Assembly (NCBI RefSeq): GCF_000875775.1 | Contig: NZ_CP010868.1 | Coordinates: forward strand, 124,001-188,000 | Length of the DNA: 64,000 bases | From: Nitrosopumilus piranensis | Lineage (GTDB): Archaea; Thermoproteota; Nitrososphaeria; Nitrososphaerales; Nitrosopumilaceae | Reading direction: 5' to 3' | Shown here: piece after piece, positions 1 to 64,000 of the stretch | Layout: every line of letters starts with the position of its first letter | How positions within the stretch are numbered: position 1 is the stretch's first letter | Made by a program: the position numbers and the translations under genes | Notes under the pieces: generated by a model | Told to the model about the DNA's origin: nothing | The model's database searches: none | Seen by the model: only the letters and a program-made list of their open reading frames with translations

Positions 1-259
1 CACCTTGAAATATATCTTCACTAGAATATCTTCCATCTACACCTGCATGTCCGTGTTGATCGTATAGTTGTTTTTTTTCAGGATCAGAAAGGACTGCATA
101 TGCTTCAGATATTTCCTTAAAATGTTCTGCAGCTTCAGAAGATTGATTTCTATCAGGATGGAATTTTAATGCTAATTTTCTATATTGTTTTTTAATTTCA
201 TCATTTGAAGATGATTTAGATACTCCTAAAACTTCATAATAATCTCTTTTTGCAGACAT
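1..259 (-). CDS. dnaJ: DnaJ co-chaperone (Hsp40), N-terminal part only
   Basis: J-domain co-chaperone that stimulates the ATPase of DnaK and delivers unfolded clients. Only the first 86 residues lie in the window; the gene runs off the left edge. The start [13 protein letters not shown], the HPD tripeptide that contacts DnaK, and the following helix with [13 protein letters not shown] are a complete J domain, then the Gly-rich linker begins. It is the last gene of a grpE-dnaK-dnaJ run on the minus strand, 49 bases after the dnaK stop. The chaperone trio is of bacterial type and is known from mesophilic archaea. The G/F-rich and zinc-finger regions cannot be judged here. Confidence 0.95.
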
Positions 260-308
260 GAATCATTCCTTTATTCTAATTGATGTATAAATGGTTGAGT
301 TATGAAAA

Positions 309-2201
309 TTAGTTAGTTTTTGTTTCATCATTTGAAGATGAGTTAGTTGTTTGTCCATCAGCACCTTGTTGTCCATCAGCACCTTGTTGTCCATCAGCAC
401 CTTGTTGTCCATCAGCACCTTGTTGTCCATCAGCACCAGGTGGTGGGGCTGCATTTTTGTATAGTTCTGTAGTCACTTCATTTACTAGAGATTGTAAGGC
501 TTCAAGTTTTGGTTTTAATTCTTCAGGTTCTTTATCTAAAACTTCTTTTACTTCTTTGACAGCATCAGTAATTTTAATTCCTTGTTCTTGAGAAATTTTG
601 TCTTTTAGATCATGATTAACTAATTTTTCAGTAGTGTAAATGTAACTTTCTGCTTCATTTTTAAGATCAATCTTTTCTTTCTTCTTTTTATCTTCCTCAG
701 AGAATTTTTCAGCATCTTCCTTTAATTTTTCAATTTCTTCTTCAGAAAGCTTTGTTTTTGTTTCAATAGTAATTTTTGCTTCTTTTTGGGTTCCAAGATC
801 TTTTGCAGTAACATTTATGATTCCATTTGCATCAATATCAAATTTTACTTCAATTTGAGGTACTCCTCTTGGAGCAGGAGGCAAATCTGTAAGATTAAAG
901 CTGCCTAATGATACATTATCTGTGGCCATAGGTCTTTCACCTTGTACGACATGAATAGTTACGGCTGTCTGATTATCAGCTGCAGTTGTAAACACTTTAC
1001 TTTTTGATGTAGGAATGGTAGTGTTTCTTTCAATTAATGGTTCTCGAACACCACCTAGAGTTTCAATTCCCAAAGTTAATGGGGTTACATCTAGTAGAAC
1101 TATATCACTAGTAACATCTCCAGCAATAATTCCTGCTTGGATAGCAGCACCCATTGCAACTGCTTCCATAGGATCAACACCAGATTCAACTTCTTTTCCT
1201 ATAACGTCACTAACAAATTTTTTAACTAGTGGAATTCTTGTAGGTCCGCCAATCATGACTATTTTATCAATATCAGAAGTTGAGAGCTTTGCATCTTCAA
1301 GTGATTTTTGTATTGAAGGTTTACATCGATCAACTATAGGTCTGATTAATTCATCTAATTTAGATCTGGTTAATCTTAATTCAAGATTCTTTGCACCAGA
1401 TGATGGATCATGTGCGATAAATGGTAAATTAATATCAGTTTCCATAACAGTAGATAATTCAATTTTTGCTTTTTCTGCAGCTTCTCTTATTCTTGTCATT
1501 GCAGTTGTGTCTTGAGAAAGATCAACTCCTTCTTTTTTCTTGAATTCATCAACAACATAATCAATCAAAACTTTATCCATATCAGTTCCACCTAGTTGAG
1601 TATCTCCAGAGGTACTCATTACTTCAAAAACACCACCTCCCATTTCCATGATGGTAACATCTAATGTTCCACCACCAAAATCAAATACAAGAATCTTCAT
1701 GTCTTCTTTTGCTTTATCTAGTCCAAATGCTAAGGATGCTGCAGTTGGTTCATTAATTATTCTAACAACATCAAGCCCAGCAATTGTTCCTGCATCTTTG
1801 GTTGCTTGACGTTGATTATCATCAAAATATGCTGGAACTGTGATAACTGCTTTTTCTACAGATTCACCAACAAATGCTTCAGCATCTTTTTTTATTTTTT
1901 GTAGAATGAATGAAGAGATTTGTTGAGGTTTGTATTCTTTATCTTGAATTTTAAATGTGTAATCAGAACCCATTTTTCGTTTTGCTGCAACAATAGTATT
2001 ATCAGGATTCGTAACAGCTTGCCTACGAGCAGGCTCACCTACTAAAAGATCACCTTCTTTTGAAAAAGCTACTACTGATGGAAATGCTTTTCCAGCTGCA
2101 GTTTGACCTTCAGCAGCAGGAATTATTGTTGGTTTTCCACCCATCATTACTGCAGCAGCAGAGTTACTCGTTCCTAAATCGATACCTATTACTTTAGTCA
2201 T
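309..2201 (-). CDS. dnaK: Molecular chaperone DnaK (Hsp70)
   Basis: ATP-dependent Hsp70 chaperone, 630 aa, a usual length. Visible signatures are the N-terminal phosphate loop [26 protein letters not shown], the second phosphate loop [13 protein letters not shown] and the adenosine-binding IGGPTRIP, followed by the substrate-binding beta domain ([10 protein letters not shown]) and a helical lid. ATG start. The C-terminal tail is odd: a run of six-residue GADGQQ repeats encoded by an 18-bp tandem repeat, then a Ser/Asn/Thr-rich end. Nine bases separate it from the upstream grpE, so the two are probably co-transcribed. Function is certain; the tail is likely disordered. Confidence 0.98.
355..437. 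repeat. 18-bp tandem repeat in the 3' end of dnaK (about 4.6 copies)
   Basis: The unit ccatcagcaccttgttgt starts at 355, 373, 391 and 409 without a mismatch, and a fifth partial copy starts at 427. Read on the minus strand it encodes the repeat Gly-Ala-Asp-Gly-Gln-Gln. Because the unit is a multiple of three, copy-number changes keep dnaK in frame. The perfect identity of the copies suggests recent slippage or unequal exchange. Confidence 0.97.
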
Positions 2202-2210
2202 TTTTAATCA

Positions 2211-2777
2211 TCATCCTTTTTTTGAAATTTCTACTAATGTTGGTCTTATAACCCTCTTTTGAGAAATATATCCCTTCCTGATCTCTTTGATAATGGTATT
2301 ATCATCTAAATCAGGATCAGTAATAATTGAAATTGCTTCATGAAGATTTGGATCAAAAATTTCCCCTAATGCATCAATTGGAGCTACTTCATATTTTTTC
2401 AATAAAGAGTCCATATTTTTTAAAATTGAATCAAGTCCTTCAGTATTAATTTTATTTTCAGAAAAGACATCTCTTGCACGAATAAAATCATCATAGATTT
2501 TTAGAAAATCCAATAGAAATTCATCGACTCTAGCATTAACACCATTTTCAATATCAGATTGTGTTTTTCTAGAAAGGTTTTGAAAATCTGCTAAAATATG
2601 TTTTAATTTTTCTTCACATTCAGAAGTTTTTTGTTTTTCTGCATCTAACAACTCTGATAAATTTTCTTTCACAGGTTCTGAAAATTCTGATTCCTCAACA
2701 GGTTCATCAGTTTCATTCTCAGAAACAACATTTACAGTGATTTCATCAGATTCATCATCATTAGACAATTCAAACAA
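2211..2777 (-). CDS. grpE: GrpE nucleotide-exchange factor
   Basis: Exchanges ADP for ATP on DnaK. 188 aa: an acidic, poorly ordered first 40 residues, a long coiled-coil helix (about 42-100) and the C-terminal beta domain with the family signature around HEAISIITDPDLDDNTIIKEI and GYISQKRVIRPTLVEIS. The start is TTG at 2777, the first start of the open frame and followed directly by the acidic leader. First of three chaperone genes on minus. Only 26 bases separate it from the stop of the frameshifted dehydrogenase-like gene upstream, so the transcript may begin farther upstream or within this short gap. Confidence 0.95.
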   Translation of the reverse strand: MFELSNDDESDEITVNVVSENETDEPVEESEFSEPVKENLSELLDAEKQKTSECEEKLKHILADFQNLSRKTQSDIENGVNARVDEFLLDFLKIYDDFIRARDVFSENKINTEGLDSILKNMDSLLKKYEVAPIDALGEIFDPNLHEAISIITDPDLDDNTIIKEIRKGYISQKRVIRPTLVEISKKG

Positions 2778-2803
2778 AATACTAGTTTAGCTAATTTATA
2801 CTA

Positions 2804-3944
2804 TTATTGAATTGTTTCGCATAAAGGATTTGCTTTGACAATAATCAAATCAGTATCTTGTTTAGTTTTTTCAATCCTTGTAAAATCAGATTTTGAACAA
2901 GCCACAACAATTGTTGTCTTATCACTGTGAAATAGATCAAAGTTTGGATCTTCATATGCCTCAACATCACCAATATAATCACGTAGTCTTGAAGTCAAAT
3001 TTTGAAGCATTTCAATTTTATCTCCACGCATTGAATGTTGATCAAGTGTCCAAGATAATGCAATCTTAGTTCTACTAGCTTTAAGATCATTTTTCTTTAA
3101 TGTTGCACGTATTTCATCAATCAATCGTTTAATGTAACCATCAATTCCCTTTACACTTCCATTAATTAGATACATGAGTGTGTTGGCACCCTCAAAAGAT
3201 GAACCTAAGGATTTAAGATCTAATAAACCACCAACCATATCATCAAGGAATATTTCTTGAAAATCGTCTGAAGACAGATCATTTTTAGTGATTTCATCTT
3301 GTGCATATTTACAAACTTCTAATACACTACACAAACTTGAAAATCTTGAGAGGATATTTATTGCATGAAAATGCTCAGAAGATGAAATTGCAACAAAGTT
3401 TTTTTCTTTTTTTCCAATAGTTAACAAATCAGATAGTACTGAGTCTTTTTTACCATTGAAAGAACCAACGATTTTTGGTTGTTGATCAGTACTTTCTAAA
3501 GGATAATAAAAATATGAAATATCTTTTCCGACTTGAAGCCCTGTAACATGCTCAAGTAAAGAAATATTTTCATTATTTCCACCAAATCCTGTTGGCAAAG
3601 TAAAAACAACAGAACTTTTTTTCTTTAAAGACGCAGTAGCATCCTTGAATTTTGAATGAATTTCAGTTTTGATATCTTGACCAGTTTTTCTGATTCGGGG
3701 AGTAAAAAAACAGATATTGAGCTTTTGATATTGCTACATCAATTGGCTCCATAGCTAGTAATGGTTCATCTTCTTTTAGAGACGAAACATTAGGATAAGT
3801 TTTAGCAATTTCTGCTTTTAGCGAAATTGCAGATGGTGTTGATTCATCAATAATGTAAACATCAGCTCCTTTAATGGCCATTTGGGATGCAATAGCATAC
3901 CCTTCTGTACTAAGCCCATAAACAACAACTTTTGTTCCCCCCAT
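2804..3944 (-). pseudogene. UDP-glucose/GDP-mannose dehydrogenase-like protein, broken by a one-base frameshift
   Basis: Two adjacent minus-strand frames form one protein of about 380 aa. The 5' part (3944 down to about 3704) has an ATG start and a Rossmann-type nucleotide-binding start, KVVVYGLSTEGYAIASQMA. At a run of seven A (plus strand, 3704-3710) the frame is lost and stops at 3663. Skipping one base restores FTPRIRKTGQDIK and then a continuous frame to 2804. The rest looks like the dimer-forming helices and C-terminal domain of UDP-sugar dehydrogenases (SSEHFHAINILSRF, then KIALSWTLDQHSMRGD). The sugar substrate is unknown. It could be a real inactivating mutation, a homopolymer sequencing error or, less likely, programmed +1 frameshifting. 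Confidence 0.75.
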
Positions 3945-4008
3945 TACACTAAAGCTTAGGATTAGACTAAGAAAAACTTATTGAACTAACTTCAGCTATG
4001 GAAATTAC

Positions 4009-5037
4009 TTGAAAATATGGATAGATATTCTAACTCCAAAGCAATTATTGTTTTCAGAAGCAATTATTGAAAAATTAGGGAAAAAACACCAAATTCTTTG
4101 TACTTCTAGAGAATATGAAGAAGTTACAAAATTGGCCAAAATACGTGATTTTAGGCTTGTTTTAGTTGGGAAACATGGTGGAGGAGAAAAGGAAACTAAA
4201 CTTAAAGCAAGTATTGAAAGAATAGAAAAATTATCTAGTAAAATAAAGTCATTTTCACCAGATCTTGTAATTAGTTTTTGTTCGCCTGAGGCAGCAAGGA
4301 TTTCATTTGGATTAGGGATTAAACATATTGCATTTTGTGATTCCCCACATGCCAATGCAGTAATGAGATTAACATTACCACTGATTCAAAAATTGTTAAT
4401 TCCAAAAATCATTCCAAAAAATGAATTTTCTAAATACGGAATTGATCAAAAAAATATCATTCAATATAACGCAATAGATGCATATGTTACAATAAAAAGA
4501 AAAATAGCAGAAGAATCGGCATCACCATTTACAAAAAAGAATAGAAAAAATATTTTGATAAGAATAGAAGAAGAAGAAGCATCATATGTAACAAAATCAA
4601 ATAAAGTCATTCCCATAATAAAAAAAATTCTAAAAGAATTTGAGAATGAAAATGTTGTAGTTTTAGGCAGATATCCAAAACAAATTAAAAATATTCAAAA
4701 AAATATAGGTAACAAAATAAAAATTGTAAAAATGACATTTGATGGAAAGCAATTATTGAGAAATACAGATGTATTCATAGGTTCTGGAGGTACCATGACT
4801 GCAGAATCTGCTTTGATGGGAATTCCAACAATAGCATATAATGCAGTTCCAAATTTAATAGAGAATTTTTTAGTAAGAAAAAATTTGATAAAAAGAGAAA
4901 CAGATCCAAATAAAATTTCTAATAATATAAAAAAAATTTTCAAATCAACAAATACAATTCATCAAAAAAGGGCAAAAAGGATTTCAGAAAAAATGGAAGA
5001 CCCTATTGAAAAATTAATAGAAAGTATTAGAAATTAA
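4009..5037 (+). CDS. DUF354 family protein (glycosyltransferase-B-like fold)
   Basis: 342 aa protein resembling archaeal DUF354 proteins, which are distant relatives of UDP-GlcNAc 2-epimerase and MurG-type glycosyltransferases. The start MKIWIDILTPKQLLF, the middle SPDLVISFCSPEAAR and HIAFCDSPHANA, and the C-terminal GSGGTMTAESALMGIPTIAYN are the family's typical segments; the last resembles the nucleotide-sugar site of GT-B enzymes. The start is TTG at 4009, because the ATG at 3998 is followed by an in-frame stop. It is flanked by two UDP-sugar-dehydrogenase-like genes, which suggests surface-sugar metabolism. No biochemical role is established. Confidence 0.75.
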   Translation: MKIWIDILTPKQLLFSEAIIEKLGKKHQILCTSREYEEVTKLAKIRDFRLVLVGKHGGGEKETKLKASIERIEKLSSKIKSFSPDLVISFCSPEAARISFGLGIKHIAFCDSPHANAVMRLTLPLIQKLLIPKIIPKNEFSKYGIDQKNIIQYNAIDAYVTIKRKIAEESASPFTKKNRKNILIRIEEEEASYVTKSNKVIPIIKKILKEFENENVVVLGRYPKQIKNIQKNIGNKIKIVKMTFDGKQLLRNTDVFIGSGGTMTAESALMGIPTIAYNAVPNLIENFLVRKNLIKRETDPNKISNNIKKIFKSTNTIHQKRAKRISEKMEDPIEKLIESIRN

Positions 5038-5091
5038 CCTGTCATATTCAATTAAAAAGTTCATTAAGGGAGTGAGCGTGTTCGATTTAGC

Positions 5092-5164
5092 AGCCCGATA
5101 GTGTAGAGGTCAAGCATATGGGCCTTTGGAGCCCGTGACGGCAGTTCGAATCTGCCTCGGGCTA
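5092..5164 (+). tRNA. tRNA-Gln (anticodon TTG)
   Basis: Cloverleaf with acceptor AGCCCGA/TCGGGCT (5092-5098 with 5157-5163), discriminator A at 5164, anticodon stem TGGGC/GCCCG around loop CTTTGGA giving TTG, and T arm GGCAG-TTCGAAT-CTGCC. No intron and no encoded CCA. It reads CAA, and CAG by wobble. The AT-rich element caattaaaaagtt lies about 35 bases upstream and may be the TATA box. Confidence 0.95.
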
Positions 5165-5233
5165 TTTTATTTAAAAAAATGATGAAATTATAACAAGAAT
5201 ATAACATGGAATGTTTTTCTCAAAATAAGAACA

Positions 5234-5971
5234 ATGCCAGATATAGTATTAGGAATGGGAGAAGTTGGTGAAACCCTATTTGGATTACTTGACGAAAGAG
5301 GTTTTGATTGTGTTGGGATTGATATAGAATCTTCAAAATGCAAAAACTATTCAGAAAACGACATAATTAAAAATCCAGAATATCTTCATGTTTGCCTACC
5401 AGGAGAGTTAACTGAATTTATAGAAATTACTTTAGGTTGGATTCCAAAGTTAAAAGATCTAAAAGCAATAGTTGTTCATTCTACTGTTAGGCCGGGCACT
5501 ACAAAAAAAATTCAAGAAAAATCTAGTATTCCAATTTTATTTTCGCCAGTTCGTGGTGTTCATAGAAGATTCTTAGATGACATTAAAAAATATACAAAAT
5601 TTATCGCTTCTGACAATAATCAGATCAATCCTGAAATTAAATCAGATTTAGAAAAAAGATTTCAAAAGGTTGATTGGATGTCGACTACAAAAACAGGCGA
5701 GCTTGCAAAAATCTTAGTCGATACATCATATTATGGATGGTTGATTAATTATGCACAGATAACAAAAATGATTTGTGAAAAAGAAGGCATAGACTTTGAT
5801 GAAATGTGGAAATTTGCGGATGAGATACATGAAAACTTAGGAAACAGGCCAAAGATGTATCCAGGGATTATTGGAGGACATTGTGTGATACCAAATTTGA
5901 GTTTAATTGAATATGAAGATCTAGACATAATTAAAAAAATTAATGAAATGTATGAGAAATTTAAAAAATGA
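5234..5971 (+). CDS. UDP-glucose/GDP-mannose dehydrogenase-like NAD-binding protein, short form
   Basis: 245 aa with an N-terminal Rossmann motif (VLGMGEVGETLFGLL), VVHSTVRPGTT and SPVRGVHRRF as in the NAD domain of UDP-sugar dehydrogenases, then a helical middle domain (GELAKILVDTSYYGWLINYAQ). It lacks the C-terminal UDP-sugar-binding domain found in full-length (about 430 aa) members, and the catalytic-Cys loop is not evident. It may act on a smaller substrate or be a two-domain relative. ATG start. It lies just after tRNA-Gln and converges on the ABC permease gene (9-base gap). Family assignment is good; the reaction is unknown. Confidence 0.7.
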   Translation: MPDIVLGMGEVGETLFGLLDERGFDCVGIDIESSKCKNYSENDIIKNPEYLHVCLPGELTEFIEITLGWIPKLKDLKAIVVHSTVRPGTTKKIQEKSSIPILFSPVRGVHRRFLDDIKKYTKFIASDNNQINPEIKSDLEKRFQKVDWMSTTKTGELAKILVDTSYYGWLINYAQITKMICEKEGIDFDEMWKFADEIHENLGNRPKMYPGIIGGHCVIPNLSLIEYEDLDIIKKINEMYEKFKK

Positions 5972-5980
5972 TTTTATTTT

Positions 5981-6742
5981 CTAAAAATCCAATTTGGTTA
6001 GAAGTTTTGATGCAATAACAAAAAGTACTGAAGCAATTCCAACAAGTACAAACATTTCAATAATTACAAAATCAGTAATGTTTCCAAAAATTCCTGCTCG
6101 AATTACATCTACTAGATAAGTTAAGGGATTTAGATAAAAGGCAGTACGTAATGGTTCTGGAACATTTTCTGCAGGATAAAATGCTGAACTAACAAATGCA
6201 AAAAACAGAAAAACGGTATTAATTATTACATTAAACCCTTCACTAGAGCGCAATCTAGTTGAGATTATAGATGCTAATGATCCAAATAAAACAGAGCCAG
6301 TAATAGCACCAAAAACAATCACAGGAATGGTAATTATTGAAAATTCTATAGATTCAAAAAATACAGGATAGCCTACTAAAGCGATCAAAGAAGCACTAAC
6401 TAAACCAATTATGCCTATAGTGCAGATATTACTGAGAATGTAATGACTTCTTGTAAATGGACCGGACATGATTTGTTCAAACATTCCATGTCTCCTATCA
6501 TTCCAGATTATGATTCCTGAGACAAGCGTACTGTTCATTATGTTAAATCCAATCATACCAGATGCAAGAAATGCTGGATAGTCAAGGTCCTTTCCACCAA
6601 ATGGTACATGTTGAATTAACGGAGCATATGCAAAACCTGCTACAAAAATATAGATCAAGGGAAAAATTACCTGCCAAATTAAAAATCCAGGATTTAGAGA
6701 AATTGTAATGTTTCTGTTTACAAGTCTAATTATTGGATGCAT
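5981..6742 (-). CDS. ABC-2 type transporter permease
   Basis: 253 aa integral membrane protein with about six hydrophobic segments and the ABC-2 layout: a short cytoplasmic N-terminus, PLIYIFVAGFAY, the conserved RRHGMFEQIMSGPFTRSHYI stretch that contacts the ATPase, and late helices with NPLTYLVDVIRAGIFG. Its ATG at 6742 lies 17 bases inside the 3' end of the ATPase gene, so translation is probably coupled. With that ATPase it forms a DrrAB-like exporter. The substrate cannot be read from the sequence; lipids, glycans or drugs are the usual ones. Confidence 0.9.
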   Translation of the reverse strand: MHPIIRLVNRNITISLNPGFLIWQVIFPLIYIFVAGFAYAPLIQHVPFGGKDLDYPAFLASGMIGFNIMNSTLVSGIIIWNDRRHGMFEQIMSGPFTRSHYILSNICTIGIIGLVSASLIALVGYPVFFESIEFSIITIPVIVFGAITGSVLFGSLASIISTRLRSSEGFNVIINTVFLFFAFVSSAFYPAENVPEPLRTAFYLNPLTYLVDVIRAGIFGNITDFVIIEMFVLVGIASVLFVIASKLLTKLDF

Positions 6743-7664
6743 TTTCTCTCACCATTTTTAAGAATATTTCTTCAAGATTTGTAGGAACTGCAGATAAATC
6801 TTCTATCTCAATTTCATTATCATTTAATATTTTCAAAACTTTTAACAAAACTAATTCAGATTGTTCAGAATGGATAACAATATTTGTTCCAGATTCAAAA
6901 TTTATTTTACAATCAGAAATTCCATTTAATAAATTAGAAATTTTAGGATTTTTTTCTAATAAATGAATTTTAATAGTTTTTTCTTTTCCAAATTTGTTTT
7001 TTAGTGCTTCGGGAGAATCAACAGTAATAATTTTTCCTTTATCAAGAATTGCGATCTCATCACAAAGATATTCAGCCTCTGTTAAAATATGAGTTGTATA
7101 AAATATTGTCAAACCAGTTTTGACTTTATTTTTTAAATAATCTAACAACTTTCGTCTAGCACTAGGATCCAATCCTACTGTAGGTTCATCTAAAAATAAC
7201 AAATCCATGTCATGCATGAATTCTCGTGCAACCTGTACTCTTCTTCGTTGACCAATAGAAAGATCTTCATTTCTTTTCTTTCTAATTTCAACTAGATCAA
7301 AATCTTGTAAAAGTTGTTCCATTCTTTTTTTACGTTCAGTTTTTGTAACATTCCACATCATCCCATATTTGTCGAGTGATTTTTCAACTGACAGAGTGGG
7401 TTCGTAACTTGGTTGTTGTAAGACTACTCCAATTTTGTGGCGTATTTCTAATGGGTTTTTTATTGCATCAATCCCCAATATTGTGAGGGAGCCATTTGAT
7501 GGAGGAATTAAAGTAGTGAGTAATTTGATGGTAGTTGATTTTCCTGCTCCATTTGGGCCTAAAAATCCAAAAACCTGTCCAGGTTTTACTGATAAAACTA
7601 TATCATCTACAGCTTTGATTGAACCATATAATTTGGACAAATGGCTAACATCAATACAGGACAT
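6726..7664 (-). CDS. ABC transporter ATPase, DrrA-like
   Basis: 312 aa ATP-binding subunit. Walker A GPNGAGKST (about 36-44), Q loop VVLQQP, signature LSIGQRRR, Walker B LLFLDEPTVGLDP, and the switch His in FYTTHILTEAEYLCDE. The extra 90 residues after the nucleotide-binding domain are typical of the DrrA/CcmA group that pairs with ABC-2 permeases, and the overlapping downstream permease fits. ATG start. The upstream 213-base gap to the divergent RPA gene must hold both promoters. Confidence 0.93.
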   Translation of the reverse strand: MSCIDVSHLSKLYGSIKAVDDIVLSVKPGQVFGFLGPNGAGKSTTIKLLTTLIPPSNGSLTILGIDAIKNPLEIRHKIGVVLQQPSYEPTLSVEKSLDKYGMMWNVTKTERKKRMEQLLQDFDLVEIRKKRNEDLSIGQRRRVQVAREFMHDMDLLFLDEPTVGLDPSARRKLLDYLKNKVKTGLTIFYTTHILTEAEYLCDEIAILDKGKIITVDSPEALKNKFGKEKTIKIHLLEKNPKISNLLNGISDCKINFESGTNIVIHSEQSELVLLKVLKILNDNEIEIEDLSAVPTNLEEIFLKMVRENASNN

Positions 7665-7843
7665 ATTGAAACTGCGATCATCCTACTAATTTAGTTAATC
7701 AGTTGTTTCATCATAGATTTTGTTGTAGTTTGACAAATTAAGAGACAATATATTCAAAACAAAAAAAATTTAGAATTATTGATGTGTAATTGACAATAAA
7801 GCGATCTAATTTGGTAAAGATTCAATACAATAAGATAATGAAA

Positions 7844-7855
7844 TTTTTATTAATA
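7844..7855 (+). promoter_or_regulatory. Putative TATA box for the RPA-like gene
   Basis: The stretch tttttattaata is centred about 29 bases before the TTG start at 7878. That is the spacing expected of an archaeal TATA box driving a nearly leaderless transcript. Inference from position and composition only; the region is AT-rich throughout. Confidence 0.4.
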
Positions 7856-7877
7856 GAATAAAGATAGAAATTATAAA

Positions 7878-9278
7878 TTGTCTGAATTTGATAGTCTTAT
7901 TGAAAAATTAATTGAGCAAAAACCAGAACTAACTAGAGAAATTATTGAAGAGCAAATAAAACTAAAAAAAGAGAAAATCGGTGCAGGGTATCTAACTGAT
8001 CAAGGAGCTTTATTCTTAATTGCATCAGATTATGGTGTAACATTATCTGGACCACTAAAAGTTGAAATGAGTTTGAAGGATCTCTATGCTGGAGCAAAAG
8101 AAATATCATTAGAAACTAGAGTTTTGAATTTATCACCTGCAAAACAATTTTCAAGAAAAGATGGTTCTCCATTTTACCTTAGAACTATGACAGTATACGA
8201 TGATGCAAACTCTACAGCAAGTGTGAAATTATGGGATGAAAAAGCCAACCTTCCTGGAATTGAAAATCTAAAACCAGGGGACTTGATTAAGATCATCAAG
8301 GCTTATGTCAAGTCAGATCTTGATGGCTCACCAACAATCAACATTGGTTCAGGTTCAAATGTAGAAACTACTGATTCTGCAAGTGATATTCCAACAATTG
8401 ATACAATCACAAAAGATGTAAGTGAGTTGGAAGAAGGTCAAAAAGATCTGGTTGTTTTAGGAGAAATTGATGGGATCATTAGCGGTATGGAATTTACAAA
8501 TTCAAGAGGCATACCTGGAAAAGCGTTAAGAATGAGACTAAAAGGTAAAGATGGAAGTGGAATGAGAGTGGTTCTTTGGGGAAAAGATGAATCATCAATT
8601 CCAAATATGATTTCACAATCAGCTAAAGTAAGATTACTTGGTGTCAAGGTTAAATCTGGAAACCAAGGATTAGAAATTCATGGAAACGATGCAACAATAA
8701 TTGAGATCGAGGGAGGAAAAGAGGCAGAACCAGTAATTGCAAGAATTCTTTCAATGTCATCAACAGAAAATGGGAGAACCATGATTTTAGCTGTAGATAA
8801 TAAAAGGAATCTATACAACATTAGTGATTCATCAAATTCAACTAGCATTTGCGTAGAAGGAGATGTTATCGAATGCATGCCATCTAAAGCATATGGAAAT
8901 TCAATTACACTTGATGAAAATTCCTTTGTAAGAAAACTAGAGAATGATGAAAATATTCCATCATTATCTCAAATTAGAACAAAAATTAATGATGTTAAAG
9001 TTGATGGTAATTATTGCATAGAAGCTATAATTTTGAAAGTTCCAGAAAGACGTGAAGTTCAAACAAAAACTGGAGAATCAATTGCACTTTCAGAAATGTT
9101 TGTAGAAGATGATACTGGACAAATTTGGGTAAAAGGATGGAGAAATCAAGCTAGACTAATTGATAAATGTGAATTAGGAGAAATTGTTTCAATAACAGGC
9201 CTTAATGCAAAAGCTGGACTAGAGGGAAGAATAGAAATGTTCTTAACAGCATTTTCTAAAATTACTAAAAAGAATTAA
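7878..9278 (+). CDS. Replication protein A-like ssDNA-binding protein (multiple OB folds)
   Basis: 466 aa. A short helical N-terminus (about 1-60) is followed by at least three OB-fold repeats: near 75-165 (SLETRVLNLSPAKQFSRKDG), 180-290 (LVVLGEIDGIISGMEF) and 365-466 (YCIEAIILKVPERREVQT), each with the strand pattern ending VRLLGVKV or GEIVSITGLNAK. This is the layout of archaeal RPA large subunits that coat ssDNA in replication and repair. No clear zinc finger is visible. Start TTG at 7878, where MSEFDSLIEKL begins the helical domain. It converges with the Lhr helicase gene, the two overlapping by 4 bases. Confidence 0.88.
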   Translation: MSEFDSLIEKLIEQKPELTREIIEEQIKLKKEKIGAGYLTDQGALFLIASDYGVTLSGPLKVEMSLKDLYAGAKEISLETRVLNLSPAKQFSRKDGSPFYLRTMTVYDDANSTASVKLWDEKANLPGIENLKPGDLIKIIKAYVKSDLDGSPTINIGSGSNVETTDSASDIPTIDTITKDVSELEEGQKDLVVLGEIDGIISGMEFTNSRGIPGKALRMRLKGKDGSGMRVVLWGKDESSIPNMISQSAKVRLLGVKVKSGNQGLEIHGNDATIIEIEGGKEAEPVIARILSMSSTENGRTMILAVDNKRNLYNISDSSNSTSICVEGDVIECMPSKAYGNSITLDENSFVRKLENDENIPSLSQIRTKINDVKVDGNYCIEAIILKVPERREVQTKTGESIALSEMFVEDDTGQIWVKGWRNQARLIDKCELGEIVSITGLNAKAGLEGRIEMFLTAFSKITKKN

Positions 9279-12016
9279 GAATCCCAAAAGCCTCTAGTAA
9301 CTACATACTGTCTTTCTGCTTCATAGATCTGCTTTAGTAAATGTTCTTCATCAACCATATTTCGAAGAATTCGAGCAGCAGTATCTGCACCTACACCATA
9401 ACCAGACATGACAATAATTGCAATCTTACCAAAATTTTCAACCAGAGACGACACTTTCCAGGCACGGTCTACCTTGTGTTTTTCTTCACGGGTCAATTTT
9501 TTGCCCTCATGTTTTTTTCTGATAATTTTAGGAAGATCATAATCAGAGTAAAACGTTGCAGTAATTTGGCGTCCTTTACAATAAGGACAAATCAGTATGT
9601 TTTTTACTTCGTTTGTTTCTACAACACGTTCCCATTTTCCACACCTAGCACAAATTAAACGGTGTTTTGTTTTATCTAATCTAGCTTTCACAAGATCTAA
9701 AATTCCTTTATCAAGATTAGTAGGAGAAGAATAGTACTTGGAGGTATGATCTAAGATAGGTTCTGCTAATTTTGAGAATTGATCAACTTCTAGCCATTTT
9801 ACATGAATTTGATCTTCACGAATTTCTTTTAAGATTTTATCAGTATTTTTGAGATCGTATTTGTCATGGAATAATTCACGTAATGCCTCTTGAACAAGTG
9901 CAGTTTTTGAATATCTTTCATACAAAAATCGTGCAGATTTTCTTTCATAAATTGCACCACGTCCTACAATTCCAAACTTTTTTGCAACACACCAGGTTCT
10001 CCAATTAACATTATGAGTACCAGTAAGAGATGCAGTAACCATAGAAAATAAATCATAATCATCTTTTAAAACTTCAAGAAACAATTTTTCTGATATTCTT
10101 GATCTAGAGGATAATACTATCCTATAACCATCTGAACGAGAATCCACAATAGATCCCAACATAGATGACAACATGGAAGAAAGTAATGTAGAAAGTGTAG
10201 AGTTAATTTTTGTACCAAAACAAGAGTGAAGTACAATTGAACCTTGAGATCTACTAGACTCAATTACTATGTTATTCTCATCAGAAATTTCATTAAAATT
10301 TAATTTTTCAATTGTTTTGTTTGTTAGCTGAAGTGAACCTGAACGCACTTTACTCCTAAAATTACCCACTTTTCTGGCGGTTTTGTAATCAATAGGAATG
10401 TTTTCACCCTCCCAATATGGAACTGTTATTCCCCCACCTCGAAATGGCTCAACATTTACTGTAAAGGATTTTTCATCAATATTTAGAATTCTCCATTGTG
10501 AACCTTTTAGAACAAAAATATTTCCAGAGTCACCAAAATCACCTACAAATCGCTGATCCAAACTTCCAATGATTTTTTTTCCTACACTGTCAAACACTTT
10601 GAATTTGAGAATATCAGGAATTGTAGAAAGATTTTCAAAATAATATTTGAAAGAACGGCCTTTCTTCCAAAAAGTCATCTTTGTTTTATCAAAAAAGATC
10701 AAATAATTTGAATCAAGTAAATCTAGAACATCTATAAGTTCTTTTAATTTTAAATTTCTAAATGGATAAGCTCTAGTTACCAAATCAAATGCTTTGTCAA
10801 TTGAAATTTCTCCAATTTGCATTGTTAATCCAACAAGATGATGAGCTAGAACATCAAGTGAGCCATCATGAATTTTTTGCTCTTCAATAGAACCCTCTTT
10901 AATTCTTTGAAGTATGGCCTGTGCTTCGTATTCATCGTCAGAATTATTTGTAATAATTAATCCTTTAGCAGATGCATTACGATTATGTCTGCTTCTTCCT
11001 ATTCTTTGAACTAATTTAGACACTTGTCTAGGTGAACCGTAATGAATTACTAATTCAACAGAACCAATATCCAATCCCAATTCAAGAGAAGATGTACAAA
11101 CAACAATTCCTCGTTTTCCTTCACGTAAATTTTGTTCAGTCTCTTCTCTGACTTCCTTTGAGAGAGAACCATGATGCAATTCAATTGGAATAGTAGATTT
11201 TTCTTTGAGTATTGAGGCTAAAAATTCAGATTCACCTCTGGTATTTGTAAACAAGAGGATAGGAGAATCCAAATCCAATTCAGACACATGTTCAACAATT
11301 TTTTCTGCTACATCAGAAATTGTTCCATTTACATATTTTATCTCCACATCATATTTTCTTACAGAGATATCTCTAATTATCTCACATTTTCTTTTGGTAC
11401 CTACAATAAATTTTCCAGCTTCTTCAAAATTACCAACTGTAGCAGACAAACCTATTTTTGTAAGTGGAAATTTAGAATTAAGTTCCAATCGCTCAATACT
11501 TAGAGAGAGTTGAGTACCTCTTTCACTAGATAATAATTCATGTACCTCATCAACTACAATCCATTCTAAATCAGATAACGCATCAAGGTATTTGACTTGA
11601 GTTAAAAGAATAACTAAAGTTTCAGGAGTTGTGATCAGAACATCGGGAGGATTTTCAGTGATTTTTTTTCTATCTTTTTGTGTTGTATCACCATGCCTGA
11701 TTTCAATACTTAATTCACTTTGATGAGCATATTTTGTAATTCTTCGAAAAACATCTCGGTTTAATGCACGTAAAGGAGTAATGTAAAGAGCTTTAATTTT
11801 TCCTGTTTTCTTAGAATTTTTCAATAAAGAAAAAATTGGGATTACAGAGCATTCTGTTTTTCCAGAACCAGTAGGAGCAATAACTAAACAATCTTTTTTT
11901 TGTAGAATTATTGGTGAAGCCTTTTTTTGAATTTCAGTTAAATTGGAAAAACCAAAATTCTCAAATAATGATTCATGAATCGGAGTCATCTGGTGTTTTA
12001 GATCTTGATCTTTCAT
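9275..12016 (-). CDS. lhr: Lhr-type ATP-dependent helicase (aLhr2 group)
   Basis: Superfamily 2 3'-5' helicase, about 913 aa. Motif I APTGSGKTE, Ia TPLRALNRDV, Ib TTPETLV, II DEVHEL, III SATVGN, V SSLELGLDIG and VI QRIGRSRHN lie in the first 370 residues. A winged-helix and Lhr-core region follows, then a four-Cys cluster (CARC...CPYC) near residue 800 and a C-terminal helical segment. DEVH and GRSRHN separate Lhr from Hel308. A role in recombination, replication-fork or RNA processing is known only for relatives. Start: ATG at 12016 is taken. A TTG lies 6 bases upstream, and an ATG at 11989 (MTPIHE) would reduce overlap with the next small ORF. Confidence 0.93.
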   Translation of the reverse strand: MKDQDLKHQMTPIHESLFENFGFSNLTEIQKKASPIILQKKDCLVIAPTGSGKTECSVIPIFSLLKNSKKTGKIKALYITPLRALNRDVFRRITKYAHQSELSIEIRHGDTTQKDRKKITENPPDVLITTPETLVILLTQVKYLDALSDLEWIVVDEVHELLSSERGTQLSLSIERLELNSKFPLTKIGLSATVGNFEEAGKFIVGTKRKCEIIRDISVRKYDVEIKYVNGTISDVAEKIVEHVSELDLDSPILLFTNTRGESEFLASILKEKSTIPIELHHGSLSKEVREETEQNLREGKRGIVVCTSSLELGLDIGSVELVIHYGSPRQVSKLVQRIGRSRHNRNASAKGLIITNNSDDEYEAQAILQRIKEGSIEEQKIHDGSLDVLAHHLVGLTMQIGEISIDKAFDLVTRAYPFRNLKLKELIDVLDLLDSNYLIFFDKTKMTFWKKGRSFKYYFENLSTIPDILKFKVFDSVGKKIIGSLDQRFVGDFGDSGNIFVLKGSQWRILNIDEKSFTVNVEPFRGGGITVPYWEGENIPIDYKTARKVGNFRSKVRSGSLQLTNKTIEKLNFNEISDENNIVIESSRSQGSIVLHSCFGTKINSTLSTLLSSMLSSMLGSIVDSRSDGYRIVLSSRSRISEKLFLEVLKDDYDLFSMVTASLTGTHNVNWRTWCVAKKFGIVGRGAIYERKSARFLYERYSKTALVQEALRELFHDKYDLKNTDKILKEIREDQIHVKWLEVDQFSKLAEPILDHTSKYYSSPTNLDKGILDLVKARLDKTKHRLICARCGKWERVVETNEVKNILICPYCKGRQITATFYSDYDLPKIIRKKHEGKKLTREEKHKVDRAWKVSSLVENFGKIAIIVMSGYGVGADTAARILRNMVDEEHLLKQIYEAERQYVVTRGFWDS

Positions 12017-12092
12017 AAACAATTACACCAACTAACCCAAGTGTAAATAACACTACAGTAATAATCGGGATAGAGTCAAAAATTCCTGCCAT
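11973..12092 (-). CDS. Small single-helix membrane protein (39 aa), hypothetical
   Basis: ATG at 12092 opens a 39-residue frame: a short N-terminus MAGIFDSIP, one hydrophobic helix (IITVVLFTLGLVGVIVY), then a basic and acidic tail ERSRSKTPDDSDS. It overlaps the start of lhr by about 44 bases in another frame. A perfect TM helix followed by positive charges in such a short frame is unlikely by chance, and one-helix proteins of this size are common in this phylum. Function unknown. Confidence 0.5.
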   Translation of the reverse strand: MAGIFDSIPIITVVLFTLGLVGVIVYERSRSKTPDDSDS

Positions 12093-12114
12093 TAGTAAAA
12101 TTTCTCATTGACCG

Positions 12115-12768
12115 TTAAATATCTTCAGAAGAAGATAATCCTGATTGGTTAATCGTATAAGAAAATGAATTTTCTATAAATGCTGAGTAAATTTTTCCAT
12201 TAAATTTTGAAGAATTTTTTGTTAGATGTATTTTGATATGAGTGAATGGGTCAATTGCATTTTTCATATTTTCAATTTCTTTTCCTTCCAAATTCCTTAT
12301 CATATTAGTAATAACAACAGGAACTTTGTTAGATATTGCAAAATTAGCCAAATCATGCATGTATTTCATAAACAAAGAATTTTTCACAAAAATAGATTCA
12401 TCATTTTTATATTCATAAGAAAACAAATCAGTTACATTATCAATCAAAATTAATGAAAAATTTTTGTCGATATTTTTGATTGAATTAATTTGTTCAGAAG
12501 TGTTAGTTAATCTTGAAACAGTAACTTGGTTAAGAAAACCTAATTGGGATTCAGAGATTTTTTGAATATCTAATATTCTTTCAGGTCTAAATCCTCCTGT
12601 TGTATCAAAATACAGGACATGACCTCCGTTCCTTATAGAATTTATTGCCAATTGTAATAGTAATTGAGTTTTTCCTGTTCCATTTTTTCCAAAAATATCT
12701 ACAATTACACCATCTGGAATTCCCCCAGATAGAGATTTGTCTAATTTTTGTAAACCAGTTAAGATCAT
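12115..12768 (-). CDS. radB: RadB-like RecA-superfamily ATPase
   Basis: 217 aa RecA-fold protein. Walker A GKNGTGKTQ near residue 29, an FDTTGGFRPERIL strand-loop as in RadA/RadB, and Walker B SLILIDNVTDLF. It lacks the N-terminal helix-hairpin-helix domain of RadA (about 320 aa), so it is a RadB-type paralog that would assist rather than form the main filament. KaiC-like ATPases are an alternative, but the size and the start GLQKLDKSLSGGIPDG match RadB. ATG start; it probably shares a transcript with the small ORF and lhr downstream. Confidence 0.8.
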   Translation of the reverse strand: MILTGLQKLDKSLSGGIPDGVIVDIFGKNGTGKTQLLLQLAINSIRNGGHVLYFDTTGGFRPERILDIQKISESQLGFLNQVTVSRLTNTSEQINSIKNIDKNFSLILIDNVTDLFSYEYKNDESIFVKNSLFMKYMHDLANFAISNKVPVVITNMIRNLEGKEIENMKNAIDPFTHIKIHLTKNSSKFNGKIYSAFIENSFSYTINQSGLSSSEDI

Positions 12769-12830
12769 CGTGTTATTATTAGAAAAGTAAGAAAAAATTT
12801 AAGGAATTTCAATTTTCACAAAGGAGGTAA

Positions 12831-12840
12831 GGCTTTTATT
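12831..12840 (+). promoter_or_regulatory. Putative TATA box for the Sm-like gene
   Basis: ggcttttatt lies about 40 bases before the GTG start at 12876, giving a predicted transcript start close to that codon. The preceding aaaggaggt resembles a ribosome site but is too far from any start to act as one. Confidence 0.35.
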
Positions 12841-12875
12841 CTAGAGAACAAAGTTGCAAATCAAGTGAACAATTA

Positions 12876-13121
12876 GTGTCTCAATCAAATAGCGCAAAAA
12901 GACCTCTAACAACTCTTCAGAAAAGTACAAAGAAGAAAGTTACTGTAAGACTGAAAAATGAAGTCGAATACAAAGGTAAAATGGATAATGTTGATTCATA
13001 CATGAATTTGATAATGACAGATGCTGAAGAACTGCATGAAGGTAAAACTATCGCAAACTACGGTAGAGTTATTGTAAGAGGTAACAACGTATTATTCATT
13101 AAACTAGAAAATGAACTCTAG
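12876..13121 (+). CDS. Sm-like archaeal protein (LSm)
   Basis: 81 aa RNA-binding protein that in archaea forms heptameric rings. The Sm1 motif VTVRLKNEVEYKGKMDNVDSY with MNLIMTDAEE and the Sm2 motif GRVIVRGNNVLFIK are complete, with the R-G-N triplet that contacts uridine-rich RNA. A short basic extension MSQSNSAKRPL precedes the fold. GTG start at 12876. metK begins 15 bases downstream, so the two are probably co-transcribed. Confidence 0.95.
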   Translation: MSQSNSAKRPLTTLQKSTKKKVTVRLKNEVEYKGKMDNVDSYMNLIMTDAEELHEGKTIANYGRVIVRGNNVLFIKLENEL

Positions 13122-13136
13122 TAGGTAGTTAGTTTT

Positions 13137-14303
13137 ATGACAAATAATTTTCTATTTACATCTGAATCAGTAACGGAAGGACATCCAGACAAAGTTTGTG
13201 ATAATATTTCAGATGCATTTTTAGATGAATTCCTTAGACAAGATCCTGATTCAAGAGTTGCAGTTGAAACAATGGTAACAACTGATTTTGTTGCTGTTTC
13301 AGGAGAAGTAACATCAAAAGCTAATTTGGATAAAAAAGCACAAGAGGAATTAGTTAGAAAAACAATCAGAGAAATAGGATATGATAACAAAGATTTGATG
13401 TTTGATGCAGATACTTGCCAAGTAATTTTAAGATTACATTCTCAAAGTCCTGACATAAGTCAAGGGGTAACAGCGACTGAAGAAAAAGAGCAAGGTGCTG
13501 GTGATCAAGGGTTAATGTTTGGATATGCAACAAATGAAACTGAGGAATTAATGCCTATGCCTATTTTGTTAGCACACAAACTTATTGAGAAATTATCTCA
13601 AGTAAGAAGAGACAAAACATTACCATGGGTAAGACCGGATGGAAAATCTCAGGTCTCTGTAAGATACCAAGATAACAAACCAACTAAAATTGAAACAGTG
13701 GTTGTATCTACTCAACATGCACCAGAAATATCTCAAGAAGAGATTGAAAAAGAAATCATTGACAAGGTTATCAAACCAGTATTAGGAGATCTATGGAATG
13801 ATGACATTAAAATTCACATTAACCCAACTGGAAAATTTGTAATTGGTGGTCCACATGGAGATGCAGGCCTTACTGGAAGAAAAATCATTGTAGACACATA
13901 TGGTGGTTTTGGAAGACATGGTGGAGGAGCATTCTCTGGTAAAGATCCATCAAAAGTAGACAGATCAGCTTGTTACATGTGTAGATATATTGCAAAGAAT
14001 TTGGTTGCAGCAGGTCTTGCAGATAGATGCGAAGTCCAACTTGCATATGCAATTGGAGTTGCAGAACCAGTATCACTATACGTTAACACATTTGGAACAA
14101 ACAAGATTCCTGAAAATAAAATCGAAGATTTAGTTAGAAAGAATTTTGATATGAAACCATCTGGAATCATTTCTCAATTAGATTTGAAAAGACCAATTTA
14201 CAAAAAGACAGCATCATATGGTCATTTTGGAAGAAACGAGTCAGAGTTTGGTTGGGAAAAAACAAACAAAGTTGATGCTCTAAAACAAGGCGCCGGTCTT
14301 TAG
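13137..14303 (+). CDS. metK: S-adenosylmethionine synthetase, bacterial/eukaryotic type
   Basis: 388 aa enzyme making SAM from methionine and ATP. Signatures: [17 protein letters not shown] at the N-terminus, [12 protein letters not shown] (about residue 120) and the P-loop-like segment [13 protein letters not shown] followed by [26 protein letters not shown]. These are the bacterial/eukaryotic MetK motifs, not those of the archaeal MAT family (about 400 aa, very different sequence). ATG start. It precedes the cobalamin genes, which use several SAM per corrin ring. Its 3' end overlaps the convergent SDR gene by 24 bases. Confidence 0.97.
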
Positions 14304-15149
14304 TAATTCTTTAACTGATTGAAAATCCATTTTTGATAAATTTCTGAGTTTTTTGTAATCTCCAACAAAATTTCCTACTAGAATATTAAGATCATCTACG
14401 CTATAATCAAAGTTTGAATCATTTATTGCGAAATGATATGCTTTTTCAATATCCATGTAACATAGTTTGGTTTTTCTCTTTTGAAGAAATAGTTGAATGT
14501 ATTTTTCAAATGAAATTATTTCAGGACCAACAAGATCCAAGATTTTGTTGTTAAATTTTTTATCAACAATAGACTGTAAAATTAATTTCGTAACATCATT
14601 TATCGAAATTGGTTGTATAGAGTATTTTCCAGAGCCTGGAATAATGATTTTATTTTTTTTAATAGATATTTTTAGATATTTAGTGAAAAGATCGTCTTTT
14701 CCTACAATATATGAAGGTCGAAAAATTGTATAGTTGATTTTTGAATCAATAATAGATTTTTCAGCCTTGAATTTTGATAAAAAATATCCTATTGAAGTAT
14801 CAGAAGATACACCAAGTCCACTTACGTAGACAAATTTTTTGATGTTTGCTTTTTTAGATAAATTAATAATTTTTTGTGTTAATTGAAAATTTATTGATTC
14901 GTAATCAATTTTTGTAGATTGTTTTCCAATTCCTATAAGATGAATTAAAGCATCAGAGTTTTTTATATTAGAAAGAAGTGATTTTGGGTCATAGTTTTTT
15001 GAGATGATTTTGGTTTCATTTTTGAATGATTTAAAATTTTTTCGGGAGATAGAAATTAGATGGATATTTTTTTCAGATAAATATTTTCTAAGATTTTTTG
15101 CTACAAATCCACTGGCACCTGTAATCACAATTTGAAGCGGTTTATCCAT
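14280..15149 (-). CDS. NAD(P)-dependent epimerase/atypical SDR (NDUFA9-like)
   Basis: 289 aa Rossmann protein. [16 protein letters not shown] is the NAD(P)-binding loop; ALIHLIGIG and [12 protein letters not shown] follow, and the segment [11 protein letters not shown]...[16 protein letters not shown] is typical of the NDUFA9/YbjT-like atypical SDR group. The YxxxK catalytic pair is degenerate ([11 protein letters not shown]), as in many atypical members, so it may bind rather than oxidise its ligand. ATG start. The substrate cannot be inferred. It lies between metK and cbiD on the opposite strand and overlaps metK at its 3' end. Confidence 0.8.
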
Positions 15150-15238
15150 AAGATTTCAAGTAATTTTTATTTTAAATCTATTTGGAAAATAAAAAATCCT
15201 AAACAAGAGTTAATACAGTAAAATGGATACACCCGATT

Positions 15239-16324
15239 GTGGCAGAAGAAAAAAAGCTAAGAACTGGGTATACAACAGGAAGTTCTGCTACTGCAGCATC
15301 AAAAGCAGCATTACTATCAATTATCAAACAACAAAAGATTGAAGAAATTGAAATTACCTTACCGAAAAAAACAACCATTAAGATTCCTGTAAATTTATGT
15401 CAATTTGAAAAAAATAAGGCAAAATGTTCTGTAATAAAGGATGGTGGAGATGATCCAGATGTCACACATGGTGCTGAAATTATTGTAGAGTTAAAATTCA
15501 ATGATAACAAAAATCAGATTGAAATTGATGGTGGAGAAGGAGTAGGCATAGTAACCAAACCCGGTTTGGGTTTGGAAATCAATAAACCCGCAATTAATCC
15601 AGTTCCAAAAAAAATGATTAGAGAAAATCTTCAAGAGATAGGAAAAGATATTCTAAAAGAAAAAGGAATTAGAGTTGTAATATCAGTTCCAAAAGGAAAA
15701 GAATTAGGACCAAAAACAGACAATCCCAGAATAGGTATCAAAAATGGAATTTCAATTTTGGGTACAAGTGGCATAGTGATTCCATTTTCAACTGCGTCAT
15801 ATGCTGCATCAATTAGACAGAATTTGGATGTTTCAATTGCTATGGGAAATGACACAGTAGTGTTAACAACTGGAGGAAGAAGTGAAGATTTTGCAAAAAA
15901 GATCGTAGATCTTCCAGAGCATTGTTTTGTACAAATGGGAGATTTTTCTGGATATACTATTCAACAATGTGGTAAGAAAAATATCAAAAAAGCATATGTT
16001 GTTGGATTTATTGGAAAACTTGCAAAGATGGCAGCAGGAGTAAAACAAACTCATGTTAAAGGTTCTAAAGTAGATATGAATTTTCTAGCAGAATTAGCAA
16101 AAAAAGTAAATGCTGATGAAAAAATTATTGAGAGTATCAAAAAAGCAAACACAGCAAGACATGTATCAGAAATCATCCAAGAAAATAATGTAAATGGATT
16201 TTTTGAATTAATTTGTAGTGAAGTGTATAGACATATGCGAAAACACAGTGAAGAAAAAGTTCCAATTGATGTCATATTATTTGATTTTGAGGGAAATATT
16301 TTGGCAAGAGAACCAAAAGGGTAA
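15239..16324 (+). CDS. cbiD: Cobalt-precorrin-5B C1-methyltransferase CbiD
   Basis: 361 aa enzyme of the anaerobic corrin pathway that methylates C1 using SAM. The N-terminal RTGYTTGSSATAASKAAL is the family hallmark; VIKDGGDDPDVTHG and GGEGVGIVTKPGLGL follow as in CbiD. GTG start at 15239; an ATG at 15223 is in another frame. First of four plus-strand cobalamin genes, with cbiG 25-30 bases downstream. There is no cobalamin riboswitch-like structure in the 89-base upstream gap. Confidence 0.95.
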   Translation: MAEEKKLRTGYTTGSSATAASKAALLSIIKQQKIEEIEITLPKKTTIKIPVNLCQFEKNKAKCSVIKDGGDDPDVTHGAEIIVELKFNDNKNQIEIDGGEGVGIVTKPGLGLEINKPAINPVPKKMIRENLQEIGKDILKEKGIRVVISVPKGKELGPKTDNPRIGIKNGISILGTSGIVIPFSTASYAASIRQNLDVSIAMGNDTVVLTTGGRSEDFAKKIVDLPEHCFVQMGDFSGYTIQQCGKKNIKKAYVVGFIGKLAKMAAGVKQTHVKGSKVDMNFLAELAKKVNADEKIIESIKKANTARHVSEIIQENNVNGFFELICSEVYRHMRKHSEEKVPIDVILFDFEGNILAREPKG

Positions 16325-16355
16325 GGTATTTTATTAAATCAACAAAGTTTTGAAT

Positions 16356-17408
16356 ATGGAGAAAATTTCAGTTCTTGCCATTACCAAAAATGGCATCAAT
16401 ATTGGTCAAAATCTTAAAGAGTTTTTTCCAAAATGGAGTGTTTTTGCACCATCCAAATTATCTAACCAAAATGACTCAATTACATGGTATTCAGGACCTA
16501 CATCTGAGAAAATTGTTGAGCTTTTCAAAAATAATGATGCATTAATCTGTCTATTTTCTCTAGGTGCAGTAATTCGATTAATTGCACCTCATCTAAAAGA
16601 CAAAAAAACAGATCCTGCAGTTATTGTAATTGATGACAAAACAAATTTTGTAATTAGTGTATTATCTGGACATATAGGTGGAGCAAATGAACTTACTGAA
16701 ATAATTGCAAAAAAATTACAAGCACAACCAGTAGTCACTACAGCTGCTGATGTAAACAAAACTATTGCTGTGGATTTAGTTGGAAGAGATTTTGGTTGGA
16801 AAATAGAGGATGACTCAAATGTTACTAGAATTAGTGCACATATGGTAAATGAAGAGCAAATTGGTGTTTTTCAAGATGTTGGAAAAAGAAATTGGTATAA
16901 ACAATTGCCAAAAAATGTTTCATTATATAACACCATAGAAGAATTGAAAAATTCAAAATCTAAAGCAAATTTAATAATTTCTGATAAAGTAATTGAAGAT
17001 GATTTAGCATCTGAATCAGTTATTTACAGACCCCCAAGTTTAGTAATTGGAATAGGTTTACACTGGGATACATCAAAAGAAACTATCAAGGATGGTATCA
17101 ATGATTGTCTAGATAAATTCAAACTTAGTTCAAAATCAATAGCAAAACTAGTTTCTATCAAAAAACCTGAAGATGTACAAGGACTAATAGATGTTGGAAA
17201 AGAGATGAAAATTCCAGTAGAATATGTTGAAAGAGAAGATTTGGCTAAGGTTACAGCCCCCAATCCTTCAGATACTGTAAAAGCTTTTGAGGGAACACCT
17301 AGTGTTTCAGAGGCAGCAGCAATCCTAGTGTCAAATGGCAAATTAATTGTAGAAAAACAGAAATTCCCACCAAATTTGACTATAGCCATAGCGAGGATTG
17401 AGAATTGA
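16356..17408 (+). CDS. cbiG: Cobalt-precorrin-5A hydrolase CbiG
   Basis: About 350 aa. CbiG opens the delta-lactone of cobalt-precorrin-5A and releases acetaldehyde. Family segments: FSLGAVIRLIAPHLKDKKTDPAVIVID, VLSGHIGGANELTEIIA and TTAADVNKTIAVDL in the N-terminal domain, then the C-terminal domain with LVIGIGLHWDTSKETI and a late TVKAFEGTPSVSEAAAIL. ATG at 16356 is preferred; a TTG six bases upstream is in frame. The stop overlaps the cbiX start (TTGA), which suggests coupled translation. Confidence 0.93.
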   Translation: MEKISVLAITKNGINIGQNLKEFFPKWSVFAPSKLSNQNDSITWYSGPTSEKIVELFKNNDALICLFSLGAVIRLIAPHLKDKKTDPAVIVIDDKTNFVISVLSGHIGGANELTEIIAKKLQAQPVVTTAADVNKTIAVDLVGRDFGWKIEDDSNVTRISAHMVNEEQIGVFQDVGKRNWYKQLPKNVSLYNTIEELKNSKSKANLIISDKVIEDDLASESVIYRPPSLVIGIGLHWDTSKETIKDGINDCLDKFKLSSKSIAKLVSIKKPEDVQGLIDVGKEMKIPVEYVEREDLAKVTAPNPSDTVKAFEGTPSVSEAAAILVSNGKLIVEKQKFPPNLTIAIARIEN

Positions 17409-18157
17409 AACGAGGATTATTAATTATTGATAGAGGAAGTAGAGAAAGAGAAGCATCTGAAGAATTAGAGACTATTTGTGCAGGAATTAAGGCTAAAGGA
17501 AACTATGTTTTTACTGATTATTGCTTTTTGGAGGTAGAACCACCATTTATTGAAGATGGTATTTCAAAATGTCTCAATGAAGATATTGATTCACTAACTA
17601 TAGTACCATATTTTCTGTATCCAGGAAAAAAGGTAAAACTCGCAGTAACTGATACAATGAAATTACAAAAAGACACACAAGTAAAATTTCTAATAACTAA
17701 ACCGATGAGCATGCACAAAACTTTGGTAGATATTGTTGAAAATAGAATTGAAACTACTCTAAAAGAAAATAATGTTACATTATCTAACAAAGATGTTGAT
17801 GTAATGATAATTGGTCATGGTAGTAAGGATCCTAATGCACAAATGTCCTTAAACTATATTGTAGATGAACTAAAAGGTTCTTACAGAAATGTTAGTCGTT
17901 GTTGGTTAGAAATTGAACAACCAGATATTTTTGAAGGAGTTAAAAAATGTGAGAAAGATCAACCAAAAATATTAGTAATTGTATTTTATTTCTTACACGA
18001 AGGTGCACATGTTAAAACTGACATTAATAATGATTTGATTCCAGCTCTAAAAGATTCAAATCTCGAAAATACTTTTATCACAAAACATATTGGAACTGAT
18101 GAGAAAATTATTGATTTGATTATTGAAAGAGCAAAAGAGGTAGAAGATGCAAACTAA
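17405..18157 (+). CDS. cbiX: Sirohydrochlorin cobaltochelatase CbiX, tandem-domain form
   Basis: 250 aa with two CbiX repeats (about 1-120 and 128-250). The chelatase inserts Co2+ into sirohydrochlorin. In the C-terminal half both catalytic histidines are present: H138 in IIGHGSKDP and H202 in FLHEGAHVK. In the N-terminal half the equivalent positions are R10 (IIDRGSRE) and K76 (FLYPGKKVK), so that half looks catalytically dead, perhaps structural. A ferrochelatase role for sirohaem cannot be excluded, but the neighbours favour cobalt. TTG start overlapping the cbiG stop; cbiC overlaps its 3' end by 11 bases. Confidence 0.92.
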   Translation: MKRGLLIIDRGSREREASEELETICAGIKAKGNYVFTDYCFLEVEPPFIEDGISKCLNEDIDSLTIVPYFLYPGKKVKLAVTDTMKLQKDTQVKFLITKPMSMHKTLVDIVENRIETTLKENNVTLSNKDVDVMIIGHGSKDPNAQMSLNYIVDELKGSYRNVSRCWLEIEQPDIFEGVKKCEKDQPKILVIVFYFLHEGAHVKTDINNDLIPALKDSNLENTFITKHIGTDEKIIDLIIERAKEVEDAN

Positions 18158-18788
18158 AAAAGGTCAATCAATTGAAGATGCAAGTATGCAGATGATTGAA
18201 AATGAGATTGGTTTTCATTCTTACAATGAAAAAGAATGGCCTATTGTAAGAAGAATCATTCACTCTACAGCAGATTTTGATTTTGCAGATAAGAATAGGA
18301 TAATTTTTCACAAAGATGCAATTGAAAGTGGAATGAAAGCATTGAAGAGTGGTTGTAGTATTGTAGTTGATGTTAACGGAGTAATTGGAGGTCTCAATAA
18401 GCAAAATCCTAAAGATTTTGGAAATGATATTGTTTGTAATATCTCAAAACCTGAAATTATGGAATTGGCAAAAAAAGAAGGAAAAACACGATCTCAGGTA
18501 TCAATGAGGATTGCAAAATCAGATATTGATGGAGGAATTGTAGCCATAGGAAATGCACCTACAGCCTTACAAGAGGTGATAAAAATGGTAAAAGAAGGAA
18601 TTGTCAAACCTGCCCTAATCATAGGTATCCCAGTTGGTTTCATTTGTGCTGCAGAATCAAAAGAGGAATTATCAAAGTTAGAAGAGACGCCATTTATCAC
18701 AAATTTGGGTAGAAAAGGAGGCAGTTCTTCAGCATCTGCTATAATTAATGCAATTTTCAAGTTAATTCAAGCAGAGTCAGCTTCTTGA
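18147..18788 (+). CDS. cbiC: Cobalt-precorrin-8 methylmutase CbiC
   Basis: 213 aa. Moves the C11 methyl group to C12, giving cobyrinate. Markers: RRIIHSTADFDFAD near residue 36 containing the catalytic His, VDVNGVIGGL, the SQVSMRIA segment, AIGNAPTALQEV and IGIPVGFICAAESKEEL. ATG start inside the cbiX 3' end. Last plus-strand gene of the cbiD-G-X-C run; its 3' end overlaps the convergent cbiA by 12 bases. Confidence 0.95.
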   Translation: MQTKKGQSIEDASMQMIENEIGFHSYNEKEWPIVRRIIHSTADFDFADKNRIIFHKDAIESGMKALKSGCSIVVDVNGVIGGLNKQNPKDFGNDIVCNISKPEIMELAKKEGKTRSQVSMRIAKSDIDGGIVAIGNAPTALQEVIKMVKEGIVKPALIIGIPVGFICAAESKEELSKLEETPFITNLGRKGGSSSASAIINAIFKLIQAESAS

Positions 18789-20135
18789 GTATTTTATGCA
18801 GTTTTTAACAAAATTTTCGGCATAATTAGAACTATCAAAATATAGATGCCCATACGATGCAAGAGAATTGTAATGAATCATGCCATCTTTGTGATTCTTG
18901 ATACCATCACCAATATCTAATTCATAAACAAACTTTGAATCTGAAGATATTGAATCTAGTTTTGAATAGTGAAATTCATGACCTTGAATATTATGCGGTC
19001 TTTCAGAAATTATTGAACTCTTAATTTTTCCTTTAGTATAATTAAGTTTCATTTTTTTTGTCATAAGAGTTTCTGCATCAAAAAGACCAACCATTTTAAA
19101 TTTTTTATTTTCTGATGAAATAGATTTTGTTAGATACATCAAACCACCACATTCTGCATATATTGGAAGATCATCTTCAGCAAGATTTTTGATTAGTTTT
19201 TTCATAATTTGATTTTTTGCTAGTTTAGATCCTAAAATTTCAGGGAATCCTCCACCAATGTATAATCCATCACATTTTGGAATTTTTTTATCATTAATAG
19301 GACTAAAAAATTTTAATAATGCACCTTCTCTCCTAAGGGCTTCTAAATTATCTTGATAATAGAAATTAAATGATGTATCTAATGCTACTGCAATTGTTGT
19401 TTTTGATTTTTTATGAACAGGTTTAGAGATTTTTGATAAGTCAGAAGTATTTTTTAGAATTTTTATAATTTGATCGATATCTAAATTTTTTGAAATTATT
19501 TTTGATATTTTTTGGATCTTTTTATATAATGTTTTATTATCTAAAGTAGAAAATAACCCGAGATGTCTTGATTCCAAATTAAGGAGTGGATCTTTTGGGA
19601 TTATACCAATTATTGGAAGTTGAGTTTTTAGCAAAGCTTGTCTACAAAGATTTTCATGTTTTTTACTGCCTATTTTATTAAGAATAATACCTGATATTCT
19701 AGAATTTCTATGAAATTTTTGAAATCCTAATGCTGTAGCTGCAATAGATCGAGCAGTTTTACTTGCATCAAGAATTAAAATTACTGGAGATTTTGTTATT
19801 GTAGCAACATGATGAGTACTAGCATAATTAGTGTCACCACTAAACCCATCATAAAATCCCATTACACCTTCAATGACAGATATATTTGATTTTGAATTTG
19901 AGATAAAGCTAGATAGTAAATTATTTTTTCCCATCAACCAAACATCCAAGTTGAATGATTGATTATTTGAAATACTAGAAAGATAACTTGGATCAATATA
20001 ATCAGGACCGACTTTGAAGGGTTGAATAGAATATCCTCGTTTTTTAAGTGCATAAATTATTGAACAAGTAATGGATGTTTTTCCAACTCCACTACTAGCA
20101 CCTGCTAATACAATTCTAGGAATTTTCAATTGCAT
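18777..20135 (-). CDS. cbiA: Cobyrinate a,c-diamide synthase CbiA
   Basis: 452 aa glutamine-dependent amidotransferase that amidates the a and c side chains. The N-terminal dethiobiotin-synthetase-like ATPase domain has the P loop AGASSGVGKTS and VIEGVMGFYDG. The C-terminal class I glutaminase-like domain has YIGGGFPEI and the nucleophile Cys in YAECGGLMYL, with a late PHNIQGHEFHYS. ATG start at 20135. It faces cbiC and is divergent from cobO, so it needs its own promoter in the 80-base gap around 20136-20215. Confidence 0.95.
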   Translation of the reverse strand: MQLKIPRIVLAGASSGVGKTSITCSIIYALKKRGYSIQPFKVGPDYIDPSYLSSISNNQSFNLDVWLMGKNNLLSSFISNSKSNISVIEGVMGFYDGFSGDTNYASTHHVATITKSPVILILDASKTARSIAATALGFQKFHRNSRISGIILNKIGSKKHENLCRQALLKTQLPIIGIIPKDPLLNLESRHLGLFSTLDNKTLYKKIQKISKIISKNLDIDQIIKILKNTSDLSKISKPVHKKSKTTIAVALDTSFNFYYQDNLEALRREGALLKFFSPINDKKIPKCDGLYIGGGFPEILGSKLAKNQIMKKLIKNLAEDDLPIYAECGGLMYLTKSISSENKKFKMVGLFDAETLMTKKMKLNYTKGKIKSSIISERPHNIQGHEFHYSKLDSISSDSKFVYELDIGDGIKNHKDGMIHYNSLASYGHLYFDSSNYAENFVKNCIKYSRS

Positions 20136-20215
20136 GAATAATATTATTTTTTTATTTAAATCGATGTATTTGTGAAATACTCAATGTTTTTAGTTAGATA
20201 TTGAAATTAGACATT

Positions 20216-20746
20216 ATGAGTAATGGTTTAACTATTGTATATACGGGAAAAGGTAAAGGAAAAACTACTGCCGCATTAGGGTTAGCATTAAGAGCTACAG
20301 GTTATGAAAAGAAGATTTGCATGATTCAATTTATCAAAGGTTCATGGCATTATGGTGAGATGGATTCTTCAAAAAAACTAGAACCCAAATTTGAAATGGT
20401 TGCAGTTGGCAAAGGTTTTGTTGGAATAATTGATGATAAGAGTCCAAAAGAAGTCCACGAAAAAGTTGCAAAAGATGCAATAAAGATTAGTAATGAAAAA
20501 ATTCAATCAGGAAAATATGATATTGTCATTTTAGATGAGATTAATTACGCAGTAAATTTGAATTTAATTTCGGTAGATGAAGTACTAGAGATGATAAAAT
20601 CAAAACCTAATGATGTAGATTTAGTTTTAACAGGAAATTATGCTAGAGAAGAAGTGATAGAGATTGCTGATTTAGTCACAGAAATGAAAGAAATTAAACA
20701 TCCATTTCAAAAAGGAATTAAAGCTAAAAAAGGGATTGATTTCTAG
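20216..20746 (+). CDS. cobO: Cob(I)yrinic acid a,c-diamide adenosyltransferase (CobO/BtuR type)
   Basis: About 176 aa. Transfers adenosyl from ATP to Co(I). The P loop variant YTGKGKGKTTAALGLALRA at the N-terminus and DIVILDEINYA (Walker B) are diagnostic of the CobA/CobO/BtuR family; LTGNYAREEVIEIADLVTEM follows. The ATG at 20216 is preferred over an in-frame TTG at 20201. It takes up the CbiA product next door. aIF2 alpha starts 40 bases downstream. Confidence 0.95.
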   Translation: MSNGLTIVYTGKGKGKTTAALGLALRATGYEKKICMIQFIKGSWHYGEMDSSKKLEPKFEMVAVGKGFVGIIDDKSPKEVHEKVAKDAIKISNEKIQSGKYDIVILDEINYAVNLNLISVDEVLEMIKSKPNDVDLVLTGNYAREEVIEIADLVTEMKEIKHPFQKGIKAKKGIDF

Positions 20747-20786
20747 CCAGCAACATTAATTTACACAGTTAGGAGTTTTAGAAGAA

Positions 20787-21584
20787 ATGTCTACAGAAGT
20801 TCAAGAGATGCCAGAACAGGGAGAGATTGTTCTTGCTACGGTTACTAAGGTTATGGATCATGGTGCATATGTCACATTAGATGAATATGATAATCTACAG
20901 GGGTTTTTACATATTTCAGAGATTGCTCCAGGATGGATAAGATCAGTAAATAGATTTGTCAAAGATGGAGAGAAAAAAGTCCTTCTTGTAAAAAAAGTAA
21001 ATCCCCAAAGAGGCGATATTGATCTTTCATTAAAACAAGTATCAAAAGATCAGAAAAAACAAAAACTAAAAGAAGTTAAGAAATTTGAAAAAGGAAAAAC
21101 ATTACTACAAAATGTTCAAGAAAAAGCAAAATTATCAGATAAGGATATTGAAAGGTTAGAAGATAGCATTTATTCAAAATATGATTCAATATATGATGCA
21201 TTTATTCAAATTGGAAGAAATGGAATTGATTCAGTAAAAGAATTAAAAATTCCAAAAAAAACTGCAAGTGTTATTGAAGAAATTTGTTCAAAGATTAAAC
21301 TTCCATCAGTTGAAATTAGAGGAATAATGGAAATTACTAATTCAAAATCAGATGGAATTGAAATTATTAGAAAAACTCTCTTAGATGAATTAAAAAAGGA
21401 TTCTACAATAGACATTACGTATTTAGGAGCACCAAAATACAGACTATCGATAACATCAGAAGATTTCAAATCTGCTGAAAAGTCTTTAAAACCAATAATT
21501 GCAGATATTCAATCCAACATAGAAAAAAAGAAAGGAACTTTCAAATTTACCAGAGAAGAATCAAAGAAAACAAGAGAAAATTAA
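20787..21584 (+). CDS. eif2a: Translation initiation factor aIF2 alpha subunit
   Basis: 265 aa. Part of the heterotrimeric aIF2 that carries initiator Met-tRNA; the alpha subunit binds the gamma subunit by its C-terminal domain. An S1 domain spans about 11-88 (GEIVLATVTKVMDHGAYVTLDEY, GFLHISEIAPGWI), then a helical domain and a C-terminal alpha-beta domain ending in a Lys-rich tail. The Ser51 kinase-site region of eukaryotes is only loosely similar. ATG start; the nop10 ATG follows the stop by one base. Confidence 0.95.
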   Translation: MSTEVQEMPEQGEIVLATVTKVMDHGAYVTLDEYDNLQGFLHISEIAPGWIRSVNRFVKDGEKKVLLVKKVNPQRGDIDLSLKQVSKDQKKQKLKEVKKFEKGKTLLQNVQEKAKLSDKDIERLEDSIYSKYDSIYDAFIQIGRNGIDSVKELKIPKKTASVIEEICSKIKLPSVEIRGIMEITNSKSDGIEIIRKTLLDELKKDSTIDITYLGAPKYRLSITSEDFKSAEKSLKPIIADIQSNIEKKKGTFKFTREESKKTREN

Positions 21585-21585
21585 A

Positions 21586-21741
21586 ATGAGATTTCAATTA
21601 AGAAAATGCACAAAATGTTTTCAATATACACTAAAAGAAAAATGCTCTAATTGTAATGACCAGACAATTTCTGCACATCCAGCAAAATTTTCACCAGATG
21701 ATAAATACATGAGATATAGATTAGCTGAAAGATATAATTAA
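21586..21741 (+). CDS. nop10: H/ACA ribonucleoprotein protein Nop10
   Basis: 51 aa. Component of the archaeal H/ACA RNP that guides pseudouridylation, bridging Cbf5 and the RNA. The zinc ribbon KCTKCFQYTLKEKCSNC, the linker HPAKFSPDDKY and the C-terminal helix RYRLAERYN match the family across its whole length. The start ATG lies one base after the aIF2 alpha stop, a gene order common in archaea. Its stop faces aglB with a three-base gap. Confidence 0.95.
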   Translation: MRFQLRKCTKCFQYTLKEKCSNCNDQTISAHPAKFSPDDKYMRYRLAERYN

Positions 21742-21744
21742 AAA

Positions 21745-23883
21745 TTAATTTAGTGGGATGTACTCTTTGTTGATTTCATAAACTAGTACTCCTGTAACAG
21801 GTCCACTATTTTCTATGTCAAGACTTGGTGAAGAGTAGATTAATCTGAAAGGACCGTTTTCATCTTTTGGAAATTTGATATTTTTTACATAAATTCCTGT
21901 ATAACCTTGTTGATATTCTAGAGATTGTTGGTTAGTATGAAAATCAACATATGAAACTAAACTAAATGGCAACATATTACCTAACATAGTATCATTCCAA
22001 AAATGATTTGTTCCGCTTATACCATCTGAATGAAGGTAATCATACAATGGTTTATCTGCAATTCTCATAAACCATTGTTTTTTTGATTCATCACCACCAC
22101 CACCTAAGAAAAAGAAGGGCTCATCATTATTCCCATTAACAGACAATCTTTCTGCAGCAACGAAAATTACGAAATAATCAGCACCTAACTCTTGAAGAGA
22201 TTTCCAGCTTTCAACAGGGTTATCTAAAAGAATTTTAGCAATATTTTGTATTTTTGCTGAATCGATTGTTGAATTATCAGCTAAAGTTGCTCTTTCAGCT
22301 TTAGTTTGTATCCAATATCCGTAATCCCACCAAGAAGCAATAACAGAATCTTTAGGTGTGTTATTTTTTATCCATTCCAAAGAATCATTCCAATCATTAT
22401 TAACTATTTGAAATTGTGTACCACCATTTAGTATTGTAGGCGGAGCATCAGTTAATGCAAAAATGGTTGAATTTGCAGGAAATATCAAAGGAATCATCAA
22501 TAATATAACTAGTCCAATTCCAAAAGATAATTTTATGGAAAAAGTTTTTAGTTTATTATTTTCAGTTTTTCTTGAAAACAATTCTTTTATCAAAATAGAA
22601 ATTCCTAAAGAAGATAGAATAATTATTGCAATAGATGCAAAAACTTCTAATCTAATAAATGCTGAACTGATGTAAACACCAGAAATACCAAAAATTAAAG
22701 AAAAAGAAATCATATCATTTTTTATTGGATAAGATTTTTTAATATTTTTTAAAAGTAACCAAATTCCAATTCCAGCAAAAATCATTAGAACCGAATGGAA
22801 AAGAAATGATTGCTGAATTGAAGTTGTTGCATGTTCAGCGACAGAATCAACAAGTGGATCTGTTGTTGTTAAAAATGGATTTATTGCATTTAGATATCTA
22901 TAAGAAGGAAGTGGAATTACATTTGAATCGCTACCTAATATAAGAAATATTGAACCAATTATTAGAACAGCAATTAAAAAAAACAATCCATTTCGAGTTT
23001 TAGATTTTTCACTGCTTTTGGTTTGAATTATTATGCAACAAACAAGAAAAATTGTAGGGATGATTAAAGATATGCCTCCTAACCCCATAACAAAATTGAT
23101 TCCCAATCTTTCAAATCCAAGAGAAACAACTAGAGTAGTAATTGTAAAAATGGGGATGGTCCAAATTAAAAATTTATGATCTGCCCTCAAAAAAGGCAAT
23201 GTAAAAAAGAAGATTCCTAAGGGTATAATGAAGAATTGATCTCCTCCCCAAGCAGACATTCCAAATACTATAAAAATACCAGCACCAACAAGTTTGGATA
23301 TTACAATTTTTTTATTTTTTGAGTAAAGTCCACTCAAAAACAAATAGACACCTAAAATCCCAAAAAATATCCCTAATGGTTCTGATTTGAACCAACCTAT
23401 TTGCCCACGAATAATTATTGGAAAAGAAATTGAAAAAAATAATGCAGATAACAGTCCTGCTGTGGTGCCACCAATTACTCTAACTAATGCAAAAATAACT
23501 ATGCAAGTTAAGGAACCAAAGATAACTGGAAACAAAATTGTAAAATCATAAAGATCTCCACCTCCACCAAAAATCCAATAAGTTATAGCTGCTGTTAGGT
23601 GTAACATAACTTGAGAAGTATCAGAGACATTTCTTCCAGTAGGATACCAACTTAAGTCATCATTCCATTGAAAATATTCATCAATTCCGTTTTCAATAAT
23701 ATATTGTGTTGCTCTATAATTAAAAAAAGGATCAAATTCGTGTAATTCCCAACCAAAATCTGCGGGTTGAGATCGTATTAGAAAAGAAACTGAAAATGAC
23801 AATACAAGAATTCCAATTATTAGAAGATGAATGAGTTTTAAGTCAAATTTTCCAATAGAACATAAAGATTGATTAGAATTCAA
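21745..23883 (-). CDS. aglB: Oligosaccharyltransferase AglB/STT3
   Basis: 712 aa. Transfers a lipid-linked glycan to Asn in N-X-S/T of exported proteins. A signal-anchor is followed by the first catalytic acidic motif in ELHEFDPFFNYRATQYI, about 12-13 membrane helices, an SVAEHATTS loop like the external SVSE-type motif, then an extracytoplasmic domain with the hallmark WWDYGYW (about residue 510). The start is TTG at 23883. It is the single OST of this window and would act on S-layer and other surface proteins. The DUF354 and UDP-sugar-dehydrogenase-like genes at 3-6 kb may feed the same surface-glycan metabolism, but that is inference. Confidence 0.95.
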   Translation of the reverse strand: MNSNQSLCSIGKFDLKLIHLLIIGILVLSFSVSFLIRSQPADFGWELHEFDPFFNYRATQYIIENGIDEYFQWNDDLSWYPTGRNVSDTSQVMLHLTAAITYWIFGGGGDLYDFTILFPVIFGSLTCIVIFALVRVIGGTTAGLLSALFFSISFPIIIRGQIGWFKSEPLGIFFGILGVYLFLSGLYSKNKKIVISKLVGAGIFIVFGMSAWGGDQFFIIPLGIFFFTLPFLRADHKFLIWTIPIFTITTLVVSLGFERLGINFVMGLGGISLIIPTIFLVCCIIIQTKSSEKSKTRNGLFFLIAVLIIGSIFLILGSDSNVIPLPSYRYLNAINPFLTTTDPLVDSVAEHATTSIQQSFLFHSVLMIFAGIGIWLLLKNIKKSYPIKNDMISFSLIFGISGVYISSAFIRLEVFASIAIIILSSLGISILIKELFSRKTENNKLKTFSIKLSFGIGLVILLMIPLIFPANSTIFALTDAPPTILNGGTQFQIVNNDWNDSLEWIKNNTPKDSVIASWWDYGYWIQTKAERATLADNSTIDSAKIQNIAKILLDNPVESWKSLQELGADYFVIFVAAERLSVNGNNDEPFFFLGGGGDESKKQWFMRIADKPLYDYLHSDGISGTNHFWNDTMLGNMLPFSLVSYVDFHTNQQSLEYQQGYTGIYVKNIKFPKDENGPFRLIYSSPSLDIENSGPVTGVLVYEINKEYIPLN

Positions 23884-23948
23884 TGTTTTTTTACAATAGT
23901 CTGTACTTATTACACTTTATGTAAAATTTAATTTTTAAAAATTTGTAT

Positions 23949-24398
23949 TTATTGTGGAGCATATTTGCCAATCAATTTTGCTTCATCAATAATATGATCT
24001 TTCATAGAATTTTCAAGATCTTTTTTAGTTGAGCCTTTACCTAGAGCAAGTGTAGTATCAAGTGCATACAACTTGAAGATATAAGTATGCTCTTTGTCAG
24101 GTGGGGCAGGTCCACCATAACCAATTTCTCCAAAGTCAGTTTCTCCTTCAATTGAATTTTCAGGTATAGAATTTTCATCAATTTTTCCTACATCCTTGGA
24201 GATATTCCATAAAACCCAATGAACCCAAACTTTGCCAACAGCTCCCATTGCATCAGGATCATCCATAATTAAAGCCAGAGATTTTGTTGATTTTGGAACA
24301 TCGCTAATAATTAATGAAGGACTTTCATTTCCATTTTTGTAACCAAATTTTTTTGGTATTGTATCACCATTTTTAAAAGATGAACTTTCTAACTTCAT
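23949..24398 (-). CDS. YbhB/YbcL family PEBP-like protein
   Basis: 149 aa phosphatidylethanolamine-binding-protein fold. Markers: PSLIISDVPKSTKSLALIMDDPDA (the DPDAP-type ligand site), VHWVLWNI and GPAPPDKEHTYIFKLYALD. This matches the bacterial/archaeal YbhB group, whose ligand is unsettled. No signal peptide. ATG start. It lies between aglB and the PIN gene on the same strand. Confidence 0.9.
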   Translation of the reverse strand: MKLESSSFKNGDTIPKKFGYKNGNESPSLIISDVPKSTKSLALIMDDPDAMGAVGKVWVHWVLWNISKDVGKIDENSIPENSIEGETDFGEIGYGGPAPPDKEHTYIFKLYALDTTLALGKGSTKKDLENSMKDHIIDEAKLIGKYAPQ

Positions 24399-24432
24399 AT
24401 ATTTAGTAAATTAAAGCTAAAGTTAAATTTTT

Positions 24433-24801
24433 CTAAGATTCTAAAATTATTTTATCATTAGAAAAAGACAATATAGAACCACCAACATTTTTTATTTGTT
24501 TTTTTAATTCTTTATCCATTGTACCAATAATAGATTTATTGGATTTTGCATATTCTAATAATTCTTTATCTGCAAAAGAACCCGACAATTGGATTGTTTT
24601 CAAATTTTTGATAAAATCTAATGTTTTTTCAATATCATATTTTTTTTCGGATATCGTATTTAATTTCAGCAATTCTGTTTTTACAACTTCTGGAACAACA
24701 AAAGAAATTGTACCTATTTCTACAGCAAGATTATCAATATTTTTTATTCTTTTAGTAGCAAGATTGATCAAAAAACTGGTATCACATATTACTTCAACCA
24801 A
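24433..24801 (-). CDS. PIN-domain protein (VapC9/Fcf1-like nuclease)
   Basis: 122 aa. ICDTSFLINL carries the first PIN acidic residue (D7), PEVVKTELL the Glu, and a later acidic cluster (TMDKELKKQIKN) supplies the metal site near residue 94. It is a stand-alone PIN protein with no antitoxin beside it. It overlaps the aIF2 gamma 3' end by 8 bases, and this pairing with aIF2 gamma is common in archaea, so an rRNA-processing role is more likely than a toxin role. TTG start. Confidence 0.8.
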   Translation of the reverse strand: MVEVICDTSFLINLATKRIKNIDNLAVEIGTISFVVPEVVKTELLKLNTISEKKYDIEKTLDFIKNLKTIQLSGSFADKELLEYAKSNKSIIGTMDKELKKQIKNVGGSILSFSNDKIILES

Positions 24802-26056
24802 CTATTCCTGCACCAATTAGTCTCCATCTTTCATCAATTCTTCTACTTAGTGCTACGTTTCCACCTTCAAAAATACAGGCAGGCCTCCTTAATTCAATCT
24901 CAACATTTCTGGATTTTACTTTAGATACTTTTCCTAATAATGGTGCAGTTCCAATATTTACTCTGAGTAACTCGCCTGTTTGTATTGGTTGAACTTTAAT
25001 ATCTTCAGTAGTTCCAACTGCTGAATCAAATAATGTCACATCTAGTATTAATTTTGTAGAATTTTCAGGGAGCGTTCCTGGTTTTCCAATAACTGAACCA
25101 ATAAATGAATCACTACGAGTCATTGAAGGATCTAGCTTAGTACCAATAGCAACCAATCCACCAGGTTTTACTGATTCAACAATTCCTGCAGCAGTTCCTA
25201 AAGAAGTTATTTCTGTCACTAATGGTTCATAGATTTTTTTCTTTTCATTCAATATTCCAGGCTTAATTTCAATTTCATCACCAATATTAAAAATGCCTTG
25301 AGTTAAGCTTCCACCAATCACACCACCCTTGATATTTTTTAGTTTAGTACCAGGCTTGTTTACATCAAATGAACGTAAAACATGCATAACTGTATCTTGT
25401 TTCTCATCTCTGTCAGGAGTTTTGATACTAGATTCTATTGATCCAATTAGTGCATCAACGTTTAGACCAGACTGAGCTGAAATTGGAATAATAGGTGCTT
25501 TTGCGGCATGTGTTCCTTTGACAAATTTTGTAATATCTTGATAATTTGCAAGGGCTTCCTTGTAAGATAATAAATCAACTTTATTTTGAACAACGACAAT
25601 CTGTTGAATTCCAAGGGTTTGAAGTGCTAAAAGATGCTCTTTTGTTTGGGGTTTTGGAACTTTCTCATTTGCTGCTACTAATAATAATGCTCCATCCATT
25701 AATGCAGACCCAGATAACATATTTGCCATCAAACTTTCATGGCCTGGACTATCAACAAAACTAACAACTCTAGATAATTCACTTTCTCCACCACAGTTAT
25801 TACATTTTGGTGTTGTAGAATATCCTAAAGGTTCTTCACAATTTTTACATTTGTAAAATGCTGCATCAGAGTAACCAACACGAATTGTAATTCCACGTTT
25901 TAGTTCTTGACTATGAACACTTGTCCATGAACCAGTTAATGCTTGAATAAGAGTAGTTTTTCCATGATCTACATGACCTGCAGTTCCAATGTTGACACAT
26001 GGTTGGTATCCATACTTTTTGACATACCAATCAGGAAGTGTATCTCTCCAATGCAT
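24794..26056 (-). CDS. eif2g: Translation initiation factor aIF2 gamma subunit
   Basis: 420 aa GTPase that binds Met-tRNAi. G1 GHVDHGKTTL, switch I with KRGITIRVGYSD, G3 DSPGHE, G4 NKVD and G5 ISAQSG, plus the four-Cys zinc knuckle CKNC...CNNC in the G-domain insertion (about 75-90) that separates aIF2 gamma from EF-Tu and SelB. ATG start. In a minus-strand run S6e, aIF2 gamma, PIN. Confidence 0.97.
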   Translation of the reverse strand: MHWRDTLPDWYVKKYGYQPCVNIGTAGHVDHGKTTLIQALTGSWTSVHSQELKRGITIRVGYSDAAFYKCKNCEEPLGYSTTPKCNNCGGESELSRVVSFVDSPGHESLMANMLSGSALMDGALLLVAANEKVPKPQTKEHLLALQTLGIQQIVVVQNKVDLLSYKEALANYQDITKFVKGTHAAKAPIIPISAQSGLNVDALIGSIESSIKTPDRDEKQDTVMHVLRSFDVNKPGTKLKNIKGGVIGGSLTQGIFNIGDEIEIKPGILNEKKKIYEPLVTEITSLGTAAGIVESVKPGGLVAIGTKLDPSMTRSDSFIGSVIGKPGTLPENSTKLILDVTLFDSAVGTTEDIKVQPIQTGELLRVNIGTAPLLGKVSKVKSRNVEIELRRPACIFEGGNVALSRRIDERWRLIGAGIVG

Positions 26057-26087
26057 GAGTCAAAATGTAGAACTGGTATATGTTAAG

Positions 26088-26498
26088 TTATTCTTTTTTG
26101 TCTTCAGGTTTTTCTTCTGTAGACTCTGCATTATCTTCTGTAGGAGATTCAACAGGTAATTCACCATCAAATTTACAATTAATTTGATAGATTTCTTCAG
26201 AAACAGTATTTCCACGCATTAATTTTCTTACTCTTTGTCCTTTCTCTGCATCTTGTAAACCTACACCTTTAGAAAGTAGAACATATTTTCTTGCAGCTCC
26301 ATGAATATCATTTCTCATTGGAACACCAGATTTATCACTGCCTCCAGTAAGTTTTAGTTTTCCAGTTAAACCAACAACAGAAGCATCAGTTTCATGTCCT
26401 AATTCAAGACCTAATAGAGGATTAGCATCACTATCTTTGAGTTCTTTAGACATGGATTTTCCTTTAATATCTGAAATGGTGATCTTGAAGTTTGCCAA
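26088..26498 (-). CDS. rps6e: Ribosomal protein S6e
   Basis: 136 aa small-subunit ribosomal protein. The family signature is MANFKITISDIKGKSM with LLGLELGHETDASVVGL and KLKLTGGSDKSGVPMRNDIHG; the C-terminal 20 residues are Glu/Lys-rich and probably disordered. TTG start at 26498. Located 31 bases upstream of aIF2 gamma, the usual archaeal order. Confidence 0.96.
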   Translation of the reverse strand: MANFKITISDIKGKSMSKELKDSDANPLLGLELGHETDASVVGLTGKLKLTGGSDKSGVPMRNDIHGAARKYVLLSKGVGLQDAEKGQRVRKLMRGNTVSEEIYQINCKFDGELPVESPTEDNAESTEEKPEDKKE

Positions 26499-26572
26499 GT
26501 ATTCGAAAAAAATCTAAAACGACTAATTAACCTTTGGACATTATTTTTAAATTAATAACGGCATAGAAGAAT

Positions 26573-26695
26573 ATGGCTGAAGACATACGATGTCCTAAAT
26601 GTGATAACAAGATGGTGGACATGCAAGCCTGCCATATGTTTTGTCCAAATTGTGGATCACATCTAGATTGTTCAGATAAAGGAAATTATTGGTAG
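26573..26695 (+). CDS. Zinc-ribbon miniprotein (40 aa)
   Basis: ATG at 26573. The sequence has RCPKC at residues 6-10, CHMFCPNC at 20-27 and a further Cys at 33, so one zinc ribbon fits with two spare Cys. Acidic N-terminus, no hydrophobic segment. Function unknown; a nucleic-acid or metal-sensing role is possible. It converges with another zinc-ribbon gene one base away on the opposite strand. Confidence 0.7.
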   Translation: MAEDIRCPKCDNKMVDMQACHMFCPNCGSHLDCSDKGNYW

Positions 26696-26696
26696 A

Positions 26697-26870
26697 TTAC
26701 AGTCCAGGCCTATCAGGAATATATTCAGAGGACATGTTAATTGCATGATCTTTCATGATTTCTAGATACGTGTCATAATCTGCTTCAAAATTACAATGAG
26801 GGCATCTTACATTTGTTACATTATCATCCAAAACTGCAACTTTTTCGCATTCAGGACATCTTGCATCCAT
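26697..26870 (-). CDS. Zinc-ribbon miniprotein (57 aa)
   Basis: ATG at 26870 begins MDARCPECEK; a second pair RCPHC follows 17 residues later, making a compact CxxC-CxxC zinc ribbon, then an acidic helix and the tail YIPDRPGL. Such stand-alone ribbons occur near translation genes in this phylum, but no role is established. It ends one base from the convergent 40-aa zinc protein. Confidence 0.7.
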   Translation of the reverse strand: MDARCPECEKVAVLDDNVTNVRCPHCNFEADYDTYLEIMKDHAINMSSEYIPDRPGL

Positions 26871-26889
26871 ATTCTAATTTGTTGATTAA

Positions 26890-26899
26890 GATATTTAAT
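26890..26899 (+). promoter_or_regulatory. Putative TATA box for tRNA-Gly
   Basis: gatatttaat centred about 28 bases before the tRNA 5' end at 26923, as expected for an archaeal promoter that starts transcription near the first base of the tRNA. Confidence 0.45.
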
Positions 26900-26922
26900 C
26901 ATAGTTAATGAATATGGCTTAA

Positions 26923-26996
26923 GCGGAGTTAGTTTAGTCTGGTATGACGTCAGCTTCCCAAGCTGAAGGCCGCGGGTTCAAATCCCGCACTCCGCA
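26923..26996 (+). tRNA. tRNA-Gly (anticodon CCC)
   Basis: Acceptor GCGGAGT/ACTCCGC, discriminator A at 26996, anticodon stem TCAGC/GCTGA around loop TTCCCAA (CCC), T arm GCGGG-TTCAAAT-CCCGC. No intron. Its last base abuts the stop codon of the convergent C39/TPR gene at 26997. Confidence 0.95.
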
Positions 26997-27959
26997 TCAT
27001 ATTTCACGAATTGCTTGTTCTATAATTCCTCTATCAGGAGCTTTTGGAAAATATTTCAAATAACTTTTGAGATCATCTTTTGCATCATTGTTTTTATTTT
27101 GTTTTTCTCTAATATATGCACGATTTTTATAGATTTTAGCAGAACGCTTTGGATTAATTTCAATTGCTTTTGTGTAACAATTTTCTGCTTTTTCAAAATT
27201 ATTTGTTTTAAGATAAAAATTTCCAAGGCCATTATAGGTCAAATAAGATCTGTTATTGATTTCCAAGCATTTTTCATAAAATTTAATGCATTCAGAAGAT
27301 TTTTGTTCGTTCATTATAGTACCCAAAAGATGAAGTGCAGTAGAATTATTTGGATTCAATTCAATTGCTTGATTTAGTGAGTTTAATGCTTCAGAATAAT
27401 TTTTTAGTATATTCTGTCGTTCAGATTCAAAACATAATCGATTTGATTTATCAAAAGAATCATTTTCAAGTTTTATAGAAGATAAAATATCTTGAGGTGC
27501 AATTATTATCAATAATTTACCTTCTTCAGACCATTCTTGTTGGAAAATATCTTCAGGAATAGCACCCTCTTGCATTTCTCCTTCTTGATTTCCGGTTTGA
27601 ATATAATGCAAAATTGTTTTTTCTTCATCATTGTAACCAGTAATAATTGATGCGTGTTGAGTAACCTCAGGTATTCCTGGAAGAATAACTATTGGAGGAA
27701 TTCCAGAATCAATAATTTTTTTTAGTTCATTTAAAGAAGAATGAACAATTTTACACATTAATCCATGTCTTTCTGCAGATTCAATTCCTTCAATTAGTAT
27801 ACTTCCATTAAATCCTGCATATTTTTTTGCAGTTTCAATAGCTTCAGCCATGGGTAGTTCAACATTCCAATATTTTGAGACAACATTAACAGGTAATGGA
27901 AGACAAATATTTTCTTCCTCAACTAAAGGTAAAAGTAACTCATGATCTTCTTGTTCCAT
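26997..27959 (-). CDS. C39-like peptidase domain fused to TPR repeats
   Basis: 320 aa. The N-terminal 150 residues resemble a papain-fold C39 domain: Cys in ENICLPLPVNVVSKYW (about residue 18) and His in TQHASIITGYNDEEKT (about 102). The usual DP that carries the third catalytic residue is replaced by QTG, so activity is uncertain. From about 175 there are three to four TPR motifs (LNSLNQAIELNPNNSTALHLLG, AENCYTKAIEINPKRSAKIY). No signal peptide and no ABC transporter nearby, so it is not a bacteriocin-processing transporter. ATG start. Peptidase or peptide-binding scaffold; unclear. Confidence 0.7.
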   Translation of the reverse strand: MEQEDHELLLPLVEEENICLPLPVNVVSKYWNVELPMAEAIETAKKYAGFNGSILIEGIESAERHGLMCKIVHSSLNELKKIIDSGIPPIVILPGIPEVTQHASIITGYNDEEKTILHYIQTGNQEGEMQEGAIPEDIFQQEWSEEGKLLIIIAPQDILSSIKLENDSFDKSNRLCFESERQNILKNYSEALNSLNQAIELNPNNSTALHLLGTIMNEQKSSECIKFYEKCLEINNRSYLTYNGLGNFYLKTNNFEKAENCYTKAIEINPKRSAKIYKNRAYIREKQNKNNDAKDDLKSYLKYFPKAPDRGIIEQAIREI

Positions 27960-27992
27960 AAATCAATTAAATTTTAGAGTAATTAAAATCAT

Positions 27993-28535
27993 TCAGAGCA
28001 TACAAAATTTTTCAATTAAATTATTTCCATCGTTACTCATTTCAGGATGGAATTGAGTTCCAAAAATAGGCTTGTTTACATGTTTAATAATTTCATACTT
28101 ACAATTAATTGATTCTCCAATAGAAACTAAATCTTGAGGTAATTTTGAGATCTCAAAATTATGGCTTTCAAAAACTAATAATGAATCATCTTTGATTAGA
28201 TCATTTTCAAAGATCTTTATAGTTTCATTCCCTTTTTGAAAAGAATTACTTTTTTTAATTGTACCACCCAAGGTCAGGGCCAAAATTTCTGCACCATAGC
28301 AAATACCAAGTAATTTAGAATTATTTTTGATAGAATAATTTACAATTTTAGAGTTTATTTCATTAATCTTTTTTTCATTTTTTCTTCTTCCAGATAAAAT
28401 AAAAGAATCATAATTAGATAATGAATCTAGATCAAAAGCATTTGGGGTTTGTATTTCAAATGAAATATTTTTCTGAAAAAGAAAGTTTGTTAGATTTTTT
28501 GTGTAAATAGAACCATTATTAACAACTAGAAGCAA
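27993..28535 (-). CDS. Class I glutamine amidotransferase (GMP synthase subunit A-like)
   Basis: 180 aa glutaminase domain. Nucleophile Cys in LLGICYGAEIL (about residue 78), catalytic His and Glu in GTQFHPEMS. This stand-alone size matches archaeal GuaAA, which supplies ammonia to a separate synthetase subunit, but the substitutions (SGRRKN in place of SGGP, FESHNFEI) make it divergent, so another amidotransferase role is possible. TTG start directly after the stop of the UPF0182 gene, so the two are translationally adjacent. Confidence 0.75.
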   Translation of the reverse strand: MLLVVNNGSIYTKNLTNFLFQKNISFEIQTPNAFDLDSLSNYDSFILSGRRKNEKKINEINSKIVNYSIKNNSKLLGICYGAEILALTLGGTIKKSNSFQKGNETIKIFENDLIKDDSLLVFESHNFEISKLPQDLVSIGESINCKYEIIKHVNKPIFGTQFHPEMSNDGNNLIEKFCML

Positions 28536-31397
28536 TTAATTGCCTACCTCAATTGAGACATAATGGATTTCAGATATTCCATCTTTAACAAATATTGTTC
28601 CAATGTTAAGATTATTTTCTTCTTGCCACATGAATACTCTATCACTCATTGGTTTTACAAAGTCATCAATGAATTGTGACAAGAACTCTATAGTTTCCTC
28701 ACGATCGTTTTCAGTAAAGAAGAATATCTCTCCTTCATTAAATGATAATGGAATTTGTATAGATGTTGGTTCGGCAACAGTAATTTTATTTTCTCTAAAT
28801 ACGGATTTGATGATTTCAATTCTATCATCTCTATCTAATTCAATATAATCAACATCAGCAACGGTCACAGTTCCTGCAACACCTGAAACCTTCTTCAAAT
28901 ATGCTTCAAATGCCTTTTCTTGAGTATCACCAAGTCCAACAAAATATTCACCATTAAATGCAGCACCAACAGCTGCAATTGTTCCTAATTGTGCAACTAC
29001 ACCACCAGCACCAGCAGTATAAACAGGAATAAAGTAAACATCATGGGCACCTACACGATACAAAATATTATCACCAATTCTTGGATTTCTCAATAATGTC
29101 TTTAATTGAGCAAATTCAGGATCTCTGTCAAGCGCTTCTCTAACCGCAGTAGGACCAATTAATTTAGTTGTAGAATTTAATGGAACCTCATAGAACTGCA
29201 AATTTCCTAAATTAGTAAGATCATTCTCAACTACCATATATCCAGCAAGATTTCTACCCTGTGAGCCACGTAGTTCTAGAGACAGTAATCCTAGGAATTC
29301 TGTTTTATCAAATCCAGGGGGCTTTGCTTGAACATAATAAGTATCTAGACCACGAGGAATTTCATAAAATTCGTTTGCTTGAATAAAAGTTTCAACATTG
29401 GTTACATGATAGATGTTATACATTTCAGTTTTCCAATTAAACAATTCAACAGGATATCTAATTTGTTCTTCTAACCATGCTGGCATTGGTTGGAATTGTT
29501 CAGCATATTGACTTGCAAACATTTCTGTAAAGAAATCATCTCCTGTTTTTAGTAATTGGATATCACCATTGTAAGAATCAACTAAAGCATAGCCTACCAA
29601 ACGCAAGTATGGATTTCCAACAGACCATGGAACATCTCTAGTATCAAATCCAATAATTAATGGGATTAACCAATACGAATTTTCTCCATCAGTTACAGGA
29701 AGTGAATCTAATTCTTTACCAAACAAATCATAGAGGAAATAAGGATACAATATTTCCATTCGGTCATGAACATCTTTGTATCTCATAATATGAACAGATT
29801 CAGCTGGAAATGAAAGCAAAAAGTTTGGCTCAAATATCCAACTTAATGGAGGTGAAACATCCAATCCGCCTAGTCCCGAATAGGATACTCCACCAAGTTC
29901 TGCACTAGTAGAACCTCTAGAATTTGGATAACCAGACCACGTTTGCTCAAATAATCCACCTTCGCCATAATAAATTTCTCTTTGTTTGAAAAATTTTCCA
30001 CTGTCAACAATTTGGCCATCAGTAGCTTCCAAAGTAAGGAATCCTTCTGGAACATGTGTGTATACAAGATGCTCATTATACCATCTATTTTCAAGGCTAA
30101 CAGATGTTGGAAGGATAGGTTTCATTGAAGCTGTCCAATACAACGTATTGTTAAATCTAAGAATATCATTATCTTCAAAGTCTACATATGGAATAAGACC
30201 AATTTCAGGCTTTAATTTGGCAAAAGCTGCCTCCCAGTCCCAAACTCGAATTACATCAAGAATATCACTGTTTTGTGAAACATAATTTTTAATATTATTT
30301 GGAGAAACAGAAGTTAACTTAACATCATGAATGTTTTCTTGAACATTGTTTAGTTCTCCAAGATATCGATTAACTCCAATTTGTTGAGCAGTGTAAGGTC
30401 CAAGAAATTCAATTTTCTTTGCATCTGCAATACTATTATTTACAGAAACAACTCCCGCAACAATAATTGCAATTGCAATAATTGTAAGTATTCTAATGTA
30501 TACATCTCGCTTAAACATATGAGTTAGAACACGTGCCCTAATTCTATCAACTATTGAAAATGCAATTAATGCAAAACCAATTACAAGCGTTCCACCAATA
30601 ACATATCTCGTATTGTAATCAATTTGATCAGTGAAAAATAGATTAAAGCCTGCCCAAATAATTCCAATACCGATTATTCCTTCAATAGTTGAAACATAAT
30701 TTAGATATCTTGGTTTTCCTTCATTAGAGTCTTGAAGAAATGAAGTAATTACATTAATTATTCTATGGAGTCCAACATACAAAACTAAACGCAATCCAAT
30801 GGCTGCAAGTATAGGAGGAATCAAAATTACTAGTGCAGGTATCATAGGAACAACATTTTCTGCAGCATAGTTTGGATCAGTGTCAGGAGTAACAAACGGT
30901 AATGAAAATAATTTTGGTAGATTTTCTATTCCAAGATAATTTCCATCAATAAAGGACATTGCAGCAAATCCAAACATTATATTTGCAAAGAATGCACCAA
31001 AAAGGAAGATTTTGGTAATTTGCCATATTACAAATTGTGATGAGTTTAATTTGTAATCTCTAAAACTTGGGACTACATTAGATATTGGTTGTTGTCCACT
31101 TTTGCCTAAAAATCCAATGGCAGTATTAATGGCATACCAAAAAATCGAAGATCTGCCTGAAATATTTATACGAACTAATGCTATTGCAGATAAAATTATG
31201 GTAGATACCAATGTGTAATAGAGAGGTTTTGTAAATTGATCGCCAAATTCGGTGAAATTCATCGATAAAATAACTGCTTGATTACCTACTATGGCAAAAA
31301 TTACTATACCAATTATTGCAATGATGCCTAATCGGATATACTTTCCAGCATCTGGTGGAGGTGTCTGCTTATCAGTAGAGGCGCTATACAAAATCAA
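28536..31397 (-). CDS. UPF0182 family large membrane protein
   Basis: 953 aa. About seven hydrophobic segments in the first 330 residues, then a long extracytoplasmic domain with the family's hallmark stretches (TSVSLENRWYNEHLVYTHVPEG, GGVSYSGLGGLD, VGNPYLRLVGYALVDSYNGDIQLL). Known across actinobacteria, cyanobacteria and this archaeal phylum (COG1615); function not established. TTG start at 31397. The amidotransferase gene follows without a gap. Upstream is the 3' end of priS, 41 bases away. Confidence 0.88.
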   Translation of the reverse strand: MILYSASTDKQTPPPDAGKYIRLGIIAIIGIVIFAIVGNQAVILSMNFTEFGDQFTKPLYYTLVSTIILSAIALVRINISGRSSIFWYAINTAIGFLGKSGQQPISNVVPSFRDYKLNSSQFVIWQITKIFLFGAFFANIMFGFAAMSFIDGNYLGIENLPKLFSLPFVTPDTDPNYAAENVVPMIPALVILIPPILAAIGLRLVLYVGLHRIINVITSFLQDSNEGKPRYLNYVSTIEGIIGIGIIWAGFNLFFTDQIDYNTRYVIGGTLVIGFALIAFSIVDRIRARVLTHMFKRDVYIRILTIIAIAIIVAGVVSVNNSIADAKKIEFLGPYTAQQIGVNRYLGELNNVQENIHDVKLTSVSPNNIKNYVSQNSDILDVIRVWDWEAAFAKLKPEIGLIPYVDFEDNDILRFNNTLYWTASMKPILPTSVSLENRWYNEHLVYTHVPEGFLTLEATDGQIVDSGKFFKQREIYYGEGGLFEQTWSGYPNSRGSTSAELGGVSYSGLGGLDVSPPLSWIFEPNFLLSFPAESVHIMRYKDVHDRMEILYPYFLYDLFGKELDSLPVTDGENSYWLIPLIIGFDTRDVPWSVGNPYLRLVGYALVDSYNGDIQLLKTGDDFFTEMFASQYAEQFQPMPAWLEEQIRYPVELFNWKTEMYNIYHVTNVETFIQANEFYEIPRGLDTYYVQAKPPGFDKTEFLGLLSLELRGSQGRNLAGYMVVENDLTNLGNLQFYEVPLNSTTKLIGPTAVREALDRDPEFAQLKTLLRNPRIGDNILYRVGAHDVYFIPVYTAGAGGVVAQLGTIAAVGAAFNGEYFVGLGDTQEKAFEAYLKKVSGVAGTVTVADVDYIELDRDDRIEIIKSVFRENKITVAEPTSIQIPLSFNEGEIFFFTENDREETIEFLSQFIDDFVKPMSDRVFMWQEENNLNIGTIFVKDGISEIHYVSIEVGN

Positions 31398-31438
31398 ATT
31401 TTGTTGTGACTCGGTAAATTAATGTCTTACCAGTAAAA

Positions 31439-32560
31439 TCAAGCAATTGTAGCTAGTTTTTTGCAAATCATATAGACGGCAGTAAACGTTGGTACACTTA
31501 CTTTTTCATTATTGTATGGTCCAAATCTTTTATTTTTTAATTTAAACTCAATTGGACAATTTGCTAGCACTTCTACAATATCTTCACTAAGAAAGGATGA
31601 ATCAGCATATGCATCAAATTTTTTCAAGTCTTTGCAATATATTTTTGTAAGACCACTTTTACTATTAATGGAACCAGGTAAACGAAAGATTCTGTGTATA
31701 TCCATTGTAACATTAGGATCAATTTTTGTACCAATATTTTTAGAAACATCATCTAAAGTTTTTTGAAATGATGAATATCCATTTGAAATTAATTCTGAAA
31801 TAATTTTTGATCTCTTTGATTTTGAACCAAATACATATTTGGAAAATCTGCCTCTCCATCCAGATCCACCAAAATCTGGAAAAGAGTTTCTATTAGGCTT
31901 AAATTTTTTCATTCCAAACTTTTCAGGGATTGCACCGTTAAACATGACATAATCTACAAGCTCAGATCTTTCTCTAGAGCCAATTTGTTGAAGTTGTGAA
32001 TTATATACATAGATATGAAATCCTTCATTACCAGAGAAATATACATGAATGTCATCCTTATTTATTGAAAAATCATTTATTAAAATTTCAGTTAGTTTCA
32101 AAACTTCGGTTTTTGAAGAATCTATACAATTCTTGCAGGGTAAAGATTTTTTTTCTAATTTTGTAGAATTACATTTTAAACATTTTTCAGAATTGTTTGA
32201 AATTTCATTACATACATTACAAATTGAAATTGTATGGTTTACTCTACAGGATAAATTTAGATCCTTTGCATCAATATCAAAAATAAGATCAGCCTCTTTC
32301 CAATCTTTTTCATTCATGGGTAAGTTTGGAAATGTATAATATGCATTTGAACAGTATACATCAGATGGGATGTTTTGCATTAGTAACAAATGTAGTTCTT
32401 TGTCATCTTTAACTGAAATATGACGTGTCATTCCAGAATTAAATTTTTGATAACCAAATTCTCTTTCTGATGTTCGTTCAGGTACTCGAATTAGATCAAA
32501 ATGTTCAAAATAATATTTTTTGAACACGTTTTCTAAAAATTTTATGTCAATTTCATTCAT
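31439..32560 (-). CDS. priS: DNA primase small (catalytic) subunit PriS
   Basis: 373 aa primase catalytic subunit. The metal-binding DxD lies in DLIFDIDAKD (D95, D97), the SGNEGFHIYV motif supplies the SGxxGxH triphosphate site, and a Cys cluster (CNVC...CLKC, then CKNC) near 118-145 is the zinc region. Makes RNA/DNA primers with PriL. ATG start overlapping the last base of the priL stop, so expression is coupled. Confidence 0.96.
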   Translation of the reverse strand: MNEIDIKFLENVFKKYYFEHFDLIRVPERTSEREFGYQKFNSGMTRHISVKDDKELHLLLMQNIPSDVYCSNAYYTFPNLPMNEKDWKEADLIFDIDAKDLNLSCRVNHTISICNVCNEISNNSEKCLKCNSTKLEKKSLPCKNCIDSSKTEVLKLTEILINDFSINKDDIHVYFSGNEGFHIYVYNSQLQQIGSRERSELVDYVMFNGAIPEKFGMKKFKPNRNSFPDFGGSGWRGRFSKYVFGSKSKRSKIISELISNGYSSFQKTLDDVSKNIGTKIDPNVTMDIHRIFRLPGSINSKSGLTKIYCKDLKKFDAYADSSFLSEDIVEVLANCPIEFKLKNKRFGPYNNEKVSVPTFTAVYMICKKLATIA

Positions 32561-33585
32561 TATTTTCTCTTCTTTCCAAATTGTAATGGAGAAATTATGT
32601 TATCACACTCCGATGTTGCAAAACAAAGACTTTGCGTTTTTAATTTTTCACATGAAGGACAAGAATATTGGGTTCCACTACCTGAAGTTCCAGATAGATG
32701 ATTAAGTTGGTAGAGAGTAACACGCTCATTATAGTCAGGTGCATTTTTGAACAATGGTGCAATTTGTTGAATCGATTGCCCTTTTGAAAGAAGGAAAGTT
32801 GCTAACATGAATCTGCCAGAATGAGGAAGATTTTCACCTTTTTCAAGCACATCAATTGCATGTTTGATGCAAGGTGGATATTCTCCAGTGGTTACTGTAA
32901 AAGTTGAGAATTTTTTTGATAGCATAACAAGTTTGTTTACAGAATCTTCAAAACCAGGTATCATTGTAGGTGCTTTTGCATTTACTATTTTTGAATTAAT
33001 GTATGTACCTAACTCTTTTCTGATTAATCTAACTGTTTCATGAGGAGTAAGAAATACTTGTCCATTTTCTATATGTCTATTGATTAATTTCCATTCTCTT
33101 TCATGAAAATTTATTGAATGTTTTAGATAGTCTGATACTGGAATTATAAAATAATCATCTAATTTTTCTATTTGAACAGAAAATAAATCATCGATTATTT
33201 TAATTGCCAATTGCTTTTTTGATTCATCAGAAATATTTGCCAAATCTTTCTCAAGATATTTTTCAGCCCTTCTTGCTTCGGCAAGTGAAAATCTCTTGAT
33301 TAGAGTATGCATGCCACTGAGTTTTAACAAAACTATGGCTAAGAGGAACGAGAAAACCTCTCTTGGAAGTGCAGCCTCTTTTGAAACTTGATCCTCAATA
33401 AGATCAGATTTGTAGATTTTTCCATCTGCTGCAACTCGAATTCTCTCATATGCCTTGTCTATCAGTTCTTTTAGATCTGGATCAGTCCCAAACTGTTCCA
33501 GAGTAAATCCCTTATCCTTAAGATATTGGCCAGCATCAGCTAAAAAGGGATATTTCGCAATTTCATCTTGTCCTAATGCAAGCAT
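32560..33585 (-). CDS. priL: DNA primase large subunit PriL (4Fe-4S)
   Basis: 341 aa regulatory subunit. Cysteines expected to hold the 4Fe-4S cluster are seen in PPCIKHAID (about residue 236) and in the C-terminal run SCPSCEKL with two more Cys downstream (LCFATSEC). The helical N-terminal half is typical. ATG start, followed by priS with a one-base overlap. Separate subunits are the archaeal norm. Confidence 0.95.
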   Translation of the reverse strand: MLALGQDEIAKYPFLADAGQYLKDKGFTLEQFGTDPDLKELIDKAYERIRVAADGKIYKSDLIEDQVSKEAALPREVFSFLLAIVLLKLSGMHTLIKRFSLAEARRAEKYLEKDLANISDESKKQLAIKIIDDLFSVQIEKLDDYFIIPVSDYLKHSINFHEREWKLINRHIENGQVFLTPHETVRLIRKELGTYINSKIVNAKAPTMIPGFEDSVNKLVMLSKKFSTFTVTTGEYPPCIKHAIDVLEKGENLPHSGRFMLATFLLSKGQSIQQIAPLFKNAPDYNERVTLYQLNHLSGTSGSGTQYSCPSCEKLKTQSLCFATSECDNIISPLQFGKKRK

Positions 33586-33670
33586 AATAGTAATTTGTTT
33601 AGTTTACTTAAAAATCTGGTTTCAGTATTTTTATGCTGGTTTAAATTATGTTTGAAAAAAATGGAAAAGT

Positions 33671-34510
33671 ATGCAAATTGGCTGTCATGTATCAATTTCA
33701 GGTTCAATTGACAAAGCAATAGATAATGCAATTGAGAGAGAGTGTTCTGCCTTTCAAATCTTTACTAGAAATCCACGCGGATGGAATGCAAAAGATCTTA
33801 CTAAAGAGGATGTTACTAAATTCAAATCAAAATTAAAAGAAAGTAAAATTGATAGATTTGCAACTTGTGCACATATGCCATATTTACCAAATTTAGCTAC
33901 TCCAAAAGATGATGGGTTTAAAAAATCAGTAAAAATTCTGATAGATGAGGTTAACAGATGTGCACAATTAGGAATTCCATACTTGGTGACACATCTTGGT
34001 AGTCATTTGGGAACAGGTGAAGAAGCTGGAATAAAGAGATTGGTTGAGGGATTAACAATGGCAGGAAAAACAAACAATGATGTAATGATTTTGTTAGAAA
34101 ATACAGCTGGACAAAAGAATTCTGTTGGTTCAGATTTCAAACAACTCGGCGAGATATTCAAAAAGTTGAAACCTAAAAAAAAATTTGGGGTATGTTTAGA
34201 TTCATGCCATGCATTTGTTTCAGGATATGATTTGAGAACTGAACAAGCAGTCAAAAAGACTTTTGTAGAATTTGATAAATATGTAGGAATAGATAATTTA
34301 AAAATTCTTCATTTAAACGATGCAAAAGGAGACATTGGATGTAACCTCGATAGACATTATCACTTAGGATTAGGAGGAATTGGTGAGAAAGGAATTTCAG
34401 CTATTGTAAAGTTTGCAAATAAGAAAAAAATTCCAATTGTTTTAGAAACTCCCATAGATGATGATAGAGATGATTTTGAGAATATTAGAAAGGCAAAAGA
34501 ATTTGCGTAG
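33671..34510 (+). CDS. nfo: Endonuclease IV (AP endonuclease)
   Basis: 279 aa TIM-barrel nuclease cutting at abasic sites, with three zinc ions. Signatures: IGCHVSISGSID at the start, THLGSHLGTG, ILLENTAGQKNSVGS, VCLDSCHAFVSGYD and HLNDAKGDIGCNLDRHYHLGLGGIG, which together give the His/Asp/Glu ligands. ATG start. glyS starts 30 bases downstream and may be co-transcribed. Confidence 0.96.
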   Translation: MQIGCHVSISGSIDKAIDNAIERECSAFQIFTRNPRGWNAKDLTKEDVTKFKSKLKESKIDRFATCAHMPYLPNLATPKDDGFKKSVKILIDEVNRCAQLGIPYLVTHLGSHLGTGEEAGIKRLVEGLTMAGKTNNDVMILLENTAGQKNSVGSDFKQLGEIFKKLKPKKKFGVCLDSCHAFVSGYDLRTEQAVKKTFVEFDKYVGIDNLKILHLNDAKGDIGCNLDRHYHLGLGGIGEKGISAIVKFANKKKIPIVLETPIDDDRDDFENIRKAKEFA

Positions 34511-34540
34511 AAATTTATTCAATGGGTTTAGTGACTAGAT

Positions 34541-35998
34541 ATGGACTATGAAACAGTGATGAAATTAGCACTTGAACGTGGATTTTATTTTCCTAGTTGT
34601 GAGGTTTATGCCGATGCACAAGCTGGGTTTTGGGAATACGGGCCAACAGGTGTTGGTTTGAAAAATAAATTTTTAGAGTTGTGGAGACGAGAATTGATCA
34701 GAAGAGATGGAATGCTTGAGATTGATGGTTCTCAGATAATGTCAAAATCAGTTTTTGAAGCTTCAGGGCATTTAGGAAATTTTGCCGATCCAATAATAAA
34801 ATGTACAAAATGCAATTCCACATTTAGAGCTGATAGAACTATTGCAGAAATTACTCAAATTGAAATACCTGAAAGTGCAAATTTGGAAGAATTCGATAAT
34901 GCAATTAATCAAAATAATATAAAATGTCCAAAATGTAAAGGAAATTTTGAAAAGACAAAAAATTTCAATATGATGTTTAAAGTAGGAATTGGGCCTGAAG
35001 AGGAAGAAGCATATCTCAGGCCAGAGACGTGTCAATCAATCTTTGTTGATTTTCCTAGATTATACAAAACTATGAGAGGAAAACTTCCACTAGGAATTGC
35101 ACAAGTTGGTAAAAGTTTTAGGAATGAAATTGCTCCAAGACAAAGTCTTTTACGATTAAGAGAATTTTATCAGGCAGAAATTGAAGTATTTTGTAATCCT
35201 TCTAAACTAGAAGAGGTCAAAAAATTTACAGAAATTCAAGATACGATAATCAGAATCCAAACAGATTCAAAACCAGTTGCTATGACATGTAAAGATGCAA
35301 TTGATTCGGGAATCATCCCCAACAAATTTGTGGCATATTATTTAGGAATACTGACTGAATTTTATGAAAAAACTGGAATTGATATATCAAAAAGTAGATT
35401 CAGAAAATTAGGAGATAAAGAAAAAGCATTCTATGCTGAAGTTGCTTTTGACTTTGAGGTCGAAACAACAATAGGATGGTTAGAATTAGTTGCATGTAAT
35501 TATAGATCAGATTATGATTTATCCAGTCACGCAAATAAAAGTAAGGAAAAATTTGAAGTTATGGATAATGATGATAAAGTCTTACCACATGTATTCGAAA
35601 TTTCAATGGGTATTGATAGAAGTCTTTACACAATATTAGAACATTCGTTAAAAGATGATAAAGAACATGAAAGAGTGGTTTTATCACTAAAGCCATATCT
35701 TTCACCAATACATGTAGGAATTTTATCATTAGTGAAAAAAGATGGATTAAAAGAGAAAACAGATGAGATTTACCTATCCGTAAAAAGAAAATTTGATGCA
35801 TTTCTAGATCACTCAGGAGCAATCGGTAGAAGATATCGAAGGCTAGATGAGATCGGAGCTCCATTTGCAGTCACAGTTGATCATCAAACGTTAGATGACG
35901 ATACAGTCACAATTAGAAAAAGAGATTCTATGGAACAAACTAGAATAAAAATTTCTGAATTAGATTCAATTCTTATAGAATCTGTTGCATATCCATAA
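34541..35998 (+). CDS. glyS: Glycyl-tRNA synthetase (alpha2, archaeal/eukaryotic type)
   Basis: 485 aa class II synthetase. Motif 1 region with YGPTGVGLKNKFLELWRRE, motif 2 around FRNEIAPRQSLLRLREFYQAE, and motif 3 in a late MGIDRSLYTILE, then a C-terminal anticodon-binding domain (SPIHVGILSL). Two CxxC pairs (CTKC, CPKC; about 87-90 and 129-132) form a zinc knob in the catalytic-domain insertion. ATG start. Confidence 0.96.
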   Translation: MDYETVMKLALERGFYFPSCEVYADAQAGFWEYGPTGVGLKNKFLELWRRELIRRDGMLEIDGSQIMSKSVFEASGHLGNFADPIIKCTKCNSTFRADRTIAEITQIEIPESANLEEFDNAINQNNIKCPKCKGNFEKTKNFNMMFKVGIGPEEEEAYLRPETCQSIFVDFPRLYKTMRGKLPLGIAQVGKSFRNEIAPRQSLLRLREFYQAEIEVFCNPSKLEEVKKFTEIQDTIIRIQTDSKPVAMTCKDAIDSGIIPNKFVAYYLGILTEFYEKTGIDISKSRFRKLGDKEKAFYAEVAFDFEVETTIGWLELVACNYRSDYDLSSHANKSKEKFEVMDNDDKVLPHVFEISMGIDRSLYTILEHSLKDDKEHERVVLSLKPYLSPIHVGILSLVKKDGLKEKTDEIYLSVKRKFDAFLDHSGAIGRRYRRLDEIGAPFAVTVDHQTLDDDTVTIRKRDSMEQTRIKISELDSILIESVAYP

Positions 35999-36007
35999 AA
36001 ATTTTAA

Positions 36008-36196
36008 CTAATCTTTGAGCCTATCTTTTGTAAAAATTATAAAACTAATTCCAAATGCTATGAGCATTCCAATTCCAGGAATGTACGCATAATTGAATCC
36101 AACTCCAGGATGATTTTCTTGATGATAATTATTAATCAAAAATGTCAGAGCCAACAAGACAACTCCAATTATTGTGAGCTTTCTGTGAGTTTCCAA
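36008..36196 (-). CDS. Small two-helix membrane protein (62 aa), hypothetical
   Basis: Two hydrophobic segments (LTIIGVVLLALTFLI, about 7-21, and IPGIGMLIAFGISFIIF, about 39-55) joined by a His/Asn-rich loop and ending TKDRLKD. TTG start at 36196. It faces glyS with a 9-base gap. No family recognised; the membrane topology is the only supportable statement. Confidence 0.55.
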   Translation of the reverse strand: METHRKLTIIGVVLLALTFLINNYHQENHPGVGFNYAYIPGIGMLIAFGISFIIFTKDRLKD

Positions 36197-36236
36197 TATT
36201 GATAATGTTGATGATCACTATATGAATTTAGAAAAA

Positions 36237-36305
36237 TTACAATAACGGAGTCGTAATAAATCCTACAATACTACCAACTAGAAATAAAAATATTCCCTTT
36301 GTCAT
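36237..36305 (-). CDS. Possible 22-residue hydrophobic peptide
   Basis: ATG at 36305 opens a short frame that is almost entirely one membrane helix (FLFLVGSIVGFITTPLL) after MTKGI. It could be a genuine one-helix peptide, common in this phylum, or a chance frame in AT-rich DNA. No homolog can be checked here. Confidence 0.25.
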   Translation of the reverse strand: MTKGIFLFLVGSIVGFITTPLL

Positions 36306-36363
36306 ACCGATTCCCAATTTAATATAATATAATTATGATATAAGTTTTGAACTGATTTTCAGA

Positions 36364-36696
36364 TTATGGACTAGGTTTCATTTCAGCTAATTTTTGAATA
36401 ACTTGTTCAAGTTCTGCTTTGTTGTCATTAATTACTCGCTTTACAACTTCAATTTCTTTATTAATTTGCCCTATCTGCTCATTATCAGAATTTTTTATTT
36501 GATTCTCCAGATCTTCTAATACTTGTAAATTGTATTGATTAATTTTTTCTAATTCATTTTTGTATTTTTCTAATTTGTCATATTGATTAGATATTTCAGG
36601 AATCTCCATGATCTCTTGATTTGTCACAAAACCTGAAATTGCAACAATACCACCTATTGCCAAAGCTGCAATGATAGCAACAATACTTGATCTCAT
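36364..36696 (-). CDS. Membrane-anchored coiled-coil protein (110 aa)
   Basis: N-terminal helix IVAIIAALAIGGIVAISGF (about 5-23) is a signal anchor; residues 35-105 are a continuous heptad-like coiled coil rich in Glu, Lys, Asn and Gln (KYKNELEKINQYN, IKNSDNEQIGQINKEI). ATG start. It follows the COG1361-type protein and ABC genes on the same strand (39-base gap), so it may be an accessory of that system. No named family. Confidence 0.6.
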   Translation of the reverse strand: MRSSIVAIIAALAIGGIVAISGFVTNQEIMEIPEISNQYDKLEKYKNELEKINQYNLQVLEDLENQIKNSDNEQIGQINKEIEVVKRVINDNKAELEQVIQKLAEMKPSP

Positions 36697-36735
36697 TTTG
36701 AATTGACCTTAATTCTCCAGATAATTATTAAAAAT

Positions 36736-38043
36736 TTAATCGCTGGCCTCGTTTGCTGATTTCTTACGCCTGCGCATTATGTAGATTCCCACACCAATTG
36801 CAATTGCTATAGGAATAATAATCATTGTAGAGTCTGGACCTGATTCGCCATTATTTGTAGGCTCATTTACAAAGATTGTTGTATCTTTAGTAACAAAGAG
36901 TTCATCTCTAATGCCATCCTTGTATCTAACGGTAATTGTAATGTCATGTTCCCCGTATTTTGGCTCGCCATCAAATTCAATTGGAATGTTAAATGGTACG
37001 GGTGCATCAACTTCAATCTCGTCTATGAATTGAGTGTTTGATTTGATGTTAGAATCACCACGAGGCTCAACAGATACAAAACCAAACAAGCCATCTTCAT
37101 TGCCTTCATTAATAATTTCTCCAATAATCATTTGTGTTCCAGACAATTCAATTACATCAACATTGAAAATAGTAAGATCAATCAATCCTTTAATGTAAAA
37201 ATCAACAATTTTTGAAATTACATGTTGATCACCATGAGCATTATAATATGAAATAGACAGAGGGATTCTCAATGTATCACCTTTTAGTCCTTCTGGCACG
37301 TACACTGTTGCAGTAAGATGTCTAGCAGATTTTGGATCAATGTTTCCGACATCCCAATTTGATTCCAAGATCACAACATTTTCCACATTAGTAGTAGAGG
37401 CTGTAGTCGATGCACGTTCTGTTTGTGTATTTGATGCAACAATATCAACACTAGATAACGGAGCAGTTCCATCATTTGAAATTTCAATTATTACGTTGTT
37501 TGTTCGCAAAGATGTAAGGAATGGATCTAATGCTTTCACATTGATCACACTATCACCAGTTACCTTAAACGAAAAATCTTCAAATGCCGTTCTAACACCT
37601 GATTCTCTTAATCTTGAATAATCAACTTTTACTGTTCCAGGATATTGTTGAATATTCACATTCTTATCGATATTTACAAAGAATGTAAGATGAAAGTTTT
37701 CACCTGCCAATGAATTTGAATCGCTGTCAGCTCTAATTATTGAACCTGGCCCATCAGATGCAGAAAATCCAAAAGGCAATGACAATTGTCCTTTAATTCC
37801 TGTAATATCTTGAGTTCCAACATTTGCAAATACAACAGTAAATGGAACATTACTATCTCCAGCCTCAACTTCTATTTTCTGATTTAGTGTACCAAAGTAT
37901 GCATCTAGGAATTTGACATCACCAAAATCTCGCTCAAAAGGTGAATCTCCAAAGCCACCAGATTGGATTTGGGCAAAAGAATTTCCTACAAAAAGTGGTA
38001 CCATCAAAATTGCAAATAACAAGAAGAATGGTTTATGATTCAT
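36736..38043 (-). CDS. Exported COG1361-type S-layer-domain protein with C-terminal anchor
   Basis: 435 aa. Signal peptide (about 1-24, ending NSFAQ), then repeated beta-sandwich CARDB/NEW3-like domains typical of COG1361 (VPFTVVFANVGTQDITGIKG, NVIIEISNDGTAPLSSVDIV, GEIINEGNEDGLFG), then a C-terminal membrane helix (MIIIPIAIAIGVGIYIM) and RRRKK stop-transfer. It overlaps the ABC ATPase stop by one base, and such proteins often accompany MacB/Lol-like ABC systems in archaea. A surface adaptor or substrate carrier for the transporter is the likely role. Confidence 0.75.
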   Translation of the reverse strand: MNHKPFFLLFAILMVPLFVGNSFAQIQSGGFGDSPFERDFGDVKFLDAYFGTLNQKIEVEAGDSNVPFTVVFANVGTQDITGIKGQLSLPFGFSASDGPGSIIRADSDSNSLAGENFHLTFFVNIDKNVNIQQYPGTVKVDYSRLRESGVRTAFEDFSFKVTGDSVINVKALDPFLTSLRTNNVIIEISNDGTAPLSSVDIVASNTQTERASTTASTTNVENVVILESNWDVGNIDPKSARHLTATVYVPEGLKGDTLRIPLSISYYNAHGDQHVISKIVDFYIKGLIDLTIFNVDVIELSGTQMIIGEIINEGNEDGLFGFVSVEPRGDSNIKSNTQFIDEIEVDAPVPFNIPIEFDGEPKYGEHDITITVRYKDGIRDELFVTKDTTIFVNEPTNNGESGPDSTMIIIPIAIAIGVGIYIMRRRKKSANEASD

Positions 38044-38747
38044 TATACTAAAACCTCCATTTCAGATGGCATATCGCCTTCAAAGGCCTTACCATCTTTT
38101 ATTGTAATGACTTTGTCTACATCACCAAAGTGTTGACGATCGTGTGTTACAATCACAAATGTTTGATTAAGTTTTTTTGCCATAGATTTCATCAATTGTA
38201 CTATTGTGTCAGATGTAACAGAGTCCAAGTTTCCTGTTGGCTCATCTGCCAAAACAATTGAGGGTTTATTGATTAATCCTCGTGCAATAGCTGCTCTTTG
38301 AGCTTGACCGCCTGAAATTTTGTTTGCTCGTTTATAGATCTGATCCTCAAGGCCAACTGCTTTTAGTAGATCTTTTGCATCTTTTTCAGCAGTAACATTT
38401 GTTCCTCCAATTTGTCTTGGAAGCAATACATTTTCCAAAACGGTTAGATCAGAAAGCAAATTTGAGAATTGAAAGATAAATCCTAATTTTTTATTTCTAA
38501 ATGAAGAAATCTTATCATCATTAAGAGTAGTAGTATCGACTCCATCAATTAGGATCTTTCCAGTTGTAGGACGATCAAGTAAACCAATCATGTTAAGCAA
38601 TGTAGATTTTCCCGAACCAGAACTTCCAACAATTAAAACAATTTCACCTTGTTGAACTGAAAGAGTTGCATTATCAAGTGCCTTGACTTTATTTTCACCT
38701 TCTCCGTAGATTTTTGTCAAATTACTAATCTCTAATACCTTAGACAG
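38043..38747 (-). CDS. ABC transporter ATPase, MacB/LolD type
   Basis: About 225-234 aa. Walker A GSSGSGKST, signature ISGGQAQRAAIARGL, Walker B IVLADEPTGNLDS and switch His VTHDRQHF mark the MacB/LolD subgroup. The first methionine-type codon usually considered (TTG, 38720) starts at LTKIYG, inside the first beta strand; in-frame sequence upstream reads SKVLEISNLTKIY, which family members contain, and the only start-like codon before a stop is CTG at 38747, 8 bases inside the permease 3' end. I take the longer form. It may be co-translated with the permease. Confidence 0.9.
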   Translation of the reverse strand: MSKVLEISNLTKIYGEGENKVKALDNATLSVQQGEIVLIVGSSGSGKSTLLNMIGLLDRPTTGKILIDGVDTTTLNDDKISSFRNKKLGFIFQFSNLLSDLTVLENVLLPRQIGGTNVTAEKDAKDLLKAVGLEDQIYKRANKISGGQAQRAAIARGLINKPSIVLADEPTGNLDSVTSDTIVQLMKSMAKKLNQTFVIVTHDRQHFGDVDKVITIKDGKAFEGDMPSEMEVLV

Positions 38748-39927
38748 TTCTCATCGCCTCCACAGGTAATAGCTTAGTTGCCCTATACGACGGATAGAGT
38801 GACGCAATAATTGCCAAAATAAACGAAGTCAAGGCTGTTTGAATAATCTTTTCCCAGTTGTAGCTAACTTCAAGTGGCAAACTATTGTTAAATGACATCT
38901 TTGTAACATCAGCATAAAATGTATAGCCCAATCCTGCAGCAGTTCCTACACAAGCACCAATTGCTCCAATAATCATTCCTTGGAAAATAAAGATGACTAG
39001 AATATCTTTTCTTTTAGCTCCAATAGATCTCATTACACCAATCTCACGAGTTTTTCCATTTACTAGCATCATCTGAATTGTTACAATCGCAAAAGCCGAA
39101 GACATCATCCCAAAATAACCAATCATGTTGATCATTGCAATACCAGATCTGAATCCAGCAAGTTGTTCTTCAGCTGATTCCTCTATTGTTTCAGCTCTAA
39201 AATCATCATTAGGAAATGAACGCAGGAAAAATTCTTTTACTTCAAATGCTTTTGTAGGATCATTTAGTTTTACCATAAAAGAACCTGTATCACCTTGTCG
39301 ATTCATCATATCACGTAAAGTATCAATATGAACAACTGCAGTATAATCAAAGCCCTGACCACCAGGTGACTTTGCAATTCCTGAAACGGTAAATCTTCGA
39401 ATTTGATCTTCACCCCATCTATCAACTACCAGAACTTTAACACTGTCACCAACTTGAGCTCCACCAAGATCTCTTGCAACATTAGAACCTAACACAATAG
39501 AGTTTCTTGAAAAAACATAGTTTCCTTCTGAAATAGTTTCATGTACAGTTGACGCTCTAACATCTCTAAATGGATCAATTCCAACTATGGGGATTCGTGT
39601 TTCTTCAATTAATTTTCCATTTTTTGTCATATTCATTTCGGCAGTTGATGAAAGCCGCGGTGTCGCTGCTTCAACATATGGAATTCTTTCAAACCAATTT
39701 ACAATAGACAAATCTGATTTATCGATATAGTCTGCTTCATCAGTTACAAGTACATCACCATTTCTGTAATCGCTAATGTCTCTAACAATTGCATCAAACA
39801 ATCCCTGAAAAATTACAAAATTTACATGAATTACTAAAATTCCAATTGTAACAGCTAAAACAGCACCAATCAAACTCCCCTTTTTGTTAAACAACATTCT
39901 TTTTGCTAGTCTTAATCGATATTCCAC
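38740..39927 (-). CDS. ABC transporter permease, FtsX/MacB type
   Basis: 395 aa. One N-terminal helix (LIGAVLAVTIGILVIHVNFVIF), a large extracytoplasmic MacB-PCD-like domain (about 45-255), then three helices with the FtsX signature (NGKTREIGVMRSIGAKRKDILVIF, near 285-308) and the ending LYPSYRATKLLPVEAMRTV. GTG start. With the ATPase it forms a mechanotransmission-type ABC pair rather than a classical pore; the neighbouring COG1361 protein is its probable partner. First gene of the operon, divergent from the Lrp-type regulator. Confidence 0.9.
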   Translation of the reverse strand: MEYRLRLAKRMLFNKKGSLIGAVLAVTIGILVIHVNFVIFQGLFDAIVRDISDYRNGDVLVTDEADYIDKSDLSIVNWFERIPYVEAATPRLSSTAEMNMTKNGKLIEETRIPIVGIDPFRDVRASTVHETISEGNYVFSRNSIVLGSNVARDLGGAQVGDSVKVLVVDRWGEDQIRRFTVSGIAKSPGGQGFDYTAVVHIDTLRDMMNRQGDTGSFMVKLNDPTKAFEVKEFFLRSFPNDDFRAETIEESAEEQLAGFRSGIAMINMIGYFGMMSSAFAIVTIQMMLVNGKTREIGVMRSIGAKRKDILVIFIFQGMIIGAIGACVGTAAGLGYTFYADVTKMSFNNSLPLEVSYNWEKIIQTALTSFILAIIASLYPSYRATKLLPVEAMRTV

Positions 39928-39957
39928 GGTTCCAATAAAATAGTCTAATATTTAATG

Positions 39958-40002
39958 TATATGATATCTAGTGCTAACAGTATAGACAATTTTATATGAT
40001 AT
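39958..40002. promoter_or_regulatory. Direct repeat tatatgatat (two copies, 35 bp apart) between ABC permease and regulator genes
   Basis: The 10-mer tatatgatat occurs at 39958-39967 and at 39993-40002 in the divergent intergenic region, about three and a third helix turns apart. It could be a pair of operator half-sites for the adjacent Lrp-type regulator, or a TATA-like element for each direction. Position and repetition are seen; function is inference. Confidence 0.35.
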
Positions 40003-40043
40003 TGGTTATTAATGAATTGCAGAATAACATTGGAGATAACATA

Positions 40044-40946
40044 ATGGACAATTTAGATATGAAAATTTTGAGCAAATTACTTAACAATTGCAGAGAATCG
40101 GACAGGCAGATAGGAAAGGAATTAGGAATTTCTGGAGGTGCAGTACGTGTCAGAATAAAAAAGATGGAAGAAAAAGGAGTTATTGAAAAATTCTTTATCA
40201 AAGTAGAGCCTCCAATTTTAGGCAATGGTATACTGTATTTTGTAGTATCAGGGGAAAATATTCAAGAAATTTTAGAGCAGGTCAGTCTAGTTGGCGAACC
40301 ATTTTTGGTAGTTCCATGTGTTGGTGGAATTACAGTATGTAGTATTGTGATTAAAGAAGATTTGGAGCAAAAAATTGAGCTTGCAAAAAAATTAATGAAA
40401 GATATTAGAGTTTTATCAATTTTTGAGGCAGAAAATCCAGGATTTAATTCCAATCTAACAAAAACAGATTTAGAAATTTTAGGAGAATTGATAAAAGATC
40501 CAAGACAAAAAAGTGAACAACTTGCAAAGAAAACAGATCTGTCAACTAAAACAATAACAAGATGTCTAGAAAAATTACATGACAATGATGGAATTCAATT
40601 CACTTTAATTTATGATCCTACAAAGATTGAGGAATTTATTCCCCATGCAGTACTTACTTGGATTAATGGAGATTTGAAAGAAACTTTGGAAAATCTAAAT
40701 AATAATTTTTCAGAATCATATTTACAAATTCCTTTTATTGCAAAAAATCAAATTGTCTTATTTATGTACAGCAATAGTATTTTTAAAATGGACGAATTAA
40801 CACAAAAAGTCAGAACCATAAAAAATGTAAAATCTACAGACTTGTTTATTCCAAAAAAGATTTTGTTTTACACAAATTGGATTCAAAGAGCAATTAAAGA
40901 GTCTAAAAAATCCCCCAAACTACACCTCACATATCAAACAAATTAA
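40044..40946 (+). CDS. Lrp/AsnC-type transcriptional regulator with two HTH domains
   Basis: About 300 aa. The first winged HTH spans about residues 4-45 of this form (LLNNCRESDRQIGKELGISGGAVRVRIKKMEEKGVI); a second lies near 140-180 (DLEILGELIKDPRQKSEQLAKKTDLSTKTITRCLEKL). Regulatory RAM-like strands lie between and after them. The ATG at 40044 fits the HTH position; an upstream ATT/ATG-rich leader (from about 39996) would add 16 unlike residues. Divergent from the ABC operon, so it may regulate that operon. Confidence 0.75.
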   Translation: MDNLDMKILSKLLNNCRESDRQIGKELGISGGAVRVRIKKMEEKGVIEKFFIKVEPPILGNGILYFVVSGENIQEILEQVSLVGEPFLVVPCVGGITVCSIVIKEDLEQKIELAKKLMKDIRVLSIFEAENPGFNSNLTKTDLEILGELIKDPRQKSEQLAKKTDLSTKTITRCLEKLHDNDGIQFTLIYDPTKIEEFIPHAVLTWINGDLKETLENLNNNFSESYLQIPFIAKNQIVLFMYSNSIFKMDELTQKVRTIKNVKSTDLFIPKKILFYTNWIQRAIKESKKSPKLHLTYQTN

Positions 40947-40970
40947 ATAATAACACTTTGATGAAAATAT

Positions 40971-41486
40971 ATGAAGAAGAAAAAGATCTATGAAGGAAAA
41001 ATTTTAGGTCTTAGTGTTTATGATGGAAAAATAGAAGGAAGAAAAGTTAAACGAGAAATGATAGAGCATAGAGGAGCTGCAGCTATGCTTGCTTTTGATG
41101 AAGACAAGAAAGTTATTCTTGTAAAGCAACATAGATTCCCACATGGATATGTTCTAGAGATTCCTGCAGGAACATTGGAAAAAAGAGAAAAACCCATCAA
41201 ATGTGCATTCAGAGAATTAGAAGAAGAGACAGGATATAGAGCAAAGAAGATGACGCCTCTAATCACATACTATCCATCAATTGGGTACAATTCAGAGGTA
41301 ATTCACTGCTTTGTAGCCTCAGGATTGAAGAAAATTGCTGATTTGAGACTTGATGATGATGAGATTCTATCAGTAGTAAAAATAGATATGAAAAAATTAC
41401 TCAATATGATAAAAACTGGAAAGATTCAGGACTCAAAAACAATATGTGCAGTTTTGACATATGCTGCAAAAAAGAAACTATACTAA
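40971..41486 (+). CDS. NUDIX hydrolase (ADP-ribose pyrophosphatase-like)
   Basis: 171 aa. The NUDIX box is complete: [23 protein letters not shown]. The flanking strands ([19 protein letters not shown], then [20 protein letters not shown]) resemble ADP-ribose pyrophosphatases such as NudF. ATG start. It follows the Lrp-type regulator by 24 bases and abuts the convergent PhoU-type gene with no gap. The substrate is inferred by family. Confidence 0.9.
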
Positions 41487-42467
41487 TTATTCATTATAGA
41501 TTGGTTGAACGAGATCTGCCACATCAGCCCAAGATTGAGTTATTCTTTCAAACATAAAGACCATATCAAGAAAATCTATTGGAATCTCTTTTTTATTTCC
41601 TAATGTAGTTCTGAGTTTACCAAGTTTTTCTTCAAATTTTTTATGTAATGATATTGCTTCTATTGCTAAAAGCCTATCTGGCTTTGTAAATGCATCAATT
41701 GATTTTTCTGCTAATTTACTAAAGTCTTTTACAACATCATAGATCTTTTTGGATTGTTCTTTTGATAATGAGGAGTTATAAATAAAATCAGAGAGCTCTA
41801 CAATTGAGTCACCAGCATTCTCAAGTAGATTTGCTGCAACCCGATAATCAAGAACATCAATGTTTTCTAGATTAAATGCATTAGCTAATCTCTTGTCAAC
41901 AAGAGTACTGCGAATTAATCTAACTAGTAAGAAATATTGTCTATTTACTTCTGCATCACGTTTTGATAATGTTTGCAAGTTTGATTTATCATCAGAAATT
42001 AATCCCTTTGATGCATCATCATACATTCCAAGAGCAATTGAACTCATACGTTTGAGAATTTTTTCAGGATTAAGTGTTGTAGCATCTAAAAGAAATTGCA
42101 TGTTTATGTGTGATGCATCTTCTTCAATTATTTCCATTCCAACAAGTCGTCTCATAGAATTACGGATCTTTTCTCTATCTTCACCTGGAATAGTAGAATC
42201 AGAAGTGATTTCAATAATGTCATACCCTAACAGATAAGCACCTGTAATGTCAGCTACAATATTTTCTTCTTTTGGAAGTGGATAAGAGATTACAAGTTCT
42301 TTTGTAGGACGCGTCTCTCTATTTGCAGAAATTGAAATGCTATCTTGACCAGTATCAAGTTCGACTTGACTACTTTTGTCTAGTTTGTTTGCATCTACCC
42401 ATTCTTTTGGAAGTGATACCAGAATGCTACTTCCTATTCTTTGCAGGCGTCGAATGAATTTAGTCAA
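41487..42467 (-). CDS. AbrB-PhoU fusion protein
   Basis: 326 aa. Residues 1-45 form an SpoVT-AbrB-type DNA-binding motif (RRLQRIGSSILVSLPKEWVDANKL), followed by a middle domain and PhoU-type helical bundle (AEVNRQYFLLVRLIRSTL, ENAGDSIVELSDFI). Such archaeal fusions are annotated as phosphate uptake regulators, but no pst genes are near. TTG start at 42467; the start codon is suited to LTKFIRRLQRIGS. It converges with the NUDIX gene without a gap. Confidence 0.88.
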   Translation of the reverse strand: MTKFIRRLQRIGSSILVSLPKEWVDANKLDKSSQVELDTGQDSISISANRETRPTKELVISYPLPKEENIVADITGAYLLGYDIIEITSDSTIPGEDREKIRNSMRRLVGMEIIEEDASHINMQFLLDATTLNPEKILKRMSSIALGMYDDASKGLISDDKSNLQTLSKRDAEVNRQYFLLVRLIRSTLVDKRLANAFNLENIDVLDYRVAANLLENAGDSIVELSDFIYNSSLSKEQSKKIYDVVKDFSKLAEKSIDAFTKPDRLLAIEAISLHKKFEEKLGKLRTTLGNKKEIPIDFLDMVFMFERITQSWADVADLVQPIYNE

Positions 42468-42500
42468 TTTATACTAATTTAATTAATTTAAGCCATATTC

Positions 42501-42510
42501 TTATATTTTA
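42501..42510 (+). promoter_or_regulatory. Putative TATA box for the CoA-biosynthesis operon
   Basis: ttatatttta lies about 26 bases (centre) upstream of the pantoate kinase ATG at 42532, consistent with a leaderless transcript, which is common in archaea. Inference from spacing. Confidence 0.45.
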
Positions 42511-42531
42511 TGCAAAATTTAAACTCAGATC

Positions 42532-43443
42532 ATGGAGGGAGTAGCATTTTGTCCTGCACACATTACAGGTTTCTTCAAGGCTCATTTAGATAATAAGCAA
42601 AAAGATTTAGAAAATCTAGGCTCAATGGGAGCAGGTTTCTCAATAAAACAAGGAGTTACAACTAGAGTAAAGATTGATGAGAAAAATAATCATAATTCAA
42701 ACTTTAGAATTACAACAAAAGGTTATCAATCTGATAAGACAGACGTTTCAGAATTTGTACTAAATGAATTTCTAAAAACTGGAAATTTTGAAGACAAGTT
42801 TTTTAATATTGAACATGAGATTTCAATTCCAGTAGGATACGGTCTAGGTTCTAGCAGTGCTGTTGCATTATCATTATCATTTGCATTAGATCAAGCTCTT
42901 GATACAAAGTTAGATAAAAACACAATTGGAAAAATTGCGCATAATGCAGAAGTTAATTGTAAAACTGGATTAGGTGATGTCTTAGCATCATTTCATGGAG
43001 GATTTGAAATTCGTGTAAAGCCAGGTGCACCAGGAATTGGAACAGTTAAAAAAATTTCTACAGAAAAAATTTCAATCATTATGATTTGCTTTTCACCAAT
43101 ATCAACAAACAAATTCATCAAAGAGAGATTATCTCAAATTAATGGTCTAGGCGGAAAAATGGTTAACAGATTACTAGAATCAAAAGATTATGAACATTTT
43201 CAAGATATGTCTTTAGAATTTGCAGAATATGTAGATGTAATGACACCTAGAATGCAAAAAATAGTTGATGAATTAACTCAAAACAATATCAAATGTGGAA
43301 TTGCACTTTTTGGTGAGACAGTTTTTTCAATGATTCCACAAAAAGATGAAAATAAAGTTTTAGAAATTTTACAAGAATATTCTGATGGAGTAATAATAAA
43401 ATCAGAATTAGATGATATTGGAGCAAGAGTTCTTAATAATTAA
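42532..43443 (+). CDS. Pantoate kinase (PoK), GHMP family
   Basis: 303 aa. Archaeal route enzyme that phosphorylates pantoate to 4-phosphopantoate, replacing bacterial pantothenate kinase. The GHMP signature PVGYGLGSSSAVALSLSFALD (about 96-116) is the ATP loop, and AFCPAHITGFFKAH at the N-terminus is a PoK trait. ATG start. First gene of a four-gene CoA run (PoK, PPS, panB, coaBC). Confidence 0.95.
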   Translation: MEGVAFCPAHITGFFKAHLDNKQKDLENLGSMGAGFSIKQGVTTRVKIDEKNNHNSNFRITTKGYQSDKTDVSEFVLNEFLKTGNFEDKFFNIEHEISIPVGYGLGSSSAVALSLSFALDQALDTKLDKNTIGKIAHNAEVNCKTGLGDVLASFHGGFEIRVKPGAPGIGTVKKISTEKISIIMICFSPISTNKFIKERLSQINGLGGKMVNRLLESKDYEHFQDMSLEFAEYVDVMTPRMQKIVDELTQNNIKCGIALFGETVFSMIPQKDENKVLEILQEYSDGVIIKSELDDIGARVLNN

Positions 43444-43453
43444 TTGAGTTTTC

Positions 43454-44218
43454 ATGACTTTAATTCCAAAATCGCATCCAAGAGCAAAGTCACTTTTAAT
43501 TCGTGAAAAGTTAGTTAGCGGTTTTGACAAGGGCCTAGTTGCAAAAGAAGGTCTTTTGGCACAAGGTAGAGGAGAAGCGTTTGATTATTTGCTTGGTGAG
43601 AAAACAACCAAGGCCGCAAAACATGCCATAAAGGCAGCAGCAGCACAACTTCTCCAGGCTCAAAGACCAGTAATCTCAATTAATGGAAATATTGCAGCCC
43701 TGTGCCCAAAGGAGGTCATCAAATTATCAAAACAAATCAAGGCAAAACTTGAGGTAAATCTATTTTATTCAAATGAGAAGAGAAAGCAAGCCATCATCAA
43801 AACACTAAAGAAAAATGGAGCAAAGGAGATTCTTGGTACAAATTCTGCAAATTCAACAAGACTACCAGGAATTGATTCTGCTAGAAGGGTAGTAGATAAA
43901 AATGGAATTTTTGTAGCTGATGTTGTAGTTGTTCCTTTAGAGGACGGAGATAGAACTATGGCACTTAGAAATGCAGGAAAAACAGTAATTACATTTGATC
44001 TAAATCCACTTTCAAGAACTTCACAAACTGCCAACATTACAATTGTAGACAATGTAACACGAGCAATAGAATTGCTAATTGCAGAATCTAAAAGATTGGC
44101 AAAAAAGAAAGAAAAAAGTCTTGAAAAAATAATTACAAATTTTGATAATAAAAAAAATCTAACAGAGAATGTAATTCAAATTAAAAATAATCTTACAAGG
44201 AGAGCACGAATTGCATAA
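43454..44218 (+). CDS. 4-Phosphopantoate-beta-alanine ligase (phosphopantothenate synthetase, PPS)
   Basis: 254 aa, DUF137 family. Joins 4-phosphopantoate with beta-alanine using ATP. IPKSHPRAKSLLIREKLV at the start, GRGEAFDYLLGE, SINGNIAALCP and a late DLNPLSRTSQTANITIVDNVTRA match the family. ATG start ten bases after PoK, and the panB start lies inside its 3' end (8-base overlap). Confidence 0.93.
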   Translation: MTLIPKSHPRAKSLLIREKLVSGFDKGLVAKEGLLAQGRGEAFDYLLGEKTTKAAKHAIKAAAAQLLQAQRPVISINGNIAALCPKEVIKLSKQIKAKLEVNLFYSNEKRKQAIIKTLKKNGAKEILGTNSANSTRLPGIDSARRVVDKNGIFVADVVVVPLEDGDRTMALRNAGKTVITFDLNPLSRTSQTANITIVDNVTRAIELLIAESKRLAKKKEKSLEKIITNFDNKKNLTENVIQIKNNLTRRARIA

Positions 44219-45050
44219 ATCAGTACAAGATATCATAAATATGAAAAAAGAGAAAAAGAAAGTATCAGTAATTACAGGTTATGATTACACTTTAGCATCA
44301 TTATGTGACAAAGCTGGAATTGATGTATTGTTAGTTGGGGATAGTGCAGGGATGGTAATGCTTGGTTATGAAAACACAATCCCTGTAACAATGGATCAAA
44401 TGTGTATGTTTACTGAAGCAGTTAGTAGAGCAAGAAATAACGCATTACTTGTAGCTGATTTGCCATTTATGTCATATCAAGCAAGTATCGAAGATGCAAT
44501 TAACAATTCAGGCAAACTAGTCAAAGCAGGAGCTGATGCAGTCAAACTTGAAGGTGGTTCAATAATGGCTGAAACAATTAGTGCTATTGTTGATGTTGGA
44601 ATTCCTGTAATGGGACATATTGGATTACAACCCCAAACTACAATGCTTTCAGAAGGTTACAAAGTGCAAGGAAGAACAAAAGATACAGCAATAAAATTAA
44701 TTCAAGATGCAAAGGAGATAGAAGAGGCAGGAGTGTTTAGCATAGCATTAGAGATGGTTAGCCATGAAGTTGCACAAATTATTTCTGAAACTGTAAGCAT
44801 TCCTACGATTGGAATTGGATCTGGAGCAAATTGTGATGGGCAGGTACTAGTTGTTCAAGATTTGCTTGGAATGTATGACAAGATAAAACCAAAATTTGCA
44901 AAAAGATACATGAATCTATCCGAGGATATTGTAAAATCACTTGAAGATTACAAGAGTGATGTAGAATCAGGTACATTTCCTGCAGAAGAAAATTGGTTTT
45001 CAATGAATCCTGATGAATTGAAAAAATTGCGTGAACAAATTGGTAGTTAA
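44211..45050 (+). CDS. panB: 3-Methyl-2-oxobutanoate hydroxymethyltransferase (ketopantoate synthase)
   Basis: 279 aa TIM-barrel enzyme using methylene-tetrahydropterin to make ketopantoate. VSVITGYDYTLASL, VGDSAGMVMLGYENTIPVTMDQM, LEGGSIMAETI and the MGHIGLQPQ segment are the usual metal and substrate sites. TTG start at 44211 overlapping PPS. Supplies the carbon skeleton for PoK. No panE-type reductase is in this stretch; it must be elsewhere. Confidence 0.96.
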   Translation: MHKSVQDIINMKKEKKKVSVITGYDYTLASLCDKAGIDVLLVGDSAGMVMLGYENTIPVTMDQMCMFTEAVSRARNNALLVADLPFMSYQASIEDAINNSGKLVKAGADAVKLEGGSIMAETISAIVDVGIPVMGHIGLQPQTTMLSEGYKVQGRTKDTAIKLIQDAKEIEEAGVFSIALEMVSHEVAQIISETVSIPTIGIGSGANCDGQVLVVQDLLGMYDKIKPKFAKRYMNLSEDIVKSLEDYKSDVESGTFPAEENWFSMNPDELKKLREQIGS

Positions 45051-46284
45051 AAAGAAAGTAAATGACCACCCGTCATTAGATATTGTATCATCTCACGGTG
45101 TAGAGTTGACAGGTAAGAAAATTGTATTATGTGTTGCAGGTAGTGTTGCAGCATACAAAGCAATAGAGCTAGCAAGGTTGCTCATGAGACACGGCGCAAA
45201 TGTAACATGTGTAGCTAGTGGTGCAGCAACAAAGCTGATTCAACCAGATTATTTCAAATGGGCTACAGGAAACAATGTAATTACAAAACTTACTGGTAAA
45301 TTAGAGCACATAAAATTAGCTGATTATAATCAATCAGATTTAGTAATTGTCTATCCTGCAACTGCAAATACCTTGGGTAAACTTGCAAATGGTATTGATG
45401 ATACGCCGATTTCAACAGTTCTAACAGTTGGATTTGGCTCAAAGATTCCAATTTTGATGTGTTTAGCAATGCACGAATCAATGTATAACAATTTAGCAGT
45501 AAAAAAGAATATTGAGTTTCTAAAAAATAAGATCCAATTTCTTAAGCCTAAAATGATTGAAGGAAAAGCAAAGGCACCAGAACCTGAAGATATTTTAGAA
45601 TTTGTACTAAAGAAATTTGGTTTCTCATCTACATTACAAAATAAAAAAGTGCTAATGACTGCAGGACCAACAATAGAATACATTGATCCAGTTAGAGTGA
45701 TAACAAATCTTAGTTCTGGGAAAACAGGAGTGTCATTAGCTTCAGAATTAATTTCAGCTGGAGCCAAAATCACTTTAATTTATGGTCCAGGAAATGAAAA
45801 CCCACCAAGAGGTGCCAAAGTAATCAATGTTGCAACAAACAAAGAGATGCTTGATGCTACAAAAAAAGAACTGAAGAAAAAATACGATATTGTGATAATG
45901 GCAGCAGCTGTATCAGATTATACTCCTGAAAATACATCAAAATCAAAGATAAAGAGCAACAAAAAATCACTTACAATCAGGCTCAAAAAAGCACCAAAAA
46001 TAATTGATCAAGTAAAAAAAATCCAAAAAAATACCATGCTAGTTGGATTCAAGGCAGAAATTAATCTATCAAAAAGTGCTCTAATCAAATCAGCTAAAAC
46101 AAAATTAAAAGAATCTGATGCCGATCTAATTATTGCAAATGATATTGGAACAAAGTATCAAAAGAATCCAAACAACAATCAAATCATAATTGTAGATAAT
46201 CAAAAAACAATAACATCAGGATGGAAGAAAAAAGAGAAGATTGTAAAATTAATTAGAAAAGAAATTGAAAAGAAAATAAAATGA
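45031..46284 (+). CDS. coaBC: Bifunctional phosphopantothenoylcysteine decarboxylase/synthetase CoaBC
   Basis: 417 aa. The N-terminal flavoprotein CoaC domain has VLCVAGSVAAYKAIELARLL and a catalytic His in the LMCLAMHESMY segment; the C-terminal CoaB domain begins near KVLMTAGPTIEYIDPVRVITNLSSGK, binds the nucleotide, and carries the MAAAVSDYTP loop. ATG start at 45031, 20 bases within the panB 3' end. The following 59-aa ORF starts on its stop (ATGA). Confidence 0.96.
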   Translation: MNKLVVKKKVNDHPSLDIVSSHGVELTGKKIVLCVAGSVAAYKAIELARLLMRHGANVTCVASGAATKLIQPDYFKWATGNNVITKLTGKLEHIKLADYNQSDLVIVYPATANTLGKLANGIDDTPISTVLTVGFGSKIPILMCLAMHESMYNNLAVKKNIEFLKNKIQFLKPKMIEGKAKAPEPEDILEFVLKKFGFSSTLQNKKVLMTAGPTIEYIDPVRVITNLSSGKTGVSLASELISAGAKITLIYGPGNENPPRGAKVINVATNKEMLDATKKELKKKYDIVIMAAAVSDYTPENTSKSKIKSNKKSLTIRLKKAPKIIDQVKKIQKNTMLVGFKAEINLSKSALIKSAKTKLKESDADLIIANDIGTKYQKNPNNNQIIIVDNQKTITSGWKKKEKIVKLIRKEIEKKIK

Positions 46285-46460
46285 AAAATTCTGAATTAAA
46301 AAAACTGATTTCACAATACAAAGAAATTTCAAACAAACAAAAAAAGAAACATACAGATAATTTCGAACTAACTAAAAAGCTAAAAGAGATAGAGCATAAA
46401 TATTTTCATGAGACAGGAAGAACATTAAAATCAGATCTAGAAGAGTTTAAAGAAAATTGA
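46281..46460 (+). CDS. Small charged helical protein (59 aa), hypothetical
   Basis: ATG at 46281 overlaps the coaBC stop as ATGA, and its own TGA overlaps the TTG start of the methyltransferase, so it is translationally coupled on both sides. The sequence is Lys/Glu-rich with predicted helices (SELKKLISQYKEI, KLKEIEHKYFHE). No Cys, no TM helix, no recognised family. Position in the CoA operon suggests a small accessory protein. Confidence 0.6.
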   Translation: MKNSELKKLISQYKEISNKQKKKHTDNFELTKKLKEIEHKYFHETGRTLKSDLEEFKEN

Positions 46461-47299
46461 AAGTAAAACATTTTGATTATAAAAAACAAAATATGTCAGT
46501 TTGGAATGAAGTTGCACCAAGGTATCACAAAAGATGGGCAACATCTAAAAAAGGACCATTTCAAAGTACAAAAAAATTAGTTGAATTAATTGATGTGAAG
46601 AAAGGAGATCGTATTCTTGATGTTGCAAGTGGAACAGGTGTTGTTACAAAATTATTAAATCAAAAAGTAGGAAAATTAGGATTTGTGGTTGGTGCAGATA
46701 CATCAACTACTGCAATTAAAGTTGCAAAAAAATGGAATAAAAAGTCTTCAAATATTTTATTTGTAAATACTGATGCTGAAAATTTTTCATTTAAAGAGAA
46801 ATTTGATATTATTACATGTCAATATGCATTGTTTTTTTTCCCAAATGCCCAAAAGGCTCTAAAAAATATGAAAAATAGCCTCAAGGAATCAGGCAAATTA
46901 GGAATATCTGTACATGGGCATCCTAATAGAGTTCCATATTTTGATAGTATTTTTGAGGCTGTAACACAATTTATCCCAAATTATGTTCCACCTGGAACTC
47001 CTGATTTTGATAGGTTTGGTACAAAAAAATCACTCAGAGATGAGATAAAGAAAGCAGGTTTTAGAAAAATAACAGTAAAAGATTACAACTTTCCACATAG
47101 CCCAGGTACCTTTGAACAATACTGGGGTAATTATCTCAGATATGTGGCAAAGCCAATAAAAGAAAAACTAAATTCATTGGATAGATCTCAAAAAAAAGAG
47201 CTCAAAGAGATGGTAAAAGAAAACACAAAGCCCTACACAAAAAAGAATGGAATAATTCAATTTCCTTGGGAAGTTTTAATTTTAACAGCAAAACACTAG
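46457..47299 (+). CDS. SAM-dependent methyltransferase (UbiE/class I)
   Basis: 280 aa. Motif I GDRILDVASGTGVVTKLL (about 52), an acidic strand-2 end (VGADTSTTAIKVA), DIITCQYALFFFPNAQKALKNM as motif post II, and a hydrophobic C-terminal half. Resembles the UbiE/COQ5-like group. Substrate unknown. TTG start overlapping the previous stop; the next gene follows after 17 bases. Confidence 0.85.
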   Translation: MKVKHFDYKKQNMSVWNEVAPRYHKRWATSKKGPFQSTKKLVELIDVKKGDRILDVASGTGVVTKLLNQKVGKLGFVVGADTSTTAIKVAKKWNKKSSNILFVNTDAENFSFKEKFDIITCQYALFFFPNAQKALKNMKNSLKESGKLGISVHGHPNRVPYFDSIFEAVTQFIPNYVPPGTPDFDRFGTKKSLRDEIKKAGFRKITVKDYNFPHSPGTFEQYWGNYLRYVAKPIKEKLNSLDRSQKKELKEMVKENTKPYTKKNGIIQFPWEVLILTAKH

Positions 47300-47316
47300 A
47301 AAATTAGGAAAAGAAA

Positions 47317-47799
47317 ATGGCCAAAGACAAAAAAAAGAAAGAAGAAGAGAAACCAAAGAAATCAGGCTTACAAGCATTTCTCAAAAAAAGAGCACCATTT
47401 TATCTTGCAGCCGTTGCATTAATTGTAATTTCAGCTCAGAGTGTATTATCAGAGAAGAATTTTGAAAACAGTCTACCAGAATTATCAGGAGAAGAGCAAA
47501 TGGTTCTAGATACTTTGCTAAATTATAATGCTGGAGTAGAATCTAAGCTCTCAGTAAAAGAAGTGATAAAAAATCAAATAGATGAAGAGTATCCAGATGA
47601 AAATATCTATAGACACAAGAAGACTGTTCTTGATTTGTCTGCAATAAATGTAAATTTAGATGAATATAATGTAATTTTGAATTTTAAATCATACAAGGGA
47701 GAAATGAATTTTGATTGGAATGTTAATGTTGAAACTAATACAATTACACCAAACAATCCTGAATCAAAACATGTAATTGATGTCGTTACATTTTCTTAG
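47317..47799 (+). CDS. Membrane-anchored protein with acidic extracytoplasmic domain, hypothetical
   Basis: 160 aa. A Lys-rich N-terminus (KDKKKKEEEKPKKSG), one hydrophobic segment (FYLAAVALIVISAQSVL, about 28-44), then a beta-rich C-terminal domain (VNLDEYNVILNFKSYKGEMNFDWNV). ATG start. It is last in the CoA-adjacent operon and converges on the M24 gene (3-base gap). No recognised family. Confidence 0.65.
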   Translation: MAKDKKKKEEEKPKKSGLQAFLKKRAPFYLAAVALIVISAQSVLSEKNFENSLPELSGEEQMVLDTLLNYNAGVESKLSVKEVIKNQIDEEYPDENIYRHKKTVLDLSAINVNLDEYNVILNFKSYKGEMNFDWNVNVETNTITPNNPESKHVIDVVTFS

Positions 47800-47801
47800 G
47801 C

Positions 47802-48890
47802 TCAAATTGTGACTAAATCTTTAGTAAATTTGTGCATAACAATAGGATTTTTCTTAACAATCAAAGAATCTTCGATTCTAATTCCAAATTTATTTTCAAT
47901 ATAGATTCCAGGTTCTACTGTAATTGCCATGTTTTCTTTAAGTTTTGTTTCACTTTTGTATGAAACAGTTGGAAGCTCATGCACTTCTAATCCAATTCCA
48001 TGTCCAGTTGAATGAATAAAGTATTGACCATAGTTTTTGTCATCAATGTATTTTCTGCATGCAAAATCAACGTCTTTACAATTTACATTTGGTTTAACAG
48101 CTTTGAGTCCAAGTTTTTGAGATTCTTTAACGATTTCATATGCTTCATTTGCTTGAGGTGAAATTTTTCCTATTGCAAATGTTCTAGTCGCATCAGAAAC
48201 ATATCCCTTATATCTTAATGTAAGATCAGTTACAACAAGATCACCTTTTTTGAATTTTCTTTGTGTTACTTGAGCATGAGGTAAAGCTCCATTTGGTCCT
48301 CCTGCAATAATCAAGGGATTAAGAGTAGATTTGTATCCAGTATCAAACATTTGTTGTTCCATGGCATAAGTCATCAAAATTGTTTGCAATTCTGACTCTT
48401 TTTGACCTACTTTGATCTTTTTTAAGCATATTTCGAACATTTCATCTATGATTTTAGATGCTTTTTTGAGAACCTTGATTTCATTGTCATCTTTGATGAT
48501 ACGAGAATTGTAAAATGGCTCTGTGGAGGATTTTATTTTTGGGATAGATTTTTTCAATGAGGTCATAACGGAATAATTTTGGCAATCAGTACAAACACGG
48601 TTTTTCTTTATTTTATTTACAAGTGAAGATACAAGACCAGTTCCTCGTTCTGCTGTAATAACATCACAGTCTTCAGATTCATCTTTGGCTCTTCCCACCT
48701 CAAGTTCTGGGGCAATTATGGTTGTTTTTCCATTTTTTTCCAGTAAGCCTATTGCCTCACCCCAAAATCCAGTCATGTAAAAGAGGTTTTCAGGCTCAAA
48801 AGTGACCAAAGTATCACAACCGATCTTTTGAGCATGCTTTAGTAGATTCTTTCTACGTTGTTTCACACACAAAAAACACTCGTTTCTCAA
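47802..48890 (-). CDS. M24 metallopeptidase, Xaa-Pro dipeptidase-like
   Basis: 362 aa pita-bread peptidase. N-terminal creatinase-like domain (about 1-130), then the catalytic domain with metal ligands in VVTDLTL, SDATRTF, HSTGHGIGLEVHE, VEPGIYIE and IRIEDSLIV. Cleaves Xaa-Pro or related dipeptides. TTG start at 48890. A GTG at 48866 (VKQRRKNLLK) is a plausible alternative, since the first eight residues carry two Cys unlike the family. Confidence 0.9.
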   Translation of the reverse strand: MRNECFLCVKQRRKNLLKHAQKIGCDTLVTFEPENLFYMTGFWGEAIGLLEKNGKTTIIAPELEVGRAKDESEDCDVITAERGTGLVSSLVNKIKKNRVCTDCQNYSVMTSLKKSIPKIKSSTEPFYNSRIIKDDNEIKVLKKASKIIDEMFEICLKKIKVGQKESELQTILMTYAMEQQMFDTGYKSTLNPLIIAGGPNGALPHAQVTQRKFKKGDLVVTDLTLRYKGYVSDATRTFAIGKISPQANEAYEIVKESQKLGLKAVKPNVNCKDVDFACRKYIDDKNYGQYFIHSTGHGIGLEVHELPTVSYKSETKLKENMAITVEPGIYIENKFGIRIEDSLIVKKNPIVMHKFTKDLVTI

Positions 48891-48938
48891 TTTATGTATG
48901 ATGCAAAGTTTGTATATGGAAATTCAGTCTAGAACGCT

Positions 48939-49952
48939 GTGACTGAAGAAAAAGAGAAGAAAAAAGTGGTTGCATTATTGTCAGGAGGACTAGACAGTCA
49001 ACTTGCTGTTAGAATGATGCAAGAACAAGGATTTGATGTTTCTGCAGTTGCAATAAAGACTCCATTTTGTGACTTTGATTGTGGAAGAGGATGCGGTTTT
49101 GAGATTAGAGAAAGAGCAGACGATCTTAATGTGAATTTAAAGACAGTGTATCTAGGTGATGAATATATCGAGATGCTAAAGAATCCAAAGCATGGAATTG
49201 GTGCAGGATTCAATCCATGTATTGATTGTAGAGCCATGATGTTTGATGCTGCAAAAAAACACATGGAAGAGATTGGTGCAGAGTTTATCGTGTCAGGAGA
49301 AGTGTTAGGCCAACGTCCAATGAGTCAACATGGACCAGCATTACGAACTATAGAAAAGGAATCAGATCTTGTAGGAAAAATTGTAAGACCGTTATCTGCT
49401 GCACTATTACCTGAAACAATTCCTGAAAAAGAAGGTTTGATCAAAAGAGAAAACTTAGGGATGATTAGAGGTAGAACTAGAAGAAATCAATTAGACATGG
49501 CAAAAAAATATGGAATTGAGAATCCACCGAATGCAGGTGGGGGGTGTTTATTAACTGAACCACAGTTTGGAATTAAAGCTAAAGATCTTTTTTCACATGT
49601 AGAGACTCCAACAATTAATGATATTGATTTGTTAAAAATTGGAAGACATTTTAGATTAGATGAGGAAACAAAATTAGTTGTTGGGAGAAATAAAGATGAA
49701 AATGAAATGATCAAAGCAATTGCATTACGAGATGATATTTTGCTTGAAGCAAAAGAACATGTTGGGCCAACATCGATTCTACGGGGTAAAACTGCAAAAG
49801 AACATACAAAATTTGCATCATCTGTTACATTAAGATATTCAGACGCTCCAAAAAATCAATTAGAGATTGTTTCAATAAAAAGCGGAGATACCACTGAAGA
49901 AATTAAGGCTGAAAGTATAGAAGAAGAAGATTACATTAAATTTAGAATTTAG
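48939..49952 (+). CDS. PP-loop ATPase, tRNA 2-thiolation (MnmA)-like with NFACT-R-type C-terminal domain
   Basis: 337 aa. The PP-loop SGGLDSQLAVRMM (about 15) activates a tRNA base; two Cys pairs, CDFDCGRGCGF (about 44-54) and NPCIDCRAMMFD (about 90), could serve in thiolation or metal binding. The C-terminal region (LLKIGRHFRLDEETKLVVGRNKDENE, then GPTSILRG) resembles the NFACT-R RNA-binding domain. Annotated elsewhere as thiouridylase or tRNA-methyltransferase-like; the exact uridine is unknown. GTG start. Divergent from the M24 gene. Confidence 0.78.
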   Translation: MTEEKEKKKVVALLSGGLDSQLAVRMMQEQGFDVSAVAIKTPFCDFDCGRGCGFEIRERADDLNVNLKTVYLGDEYIEMLKNPKHGIGAGFNPCIDCRAMMFDAAKKHMEEIGAEFIVSGEVLGQRPMSQHGPALRTIEKESDLVGKIVRPLSAALLPETIPEKEGLIKRENLGMIRGRTRRNQLDMAKKYGIENPPNAGGGCLLTEPQFGIKAKDLFSHVETPTINDIDLLKIGRHFRLDEETKLVVGRNKDENEMIKAIALRDDILLEAKEHVGPTSILRGKTAKEHTKFASSVTLRYSDAPKNQLEIVSIKSGDTTEEIKAESIEEEDYIKFRI

Positions 49953-50025
49953 GCGTGAATTTTTTAAAAAATTAGTCAAAACTAAGGAAGAGTTTTTGAG
50001 GGAGTAGATTGCATTTTTAGTTAGA

Positions 50026-50304
50026 ATGCAAAAACAAGAAAATACGACATTTCTAAAGGCTATCACAATTAGAGATATCAGTGATGTTCATTCGATTCAA
50101 GAAGATATCAAAAAAGATATGATTTTGATTCTAAGAGTAACACCACTAGCTCAAAAAGATGTGGATCAGCTTAGAAAGGTTGTTGAAGAATTGTATTCTA
50201 TTGCAAAAAGTGCTGGTGCAGATATTGCAAGGTTGGGAGAAGAAAGAATTATTGTCGCTCCATCTAACATAAAGATCTGGAAACCAGAATACGATCTAAA
50301 ATAA
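50026..50304 (+). CDS. sepF: SepF-like cell division protein, short form without membrane helix
   Basis: 92 aa. The SepF core fold is clear: LKAITIRDISDVHSIQEDIKKDMILILRVTPLAQ, then ELYSIAKSAGADIARLGEERIIVAPSNIKIW. In other archaea SepF anchors FtsZ by an N-terminal amphipathic helix. Here only six residues precede the core and the in-frame codons upstream (from a TAG at 50002-50007) add no helix, so the anchor is absent. ATG start. It converges on fttA with a 9-base overlap. Confidence 0.85.
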   Translation: MQKQENTTFLKAITIRDISDVHSIQEDIKKDMILILRVTPLAQKDVDQLRKVVEELYSIAKSAGADIARLGEERIIVAPSNIKIWKPEYDLK

Positions 50305-52254
50305 TTTTATTGCTTCTTGAATTTGAGGATAATGGGCAGGAACTCTGTGCATTCTTCTAATATTCATAGCAAGATTTTCTGATTTCTTTCTTTCACCATG
50401 ATTAACCAAAACTCTTCGTAGTTTTGGCCTTAGTCTTTGTACAAACGACATTAGTTGGTTGTAGTCGCTGTGTCCACTAAATCCATCTAATTTTTCTACA
50501 CCGCAATTGATCGTTACAACTTCAACTTTGCCTTCTTTTCCCAACATTGTTGCCTGTTTTGATCCATCAAGGACTCTTCTTCCCAAAGTTCCATTTACTT
50601 GATAAGACACAAACAATACCTTACTCTTTTTATCAGGCGCAATATTTTTGAAGTATTCTAAGACAGGTCCACCTTCCAACATTCCTGATGTTGCTAAAAT
50701 TATGCAGGGTGAATTTTCTCTCATAGGTTCTTCTCTAGCATCTGCATGCTCAATATTTGTGAAATATTCAGAATCAAACGGATTATCATCAGTTTCTAGA
50801 ATTTTTTGCTTGAGTTCACGCGCAAGGTATTCAGGATATGATTCATGAATTGCTGATGCCTCTGAAATCATTCCTTCAGTAAATACTGGAGCCTCAATCA
50901 TCTCTCCAGATTTCATGTAATGATCGATTACCATCATGATTTCTTGTGCACGGCCAACTGCTGGAATTGGAATTAGAACTTTACCGCCATCTGCAAGAGT
51001 ATTATTTACTGCGTTAATGAATGCAGATTCTACTTCTTGTCTGCTTGGTTGAATGTCTTCTTTAAGACCATAGGTACTTTCTATGAGTAGAGTTTCAACT
51101 CTTGGGAAATTCCAACTAGCAGCTTCAAACAATATACTTTTTCCAAATTTAATATCACCAGAATAAACAAAGTTGTGATCACCATTTCCAATATGGAAAT
51201 GACATAACGCAGAACCAAGAATATGACCTGCATTTGCAAGAACTAATTTAATGTCAGGAGAAATATCAGTTACAGTTCCATATGGTAAAGTAATTGTCTG
51301 TCTCATGATCTGTTTTACATCACGTTCAGAATAGATTGGGGTTCTTCCTTGGGCGGCAGCAACTTTGATTGCATCTAATTGAATTAGATTCATCATAGGT
51401 AATGTTGGTTCAGTACAGTAGATTGGTCCCTTGTATCCATATTTACACAGTGTAGGTAAAAATCCAGTATGATCCAAATGTGCATGACCAATAACTACTG
51501 CATCAAGTTCATCTAGTGTTATATTCAAAGAGTCTAGTCTAGGAAATGCATCCATTGGGGAACGGGCTCCAGGATTTATTCCACAATCAATGAGTATCTT
51601 ACTTTCAGGAGTAGATAATAATAATGAAGAACGGCCAACTTGACCAAATCCACCAAGAGTATAAAGTGAAACTTCTGTTCTTTGAGTTAGTCTCGGTCTG
51701 AAAATTTCATCTCCAACTTGCTTTAGTTGCTTACTTCTTTCAGCAGAAGCTTGTTTGAGAGTTGCATTAATTGTTTGAATAGTACGAGATGGTATAGTAG
51801 TAGCCTTTCTTATACGTATTTTCCAGCCTGTCTTCTCAGTTACTTCAGCATGATTGAATTCCTTTGCATTTCTCTGCAACAGCCATGGTCGTTTTGCCTC
51901 AATTGAGACTTCTCCAGTCGCAGTATCAAATAGTGTGGCTTGTAATTTTGCATCATCAGGTACCAGTCCTCCAATAATTTTCCTAGCTTCGTCTTCAGGT
52001 TTCCTAATTGATTCATCAGTTCTAACTACAATTCGTTTTTTGATAACACTTACAAGATTTGAAATTGTTTGATTATTTTCCATCAGATAACGAGGAGAGT
52101 TTGTATAAAGTGCAATTCTAGGTCCTTCGTATTCAATTTTTGTAACATTTGCTTCTTTGGGTATACTTTGCAGTATGGTGGCCATTATATTCTGGCTGCT
52201 AGGAGGTAATTCTTTTTGTTGTTGTTTTCTTTGCATTAAATCACTAAAGCTCAA
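50296..52254 (-). CDS. fttA: FttA/aCPSF1 beta-CASP ribonuclease (archaeal transcription termination factor)
   Basis: 652 aa. Two KH-type domains in the first 160 residues, then metallo-beta-lactamase domain with GHAHLDHTG (about 261-269), GHILGSALC, and a beta-CASP domain with ATSGMLEGG and a late SGHSDYNQL. 3' end-cleaving RNase that ends transcription in archaea. TTG start at 52254; a downstream ATG at 52236 is in frame. It begins within the last 11 bases of the proteasome gene, so the two are co-expressed. In this compact genome with overlapping 3' ends it should be the main terminator of transcription. Confidence 0.96.
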   Translation of the reverse strand: MSFSDLMQRKQQQKELPPSSQNIMATILQSIPKEANVTKIEYEGPRIALYTNSPRYLMENNQTISNLVSVIKKRIVVRTDESIRKPEDEARKIIGGLVPDDAKLQATLFDTATGEVSIEAKRPWLLQRNAKEFNHAEVTEKTGWKIRIRKATTIPSRTIQTINATLKQASAERSKQLKQVGDEIFRPRLTQRTEVSLYTLGGFGQVGRSSLLLSTPESKILIDCGINPGARSPMDAFPRLDSLNITLDELDAVVIGHAHLDHTGFLPTLCKYGYKGPIYCTEPTLPMMNLIQLDAIKVAAAQGRTPIYSERDVKQIMRQTITLPYGTVTDISPDIKLVLANAGHILGSALCHFHIGNGDHNFVYSGDIKFGKSILFEAASWNFPRVETLLIESTYGLKEDIQPSRQEVESAFINAVNNTLADGGKVLIPIPAVGRAQEIMMVIDHYMKSGEMIEAPVFTEGMISEASAIHESYPEYLARELKQKILETDDNPFDSEYFTNIEHADAREEPMRENSPCIILATSGMLEGGPVLEYFKNIAPDKKSKVLFVSYQVNGTLGRRVLDGSKQATMLGKEGKVEVVTINCGVEKLDGFSGHSDYNQLMSFVQRLRPKLRRVLVNHGERKKSENLAMNIRRMHRVPAHYPQIQEAIKLF

Positions 52255-52885
52255 TGACTGCTTTCTTTTGTTCTTCAGTCAAAAGACGGAATCCATCTTT
52301 ATCCATTATTGCGATGTTAATTCCATCGCCTGTACCAATGTTTCTAACTATTGCGGCTTTTACAGCTCTTAAAGCAATTTTTTTTGCTTCGTCAACTGTA
52401 AGATCTTCTTTGTATTCTTCCTCAAGTAAACCATAAGCTACTGGTGAACCGCTACCAGTTGTGACATATGATTTTTTTTCAACTGAACCAAACATATCGA
52501 TGTTAAACAATGCAGGGCCTTCTGCATCAAAACCACCAACCAAAATATCGGCCATAAATGGATAACCCCTATTTTGATGGAAGATCAATGAGCAAAGTCT
52601 TGCAAGTGAATGAATTGAAATTGGTCCATGTTTTTCAACTCTATGAAGATTAGAATGATAACGTAAAATATCAACAATGTTTTGTGCGTCTGCAACACCA
52701 CCTGCAAGTGTCAATCCTGCATGCTCATCAATTTTTTGAATTTTCATGGTGTTATTGTTTGCAATAAAATATCCTGCACTAGCCCTCATATCTGCACACA
52801 AAACTACACCATCCTTTGCTTGTATACCTACAGTGGTAGTCCCGTGCAGAATTTTTTCTTCGACATTATTTGACAAAAAATACAC
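52244..52885 (-). CDS. psmB: 20S proteasome beta subunit
   Basis: 213 aa N-terminal-nucleophile peptidase. The propeptide ends HG before T16, the catalytic Thr1 in TTTVGIQAKDG; mature-numbered D17 (CADMRAS) and K33 (MKIQKI) are in place. GSGSPVAYGLLEEEY follows. Processed in the cytoplasm and assembled with alpha rings. GTG start at 52885. First of two genes, fttA following with overlap. Confidence 0.97.
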   Translation of the reverse strand: MYFLSNNVEEKILHGTTTVGIQAKDGVVLCADMRASAGYFIANNNTMKIQKIDEHAGLTLAGGVADAQNIVDILRYHSNLHRVEKHGPISIHSLARLCSLIFHQNRGYPFMADILVGGFDAEGPALFNIDMFGSVEKKSYVTTGSGSPVAYGLLEEEYKEDLTVDEAKKIALRAVKAAIVRNIGTGDGINIAIMDKDGFRLLTEEQKKAVIEL

Positions 52886-52916
52886 CTATTAAGATAAAGT
52901 AAATGGCATTTCACCC

Positions 52917-52926
52917 TTTTAAATAA
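52917..52926 (+). promoter_or_regulatory. Putative BRE/TATA element for egsA
   Basis: ccc followed by ttttaaataa is centred about 32 bases before the egsA ATG at 52954. The CCC could be a TFB recognition element. Inference from spacing. Confidence 0.4.
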
Positions 52927-52953
52927 CTTTTTGATCTCTGGAAATCATAAATA

Positions 52954-54018
52954 ATGACAAAAAATCAAGATCGCATGAAATCGCATACAATGGAATTACC
53001 TAGACAGATTGTGGTAGGCGAAAAAAATATCAATGAATTTGGAGAATTTTTACATAATTTAACAAAACCAAAAAAAATTTCTCTGATTTCAGGAATTCAT
53101 GTTAAAAAAATTCTTAGACAAAGAATTGAAAAATCGCTGAAAATAAAAAAAATCAAGTTTGTATGGCATACATCAAAAGATAATCAAATTAGCACTCTAA
53201 ATAAAATCCAAAAAGATGTAAAAAGAGATCATAGCGATATGATTGCAGGAATTGGCGGTGGACGTTCTGTTGATACTGCAAAATTAATCTCTTTTAATTT
53301 AGGAATACCATTTGTTAGTGTACCAACTGCTGCATCACATGACGGAGTATCAAGTCCTTTTGTTTCAGTCAAAAGTGACAAACCACATTCTATTGTTGCA
53401 ACTGCACCACTAGGAGTTTTTGTAGATATAGATATTATTAAAAAGGCACCATCAAGATTGCTTGCCAGTGGTTGTGGGGATTTAGTAGCAAATATTATTG
53501 CAGTCAAGGATTGGCAATTGGGTCATCAAAAAACTGGAGAATATTATGGAACTTATTCAGCAGAATTAGCTATGATGAGTGCTATGATGGTAATAGATAA
53601 TTCAAGCAAATATGCAAAAAACGGATTAGATGCAAGGGTAATTGTTGAAGCATTGATTAGTGCAGGGGTTGCTTCATGTATTGCAGGAAGCAGTAGACCG
53701 TGTTCAGGAGCTGAACATCTTTTCTCGCATGCTTTAGATAAAATTGCACCAGGAAAGGGATTACATGGAGAAAAATGTGGAATTGGTTCTATAATGATTG
53801 CAAAACTACAGGGGCAAGATTGGAAAAAAATTATAAAAACATTGAAAAATGTAGGAGCACCAACTACAGCAAAACAAATTGGACTAACTGAGGATCAAAT
53901 TATAGATGCGTTAGTTATTGCACAAGATTTGAGACCTGAGAGATACACAATTTTAAAAGAAATAGAGATGACAGAAAGAAAAGCAAAAAGTCTTGCAAAG
54001 AGTACTAAAGTAATTTAA
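52954..54018 (+). CDS. egsA: sn-Glycerol-1-phosphate dehydrogenase
   Basis: 354 aa. Makes G1P, the archaeal lipid backbone precursor, from DHAP. NAD-binding GIGGGRSVDTAKLISF (about 93-108), VPTAASHDGVSSPF, and zinc ligands in CSGAEHLFSHALD and LHGEKCGIG. ATG start. It opens after a divergent promoter shared with psmB and faces the FKBP gene (one-base gap). Confidence 0.96.
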   Translation: MTKNQDRMKSHTMELPRQIVVGEKNINEFGEFLHNLTKPKKISLISGIHVKKILRQRIEKSLKIKKIKFVWHTSKDNQISTLNKIQKDVKRDHSDMIAGIGGGRSVDTAKLISFNLGIPFVSVPTAASHDGVSSPFVSVKSDKPHSIVATAPLGVFVDIDIIKKAPSRLLASGCGDLVANIIAVKDWQLGHQKTGEYYGTYSAELAMMSAMMVIDNSSKYAKNGLDARVIVEALISAGVASCIAGSSRPCSGAEHLFSHALDKIAPGKGLHGEKCGIGSIMIAKLQGQDWKKIIKTLKNVGAPTTAKQIGLTEDQIIDALVIAQDLRPERYTILKEIEMTERKAKSLAKSTKVI

Positions 54019-54019
54019 T

Positions 54020-54766
54020 TTAAGCAGTCTTTTGCTCAGGTGCTTTTTCTTTTGATTCAGGTTTTTTTTCCTGAGTTTGTTTGTTGACATGTGTCTCAAC
54101 AAAGTTTACTTTCTCCAAAGTAGGAACAAATTTGAAGATATCTAATTGAATAAAGTGTTTCATAATTTGTAAGCCATCAGCACGAAGAATTTCTTCTGGG
54201 ACAGTAATGTTTACTTCTTTATCTTTTAGATCAAATGAAATTTTTGAATCCTCTACTGGAAGTCTGTTTTTTAGAATGCCATCAATTTTGTCATTTGGGG
54301 AATCAAGTGATTTGAGAACATTAACATCAAATAGAATTGTTTTTCCTGCATATCTGTGATTATAATCAATCTGAACTCTTCCTGAGCCAATAAAACGAAT
54401 AATTCCTCGTTTATTATCAATTTCAATTGTATCACCAACTGAAACTTTTTCTGCGTCTTCACCCAATTTTCTAATTGGAATCATTCTGACTTTGCCAGAA
54501 TCTCTTTCACCAAATCCTTTGTCAGGTGTAACCTCAACTGTAAGCTTATCACCAACAGCTGTTTTTGCAAGTGCCTCATCAAGTCCTTTAAGAACTGGAT
54601 ACGAAACTTCGCCTATTGAAACTAGTTTTGGTTGATACTTGACATTTTGTTCATGAATAGAATATTTTTTTGCATCCTCTTCAATTGTTGTATCAAACAC
54701 TTCTTCACTATCTTTGACCTTTGCCGTATAATCAACTAAAATTAGTGAACCTTTATTGAAAGTCAA
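54020..54766 (-). CDS. FKBP-type peptidyl-prolyl isomerase, SlyD-like long form
   Basis: 248 aa. The FKBP domain carries an inserted flap (IF) region: LILVDYTAKVKDSEEVFDTT, then GEVSYPVLKGLDEALAKTAVGDKLTVEVTPDKGFGERDSGKVRMI, NHRYAGKTILFDVNV. A C-terminal domain (about 155-220) and a Lys/Gln/Glu tail follow, as in large archaeal FKBPs. Cytoplasmic, no signal peptide. TTG start. Its stop nearly touches egsA's. Confidence 0.93.
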   Translation of the reverse strand: MTFNKGSLILVDYTAKVKDSEEVFDTTIEEDAKKYSIHEQNVKYQPKLVSIGEVSYPVLKGLDEALAKTAVGDKLTVEVTPDKGFGERDSGKVRMIPIRKLGEDAEKVSVGDTIEIDNKRGIIRFIGSGRVQIDYNHRYAGKTILFDVNVLKSLDSPNDKIDGILKNRLPVEDSKISFDLKDKEVNITVPEEILRADGLQIMKHFIQLDIFKFVPTLEKVNFVETHVNKQTQEKKPESKEKAPEQKTA

Positions 54767-54808
54767 TGTGATCGGTCTCGAATTTCCTTATATTAAGTTA
54801 ACAGGGTT

Positions 54809-55954
54809 TTAGAGAGACTTGAGTTTCTCTTCAGCAGTTTTTAGTCCTGCTTGAGCATCTACTTCATATCCCATCATTGCTAATGTTGATGAAATTGCAG
54901 AGATTGTTCTCATAACATGATATGGATTAACTTCGCCCATACATCCAACTCTGAAGACTTTGCCTTTAAGATTTCCAAATCCTCCTGCAACAAGAACTTT
55001 GAATTTGTTTGCAAGAGTATTTCTAAATGTTTTATCTTCAAGACCATCAAGATAGTTTAATGCAACAATAGAGATTGAACGATCTTCTTCTTTTGCAAAT
55101 GGAGACAATCCCATAGCACTTAGTCCAGAATATAATGCATCTGAACAAACTTTGTGTCTATTGAAGACGTTTTGGAGTCCTTCTTCAAGTAAAATTGCTA
55201 ATGCTTCTCTATATGCATAAAGTAAAGGTAATGCGGGTGTGAAAGGAGTATGTTTTTCCTCATCATAATATTTGAAGTATCTTGCTAGATTAAAGTACAT
55301 TGTAGCAGGTGGGTTTTCTTGCATGTATTTTTTAGCTCTAGGACTAACAGATATTGGAGAGATTCCTGGTGGTGCCGCAATTGCTTTTTGTGCTCCTGTC
55401 ATACATACATCAATATTCCATTTGTCAACTGGAAGTGGTGCACCTCCTAATAGAGACACAGAGTCTACTACGTAGAATGCATCATTTCTAGAGGTTAAAT
55501 CAGATACTTTATCGAGATAATTTACCATTGTTCCTGTTGAGGTTTCATTATGTACAACATAGAATGCCTTTACATCTTTGTTATTGTCAAATGCCTCTTT
55601 GACTTGATCAAATGTTGCATTTTGTCCAGGAGGAGTTTCAAGTTTAACTACATTGGCTCCTTGGCCTTCAATTAATTGAGATAGTCTATTACTAAATTCA
55701 CCATTAACTGGAATGATTACTTTATCACCTTTCTTTACTAGATTAACAACTCCTGCTTCAACAGCACCAGTTCCAGATGCAGATAATGCAACAATATCGT
55801 TTTTAGTTTCAAAGACTTGTTGAGTTTTGTCAACTACATCAGTGTATAATTCAACAAAATCATCGCTTCTATGGTTAATGATTGGTGCCAACATTGCTCT
55901 CATAACACGATTAGGTACATTTGTTGGTCCTGGAAGCATTGAAAGATATTCCAT
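54809..55954 (-). CDS. Class V aminotransferase (serine-pyruvate/alanine-glyoxylate type)
   Basis: 381 aa fold-type I PLP enzyme. SASGTGAVEAGVVNLV binds phosphate; the Schiff-base Lys lies in CMTGAQKAIAAPPG (about 190); LPGPTNVP opens the protein as in AGXT. Candidate reactions are serine:glyoxylate or alanine:glyoxylate transamination. ATG start. It sits 41 bases downstream of nadM on minus, then the FKBP gene follows. Confidence 0.93.
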   Translation of the reverse strand: MEYLSMLPGPTNVPNRVMRAMLAPIINHRSDDFVELYTDVVDKTQQVFETKNDIVALSASGTGAVEAGVVNLVKKGDKVIIPVNGEFSNRLSQLIEGQGANVVKLETPPGQNATFDQVKEAFDNNKDVKAFYVVHNETSTGTMVNYLDKVSDLTSRNDAFYVVDSVSLLGGAPLPVDKWNIDVCMTGAQKAIAAPPGISPISVSPRAKKYMQENPPATMYFNLARYFKYYDEEKHTPFTPALPLLYAYREALAILLEEGLQNVFNRHKVCSDALYSGLSAMGLSPFAKEEDRSISIVALNYLDGLEDKTFRNTLANKFKVLVAGGFGNLKGKVFRVGCMGEVNPYHVMRTISAISSTLAMMGYEVDAQAGLKTAEEKLKSL

Positions 55955-55995
55955 ATGTTATCTACCACTCAGTACCATACGGGGTTTATTTATAA

Positions 55996-56490
55996 TTAGA
56001 GATTTTTTAGACGTTCCTTGGCATTATTATTTATCAAAAAATTTTCTGTGCCTTTGGGAACCAAATCATTCCAATTTTGATCGCTGATAATCAGATCTCG
56101 AATATTTGTTCCAGATAATTCATGTCTTTTTAAAAAAGGAATTGGAATTACTTTGACATCTCGTTTTGAATAAAGATGATTTGTTAAATCATCATTTGAG
56201 AAAACTATATCGAATTTTGGAACTATGGTATCAATTTTGTCAATCCACTTTACGTGATTATCTAAATCTGGAATAAAGTAGATTGAGATTTTTTCTTTCA
56301 TAGAATCATCAATTGATGATAGAATCATTTCTTTGCGTTCCTCTGCTGAAAAAGGATTATTTTTCTCAGGAGATCTGTTTGAGCTTCCTAAACCTACCCA
56401 CAATTTATCAACTTTTGATAAAGCAAATCGTAATGCTTCAAGATGTCCCAAATGAAAGGGTTGGAATCTGCCTATTAACAAACCATTCAT
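55996..56490 (-). CDS. nadM: Nicotinamide-nucleotide adenylyltransferase NadM
   Basis: 164 aa. The HxGH nucleotidyltransferase motif is in GRFQPFHLGHLEAL, with GSSNRSPEKNNPFSAEERKEMI and the C-terminal LSGTNIRDLI. Makes NAD from NMN and ATP. This is the archaeal NadM family rather than bacterial NadD. ATG start; divergent from rtcA. Confidence 0.95.
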   Translation of the reverse strand: MNGLLIGRFQPFHLGHLEALRFALSKVDKLWVGLGSSNRSPEKNNPFSAEERKEMILSSIDDSMKEKISIYFIPDLDNHVKWIDKIDTIVPKFDIVFSNDDLTNHLYSKRDVKVIPIPFLKRHELSGTNIRDLIISDQNWNDLVPKGTENFLINNNAKERLKNL

Positions 56491-56552
56491 ACTGAAAGAT
56501 AGAAAATTTCTTTTTAAAAAACTATCATAAAGAGTGATAGAAAGAAAAAGTT

Positions 56553-57578
56553 GTGGATTTTTTAAAAATTAATGGAGAGTTTGGTGAAGGAGGAGGTCAA
56601 ATAATTCGTTCTGCCATCAGTCTTGCATGCATTACAAAACAACCAATCCATATTGAGAATATTAGAAAGAATAGAAAAGTACCTGGATTAAAACCACAAC
56701 ATCTTACTGCAATTAAAATTTTAAAAAAAATTTCAAATAGTGAGGTTATTGGTGATAAAATTGGTTCTGCTGAATTAAAATTTATTCCAGGACAAGTTGA
56801 AAATTCAAAATTGTTTGAAGATGTAGGAACTGCAGGAAGTATTTCATTAATTTTACAAGTTTTAATTCCCGTAGTAGCAATTTCACAAAAGAAACTGGAA
56901 CTTACTATCAAAGGTGGCACAGATGTAAAATGGAGTCCTACAATAGATTATACTAAACACATTCTAAAAGAAGCATATTCAAGAATGGGAATAAAATTTT
57001 CACTTGAATTAAAAAAAAGAGGTTATTATCCAAAGGGAGGTGGTGAGATAAATTTAGAAGTTTATCCATCAAAAATAAAATCTATTTCATTATTAAAGAG
57101 AAAAACAAATCAAGCAAAAGTTATCTGCACATATTCAAAAATTCCATCAAAAAAAATTGAAAATGAAATTAACAAGATTAAAGATAAATTATCTAAGGCA
57201 AATTTTGTTGTTGAAACAGAAATTAAAGAACAAAATGCTATAGATTCAGGAGCATCTTTACTAATTTACAACATAGATGAGAATTCAATAATAGGAATCG
57301 ATTCATTGTTTGATAAAAAAATACAAAGTTTTGATATAGATTGTAATGGATTTTTAGAAAATCAATTAGCAGTAGACAAAAATTTAGCAGACATGCTTGT
57401 AGTTCCAGCAAGTCTGGCTAGCGGTAAAACTAGATTTCAAGTAAAAGAAATTACAAAACATTTGGAGACAAACTTGTTTGTAACATCAAAAATTACAGGT
57501 TGTAAGTATGGAGTAGGAAAACTACCTAGTGGATTTGAGGTAATTATTGAAGGAATATCATACTCCAGCATCAAGTAA
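56553..57578 (+). CDS. rtcA: RNA 3'-terminal phosphate cyclase RtcA
   Basis: 341 aa. Converts RNA 3'-phosphate to 2',3'-cyclic phosphate using ATP. N-terminal GEGGGQIIRSAISLACIT, GTDVKWSPTIDY, then PKGGGEINLEV and the late KEITKHLETNLFVTSKITG, where the His is the adenylated residue. GTG start at 56553. It overlaps the convergent CopD-like gene by 21 bases. Confidence 0.94.
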   Translation: MDFLKINGEFGEGGGQIIRSAISLACITKQPIHIENIRKNRKVPGLKPQHLTAIKILKKISNSEVIGDKIGSAELKFIPGQVENSKLFEDVGTAGSISLILQVLIPVVAISQKKLELTIKGGTDVKWSPTIDYTKHILKEAYSRMGIKFSLELKKRGYYPKGGGEINLEVYPSKIKSISLLKRKTNQAKVICTYSKIPSKKIENEINKIKDKLSKANFVVETEIKEQNAIDSGASLLIYNIDENSIIGIDSLFDKKIQSFDIDCNGFLENQLAVDKNLADMLVVPASLASGKTRFQVKEITKHLETNLFVTSKITGCKYGVGKLPSGFEVIIEGISYSSIK

Positions 57579-58055
57579 GGCTGCAAAAAATAGTATTGCA
57601 ACTGATAAAACTACGGTAATTTCTCCAAGAATGATAATTTTTTTTCTTAGTGTTTGAATTTGTGGCTCGGGTATTTGATTTGACATTATTTTTTCCTCAA
57701 CATCTTTTCTAATTACTCGGACATGCACAGCATATGTAATAATTAATGCAATGACAAGAAGTATTTTGATTATTAGAAATGTTCCATAACTTGTTGCAGT
57801 AAGAAGATCTGGTTTACTTAACAATGCATGTGAGCTATACAATCCAGTTGCCATCAATATAATTAGTGAAGGAACAGCTACTTTGTTAAATCGTCTTCCA
57901 ACACGAATCATGATTTGCATTCTTTCTTCAATTGAATTTGTCATAGTTTTAAGAAGTGGAGAAAAAACTATTCCAATGAATAATGAACCACCTACCCATA
58001 TTGCAGCTGCAACAAGATGAATCCAAGTTATGATTGCTTGTTCTAATGCTGTCAT
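57558..58055 (-). CDS. CopD-like four-helix membrane protein
   Basis: 165 aa with four hydrophobic segments (ITWIHLVAAAIWVGGSLFIGIVF, about 9-31; LIILMATGLYSS; GTFLIIKILLVIALIITYAVHV; and GEITVVLSVAILFFAALL). The WIHLVAAAIWVGG signature with conserved His is that of the CopD/YndJ family; a possible haem or copper role is known only for homologs. ATG start. Overlaps rtcA's 3' end. Confidence 0.85.
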   Translation of the reverse strand: MTALEQAIITWIHLVAAAIWVGGSLFIGIVFSPLLKTMTNSIEERMQIMIRVGRRFNKVAVPSLIILMATGLYSSHALLSKPDLLTATSYGTFLIIKILLVIALIITYAVHVRVIRKDVEEKIMSNQIPEPQIQTLRKKIIILGEITVVLSVAILFFAALLDAGV

Positions 58056-58136
58056 GGTTAATCATATTTTCAATGAAATATTATGTATTTGGATCTTGAC
58101 AACCTTTTTTAGTTGTACGTAATTTGATACATTGAA

Positions 58137-58631
58137 ATGGCATTACAGAGTAAAATGACAGTCTATGTTGCAATAGCAGGTGTTCTTGCTTTGATGGGAG
58201 GAATTGTTTTCTATGCTAGTTTAGATAATGCTCAATTAGAACAAGCAGAAATTGAATTATTTAGTGTTGAATTAAGAGGTGTAGATAATCTAAAGAATGA
58301 AGCAAAGTTTGATGTTACATTTCTTATAAAAAATCCAAGTGAAAAAGCATTCACAGTTGGAATTATTGATTATCAACTTTTTACTAATGGAATTGAATTG
58401 GGTTCAGGGCAATATTCTGCAATGGATGTTGCATTACCAGGAAGAGCAGTATTTTCTTCAGGTGATCAAATACCTTTGAAGAGTACATTTGTTTTAATAA
58501 AATCTGAAATAAACCCTGAAATTTACGAGGACATGATAAATGGAAAAATCAACAATTTTACTGCTGAAGGAGTTCTTACCACTCAGACTTCGTGGAGTAC
58601 TATTGATAAAGAGTTCAGTACTGGTTTTTAA
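58137..58631 (+). CDS. LEA14-like (WHy domain) membrane-anchored protein
   Basis: 164 aa. An N-terminal anchor (MTVYVAIAGVLALMGGIVFYASL) and then a beta-sandwich with the LEA14/WHy pattern: FDVTFLIKNPSEKAFTVGIIDYQLFTNGIELGSG. The fold is found in stress proteins and archaeal surface proteins; no precise role. ATG start, 9 bases before tRNA-Val. Confidence 0.7.
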   Translation: MALQSKMTVYVAIAGVLALMGGIVFYASLDNAQLEQAEIELFSVELRGVDNLKNEAKFDVTFLIKNPSEKAFTVGIIDYQLFTNGIELGSGQYSAMDVALPGRAVFSSGDQIPLKSTFVLIKSEINPEIYEDMINGKINNFTAEGVLTTQTSWSTIDKEFSTGF

Positions 58632-58639
58632 TTAAAAAG

Positions 58640-58713
58640 TGGGCCGAGAGAGATTCGAACTCACGATCACCGCCGTGTCGAGGCGGTATCCTAACCAGCT
58701 AGACTACCGGCCC
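58640..58713 (-). tRNA. tRNA-Val (anticodon GAC), unusual C33 loop
   Basis: Minus strand. Acceptor GGGCCGG/TCGGCCC (last pair G-T), discriminator A, anticodon stem CCGCC/GGCGG with 7-base loop TCGACAC. GAC lies at 34-36, which decodes Val GUC and GUU; A73 supports Val. Position 33, almost always U, is C here, and the T stem GTGAG/CTCTC has a T-T mismatch at 50-64. No intron and no encoded CCA. A Ser reading (CGA shifted by one) is disfavoured because there is no long variable arm. Confidence 0.8.
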
Positions 58714-58795
58714 ATTGAAATACAAAACTAAATGGTGGCATTATTAACGTTTAACAAAAGAAACGATGAATAAAAAGAGGAAAGGCGTGAATTAG

Positions 58796-59506
58796 TTGAA
58801 AGATAATTTTACTGAAGATGAGAAAAGAGGATTCTACAAGGCAATTTATTCAAGAAGGGATGTTAGATCTCATTTTACATCAAAACCTATAGAAGATGAA
58901 GTTCTTTCAAAAATTCTTCATGCTGCACACCACGCACCATCTGTAGGATTCTCACAGCCATGGAATTTCATTTTGATAAAAGATATTGGAACAAAAAAGA
59001 AAATCAAAAAATCCTTTGAAGATGAGAAAAAGCGATCATCACAATTAGTAGAAGAACCAAAGAGATCAAAATATCTTTCATTCAAACTGGAAGGAATTTT
59101 AGAGTCGCCGGTGAATTTGTGTGTGACATATGATCCTTCAAAATTTGGCCCATTTGTAATTGGTAGATCTAGTATTCCTGAGGCAGGATTGTATAGTGTG
59201 TGTTGTGCAATTCAAAATTTGTGGTTATCAGCAAGAACAGAAGGGATTGGTCTAGGATGGGTAAGTATTCTATCAAATGAAACACTAAAAGAAAATTTAG
59301 AGCTACCAGAACATGTTGTTCCTGTAGCGTATTTGTGTTTAGGATATGTAGATGATTTTGCAGAAAAACCAGATCTTGAAACTGCAGGTTGGCTCCCAAG
59401 ACTTGAACTAAAAGATGTGGTGTATTTTGAAAAATGGAATGAACATGAAAATGAAAATTGGAAGAGCGTTCAAAATATGATCAAAGAAAATCTTAATTAC
59501 GCTTAA
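58796..59506 (+). CDS. bluB: 5,6-Dimethylbenzimidazole synthase BluB
   Basis: 236 aa flavoenzyme of the nitroreductase fold. Cannibalises FMN with O2 to give DMB, the lower axial ligand of cobalamin. Match to BluB: SRRDVRSHF near residue 20, HAPSVGFSQPWNF, RSSIPEAGLYSVCCAIQNLWLSARTEGIGLGWVS, and the ending CLGYVDDFAEKPDLE. TTG start. It lies outside the cobalamin block at 15-20 kb, between two tRNA genes. The need for O2 fits an aerobic ammonia oxidiser. Confidence 0.92.
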   Translation: MKDNFTEDEKRGFYKAIYSRRDVRSHFTSKPIEDEVLSKILHAAHHAPSVGFSQPWNFILIKDIGTKKKIKKSFEDEKKRSSQLVEEPKRSKYLSFKLEGILESPVNLCVTYDPSKFGPFVIGRSSIPEAGLYSVCCAIQNLWLSARTEGIGLGWVSILSNETLKENLELPEHVVPVAYLCLGYVDDFAEKPDLETAGWLPRLELKDVVYFEKWNEHENENWKSVQNMIKENLNYA

Positions 59507-59530
59507 ATAATTAAGAATGTTTTTTTTGCT

Positions 59531-59623
59531 GGGCTTGTGGCGCAGAGTCAATTTGACGCGAAACATGGATAGCGTGGTAGCCTCCTAAGTTACAGGTCGA
59601 GGGATCGAAGCCCTCCAAGCCCG
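59531..59623 (+). tRNA. tRNA-Arg (anticodon CCT) with an 18-nt insertion in the D loop
   Basis: Acceptor GGGCTTG/CAAGCCC, discriminator G, anticodon stem GTAGC/GTTAC with loop CTCCTAA (CCT), T arm GAGGG-ATCGAAG-CCCTC. The D region is too long: stem GCGC/GCGT encloses 28 bases rather than about ten. Removing 59546-59563 gives the D loop AGCATGGATA with A20, an Arg identity base. I interpret the extra 18 nt as a noncanonical intron (bulge AGA between CGC/GCG and GTC/GAC pairs). Confidence 0.85.
59546..59563 (+). other. Probable noncanonical tRNA intron (D loop of tRNA-Arg)
   Basis: 18 nt between GCGCAG and CATGGATA. Around it CGC-AGA-GTC pairs with GAC-GCG, leaving a 3-nt bulge on the 5' side like part of a relaxed bulge-helix-bulge, and cutting AG/A gives the expected mature D loop. 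The 3' bulge is not clear, so exact ends are inferred. Confidence 0.5.
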
Positions 59624-59661
59624 TTTAGTTTTTTGTTATGGAAATTTAAATAGAAAGACAA

Positions 59662-60201
59662 ATGGCTGAAGATATGAGAGTTGTAGTTATTTCTGGTAGT
59701 CCAAGAAAAAATGCAAACACACAGATTTTAATGAAATATGTTTATGAATATACTAAATTAAAAAATCAAGATACAAAATTCATTAATCTATCTGAAGGCC
59801 AGATTGAGTGTTACAAAGGACCAGAAGAAGATTATAACGATACAACAAAAAATGCGGCAAAAGACATCACAAATGCGGATGTTTGGCTAATTGGATCACC
59901 AATTTACAATTCATTCTTTAGTTCAGCACTAAAAAATTTGTTTGAATACATCAATTACAAAGAGACTGGTGGAAAAGTTGCAGGTATGGCAATTTTGGCT
60001 GCAGGAAATATTGGTTTTATTGATGTTCAGACACTAATTACCCAGTTATTATCATATTTTAGAGTAATTACAAATCCAAAGGCTGTTTTTTTAACTACAG
60101 AATCTATTGATAAAAATAATATTTTGAATGAAGATGCCAAAAATAGACTAGAGGGAATGGTGGATGAAACTTTGGAAATGGCAACAAAATTACAAAAATA
60201 A
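59662..60201 (+). CDS. NAD(P)H-dependent FMN reductase-like flavodoxin-fold protein
   Basis: 179 aa. The FMN phosphate loop SGSPRKNANTQILMKYV and the LIGSPIYNSFFSSALKNLFEYI region are those of the NADPH-dependent FMN reductase family. No metal-binding Cys cluster is present, so it is not an iron-sulfur flavoprotein. ATG start. It follows tRNA-Arg; bluB, 200 bases upstream, also uses reduced flavin, an inference of possible cooperation only. Confidence 0.88.
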   Translation: MAEDMRVVVISGSPRKNANTQILMKYVYEYTKLKNQDTKFINLSEGQIECYKGPEEDYNDTTKNAAKDITNADVWLIGSPIYNSFFSSALKNLFEYINYKETGGKVAGMAILAAGNIGFIDVQTLITQLLSYFRVITNPKAVFLTTESIDKNNILNEDAKNRLEGMVDETLEMATKLQK

Positions 60202-60478
60202 TCCAAACCTATTTTGTATAACACACTTATCATTTAATGGCAGATAGTTTGAATTGTTTTCAAAAAGTTTTCTAAATCATCACATAGAATTGAAAAAATA
60301 TCATTTGAATAATTTTGAAATTATTTCTTTAGTTGAAAATTTTCTTTAAATCTAATAACTAAAGTTTTTTTCAAATTAGTTAGAAAGATAGAAAATCGCA
60401 TATTAGAAATTTTTGAGATATTTTATTCATGTTAAACATGTAAAAGTCAAATACTAACAAGACATACAAAAGAGGTAA
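60202..60478. other. 277-base AT-rich intergenic region (longest non-coding gap)
   Basis: No ORF or tRNA is recognised between the flavodoxin-like gene and the Cys-rich miniprotein. It holds an AT-rich run and, near its end, a perfect 13-bp palindrome (60428-60440), so it probably carries the promoter of the miniprotein. Confidence 0.5.
60428..60440. promoter_or_regulatory. Perfect 13-bp palindrome CATGTTAAACATG upstream of the Cys-rich gene
   Basis: CATGTT-A-AACATG, 38 bases before the TTG start of the Cys-rich miniprotein. A dyad this size at promoter distance is a plausible binding site for a dimeric regulator. It could also arise by chance in AT-rich DNA. Confidence 0.4.
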
Positions 60479-60598
60479 TTGAATGACAAAAAAGATCCAA
60501 CAGAATTGTGTTCATGTAAATGTCATTTTGGAGGAGCAGTTAGCTGCCCTGATTGCAAGAGTAATCATGGCGTAGTTAGTTGTCACTGTGAGGATTAG
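60479..60598 (+). CDS. Cys-rich miniprotein (39 aa), possibly metal-binding
   Basis: TTG at 60479 directly follows an in-frame stop and gives a 39-aa frame with seven Cys at 11, 13, 15, 23, 26, 35 and 37 and His at 16, 30 and 36 (CSCKCH, CPDC, CHC). The clustering suggests metallothionein-like or zinc/copper binding. A GAGGT element sits only two bases upstream of the TTG and six bases before an alternative ATG (60483) in another, Cys-poor frame. The Cys pattern makes this frame the better candidate. Confidence 0.5.
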   Translation: MNDKKDPTELCSCKCHFGGAVSCPDCKSNHGVVSCHCED

Positions 60599-60604
60599 TT
60601 TAGT

Positions 60605-61114
60605 TTATTTTTTCTTAGATGCTAACATTTTCAGGTTTGCTAATTCAGTTTTTAGTGATTCAATTTGTACAAGTGTTTGAAGATTAGAAATTTCTTGATT
60701 TAGTCTTTCAATTTCACTGTCTTTTATTTTTACAGTTTCTTTTAGACTGTTTAATTCAGAAGACAATTCATTTTGAACTTGTTTAATTTCTGACAGACTA
60801 ACTTGGGTACCAGTAGTTGTAGTTTGAATTGTTTGTGTGTTACTCAAGCTTTTTTTTTCGCTATGATGTGCATGTTTATGCATGTAATCTGCACTTTTTT
60901 GCGATATCCAACAAGTAAATGCTAAGAACCAGGTAATTGGGACTGCCATAATGAATATGAAATTCAATAAAGGTGCAAAGTCTACAAAGTATGGCCAAAG
61001 TCCAGTTAACACGGCTGCAAAAACAGCAGTTACAACTGTAGCTAAATGGTTTCCCAAGTATCCCATAATTGATTTGAAAAATTCATTGTTTATAATAGTA
61101 ATGGTAAAATTCAC
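60605..61114 (-). CDS. Two-helix membrane protein with long coiled coil
   Basis: 169 aa. Two membrane helices (about 24-44 and 49-67: LATVVTAVFAAVLTGLWPYFV, LNFIFIMAVPITWFLAFTCWI), a His-rich loop (MHKHAHHS) at about 78-84, then a Ser/Thr/Gln linker and a C-terminal coiled coil (LSSELNSLKETVKIKD...LKMLASKKK). GTG start at 61114; an ATG (MGYLGNH) at 61066 is in frame. Six bases after the Cys-rich gene, convergent. No recognised family. Confidence 0.6.
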   Translation of the reverse strand: MNFTITIINNEFFKSIMGYLGNHLATVVTAVFAAVLTGLWPYFVDFAPLLNFIFIMAVPITWFLAFTCWISQKSADYMHKHAHHSEKKSLSNTQTIQTTTTGTQVSLSEIKQVQNELSSELNSLKETVKIKDSEIERLNQEISNLQTLVQIESLKTELANLKMLASKKK

Positions 61115-61150
61115 AAAATAATAATAATTAAAAAGAAAAAAGAGCCGATT

Positions 61151-61381
61151 TTATTCGTCTTCTTCGGAAGCAGTTGTTGCCTTAGGCATGTCAGATTGCA
61201 GAATTTGTATTTTTTGTAATAATTCGGTTCTCAGATCTCGTGCAACTCTTCTGACAGTTGGTCTTGGAACACCAAGCTCATCAACTACTTTTGTATAGAT
61301 GTCTTGCTTGTCAGTTACCCCTTTGTCAAGATAAGAATTAATTGCTTCTTTAATGATCGTACTCTGGTTTGTGCGATTCAA
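61151..61381 (-). CDS. Small HTH-like DNA-binding protein
   Basis: 76 aa. Helix pattern STIIKEAINSYLDKGVTDKQDIYTKVVDELGVPRPTVRRVARDLRTELLQKI: a predicted HTH with recognition helix PRPTVRRVARDLR, then a coil and acidic tail. Resembles small archaeal chromatin- or replication-associated HTH proteins. TTG start. No operon partner. No precise family assigned. Confidence 0.65.
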   Translation of the reverse strand: MNRTNQSTIIKEAINSYLDKGVTDKQDIYTKVVDELGVPRPTVRRVARDLRTELLQKIQILQSDMPKATTASEEDE

Positions 61382-61560
61382 CGAATTCTAAATTTTAATT
61401 GTTCTATATAAGACTATAACTTTTGAAATTTCCAAAATCTAATTTATAACAAATTCATATTTTCTATTACAAAAAATCAAAGTATTCAAGAGGTTTAAAC
61501 ATCAACGAAAAACGTACTGATAGTTATAGATTTTTCAAGATAGTTATTCAAACCATAAGA

Positions 61561-61599
61561 ATTATCATAAGTGTTTTCGCAAAAGACTCTTATGATAAT
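61561..61599. promoter_or_regulatory. Long inverted repeat just upstream of the cyclophilin gene
   Basis: ATTATCATAAG (61561-61571) and CTTATGATAAT (61589-61599) are perfect 11-bp inverted arms with a 17-nt centre that can add five more pairs after one mismatch. The right arm ends 17 bases before the ATG at 61617. Either an operator for a dimeric regulator, a 5' UTR hairpin or, if transcribed from the left, a transcript end structure. Confidence 0.55.
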
Positions 61600-61616
61600 A
61601 GTACAGAGTGTTTTTT

Positions 61617-62093
61617 ATGATTACAGCAAATATTGAAACAAATTTTGGCAAGATTTCATTTAAACTTCTACCTGACTTGGCTCCTGAAACAGTTAGAAAC
61701 TTTGAAAAATTAGCTAAAGATGGGTTTTATGATGGGACACTTTTTCATAGAGTAATTCCAGGATTCATGATTCAAGGAGGAGATCCTAATACAAAAACAG
61801 ATAACAAAAGTTCATGGGGGATGGGCGGTCCAGGATATAATGTTAAAGCAGAATTTAGTTCTAGATCTCATTTGAGAGGGATTGTTTCAATGGCAAGAGC
61901 ACAAGATCCAGATAGTGCAGGCTCACAATTCTTCATAGTAACAACTGATAGTACATTCCTAGATAGACAATATACCGTATTTGGTGAAGTTACTGAGGGT
62001 ATGGAAGTAGCAGACAAAATCGTAAATCTTCAAAGAGATGGCAACGATTGCCCTTTAGAAAAAGCACAAATGACTCGTGTAACTGTGGAATAA
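61617..62093 (+). CDS. Cyclophilin-type peptidyl-prolyl isomerase
   Basis: 158 aa. ATG at 61617 (MITANIETNFGKISFKLLPD) fits; a GTG 9 bases upstream would add MFF. The cyclophilin core FHRVIPGFMIQGGDP, SMARAQDPDSAGSQFFI and FLDRQYTVFGEV are complete. No signal peptide, so cytosolic. The next gene's ATG follows the stop directly (TAAATG), so the two are probably co-transcribed. Confidence 0.95.
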   Translation: MITANIETNFGKISFKLLPDLAPETVRNFEKLAKDGFYDGTLFHRVIPGFMIQGGDPNTKTDNKSSWGMGGPGYNVKAEFSSRSHLRGIVSMARAQDPDSAGSQFFIVTTDSTFLDRQYTVFGEVTEGMEVADKIVNLQRDGNDCPLEKAQMTRVTVE

Positions 62094-62987
62094 ATGAAAA
62101 CACAAATTATTTCAATTTTTGTTGTAATGTCATTAATTTTTGTGATACCATTAGCTAATGCACAAATTTCTCTTGGAGAAAAAGCTGAACAAGAATCTGT
62201 AGAAGTGTTCATAAGTTCAAATGGCAATGTTGAGGTAAAACACGTAGTAAAACCATCAAATTTACCTGTAGATCTTGAATTAATTAATGGTACAATATCA
62301 AATCTTTCAGTAACAAATGAGCATGGTGAGAATTTAGAGTTTTCAACTAATGATAAAAACGTAGTATTAATTCAACCAGCAATAGAAAATTCAATTGTTA
62401 AATACAATATTTCTGATGTACTTTATCTAAAGGAAAGAGTTTGGACATGGGATTTCAGATATCTTGAAACAACTTCATTCATTTTTCCTGAGAAAGTAGA
62501 TTTTGTATTCAGTAATGAACGACCTGTTTTTCTTGGAGATAAGAAAGGAATAGCATGTCATGGGTGTCAAATGCTTTTGGAGTATTCAACAGATGAATTC
62601 AAAAGTTTTGAAAAAATAAAATGGGAGGATAAGGAATTCATAGTTGCAATAATAAGTAATTCGAAGGTGAATGAATTTGTTTTTGACCAACCAACAAAAA
62701 GCATTACTTATGATGTATCTGAAAAAAATAGATTTGTAAATACAATTATTCCATTAGAATTATTGTGGGGACCGTATTCAGTTTTCCTAGATGATGAAAA
62801 AACATTTTTTCATGAATATATCAATAATGGGACTCATGTTTGGGTTAGCGTAATTCCTGAAACATCAGGAGAAGTTACAATCATAGGGACTACTGTGATT
62901 CCTGAATTTCCAATAATTGCACCTCTAGCGATAGGATTTTTGATGATTCTTGTATTGCCATTTATGAAAAAATTTAATCTCCGCTAG
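62094..62987 (+). CDS. Exported protein with PEF-CTERM-type sorting tail
   Basis: 297 aa. Signal peptide (about 1-23, ending LANAQ), a beta-rich domain (about 30-265), then IPEFPIIAPLAIGFLMILVLP and the basic end MKKFNLR: PEF motif, hydrophobic helix and a basic tail, the tripartite pattern of archaeal sortase substrates. Cys pair (ACHGCQ) near 155. ATG directly after the cyclophilin stop. Surface location is likely; function unknown. Its 3' end overlaps the convergent zinc-ribbon gene by 14 bases. Confidence 0.72.
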   Translation: MKTQIISIFVVMSLIFVIPLANAQISLGEKAEQESVEVFISSNGNVEVKHVVKPSNLPVDLELINGTISNLSVTNEHGENLEFSTNDKNVVLIQPAIENSIVKYNISDVLYLKERVWTWDFRYLETTSFIFPEKVDFVFSNERPVFLGDKKGIACHGCQMLLEYSTDEFKSFEKIKWEDKEFIVAIISNSKVNEFVFDQPTKSITYDVSEKNRFVNTIIPLELLWGPYSVFLDDEKTFFHEYINNGTHVWVSVIPETSGEVTIIGTTVIPEFPIIAPLAIGFLMILVLPFMKKFNLR

Positions 62988-63129
62988 ACCCACATGAACA
63001 AAACCCATATTCATCAATCCTAACATCACAAACGGGGCATTTTTCACCATAATCTACTTCCCAGGGTTCTTTTCCAAACAATTTGAAGTGATCATCAATT
63101 TCAATTGGGATTTCCCGTTTCTTTTCCAA
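62974..63129 (-). CDS. Small zinc-binding protein (51 aa)
   Basis: TTG start at 63129. A charged N-terminus, KLFGKEPWEVDYGEK, then CPVC and CSC (residues 31-34 and 44-46), two Cys pairs spaced as a zinc ribbon. No TM helix. Overlaps the end of the PEF-CTERM gene. Function unknown. Confidence 0.55.
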   Translation of the reverse strand: MEKKREIPIEIDDHFKLFGKEPWEVDYGEKCPVCDVRIDEYGFCSCGSSGD

Positions 63130-63177
63130 TAATTTGTATAGATGCTTTTAGTATACATACATTGTCGGAGAAAAATA

Positions 63178-63366
63178 ATGAAAATTGAATGTGGGTGTCA
63201 TTGTATCAAATGTAAAAGCACAAATCTTGAATCCAACAAGATTGGAGAAGTAGAAAAAGATGGGTATTTTGACATACATCATACATGTAATGAATGCAAT
63301 ACACATTTTGATCATCTAGATGGAGAAACTTTTTCTAATTGTCAAAAATGTAGTTTTTCTAGTTAG
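63178..63366 (+). CDS. Cys/His-rich zinc-binding protein (62 aa)
   Basis: ATG at 63178 (MKIECGCHCIKC) preferred; a longer frame begins at 63142. Nine Cys and several His: CGCHCIKC at the start, HHTCNECNTHFDHLD in the middle, NCQKC at the end, enough for two zinc sites. Divergent from the 51-aa zinc protein. Overlaps the convergent HTH gene by 8 bases. No family recognised. Confidence 0.6.
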   Translation: MKIECGCHCIKCKSTNLESNKIGEVEKDGYFDIHHTCNECNTHFDHLDGETFSNCQKCSFSS

Positions 63367-63835
63367 GTACTAAGGTTTCAACAAAATAATGAGCTCTATT
63401 CTCATGAGAGTTTTTCAAAATTTCTTTGTTTGATGCCATTTTTGCTAATGCTTTTGATACATCTAATGGACTTGCAGCCCAACCATACTCACGTAGTTGT
63501 TCAACAGTTTCTGTCACTGTACGAGGAGAATCAAAAAATCTACTAGTTTCCAAAATACGTAGTTTTGATTTTACTTCATTTGGTGCAATATGTGTTGGTT
63601 CATTAAATTCAGGTTCAAATGTTTCTGCATCTTCTAAAGATTCCAATCCAAACTGGGTAGGATTTTCAACAGGTTTTGGTGCAGATTCAGGCTCATAAAC
63701 AATTTTTGCATGATTTTCAGGTAAATGATTTGATATTTTTTCAATAATTTCCCCTAATGTTTGATTATCAACATAAAAATCTCTAGAGTCAACCTCAATT
63801 TCGTTCTCTCCTAACTTGAGTTTAATTCTAGCCAT
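63359..63835 (-). CDS. HTH-domain protein of unknown role (about 158 aa)
   Basis: ATG at 63835 (MARIKLKLGENEIEV). An N-terminal acidic ubiquitin-like or beta-rich segment, a Pro/Glu linker and a C-terminal HTH-like part (VEQLREYGWAASPLDVSKALAKMASNKEIL, about 112-142). In-frame TTG at 63841. Candidate DNA-binding regulator; the ligand and partner are unknown. Confidence 0.6.
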   Translation of the reverse strand: MARIKLKLGENEIEVDSRDFYVDNQTLGEIIEKISNHLPENHAKIVYEPESAPKPVENPTQFGLESLEDAETFEPEFNEPTHIAPNEVKSKLRILETSRFFDSPRTVTETVEQLREYGWAASPLDVSKALAKMASNKEILKNSHENRAHYFVETLVPN

Positions 63836-63966
63836 CAGCAAATAATCATATAATTTTGATTTATTTTGTTAGCTCTAAGGAGCTTAAAGAGTAGATCAAA
63901 TCTTTTACACAATTTATTGGGATTTTTTCCCTTTTGCGTTAAAATATAATTTTCTCAAAATTAGTC

Positions 63967-64000
63967 ATGAATTCATCGAAAAAGGGTGGTTTGGTTGTTC
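63967..64000 (+). CDS. Start of a gene cut by the window edge
   Basis: ATG at 63967 opens MNSSKKGGLVV and runs off the right end. Eleven residues are too few for a family. The 125-base gap upstream gives room for a promoter, which supports a real start. Confidence 0.35.
   Translation, partial: MNSSKKGGLVV

Follow-up and report, generated by a model that had tools for sequence, protein, structure and literature searches.

A conserved cysteine- and histidine-rich micro-protein family of Nitrosopumilaceae, predicted to bind zinc-type metal

Results

Gene content and synteny of the locus

The window analysed here is a stretch of 64,000 nt (C1:124001-188000 of G000) from the genome of Nitrosopumilus piranensis, which is 1.71 Mb long and consists of a single contig. 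In a gap between an FMN reductase gene and a convergent coiled-coil gene, a short frame opens with TTG and would encode MNDKKDPTELCSCKCHFGGAVSCPDCKSNHGVVSCHCED, hereafter the mini-protein, in which 7 Cys and 3 His account for 26% of the 39 residues (Cys alone, 18%; Table 1). A sequence-only reading of this DNA had pointed to the same 39-aa frame, and we recover it with the same seven Cys and three His. It had also placed the frame at the end of the longest non-coding gap of the window: the gap is indeed long, but 60202-60604 ranks third among the stretches without an ORF of at least 80 aa. The 61115-61607 gap contains a 76-aa helix-turn-helix (HTH) gene, and the 26499-26996 gap contains a tRNA. 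Rfam gave no match to a known RNA element in the gap before the mini gene.

Table 1 Features at the mini-protein locus (positions within the window).
Feature	Position	Strand	Remarks
NADPH-dependent FMN reductase (PF03358)	59662..60201	+	conserved upstream neighbour; missing in some genera
Palindrome CATGTTAAACATG	60428..60440	.	judged a chance feature, outside the system
Conserved core promoter GTAAAAGTCAAATACTAACA, consensus GTAAAAGTCAAATATTAACA	60440..60459	+	TATA position ~30 nt upstream of TTG
Mini-protein gene (predicted)	60479..60598	+	TTG start, 39 codons/39 aa, TAG stop; frame, start and ligand residues conserved; pN/pS 0.19
Overlapping ATG frame, 30 aa	60483..60575	+	rejected as coding frame
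Two-TM, His-containing coiled-coil protein	60605..61114	-	conserved convergent neighbour; no Pfam family above cut-off
76-aa HTH-like protein (HTH76)	61151..61381	-	conserved neighbour (synteny)

The order nitroreductase, FMN reductase, mini gene and convergent coiled-coil protein is kept among relatives. Of 62 loci, 60 have the coiled-coil gene, 55 the FMN reductase, 54 the HTH gene, 52 a cyclophilin-type PPIase and 51 the nitroreductase, and each of these neighbours has a constant orientation with respect to the mini gene. The FMN reductase ends 0-41 nt ahead of the matched mini frame in eight loci and 400-600 nt ahead of it in many others, and it is missing from five loci that retain the mini gene (L017, L019, L020, L059, L062). 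Because of this variable spacing and these losses, we do not consider the mini gene an obligatory operon partner of the FMN reductase. No copper gene adjoined the mini gene in the loci examined.

Other small features were noted in the vicinity. A second small Cys-rich protein with no Pfam family (MKIECGCHCIKCKSTNLES..., 63178-63366, + strand) is encoded about 2.6 kb downstream; among 26 genomes, it was found in families f1, f3 and f8 (see below), but not in f2 or the non-amoA families, a distribution resembling that of the mini-protein. A 51-aa frame with CPVC and CSCG motifs (62974-63129, - strand) likewise has no Pfam family. At ~59531-59622 (+ strand) lies a probable tRNA-Arg, with anticodon CCU as read by eye and an insertion in the D-arm region, which is likely a non-canonical archaeal tRNA intron. 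This tRNA was missed by ARAGORN and scored 24.4 bits with Rfam (below the gathering score); in relatives it is conserved ahead of the FMN reductase gene.

The cysteine-rich frame is conserved across the family

Stop-free segments with at least seven Cys in 39 aa occur 12 times in the window and 348 times in the genome, and Cys-rich composition alone is weak evidence for a mini gene. We judged the frame to be real because it is conserved across the family, not because of its composition. A profile search detected homologues in 219 of the 250 family genomes, in 124 of the 131 high-quality ones and in all 22 genera, with named records from Nitrosopumilus, Nitrosarchaeum, Nitrosopelagicus, Nitrosotenuis, Nitrosotalea and Cenarchaeum. 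The gene is near-universal in the family as a single copy, and it is kept even in streamlined genomes of about 0.8-1.2 Mb. For 28 equal-length homologues, mean pN was 0.11 and mean pS 0.56 (pN/pS about 0.19), and third codon positions held 63% of the pairwise nucleotide differences among mini-gene homologues. In 44 diverse loci, the start codon (TTG in 25, ATG in 15, GTG in 4) lies exactly ten codons ahead of the first Cys, and we therefore take the TTG at 60479 as the start.

The overlapping ATG frame runs into a near-immediate stop in most relatives. The proposal of a Cys-rich gene had been staked beforehand on conservation in close relatives, and it is the Cys frame, not the ATG frame, that is conserved, with the ligands of CxCxCH...SCPxC...H invariant in the family. 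A chance open frame without a protein product would fit the abundance of Cys-rich frames in this genome, but it is at odds with the family-wide conservation, the low pN/pS, the third-position bias and the fixed start and ligands; we regard this explanation as already refuted, short of detection of the peptide, and its remaining probability as negligible. On these comparative grounds, we consider the frame to be a real gene that would be translated into a tiny protein. At fewer than 40 aa and with a TTG start, such a gene is easily missed by gene callers.

We inspected the apparent absences of the mini gene in 11 genomes. Three (G107, G221, G243) have a contig end beside the expected site, and in six others (G005, G012, G186, G144, G025, G073) the neighbouring HTH gene was also not found, as an assembly gap would give. 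One genome (G249) yielded a weak HTH match only. In the last, the complete, single-contig and amoA-positive G066 of the Cenarchaeum genus, HTH76 and the PPIase have neither the coiled-coil gene nor the mini gene beside them (L305), and no mini homologue was detected.

A core promoter, rather than the palindrome, is conserved upstream

The 13-nt palindrome that the sequence-only reading had reported is present 38 nt ahead of the TTG, and had been proposed as the site of a dimeric regulator. However, perfect 6+1+6 palindromes occur 35 times in the window and 862 times in the genome, and our base-composition estimate gives about 32 per window. CATGTTAAACATG was also absent from the other mini-gene loci and relatives examined. 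This abundance, and the lack of the palindrome in relatives, led us to reject it as an operator and leave the regulator proposal unsupported: the element that is conserved upstream reads as a core promoter.

This element contains CAAATA at -31 to -26 from the TTG. TATA-like words in this genome are most frequent at -30 to -26 from the ATG (833 genes), which indicates that leaderless promoters are common here, and the position of the mini-gene promoter would imply a leaderless mRNA starting at or next to the TTG. AAAAGTCAAATA is unique in the genome and conserved upstream of the mini gene, which made it a candidate for a special regulatory motif. Yet the promoters of HTH76 and the PPIase are as conserved or more so (best 20-column information of 34.2 and 28.1, respectively, versus 25.4 for the mini gene). 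We therefore read AAAAGTCAAATA as the core promoter, and the mini-gene promoter is not special compared with those of its neighbours.

Ligand pattern, database searches and structural models

The ligand core of the mini-protein is C11-x-C13-x-C15-H16...C23-P-x-C26...H30, followed by a C-terminal CHC. Across 42 diverse members, C-x-C-x-C-H-x3-A-x-S-C-P-x-C-x3-H is invariant, comprising seven ligand residues (C, C, C, H, C, C, H) and the non-ligand A, S and P, while G, G and K are each present in at least 90% of sequences. After this core, a short loop leads to a C-terminal CxHC, CHC or CCHC. Relatives are about 30-60 aa long, the shortest forms having about 31 residues (L065). The cysteines are no more fixed than these non-ligand residues, and a defined small fold therefore seems likelier than a loose thiolate cluster that would serve for metal sequestration.

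The window's mini-protein shows the features that define the family in Nitrosopumilaceae (f1), namely CxCxCH-x3-A-x-S-C-P-x-C...H, the fixed start place and the conserved synteny. No Pfam, NCBIfam, PHROG or PDB sequence family was matched above cut-off; the window mini-protein found nothing in Pfam at E up to 10, and the 42 members no metallothionein family at E up to 1. Two AlphaFold2 models placed a helix at the CPxCKxxH segment, with a confidence too low for judging ligand geometry (mean pLDDT 65 and 58), and a Foldseek search against the PDB gave no matches. The net charge is not basic, hence the protein shows no sign of nucleic-acid binding. The searched literature contained no description of the mini-protein, and an earlier mention elsewhere is possible. 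The best explanation is that it belongs to a new, lineage-restricted family of Cys/His micro-proteins.

Two variant architectures were observed. In one genome (G162; L050/L075), an in-frame tandem duplication of the mini gene gives an 82-codon frame with two CxCxCH...CPxC units. In another (G038; L076), a 129-aa open frame has the CSCSCACHVGAAETCAGCPSMH pattern close to its start and a helical-looking tail after it, which may represent a fusion of the mini-protein motif to a longer protein.

Distribution among ammonia-oxidising archaea

The amoA gene marks four of the families compared (f1, f2, f3 and f8), and the mini-protein core was found in f1, f3 and f8. In f3, a single genome (G038) holds a clear homologue (L069). 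In f8, plausibly Nitrososphaeraceae, 27 genomes of a 250-genome draw encode a shorter cousin, CDCxCHxKYGxKSxCxKCIxxHKxSPYY, with in-frame TTG codons near the expected start in the loci inspected. The f1 and f8 profiles, both Cys-rich and of low diversity, matched with a probability of 92.6% (E 4.6e-7, 27 columns), and all seven ligands (C, C, C, H, C, C, H) stay invariant when the two sets are aligned jointly. No synteny links the f8 loci to the window, and convergence of Cys-rich peptides may also account for the cousin. The core was not found in the non-amoA families sampled, in several f8 genera or in f2, which is amoA-positive and presumably a thermophilic lineage. Six viral matches to the DNA pattern, and its matches in genomes outside Thaumarchaeota, were rejected as chance occurrences that lack the remainder of the motif. 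The core thus appears to be restricted to mesophilic ammonia oxidisers, and to be common among them.

Discussion

Cys and His positions that are invariant over 22 genera give good support to the earlier prediction of a small metal-binding protein. The comparisons establish the frame of the gene, its start, its conservation, the position of its promoter and its synteny; from there we infer translation, metal binding, the number of sites, a preference for zinc over copper and an adaptor or regulatory role. Our leading interpretation, to which we give about even chances, is a free-standing zinc-type micro-protein that acts as a protein-interaction or regulatory module and is made from a leaderless mRNA. 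The gene's own TATA-type promoter would drive a transcript beginning at or next to the TTG, and the product would use its N-terminal CxCxCH cluster and a CPxCKxxH knuckle-plus-helix to fold around one or two metal ions of the zinc type; in Nitrosopumilaceae, a further C-terminal CxHC/CHC knuckle would also hold metal. Like the haloarchaeal one-domain zinc-finger micro-proteins, the resulting zinc-finger module may then serve some core process of mesophilic ammonia-oxidising archaea by binding a protein partner (or nucleic acid). These haloarchaeal CPXCG proteins are mostly zinc-binding and have phenotypes (PMC11241148, PMC6562870). Several of them, however, proved to be metal-free or to bind another metal (PMC11241148), which weakens a zinc-type reading here, and AlphaFold2 cannot tell whether motifs of this type hold metal (PMC11241148). 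The low pLDDT, the lack of a Foldseek match, the non-basic charge and the lack of an obligatory operon partner also count against an interaction or regulatory module.

The main rival is a metallothionein-like buffer or chaperone for copper or zinc, a minority possibility, in which the mini-protein would loosely bind several ions and protect or supply the copper-rich enzymes of ammonia oxidation and respiration. The high Cys and Cys plus His content within 39 aa, the CxCxC motif and the near restriction to amoA-bearing lineages are consistent with such a role, as is the heavy dependence of ammonia-oxidising archaea on copper (PMC7785015). This general dependence is the sole basis of the conjectural copper idea put forward in the sequence-only reading. 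Invariant A, S and P together with the nearly fixed G, G and K would be unusual for a metallothionein, though, and the buffer reading is further opposed by a promoter without a special regulatory element compared with its neighbours, by the lack of an adjoining copper gene, and by the failure to find the protein in amoA-bearing f2 and several f8 genera. Near-universal single-copy presence, streamlined genomes included, and strong purifying selection would also be expected if the mini-protein were not a free regulator but a zinc-binding subunit built constitutively into a larger complex, for instance in the transcription, translation or respiratory machinery. We consider such a subunit rather unlikely: core-machinery subunits are usually more widely distributed than this lineage-restricted protein, which is missing from the complete, amoA-bearing Cenarchaeum-genus genome and has no stable operon partner.

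The gene neighbourhood bears on another alternative, in which the mini-protein would be a redox or thiol partner of the adjacent flavin enzymes (FMN reductase and nitroreductase), its cysteines cycling or holding an Fe-type centre. The gene order is kept across genera, and the two frames nearly abut in eight loci, but other loci have the mini gene without the FMN reductase, the two are often 400-600 nt apart, and a promoter of its own serves the mini gene; a dedicated redox partner is thus improbable. We are rather doubtful, too, about a broader proposal, namely that the protein represents an undescribed class of Cys/His micro-proteins with a two- or three-metal cluster, which would mark mesophilic ammonia-oxidising archaea (in a shorter version in f8) and handle metal for, or regulate, the copper-dependent ammonia oxidation or respiratory system. 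A protein of 31-50 aa that almost all genomes of the family retain, even those below 1 Mb, and that matches no family model makes a good candidate for a core role in this guild. If it handles metal, it would bear directly on the copper and zinc economy of these organisms.

Among known systems, bacterial metallothioneins of the SmtA/BmtA type are small, Cys-rich proteins with His ligands. The mini-protein differs from them in its conserved non-ligand residues, its fixed CPxCKxxH and its fewer Cys, and no Pfam match assigns it to a metallothionein family. Brz of Halobacterium salinarum is likewise a small archaeal protein with a zinc-finger motif (PMC2253796), but it regulates the adjacent bop gene (PMC2253796), whereas the mini-protein has no known dependent neighbour or regulatory role, and a different ligand pattern. 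The haloarchaeal one-domain C(P)XCG zinc-finger micro-proteins (HVO_2753, HVO_0758 and others; PMC11241148, PMC10716476, PMC6562870) share with it an archaeal origin, a length below 70 aa (39 aa in the window, about 30-60 in relatives), a single Cys-rich domain, the CPxC knuckle and a stand-alone nature. They often bind zinc, which for the mini-protein is a prediction. They are defined by two C(P)XCG motifs, whereas the mini-protein has one CPxC, in SCPxCK, followed by K rather than G; its other clusters are CxCxCH, at the N-terminus, and CHC/CxHC, and it has invariant His ligands and no detectable sequence family match. The mini-protein may work like the haloarchaeal one-domain zinc-finger micro-proteins while lacking the pair of motifs by which they are defined.
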